NCBI GenBank assembly: GCA_003457065.1
Contig: DMJQ01000074.1
Span: 2,945-10,888 of the forward strand
Length of the DNA stretch: 7,944 nt
Reading direction: 5' to 3'
From: Clostridiales bacterium
GTDB lineage: Bacteria > Bacillota > Clostridia > Tissierellales > Sedimentibacteraceae
Shown here: in pieces, positions 1-7,944 of the stretch
Numbering within the stretch: the stretch's first letter is position 1
Layout: every line of letters begins with the position of its first letter
Translations under genes and position numbers: made by a program
The notes under the pieces: generated by a model
Told to the model about the DNA's origin: nothing
Databases searched by the model: none
What the model saw: only the letters and a program-made list of their open reading frames with translations

Positions 1-255
1 CTTTTCAGAGCTTACTCCAACAGAAGCGAGAGAAATTCCATCTTCAAGATGAAGCTTTTCTCCAACTCCTTCCTTAATAAGTGTGTTATTGCTTCATTTG
101 CATTCTTAGTGCTTGCAGTATGTGTACCTTTCTTCAATAATATATTTGAAACCGCTCCGCTTAATCTTACACAGTTAAGTGAAGCCATCGTATTTGCTGT
201 AATCCCCACTTTAGGCGGAGAGCTTGCAAAACTTATTATAAAAAGAATGGCATAA
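1..255 (+). CDS. C-terminal end of a cation-transporting P-type ATPase (partial)
   Basis: The frame is open from the first base of the window to TAA at 253-255, giving the last 84 residues of a larger protein. Residues 1-20 (LFRAYSNRSERNSIFKMKLF) and the following SNSFLN match the cytoplasmic loop before the last two membrane helices of P2-type ATPases, whose usual pattern is FRAxNxRSxxxSxFxxxxFSN. Two hydrophobic segments follow, near residues 28-49 and 58-80, with the family's VP in the first helix and the ExxKxxxxR-like tail GGELAKLIIKR. Such pumps use ATP to move Ca2+ or other cations across the cytoplasmic membrane. The catalytic DKTG domain lies outside the window, so the ion cannot be stated. 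The first ATG inside the window (49) is internal and is not the start. A strong terminator follows directly. Confidence 0.85.
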   Translation, partial: LFRAYSNRSERNSIFKMKLFSNSFLNKCVIASFAFLVLAVCVPFFNNIFETAPLNLTQLSEAIVFAVIPTLGGELAKLIIKRMA

Positions 256-266
256 TCAGATAAAAT

Positions 267-305
267 AAAAAAACCAGAGCAGCATACGCTGCTCTGGTTT
301 TTTTT
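267..305 (+). terminator. Strong intrinsic terminator after the P-type ATPase
   Basis: AAACCAGAGCAGC (271-283) and GCTGCTCTGGTTT (288-300) are perfectly complementary around the 4-nt loop ATAC. A-T pairs extend the stem outward to about 267/304, and a run of eight T covers 298-305. It begins 11 bp after the ATPase stop codon. The A run on the other side would also let it work on the - strand. Confidence 0.93.
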
Positions 306-342
306 ATGGTAAGTTTCCTATAAAGAAATAATAAAATCCTAT

Positions 343-462
343 TTACCGAAAGCCCAGAGGCATCAATTCCCTTGGGAAACATTGCATTTTAAGTCTAGGC
401 GAATATACGGTTTTCTTATCCTTAAGCCAGCAAAACGGCAAGACAAAAGGGGATGCCTCCAT
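343..462. repeat. Unidentified inverted-repeat element in the gene-poor gap
   Basis: GAGGCATC (357-364) pairs with GATGCCTC (452-459). After a 4-nt bulge, CCCTT (369-373) pairs with AAGGG (447-451). Together they close a loop of about 73 nt. On the - strand the same interval is open for 39 codons from an ATG at 462 to TAA at 343, but there is no ribosome binding site in front of that ATG. I therefore do not call it a gene. It could be a dispersed non-coding repeat or a structured RNA. I could not match it to any riboswitch class I know, and copy number would have to decide. Confidence 0.35.
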
Positions 463-556
463 TGGTCAAAAAGCTTATAAAAGCAAGAGAATTGTTTTTA
501 AACATTTTTTATAAAATAACAAAGATACGCAAAATTACAATATAAGGAAAGCAATG

Positions 557-585
557 TTTACACTTTATGTTTATTTTGATATACT
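557..585 (+). promoter_or_regulatory. SigA-type promoter with extended -10, for the LysM phosphatase gene
   Basis: TTTACA (557-562) and TATACT (580-585) are separated by exactly 17 bp. TG at 577-578 lies one base before the -10, giving an extended -10 element. Each hexamer differs from the vegetative consensus at one position. Transcription would start near 592 and leave a 5' leader of about 218 nt before the ATG at 810. No other hexamer pair upstream of the gene is as good. Confidence 0.65.
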
Positions 586-809
586 GATATTGCCATAAAT
601 AGTTAAGTCATAAGCAAAAGCCACAAAAACCATATATAATAAATAAATTTTAATAGTGCCAAGATTTTACAGTAAAAATTCCTTAAAGCATGGAATTTTT
701 GAAAATTTTGCATCTTTTTCTTTTTATTTAGCATATTATATTACGGTCTTTTGGGGCTGATTTGTTTTTGTTTGATTATAAGGCAAAATATAATAAAGGA
801 GCTGTTTAT
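586..809 (+). other. AT-rich 5' leader of the phosphatase gene with one hairpin
   Basis: The stretch between the promoter and the start codon is very AT-rich. It contains one clear inverted repeat, AAAAATTCC (674-682) with GGAATTTTT (692-700), around a 9-nt loop. The hairpin is followed by a mixed T-rich stretch rather than a clean T run, so it is at best a weak terminator or attenuator, or an operator. I see no conserved core of a known riboswitch. The ribosome binding site AAAGGAG is at 795-801. Confidence 0.4.
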
Positions 810-2999
810 ATGAAAGATTTCTTTTCAAAAAAGCGTATGGCTTTAATGCTTGTTTTTGTAATGCTTTTTACGGCATCTAGCAGCATGACAGCCTATGCCG
901 CGCCTGAAGAAGGGGACGAAGTTACCTTTCAGATTTTATTCACAAGCGACATTCATGGCTCTATGACGAATTATAATTATGCAACAGGTAAATCCACAGT
1001 CGGAAGCTTTTCACAGGTGGCAACTCTTATTGAGAAAGAAAAGGCCGCCTTTGACGGAAGAACCTTTGTAATTGATAACGGCGACACGATTCAAGGCAAT
1101 GGGACAAGCTTTTTCATCAATAATGATGAATATAAGCCATTCCCGGTTATAAAGGCTATGCAGGACGTAGGCTATGAAATCATGGGCATGGGAAACCATG
1201 AGTTCAACTTCGGTATCGAAGCGCTTTATAAGGCTTATGAAGGCTATACGGGAGATAAAATCTGCGGAAACGTTCTGAAAGAAGACGGTTCCTTTATGGA
1301 CGGATTTTCTTCCTACACAATTAAAACTTTGGATAACGGCTTAAGAATCGCATTTATCGGTGCCGTTACCCCAAATATTGACCTTTGGGATACCGCAAAT
1401 CTCCAAAAGGCCGGCTTACATACCATAAGCGCATCAGAATCCATAAGAAAGGCCATTGATGAGCTTAAAAAGGACAATCTTGCAGACGTATTCGTAGCCG
1501 TTACCCATATGGGTGATACCGGCGAATACGGCAGGGAAGGCTCCGGCGCCGTTGACGTAGCGGCAAAGAACCCTGAGCTTGCGGTAATCCTCGGCGCCCA
1601 TTACCACACCATCGTTGGAACAGCCGATAAGCAGGTTGTGCTTTCCGATAATGTCAAATTCGTTGAAAACAAAAACGCCGGCGGCTCCTTGGGAAAAGTT
1701 CTCATTACTGCAACTTATGAAAAGGGCCAATGGGTACTGAAAAACAAAAACGCAGCAGATGAAACCGCAAGCGTTAAAACAGATGTAATTGCGGTTACTG
1801 AAGATATTCCTTTAAACCCTGTAGTGGAAAATTCAATTAAAAAAGCAGACGAAGCTGCAAGAAATTATATTACCCAAACAGTAATCGGAAAACTTGAAGG
1901 CGGCCCCCTTGTTCCTGAACCTGAAATAAAAGGAACCTATGAAGGCTATTTACAAGACACGGCGCTTGCCGATTTAATCAATAATGTTATGTTCTACTAT
2001 ACCGATGCGGATATTTCCGGAACAGCTCCTTTAGATACAAATTCAAACCACAACCCCGGTGAAATAACCATAGGCGGCGTTGTTCAGATTTATAAATACG
2101 ACAACAATACTTTATATAAGCTTGCCATGAAAGGCAGCCAGGTTAAAAAATGGATGGAATGGAGCTACAGCTATTTCGGCTCTACAATAAACGGCGTATT
2201 CAATAATGATATTGCCGCCGTGAACCTTGAAACAGACCTTACAATCCCTACCGGAACCATGCAGGGCTACAATCAGGACCAATTTTCAGGCATCAATTAT
2301 GAAGTTGACCTTACAAAACCCGTAGGCCAGAGAATCAATATTATCTCCATGACCGACGGAACGCCTTTCGATATGGATAAGGAATATGTTGTGGCAGCAA
2401 ATAACTACCGATCTTCAACCCAGCTTCTTACAACTTCCCCAACAGGCGTATTTAAGCCGGGCGAAGAAACAGCAAGGCTTATTGCCGCCGATATTCAGGC
2501 ACCTAACGGCTCTACCAGCATGATGGACTTAATTATTGACTATATCAGCAAACAGCCTAACGGAACAATTACAAATACCTGCGATAAAAACTGGAAATTT
2601 GTAAACCTTGACTGGGATATGGACTTAAGGGCAAAAGCCATTGAATATATCAACAATGGAGACATTATCACAGATTTTAAGGTTCCCGTAACAAAAGCAC
2701 AGGTTCTTGAAGTAATGGCAGCTAAAGGCGAGCAATTGCCTGAAACACCGGCCCCAGCCCCAGTGCCGGAGGTAACGCCAGAACCAGTTCCGGCTCCGGT
2801 ACCTGCAGAAGAACCTGCGCCGGCCCCGGCTCCTTCCGAAGGAAAAACATATATTGTTAAAGAAGGAGATGCGCTGAATAAAATAGCCAAAGAACTCTTA
2901 AACGACGCGAAGCTTTGGAAAGAAATCTACGAATTAAATAAAACCATAATAAAAAATCCCGACCTTATTTATCCGGGACAGGAGCTTTTAATACCATAA
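810..2999 (+). CDS. Secreted CpdB/UshA-family nucleotide phosphatase with C-terminal LysM domain
   Basis: This 729-residue exported enzyme probably removes phosphate from nucleotides or cyclic nucleotides at the cell surface. I start at ATG 810 because AAAGGAG lies 8 nt upstream; an in-frame TTG at 762 lacks a site. Residues 1-31 form a signal peptide: KK charge, hydrophobic core, cleavage near AYA-AP. The metallophosphatase domain (about 38-330) keeps its metal ligands: D47/H49 (DIHG), D92 (GDTIQG), N129/H130 (GNHE), H233 (THMGD), H264/H266 (GAHYH). The 5'-nucleotidase C-terminal domain (about 355-600) has the substrate-pocket features DNNTLYKL and NNYRSS. GNHEFNFG and the segment near 488-504 (YNQDQFSGINYEVDLTKP) resemble 2',3'-cyclic phosphodiesterase/3'-nucleotidases (CpdB, YfkN) more than UshA. 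A Pro/Ala/Glu spacer (about 644-676) leads to a LysM domain (679-729, YIVKEGDALNKIA to YPGQELLIP), which should hold the enzyme on peptidoglycan. It is monocistronic. Exact substrate is inferred. Confidence 0.9.
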   Translation: MKDFFSKKRMALMLVFVMLFTASSSMTAYAAPEEGDEVTFQILFTSDIHGSMTNYNYATGKSTVGSFSQVATLIEKEKAAFDGRTFVIDNGDTIQGNGTSFFINNDEYKPFPVIKAMQDVGYEIMGMGNHEFNFGIEALYKAYEGYTGDKICGNVLKEDGSFMDGFSSYTIKTLDNGLRIAFIGAVTPNIDLWDTANLQKAGLHTISASESIRKAIDELKKDNLADVFVAVTHMGDTGEYGREGSGAVDVAAKNPELAVILGAHYHTIVGTADKQVVLSDNVKFVENKNAGGSLGKVLITATYEKGQWVLKNKNAADETASVKTDVIAVTEDIPLNPVVENSIKKADEAARNYITQTVIGKLEGGPLVPEPEIKGTYEGYLQDTALADLINNVMFYYTDADISGTAPLDTNSNHNPGEITIGGVVQIYKYDNNTLYKLAMKGSQVKKWMEWSYSYFGSTINGVFNNDIAAVNLETDLTIPTGTMQGYNQDQFSGINYEVDLTKPVGQRINIISMTDGTPFDMDKEYVVAANNYRSSTQLLTTSPTGVFKPGEETARLIAADIQAPNGSTSMMDLIIDYISKQPNGTITNTCDKNWKFVNLDWDMDLRAKAIEYINNGDIITDFKVPVTKAQVLEVMAAKGEQLPETPAPAPVPEVTPEPVPAPVPAEEPAPAPAPSEGKTYIVKEGDALNKIAKELLNDAKLWKEIYELNKTIIKNPDLIYPGQELLIP

Positions 3000-3035
3000 T
3001 AAAAATAAAACAGCAGTTGCGCTTATACGCTGTTC

Positions 3036-3070
3036 AGGCTACCGGTATTCTATATGCCGGTAGCCTTTTT
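3036..3070 (+). terminator. Intrinsic terminator after the phosphatase gene
   Basis: AGGCTACCGG (3036-3045) pairs with CCGGTAGCCT (3057-3066). Three further weak pairs can close the loop down to about 5 nt. TTTTT follows at 3066-3070. It lies 37 bp after the stop codon. Confidence 0.9.
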
Positions 3071-3141
3071 GAAAAATTGTGGGATATAACGTAGATCGTA
3101 TGAATCAGATAAGCGCCAGAACGTTACCTTGGGCATGCGGC

Positions 3142-3202
3142 TATAATGTTTGTAATAATTGCAGTAAGATAGATGCAGACAATTTATTTAATAGTTGGTG
3201 AT
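3142..3202 (+). promoter_or_regulatory. Candidate -10 element and ribosome binding site of the SDR gene
   Basis: A perfect TATAAT stands at 3142-3147, 60 bp before the SDR start, in the otherwise featureless 137 bp after the previous terminator. No good -35 hexamer lies 16-18 bp upstream of it, so the promoter would be weak or activator-dependent. The ribosome binding site GGTGAT (3197-3202) matches the 16S tail without the usual GGAGG core and sits 5 nt before ATG 3208. Confidence 0.35.
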
Positions 3203-3207
3203 GATTC

Positions 3208-4005
3208 ATGAATAATTCTTCCATAAGATTAGATGGACAAAAGATTTTAATAACGGGTGTGAGCCGTCCCTTAGGAATCGGCGCTATGCTTACTAAGCGG
3301 TTGGCGGAAGCAGGAGCCACAGTCGCTATTCACGGCTTTTCAGATTATGATATGGCTGTAGGGCATCAATCTGCTATGCCGAAGGGCACGGAAACATTAT
3401 CAAGGCAGCTTAGCGATTCAGAATTAAAGGTAACAGCGCTCAAACCATCAGATTTAGAAAAACCGGGAATTGCAGAAAAGGTGGTTGAGGAGGCTGCAGC
3501 AAAATTGGGCGGGCTTGACGGTTTGATTCTAAACCATGCCTATTCAACTTACGGTGAGATTGGTCAATGGACGCCGGAACATATAGACCCTCATTTGCTT
3601 GTAAATGTCCGTGCATCTATGATGATGATACAATCTTTTGTTAATCAAGCGGATACAACGAAAGATAATGCGATTACTTTATTTACAAGCGGGCAGTATT
3701 TAAGCCCTATGGTAAATGAAATTGCCTATTGCGTATCGAAAGAAGCTGTTATTTGCTTATGCCGCCAAACGTCATACTTGCTTGGAGATAAAAATATACG
3801 GGTTAATTGTATAAATCCCGGACCGAATGACACAGGGTATTGTTTCGGCGACGCATATGAATCTGTGGCAAAAATGTTTCCGTCAGGCCGCTGGGGAACG
3901 CCGGATGATGCCGCCGACTTGGTGCTTTTTTTACATAGTTCTTATGCAAAATGGATAACAGGGCAGGTTATCGCAAGTGACGGCGGCTTTAAGGAGCACT
4001 GGTAG
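3208..4005 (+). CDS. Classical short-chain dehydrogenase/reductase (SDR family oxidoreductase)
   Basis: This 265-residue protein has the length and motif order of classical NAD(P)H-dependent SDRs, soluble enzymes that reduce or oxidise carbonyl/hydroxyl groups. The nucleotide-binding glycine motif is T16-GVSRPLGIG-25, two residues longer than the usual TGxxxGxG. The structural NNAG motif is replaced by LNHAY (108-112). The catalytic set is present: N133 (VNVRA), S161 (TSGQY), Y174 and K178 (YCVSK). NPGPNDTG (203-210) and the C-terminal WITGQVIASDGGF also fit the family. GVSRPLGIG and the PGPNDTG segment resemble Bacillus-type SDRs that annotation pipelines often name 3-oxoacyl-ACP reductase. 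The gene stands alone with its own terminator, so no pathway can be read from neighbours and the substrate is unknown. Confidence 0.9.
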   Translation: MNNSSIRLDGQKILITGVSRPLGIGAMLTKRLAEAGATVAIHGFSDYDMAVGHQSAMPKGTETLSRQLSDSELKVTALKPSDLEKPGIAEKVVEEAAAKLGGLDGLILNHAYSTYGEIGQWTPEHIDPHLLVNVRASMMMIQSFVNQADTTKDNAITLFTSGQYLSPMVNEIAYCVSKEAVICLCRQTSYLLGDKNIRVNCINPGPNDTGYCFGDAYESVAKMFPSGRWGTPDDAADLVLFLHSSYAKWITGQVIASDGGFKEHW

Positions 4006-4064
4006 TATAAATATACTGCGGTATAGTTCATATTTTCTCTGTTCCGTTTGGCAATGCTGCGGTT

Positions 4065-4274
4065 TCATTTGAATTTAACTAACGGCGACCCCGGATAATC
4101 AATGATTATCCGGGGTTTTATTTTAGGATAGGGCTTTATCTCATTTGTTCTTCCTAAAATATAATCTATTGATGTATTATAAAGATCAGCCAAAACCAAC
4201 AGATGCTCAACAGGTATGGATTGGAAGCCTCTTTCATATCTTGAATAAACAGTTTGTCGGATACCTAATATTTC
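4065..4274 (-). pseudogene. C-terminal half of a broken XRE-type helix-turn-helix regulator
   Basis: Read on the - strand from 4274, the frame gives EILGIRQTVYSRYERG, then PVEHLLVLADLYNTS and IDYILGRTNE. This is helix 2 through the end of a Cro/C1-type (XRE) DNA-binding domain as found in small Clostridia regulators of about 70-110 residues. The codon just before it is TAA (4277-4275), and no start codon or first helix precedes it in frame. The frame then runs on past the homologous part, through the SDR terminator hairpin, to TGA at 4067-4065; the real end was probably near 4130. The missing N-terminal part appears to be the fragment at 4485-4551 on the opposite strand. As it stands it cannot make a functional repressor. 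Confidence 0.7.
4088..4120 (+). terminator. Intrinsic terminator after the SDR gene
   Basis: ACCCCGGATAATC (4088-4100) and GATTATCCGGGGT (4104-4116) are perfectly complementary around the 3-nt loop AAT. They are followed by TTTTATTTTA from 4116. There is no A run on the left side, so it acts on + strand transcripts. It lies inside the read-through tail of the XRE fragment on the - strand. Confidence 0.92.
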
Positions 4275-4484
4275 TTAGTACTTATAAGTTCTAATATCAA
4301 CATGATACAGAATAATTGTGCTACTGTTAATAGTGTAGCCGATTTCAATTGAATAGTAGTGCGGATTATTGCTGTAGAAGACGATGCCTGTAAAATGCTT
4401 GTACCCAAAGCAAGCGGTCTATATTATCTCGTTACGGTTTCATGATTAATTGACTATATTCATAAGTGCTAAGGGGGGTTGTAT

Positions 4485-4566
4485 ATGTTTTTTTCAAAAG
4501 CTAAAAGGTTTATGAGATAACAAAGATTTGTCACAAGAAGAAATAGTAGAGGATGAGAGAAAATAA
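4485..4566 (+). pseudogene. N-terminal half of a broken XRE-type helix-turn-helix regulator
   Basis: A strong ribosome binding site (AAGGGGGG, 4471-4478) stands 6 nt before ATG 4485, but the frame closes after 11 codons. One frame over, 4495-4551 reads QKLKGL, stop, DNKDLSQEEIVE, the first helix and turn of an XRE domain (compare the usual LREDxxLSQEEIAE). Two lesions explain this. A run of seven T at 4488-4494, where six would keep the frame, shifts it by +1. A TGA at 4513-4515 stands where Arg (CGA) is expected. Homology stops at about 4551, and the rest of the domain is missing downstream. The sequence fits the fragment at 4274-4065 on the other strand with neither gap nor overlap beyond one Glu codon. 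Confidence 0.6.
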
Positions 4567-4817
4567 AAAGATTTTTAGAAGAACTTTTTTATAAACAATT
4601 ACAGGAAGTTTTAAAATCGGATAGTATAAATATGCTGGATACAGAAATAGAAAGAAACAAGGAGCAGCTAAAAGCAAATCTGAATAAAAAACAAAAGAAG
4701 CTTTTACTTCGGTTTGAAGATTCAAAAGACTTGATAAAAGAAGAAAGCGGCTATGAAAGTTTTGTTGCGGGATTTAAAATTGATTTAAAGATCGGTTATG
4801 AAACAAATAAAGATTGA
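4563..4817 (+). pseudogene. DUF6809-like small protein with a lost start codon
   Basis: The frame 4563-4817 encodes 84 residues resembling small Clostridia proteins of the DUF6809 type. It begins FLEELFYKQL (compare the family's xLEELYYGNL) and ends GYESFVAGFKIDLKIG (compare ENFIYGFRLGxR). The middle is a charged helix rich in Lys and Glu. The family-like N-terminus would start at 4563, where GAGG at 4549-4552 gives good spacing, but that codon is ATA instead of ATG. The frame is closed by TGA at 4554 and has no ATG, GTG or TTG before ATG 4632, which has no ribosome binding site and would drop 23 conserved residues. I therefore call it a decayed or barely expressed gene. The function of the family is unknown to me. 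It lies directly after the XRE N-terminal fragment. Confidence 0.55.
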
Positions 4818-5034
4818 AAAGGGCTTTCCGTTTCACTAGGGCGCGTTCCCACAAAGCTAAGGAGGCATCAGAAAGTGCATTATTAGGCCGCACTGGATTG
4901 GCATCTTTCTTCCAATATGCGCCGCTGCCGCTTTTAAATACTGCCCTTTTATCTGCACACTTATATAGTGAAAAATGCTTTAGTACGTTAAACCGTACCA
5001 TTACTTATGCCGTGCTTAACCCTTAAAGCAAATG
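4818..5034. other. Segment open on both strands, candidate dispersed repeat
   Basis: About 210 bp after the DUF6809-like frame is open on + (4814-5026) and on - (5001-4774). Neither frame has a ribosome binding site or a protein family I recognise. The piece around 4840-4945 looks visibly more GC-rich than its flanks. The - strand reading contains SDASLALWERALVKRKAL. My impression, which I cannot verify here, is that similar short spurious proteins turn up in many Clostridia genomes, which would suggest an interspersed non-coding repeat. I see no terminal inverted repeats or transposase. Confidence 0.3.
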
Positions 5035-5136
5035 TAGTAAATCTTTTTTTATTATTTCTCCATAAAAGATTATAAGTTTTTCTTCTTGCACAAAATGGTG
5101 TATGATATCCATAAGGAATTATGAGAAGTTGAGCTT

Positions 5137-5295
5137 ATGGCATATCCAGAATAAGAAATTTAAAAGGAGCTGCGGATTTAAGCCAGCAAGAGACTGCCGA
5201 AAAACTACATACACAAGGAACGAAACAGAGGAAAGAGAAATTCCATTTAGGCTGCTTTGCCTGCAAAATATTATAAAGCAAGCTTTAAAATTTAA
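5137..5295 (+). pseudogene. Third XRE-type regulator remnant, with three frame changes
   Basis: Pieces of one XRE domain can be read in order across three frames. ATG 5137 starts MAY in frame 1. From 5145 frame 0 gives SRIRNLKGAADLSQQETAEKL followed by HTQ, the first two helices. From about 5215 frame 2 gives RNETEEREIPFRLLCL, matching the usual SRYENGEREIP segment. From 5263 frame 1 gives AKYYKASFKI and TAA at 5293-5295, matching the LADYYxTSxDY helix. A single missing base explains the first and last change. The middle one also removes several codons of the recognition helix. The remnant ends 20 bp before the intact 143-residue gene, so it was probably the regulator or first gene of that unit. 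Confidence 0.6.
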
Positions 5296-5315
5296 ATTCG
5301 TGGAGGTGATTTTAT

Positions 5316-5747
5316 ATGGCTGATTCACAAATTGAAATCCAAATAGGGGATAATTCTTTGAAAAATAATCATTATTGGAAAAAACTAATTTCCATGTTTG
5401 CTGTGGTTGGCCGGAAATTTGAAATTCACTGTTGGAATGAAGAAACGGAAGAAATAAAAGGGGCATTGGTTTTCGGAAAAGAAAAACCCAGCGATTGGGC
5501 CTTTGGAAGAATCATCGAAGGCATTATTGATGAAAAATTCATTGAAATGATTCACCATACAATAAAGCCTCAGGATACGGAAATATACAATAAAATGACG
5601 CCTTTCTTTTCTATATTTATTGAAAATGGATTTTATTCTGAGCATTATGGAACGGAAATTCATATTTTATCTGCGCCTATGGAAGACAAGGTTTTTACGG
5701 CATTCCTAAAAGAGTTACAGGAATATGCAGTTGTCAATGTGTTATAA
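5316..5747 (+). CDS. Conserved-looking protein of unknown function, 143 residues
   Basis: The start ATG 5316 is fixed by a perfect ribosome binding site, GGAGGTGA (5302-5309), 6 nt upstream. The product is soluble and acidic, with no signal peptide and no membrane segment. Recognisable composition blocks are DNSLKNNHYWKKLISMF (13-29), the Trp/Cys stretch EIHCWNEETEEI (36-47), DWAFGRIIEGIIDEKF (60-75) and a central aromatic block, MTPFFSIFIENGFYSEHYG (94-112). I do not recognise a family and assign no function. The frame is intact and uniform, unlike everything in the preceding 1.2 kb. An XRE remnant ends 20 bp upstream, which suggests a former two-gene unit of regulator plus this protein. It faces the anti-sigma gene and shares a two-way terminator with it. 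Confidence 0.75.
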   Translation: MADSQIEIQIGDNSLKNNHYWKKLISMFAVVGRKFEIHCWNEETEEIKGALVFGKEKPSDWAFGRIIEGIIDEKFIEMIHHTIKPQDTEIYNKMTPFFSIFIENGFYSEHYGTEIHILSAPMEDKVFTAFLKELQEYAVVNVL

Positions 5748-5851
5748 GTCATGATTTTTTAAGACTTAGAACTTTTAAATCCTCCTTTAAGTGATGCAAT
5801 GAGGGGTTCGATATGAAAGGAGAACTTATACTCGAATAAAACAGCAGCGTT

Positions 5852-5923
5852 GTAAATTTGCTTTTCCTTGATTTTATGCCTTTTCAGAGCCTGTTCCTTA
5901 CTGCGGAAGAAAAGCAAATTTAC
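5852..5923. repeat. Perfect 15-bp inverted repeat with 42-nt loop
   Basis: GTAAATTTGCTTTTC (5852-5866) and GAAAAGCAAATTTAC (5909-5923) are perfect reverse complements. The 42 bases between them contain no convincing frame. There is no T run after the right arm, so this is not a normal terminator; one follows separately at 5937. It may be a small palindromic repeat element or a structured 3' end of the upstream transcript. The 104 bp between the previous stop codon and this repeat hold nothing else I can support. Confidence 0.6.
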
Positions 5924-5936
5924 TATATATTAAAAT

Positions 5937-5983
5937 AACAGCGGAAAAAGAAAGGCAAGGGAAGCCTTTCTTTTTTCGCTGTT
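5937..5983. terminator. Two-way terminator between convergent genes
   Basis: The 20-base arms 5937-5956 and 5964-5983 pair over their whole length with one G-T pair, around the 7-nt loop AAGGGAA. The core is AAAGAAAGGC against GCCTTTCTTTTTT, so a shorter stem leaves a U tract on + transcripts, and the A run gives the same on - transcripts. It lies between a + strand gene and a - strand gene, as expected for a shared terminator. Confidence 0.85.
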
Positions 5984-6174
5984 CTATTTATACGAGGCAG
6001 TGCCTGAAAATAGCTCCGCTTCTATGGCAAAATAGACTTTATATCCTAAGCAAACCTGGAAAAGGATATAAGCATAAGCTTATAAATCTATTTAAGTGCT
6101 TCTCATATAGTTATAAAACTTATCTTTAAATTTAATGCTTATATGAGTTTGACAGGCGGCTCTCATGAATAAAG
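5984..6174. other. Non-coding gap downstream of the anti-sigma gene, with two weak inverted repeats
   Basis: No frame of interest is present. TATATCCT (6040-6047) pairs with AGGATATA (6063-6070), and CTCATATA (6102-6109) pairs with TATATGAG (6140-6147). Neither has a T run on either strand, so I do not call them terminators. Transcripts of the - strand operon must cross this region before reaching the hairpin at 5937-5983. Confidence 0.4.
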
Positions 6175-7116
6175 CTATTGAATGGTTTCAGCCATTTTTA
6201 CTAATTCATCAGTGCTTATGCCGGAATCCACCGATGCAAAGAAATACATTACGCCGTTAATTTCTACATCTACGAATTTTTGCCCTTTGACAGCAGTATG
6301 GCCGTTTATTTCTATTTCTTCAATATCGCCTAAATCAGCGGAGAAAGCAGTGCTTTCATTCATATGGCGTAATTGGAGATACAAATCTTTGGTATGGTCT
6401 CCGTTGGTGAAATAAGCATAAGCATAATCACTGTCTTTTACAGGAGTCCCGCTTTCGTCATTAAAAAGCATCATTTGATAAAAGCGATACCCTTCAGGCA
6501 TATAGGAAGGGAGGGAAAAATCAAAATTAAGATATTCTCTGGCTTTTTCAGGGTCTGAAAATGAGGTCATATTCATTTCCCTTTGGGCAGCCTTTTCCTC
6601 TGCTGTAAGAGCTTCGATTTCTTCTATGGTGTTGCCGTTTTCATCGGTATATATCTTTACCGAAAGGGTAAGCTCCTGGCCTTTATTGTCATATATTCTT
6701 GTGTTTTCCTTCAAGGCCTCAAGAACATTGCCTTCATCATCGTACAATTTCCCTTCAAGGCTTTCAGGAATCGTATAATCTCTGTCTTCCGGTTTTTCAG
6801 TGCTGTTTATTTCCGATACAGAGTAATGAGCGTATTTGCCTACAAAGATTTCTTTAATTGTGGTATACAGCTCTTCTCCGTAAGAGGTCATAGAAAAGCC
6901 GAAAAACAACAGGGCCATTGCCCCTAAAGCCACCGCAGGTTTAAAAAGCTTTTTTCTAAACTTTAATTTATTCATAAAATACTGATCTCCTTCCGCTTCT
7001 TCATGAGCATTATTGATTTTTAATATAAGCCGATGCAATAGTTCTTCTTTGGAATTGCTTTCGGAGCTGAAATCTGTCCGCAGCAATTGTTCAATATCTA
7101 TATTTTTTTTATCCAT
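6175..7116 (-). CDS. Membrane-anchored anti-sigma factor, DUF4367-type
   Basis: The 313-residue product has the layout of a single-pass anti-sigma factor. A short cytoplasmic N-terminus (1-58, MDKKNIDIEQLLR onward) should hold the sigma factor, one membrane helix spans about 60-79 (AVALGAMALLFFGF), and the rest lies outside the membrane. The outer part ends in a DUF4367-like domain (about 198-313), with LPSYMPEGYRFYQ, the paired aromatic strand YAYAYF, INGHTAVKG and the closing STDELVKMAETI. There is no cysteine, hence no zinc anti-sigma (ZAS) motif. The 80-197 stretch is acidic and repetitive in D/E/G/N. The start ATG 7116 has AGGGGG 9 nt upstream and overlaps the end of the sigma gene's restored frame by 8 bp, which points to translational coupling. 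The signal it senses is unknown. Confidence 0.82.
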   Translation of the reverse strand: MDKKNIDIEQLLRTDFSSESNSKEELLHRLILKINNAHEEAEGDQYFMNKLKFRKKLFKPAVALGAMALLFFGFSMTSYGEELYTTIKEIFVGKYAHYSVSEINSTEKPEDRDYTIPESLEGKLYDDEGNVLEALKENTRIYDNKGQELTLSVKIYTDENGNTIEEIEALTAEEKAAQREMNMTSFSDPEKAREYLNFDFSLPSYMPEGYRFYQMMLFNDESGTPVKDSDYAYAYFTNGDHTKDLYLQLRHMNESTAFSADLGDIEEIEINGHTAVKGQKFVDVEINGVMYFFASVDSGISTDELVKMAETIQ

Positions 7117-7692
7117 TGCTACTGTCCCCCTTTTCCAATTCCTTTCTAAGTTTTTTCATGCTTCTGAATAGAATGACCCCTATATTGGAGGCTGACATGC
7201 CGGATATTTTGGCAATATCGGTATTTTTAAGATCCAATGAAAATTTTAGGCTGATGATTTCATGATTTCCCTTTCTTTTCTGCTTAATTTTGAAAGGGCC
7301 TTTATAAGCTTTGCGTTGCTTTCTTTCACGACGAGGATTTCCTCCGGCTCTTTGCCCAAAGATATAAAATTAGCTAAATATTCAAGAGAAACAAAGGTAC
7401 GCCTTTGCTTTTTTCGGTAATAATCATTTACGGTATTTTTAGCGATGCCCATGAGCCATGCTTCCAAATTTCCCCGGTCGGGGCGATAGGAGGGGTATTT
7501 TTCTATTAATTTTTCAAATACCTGGCTTACAAGGTCGCCTGTATCCCAATGATTATTGATTCTCAAGCTTATATAATTATATATCTGCTTATAGTGGGCC
7601 TCATATAATTGTTTAAATCTGCCGGCGTCAATGGCAATCTTTTCATTTTTACTCTCGGTTTTTTTGCCGGACATAGATATGGAAGATTCCAT
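7109..7692 (-). pseudogene. ECF-like sigma-70 family factor, frameshifted in region 4 by an 8-bp duplication
   Basis: ATG 7692 follows a perfect AAAGGAGG (7705-7698). The frame in place ends at TAA 7248-7246 after 148 residues. Residues 26-97 are sigma region 2: FKQLYEAHYKQIYNY, DLVSQVFEKLIEKYPSY, then RGNLEAWLMGIAKNTVNDYY and RKKQR. Region 4 begins at about 127 and reads LSRKEREIM before ending KSSA. One frame over, 7253-7109 continues without a stop as ISLKFSLDLKNTDIAKISG, MSASNIGVILFRSMKKLRKE, the missing helix-turn-helix that binds the -35 element. The cause is the tandem repeat at 7254-7269. Removing one copy restores an uninterrupted factor of 191 residues whose TAA (7111-7109) overlaps the anti-sigma ATG. 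As written, the product should bind core RNA polymerase weakly and fail at the promoter. Confidence 0.82.
7254..7269. repeat. Perfect 8-bp tandem duplication inside the sigma gene
   Basis: ATGATTTC occurs twice without a gap (7254-7261 and 7262-7269). On the coding strand the unit is GAAATCAT. One copy gives codons for REIISL, the standard sigma region 4.2 entry. Two copies shift the frame by +2 and bring in TAA seven codons later. Eight bases is not a multiple of three, so each gain or loss of a unit changes the frame. Confidence 0.93.
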
Positions 7693-7705
7693 AGATGCCT
7701 CCTTT

Positions 7706-7944
7706 CACAGGTGAATTCAATTATTGCGCAATATTTTTTATTCACATATATTAATACGTAAATTCATGAATTCCATTACAGCCTTTATGATAAGTTGCAG
7801 GAAAATGTATAAAACTGAAAAGCAAAAAGACTATTTTCAAATTCCATGGATATGAATATCATAAAAGAGATGCCGGGAAAATGAAAGCAAGATATTTCTA
7901 TAGCCTATAGTAAATTTCAAATAAAACAGTAATAAAAATCGTAT
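7706..7944 (-). promoter_or_regulatory. Upstream region of the sigma operon with two 12-bp palindromes
   Basis: No gene is visible between the sigma ribosome binding site and the window end. Two perfect palindromes, TATTGCGCAATA (7722-7733) and AATTCATGAATT (7761-7772), stand 30 and 69 bp upstream of the sigma start and could be operators. On the - strand there are several A/T-rich -10-like hexamers. I find no -35/-10 pair good enough to name, and no clear ECF-type autoregulatory promoter. The outer 170 bp show nothing else. Confidence 0.35.

Follow-up and report, generated by a model that had tools for sequence, protein, structure and literature searches.

The sigma/anti-sigma locus and its contig

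The stretch of DNA analysed here (7,944 nucleotides, referred to as the window) occupies the right-hand side of a contig of 10,888 bases (G000:C129:2945-10888) from a metagenome bin of 203 contigs and 3.28 Mb that is 87.3% complete and 6.1% contaminated. Its minus strand carries an ECF sigma gene whose reading frame is broken, followed by an anti-sigma gene. The features are, in the order in which they are read:

7754-7780, minus strand: predicted autoregulatory ECF promoter, TGTAATGGAA-N12-CGTAT, a conserved motif that continues as TAAT to 7750
7697-7703, minus strand: AGGAGGC, a Shine-Dalgarno-like sequence with 6/7 matches to AGGAGGT, 4 bases ahead of the sigma ATG
7246-7692, minus strand: truncated ECF sigma open reading frame (148 aa) with region 2 (Pfam) and the beginning of region 4
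7254-7269, minus strand: tandem 8-bp pair, GAAATCAT twice and exact on the coding strand (Tandem Repeats Finder)
7109-7261, minus strand: out-of-frame remainder of the sigma gene with the rest of region 4 and its helix-turn-helix, open and undecayed, with a weak Sigma70_r4_2 match
6175-7116, minus strand: anti-sigma gene (313 aa) with a C-terminal DUF4367, its ATG overlapping the old sigma stop by 8 nt

Contig C129 probably derives from another lineage in a mixed bin, judging by its genes, which are without close relatives in the genus of the bin. The anti-sigma gene was found in none of 24 same-genus genomes, the best same-genus match to the sigma factor reached 29% (E 3e-14), the nucleotidase at 762-2999 gave same-genus matches of 27-33% outside its LysM end, and the best same-genus matches to the Ca-ATPase lay at 51-55%. 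The serC gene of contig C84, which shares a short repeat with C129, was searched for in 18 same-genus genomes without a match.

Several further features of the contig were recorded. A MITE-like repeat, roughly 130 bases long and bounded by inverted ends TATAGTAAATTTCA, is found at 7906-7944 of the window and at L137:5620-5748, L136:5955-6085 and L139:3818-3956, and contigs C129, C140 and C2 terminate in it. Between 4060 and 5030 the window holds few genes and short remnant-like open reading frames; one at 4065-4199 (minus strand) resembles part of a repressor by eye and has no Pfam match. An Rfam search of the whole contig returned nothing at the gathering threshold. Two Ns immediately left of the first window base (L045:2943-2944) mark an assembly scar at which the Ca-ATPase frame is broken.

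An 8-bp duplication truncates the sigma factor

The original prediction described an exact 8-bp tandem duplication at the entry to region 4.2, a product that stops as KSSA after 148 residues, and an operon that otherwise keeps region 2 and an intact anti-sigma gene, and this observation is confirmed. Two copies of GAAATCAT occupy 7254-7269 with zero mismatch, and the open reading frame at 7246-7692 ends in ...REIMKSSA. Region 2 was recognized in the 148-aa product (PF04542, 60.5 bits against a cut-off of 24), and no Pfam match to region 4 was found in it. The anti-sigma protein is the same as the public protein P0012 at 312 of 313 residues, and the P0012 cluster comprises 11 members on 4 contigs, the longest of 3,757,330 bases.

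The number of 8-bp units determines the frame: two copies break it, and the intact alleles described below read through. The lost part had been put at about 47 codons of continuing frame. The frame does continue, and the two readings separate after residue 143, with 48 residues lost and MKSSA added. Taken alone, the 8-bp repeat is unremarkable and not rare. Dinucleotide shuffling of the window gave 0.15 perfect 8-bp pairs per shuffle, and 13% of 300 shuffles contained at least one; the 414,188 bases of 44 related loci contain 19, or 0.36 per 8 kb. From the sequence comparison, the remarkable part is instead the frame break relative to intact proteins that are 98-99% identical.

The lost region 4.2 is undecayed

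As had been claimed, the lost half is free of stops and of other decay, and its stop overlaps the start of the anti-sigma gene. The region 4.2 frame (-1) is open from 7369 down to a stop at 7109-7111, which together with the anti-sigma ATG at 7116 gives the 8-nt overlap. Searched as a separate piece, the out-of-frame part matched Sigma70_r4_2 at 20.6 bits, under the cut-off of 25.7; region 4 was matched in the full-length proteins P0002 and P0004. Its final 50 residues agree with both P0002 and P0003 at 49 positions, the sole difference being residue 150, which is Leu in the window and Ser in these proteins.

Region 4.2 of sigma factors reads the -35 element. A structural model of P0002, which has a low mean pLDDT of 57.5 overall and reaches 71-86 over residues 131-180, was used for helix boundaries in that part only and places helices at 138-149, 154-161 and 165-185. 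Since the window protein departs after residue 143, it would lack the end of the first of these helices and the last two, which form the helix-turn-helix. A PDB search with the model gave nothing at E 0.001 or better, and its top rows were ECF sigma factors. The sigma factor belongs to the TIGR02937 superfamily, its best profile being TIGR02952 (BldN family), below cut-off, and the nearest solved sequences are BldN (6dxo) and SigW (5wuq). The SigW alignment spans the P0002 residues that contain the three C-terminal helices.

Near-identical full-length alleles exist in other strains

A protein search with the 148-aa product returned 10 proteins, namely the 148-aa form itself (P0001, with 2 members on 2 contigs) and nine of greater length (186-195 aa). 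Three of the latter, P0002, P0003 and P0004 (99%, 98% and 86% identical, respectively), are full length at 191 aa each. Compared at the protein level, with the two pieces of the window gene aligned separately, residues 1-143 differ from P0002 at position 83 only and from P0003 at positions 28 and 32 only. Both sigma halves and the anti-sigma protein are thus nearly identical to public proteins, and the locus is undecayed. Beyond the frame break, P0002 departs from the window at residues 83 and 150 and P0003 at 28, 32 and 150, so these full-length alleles come from other strains and not from the same clone in a switched state.

Searches of genome contigs for the DNA of the intact alleles led to more distant relatives only. 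A search with the window protein gave 235 stretches with no relative among them, and a search with an alignment gave 44 relatives, the best at 58% (Candidatus Formimonas warabiya, the best named). Two of the 43 genomes searched from the class of Ca. Formimonas contained a match, neither of them near-identical, and viral contigs searched with P0003 contained none.

A predicted promoter motif is conserved and nearly confined to the operon

Upstream of the sigma gene, the window carries TGTAATGGAA-N12-CGTATTAAT, the full site TGTAATGGAATTCATGAATTTACGTATTAAT running from 7780 to 7750. In 44 of 68 distinct relatives, GTA-N18-CGT stands upstream of the sigma gene, with the consensus TGTAATGRAA-N12-CGTATTAAC. 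Scored with a matrix from which the window had been left out, the window site reached 25.0, against a best score of 13.3 in 30 shuffled windows, and with at most one mismatch allowed the motif had a single match in the window. The predicted promoter is thus intact, and autoregulation is predicted from this conserved upstream motif.

The motif was also searched in 18 genomes picked because they bear the sigma gene. The 27-base form had 20 perfect sites, one per genome in 16 of the 18 and two in the other 2, and 18 of these sites belonged to the sigma operon, in one case with an IS in between; a reversed control motif had no perfect match in the same genomes. The strict motif is therefore nearly confined to the operon's own promoter, and the suggestion that a whole regulon is switched finds no support. 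When two mismatches were allowed in a longer form of the motif, 17 of the 18 genomes matched and 4 of 21 sites lay elsewhere, the control also giving 4; there may be weaker targets as well. As a by-product, this sharply conserved, nearly operon-only motif of a Clostridia/Bacilli ECF family makes the function of the family testable.

Most related operons keep the frame, and some are damaged by other means

We compared 77 loci, 68 of them distinct and 41 at least 38% identical to P0003 in the sigma factor. The frame is open through region 4.2 in 39 of these 41 relatives, the exceptions being L109 and L074 (L114 denotes this locus too). A homologous anti-sigma gene follows the sigma gene in 35 of the 41; in the remaining six it is fused to the sigma gene (L052), cut off by a contig end (L053), deleted (L074) or without a match (L068, L073 and L131). 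In L114, from a Tissierellia MAG, about 1.1 kb is missing relative to L102 (5385-6502), with synteny on both sides, and this deletion removes region 4.2 together with the entire anti-sigma gene. L109 (4347-4852, Paenibacillus ehimensis) has region 4.2 in the -1 frame, with the break near query residue 140. The frame that matches the anti-sigma protein also has a stop just before the match in L109, so decay or a sequencing error is possible there. The entry to region 4.2 is where the break falls in the window as well as in L114 and L109; chosen post hoc, three such breaks make no rule.

Other lesions affect the same operon elsewhere. In [Clostridium] ultunense (L086:2632-4929), the promoter (2632) is separated from the sigma gene (4929) by an open reading frame with a transposase domain, and at L159:1501-2071 (G246:C77) a second promoter is followed by a gutted copy in which the start of the sigma gene runs into the end of the anti-sigma gene. 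As related operons have been damaged by means other than a repeat, loss of this sigma/anti-sigma system would appear to be tolerated.

Two loci, L054:1414-2967 and L052 (G220 and G219), encode the sigma and anti-sigma factors in one open reading frame of 517 aa with region 2, region 4 and DUF4367, and have the same promoter motif upstream. These natural sigma/anti-sigma fusions in one genus are a further by-product of the comparison, and other ECF/anti-sigma fusions have been described (PMC8999054).

A likely recent loss of function

Taken together, the results make it likely that the ECF sigma gene of the window, predicted to be autoregulated, is a loss-of-function allele of recent origin, created by the second GAAATCAT copy, and not a built-in switch. 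Replication slippage would have added this copy at 7254-7269, shifting the end of the sigma gene out of frame, such that the protein would stop at 148 residues without region 4.2. The shortened protein should be unable to recognize TGTAATG, the -35 half of the promoter of its gene; positive feedback would then be lost, leaving the operon at a basal level with the anti-sigma factor in excess. Such a loss may be tolerated, as the other lesions in related operons suggest, and slippage back to one copy would be possible in principle.

This reading draws on several lines of evidence. Near-identical versions of the protein, P0002 and P0003, are full length and match both pieces of the window gene apart from single residues, which favours recent, ordinary gene loss over an on/off switch. 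The anti-sigma gene is intact, the conserved promoter is kept and the lost part holds the helix-turn-helix. Moreover, 39 of 41 relatives keep the frame and related operons bear other lesions, and P0001 is known from two contigs, one of them longer than C129. The original prediction had taken the change to be either very recent or reversible, and recent it looks, the lost part, the anti-sigma gene and the predicted promoter all being undecayed. On the other side, decay is limited to the duplication and S150L, an appearance that a reversible switch would share; the breaks of region 4.2 in two relatives lie close to the same position, as would not be expected from plain loss; and frame-breaking Ns stand in the assembly just left of the window. 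The original interpretation is partly supported.

The alternative offered in the original prediction was phase variation, in which the gain or loss of one 8-bp unit by slippage would let cells turn the sigma factor on or off. We consider this unlikely and unsupported. One-copy-type and two-copy alleles do both exist at 98-99% protein identity, the sigma locus is otherwise undecayed, short in-gene repeats are able to switch (PMC4117637) and phase-variable sigma genes are known (PMC7911514 and PMC7241687). However, the intact alleles carry other substitutions, such that no isogenic ON/OFF pair was seen, and two-copy 8-bp pairs are common background. The comparison with relatives also weighs against a switch, as the two-copy repeat was present at this place in none of the 64 loci scored (of 73; nine on the other strand were left out), and related operons are damaged otherwise. 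Four loci, three of them distinct, have other short repeats within intact genes. In one study (PMC6686034), no revertants arose from a duplication in agrA. A slow variant of the switch, in which one copy would yield a sigma factor that fires its own promoter and two copies a region-2 stub under the anti-sigma factor, with both alleles coexisting and the entry to region 4.2 as a preferred breakpoint, to which the breaks in two relatives would point, appears equally doubtful. Were switching true, a sigma factor would be under the control of a minimal two-unit repeat.

There is a similarly small chance that the second copy is an assembly or consensus error in a mixed population and that the organism has one copy. 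Such an error is possible because the contig is probably misbinned and an assembly scar lies nearby: the Ns at L045:2943-2944 break the neighbouring Ca-ATPase frame, and the bin is fragmented and probably mixed. Against this, an exact 8-bp duplication is atypical of short-read error, and P0001 is recorded on two contigs, the longest of 13,025 bases compared to 10,888 for C129, although both may share reads.

It is very unlikely that the pieces still work, with the stub titrating the anti-sigma factor or acting on RNA polymerase, or with region 4.2 made separately through a restart at the TTG at 7237 or through frameshifting. Region 2 and the anti-sigma gene are intact, S150L, which is absent from P0002-P0004, creates a TTG 8 bases behind the early stop, and two relatives have lost region 4.2 or carry it out of frame from almost the same residues on (L074/L114 and L109). 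Yet L114 is without any anti-sigma gene, and a search for a separate C-terminal protein found none. Restart at the TTG was rejected because it has no Shine-Dalgarno sequence (3/7 matches), and programmed frameshifting because no suitable slip site lies at the repeat: the single in-frame slippery heptamer, TTTGGGC, stands some 110 bases upstream of the stop, and none was found near the repeat.

Finally, it is barely conceivable that the 8-bp pair is the footprint of a departed element, since, although 8 bp is a common length for target duplications and the same operon of the relative L086 contains an element with a transposase domain, no leftover bases separate the copies, none of the loci examined has an element at this site, slippage is the simpler route, and a footprint would explain the origin of the pair only.

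Comparison with known systems

Among literature matches screened by title, no paper dealt with this sigma/anti-sigma operon and those to the promoter motif were unrelated; an 8-bp duplication was absent among the matches listed. The locus shares with autoregulated operons of an ECF sigma factor and a membrane anti-sigma factor the presence of regions 2 and 4, an overlapping anti-sigma gene behind and a predicted two-part autoregulatory promoter, but it differs in the frame break that precedes region 4.2 in the window. The -35 half of its promoter is TGTAATG, compared to the AAC that PMC8103513 gives as classical.

Reversible frame changes of a related kind are known in Staphylococcus aureus, where icaC has a tetranucleotide repeat (PMC4117637). 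Like the window, this is a tandem repeat within a gene, and its copy number shifts the frame. That study showed changes in both directions as well as clinical isolates that differ in copy number, whereas here just two alleles, from different strains, are seen. Sigma factors are turned on and off by reversible DNA changes in S. aureus sigH (PMC7911514) and Clostridioides difficile sigD, in the flgB operon (PMC7241687). These changes involve a large duplication or form part of a phase-variable operon, in contrast to an 8-bp repeat inside a reading frame. In Agr-negative S. aureus, small rearrangements silence a regulator, as here, and some variants revert and others do not (PMC6686034); the regulator and organism differ from those of the window. 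If the sigma gene has undergone plain recent loss, it would be a further example of a regulator silenced by a small duplication, and its operon is one that relatives also carry in damaged form, though by other lesions.
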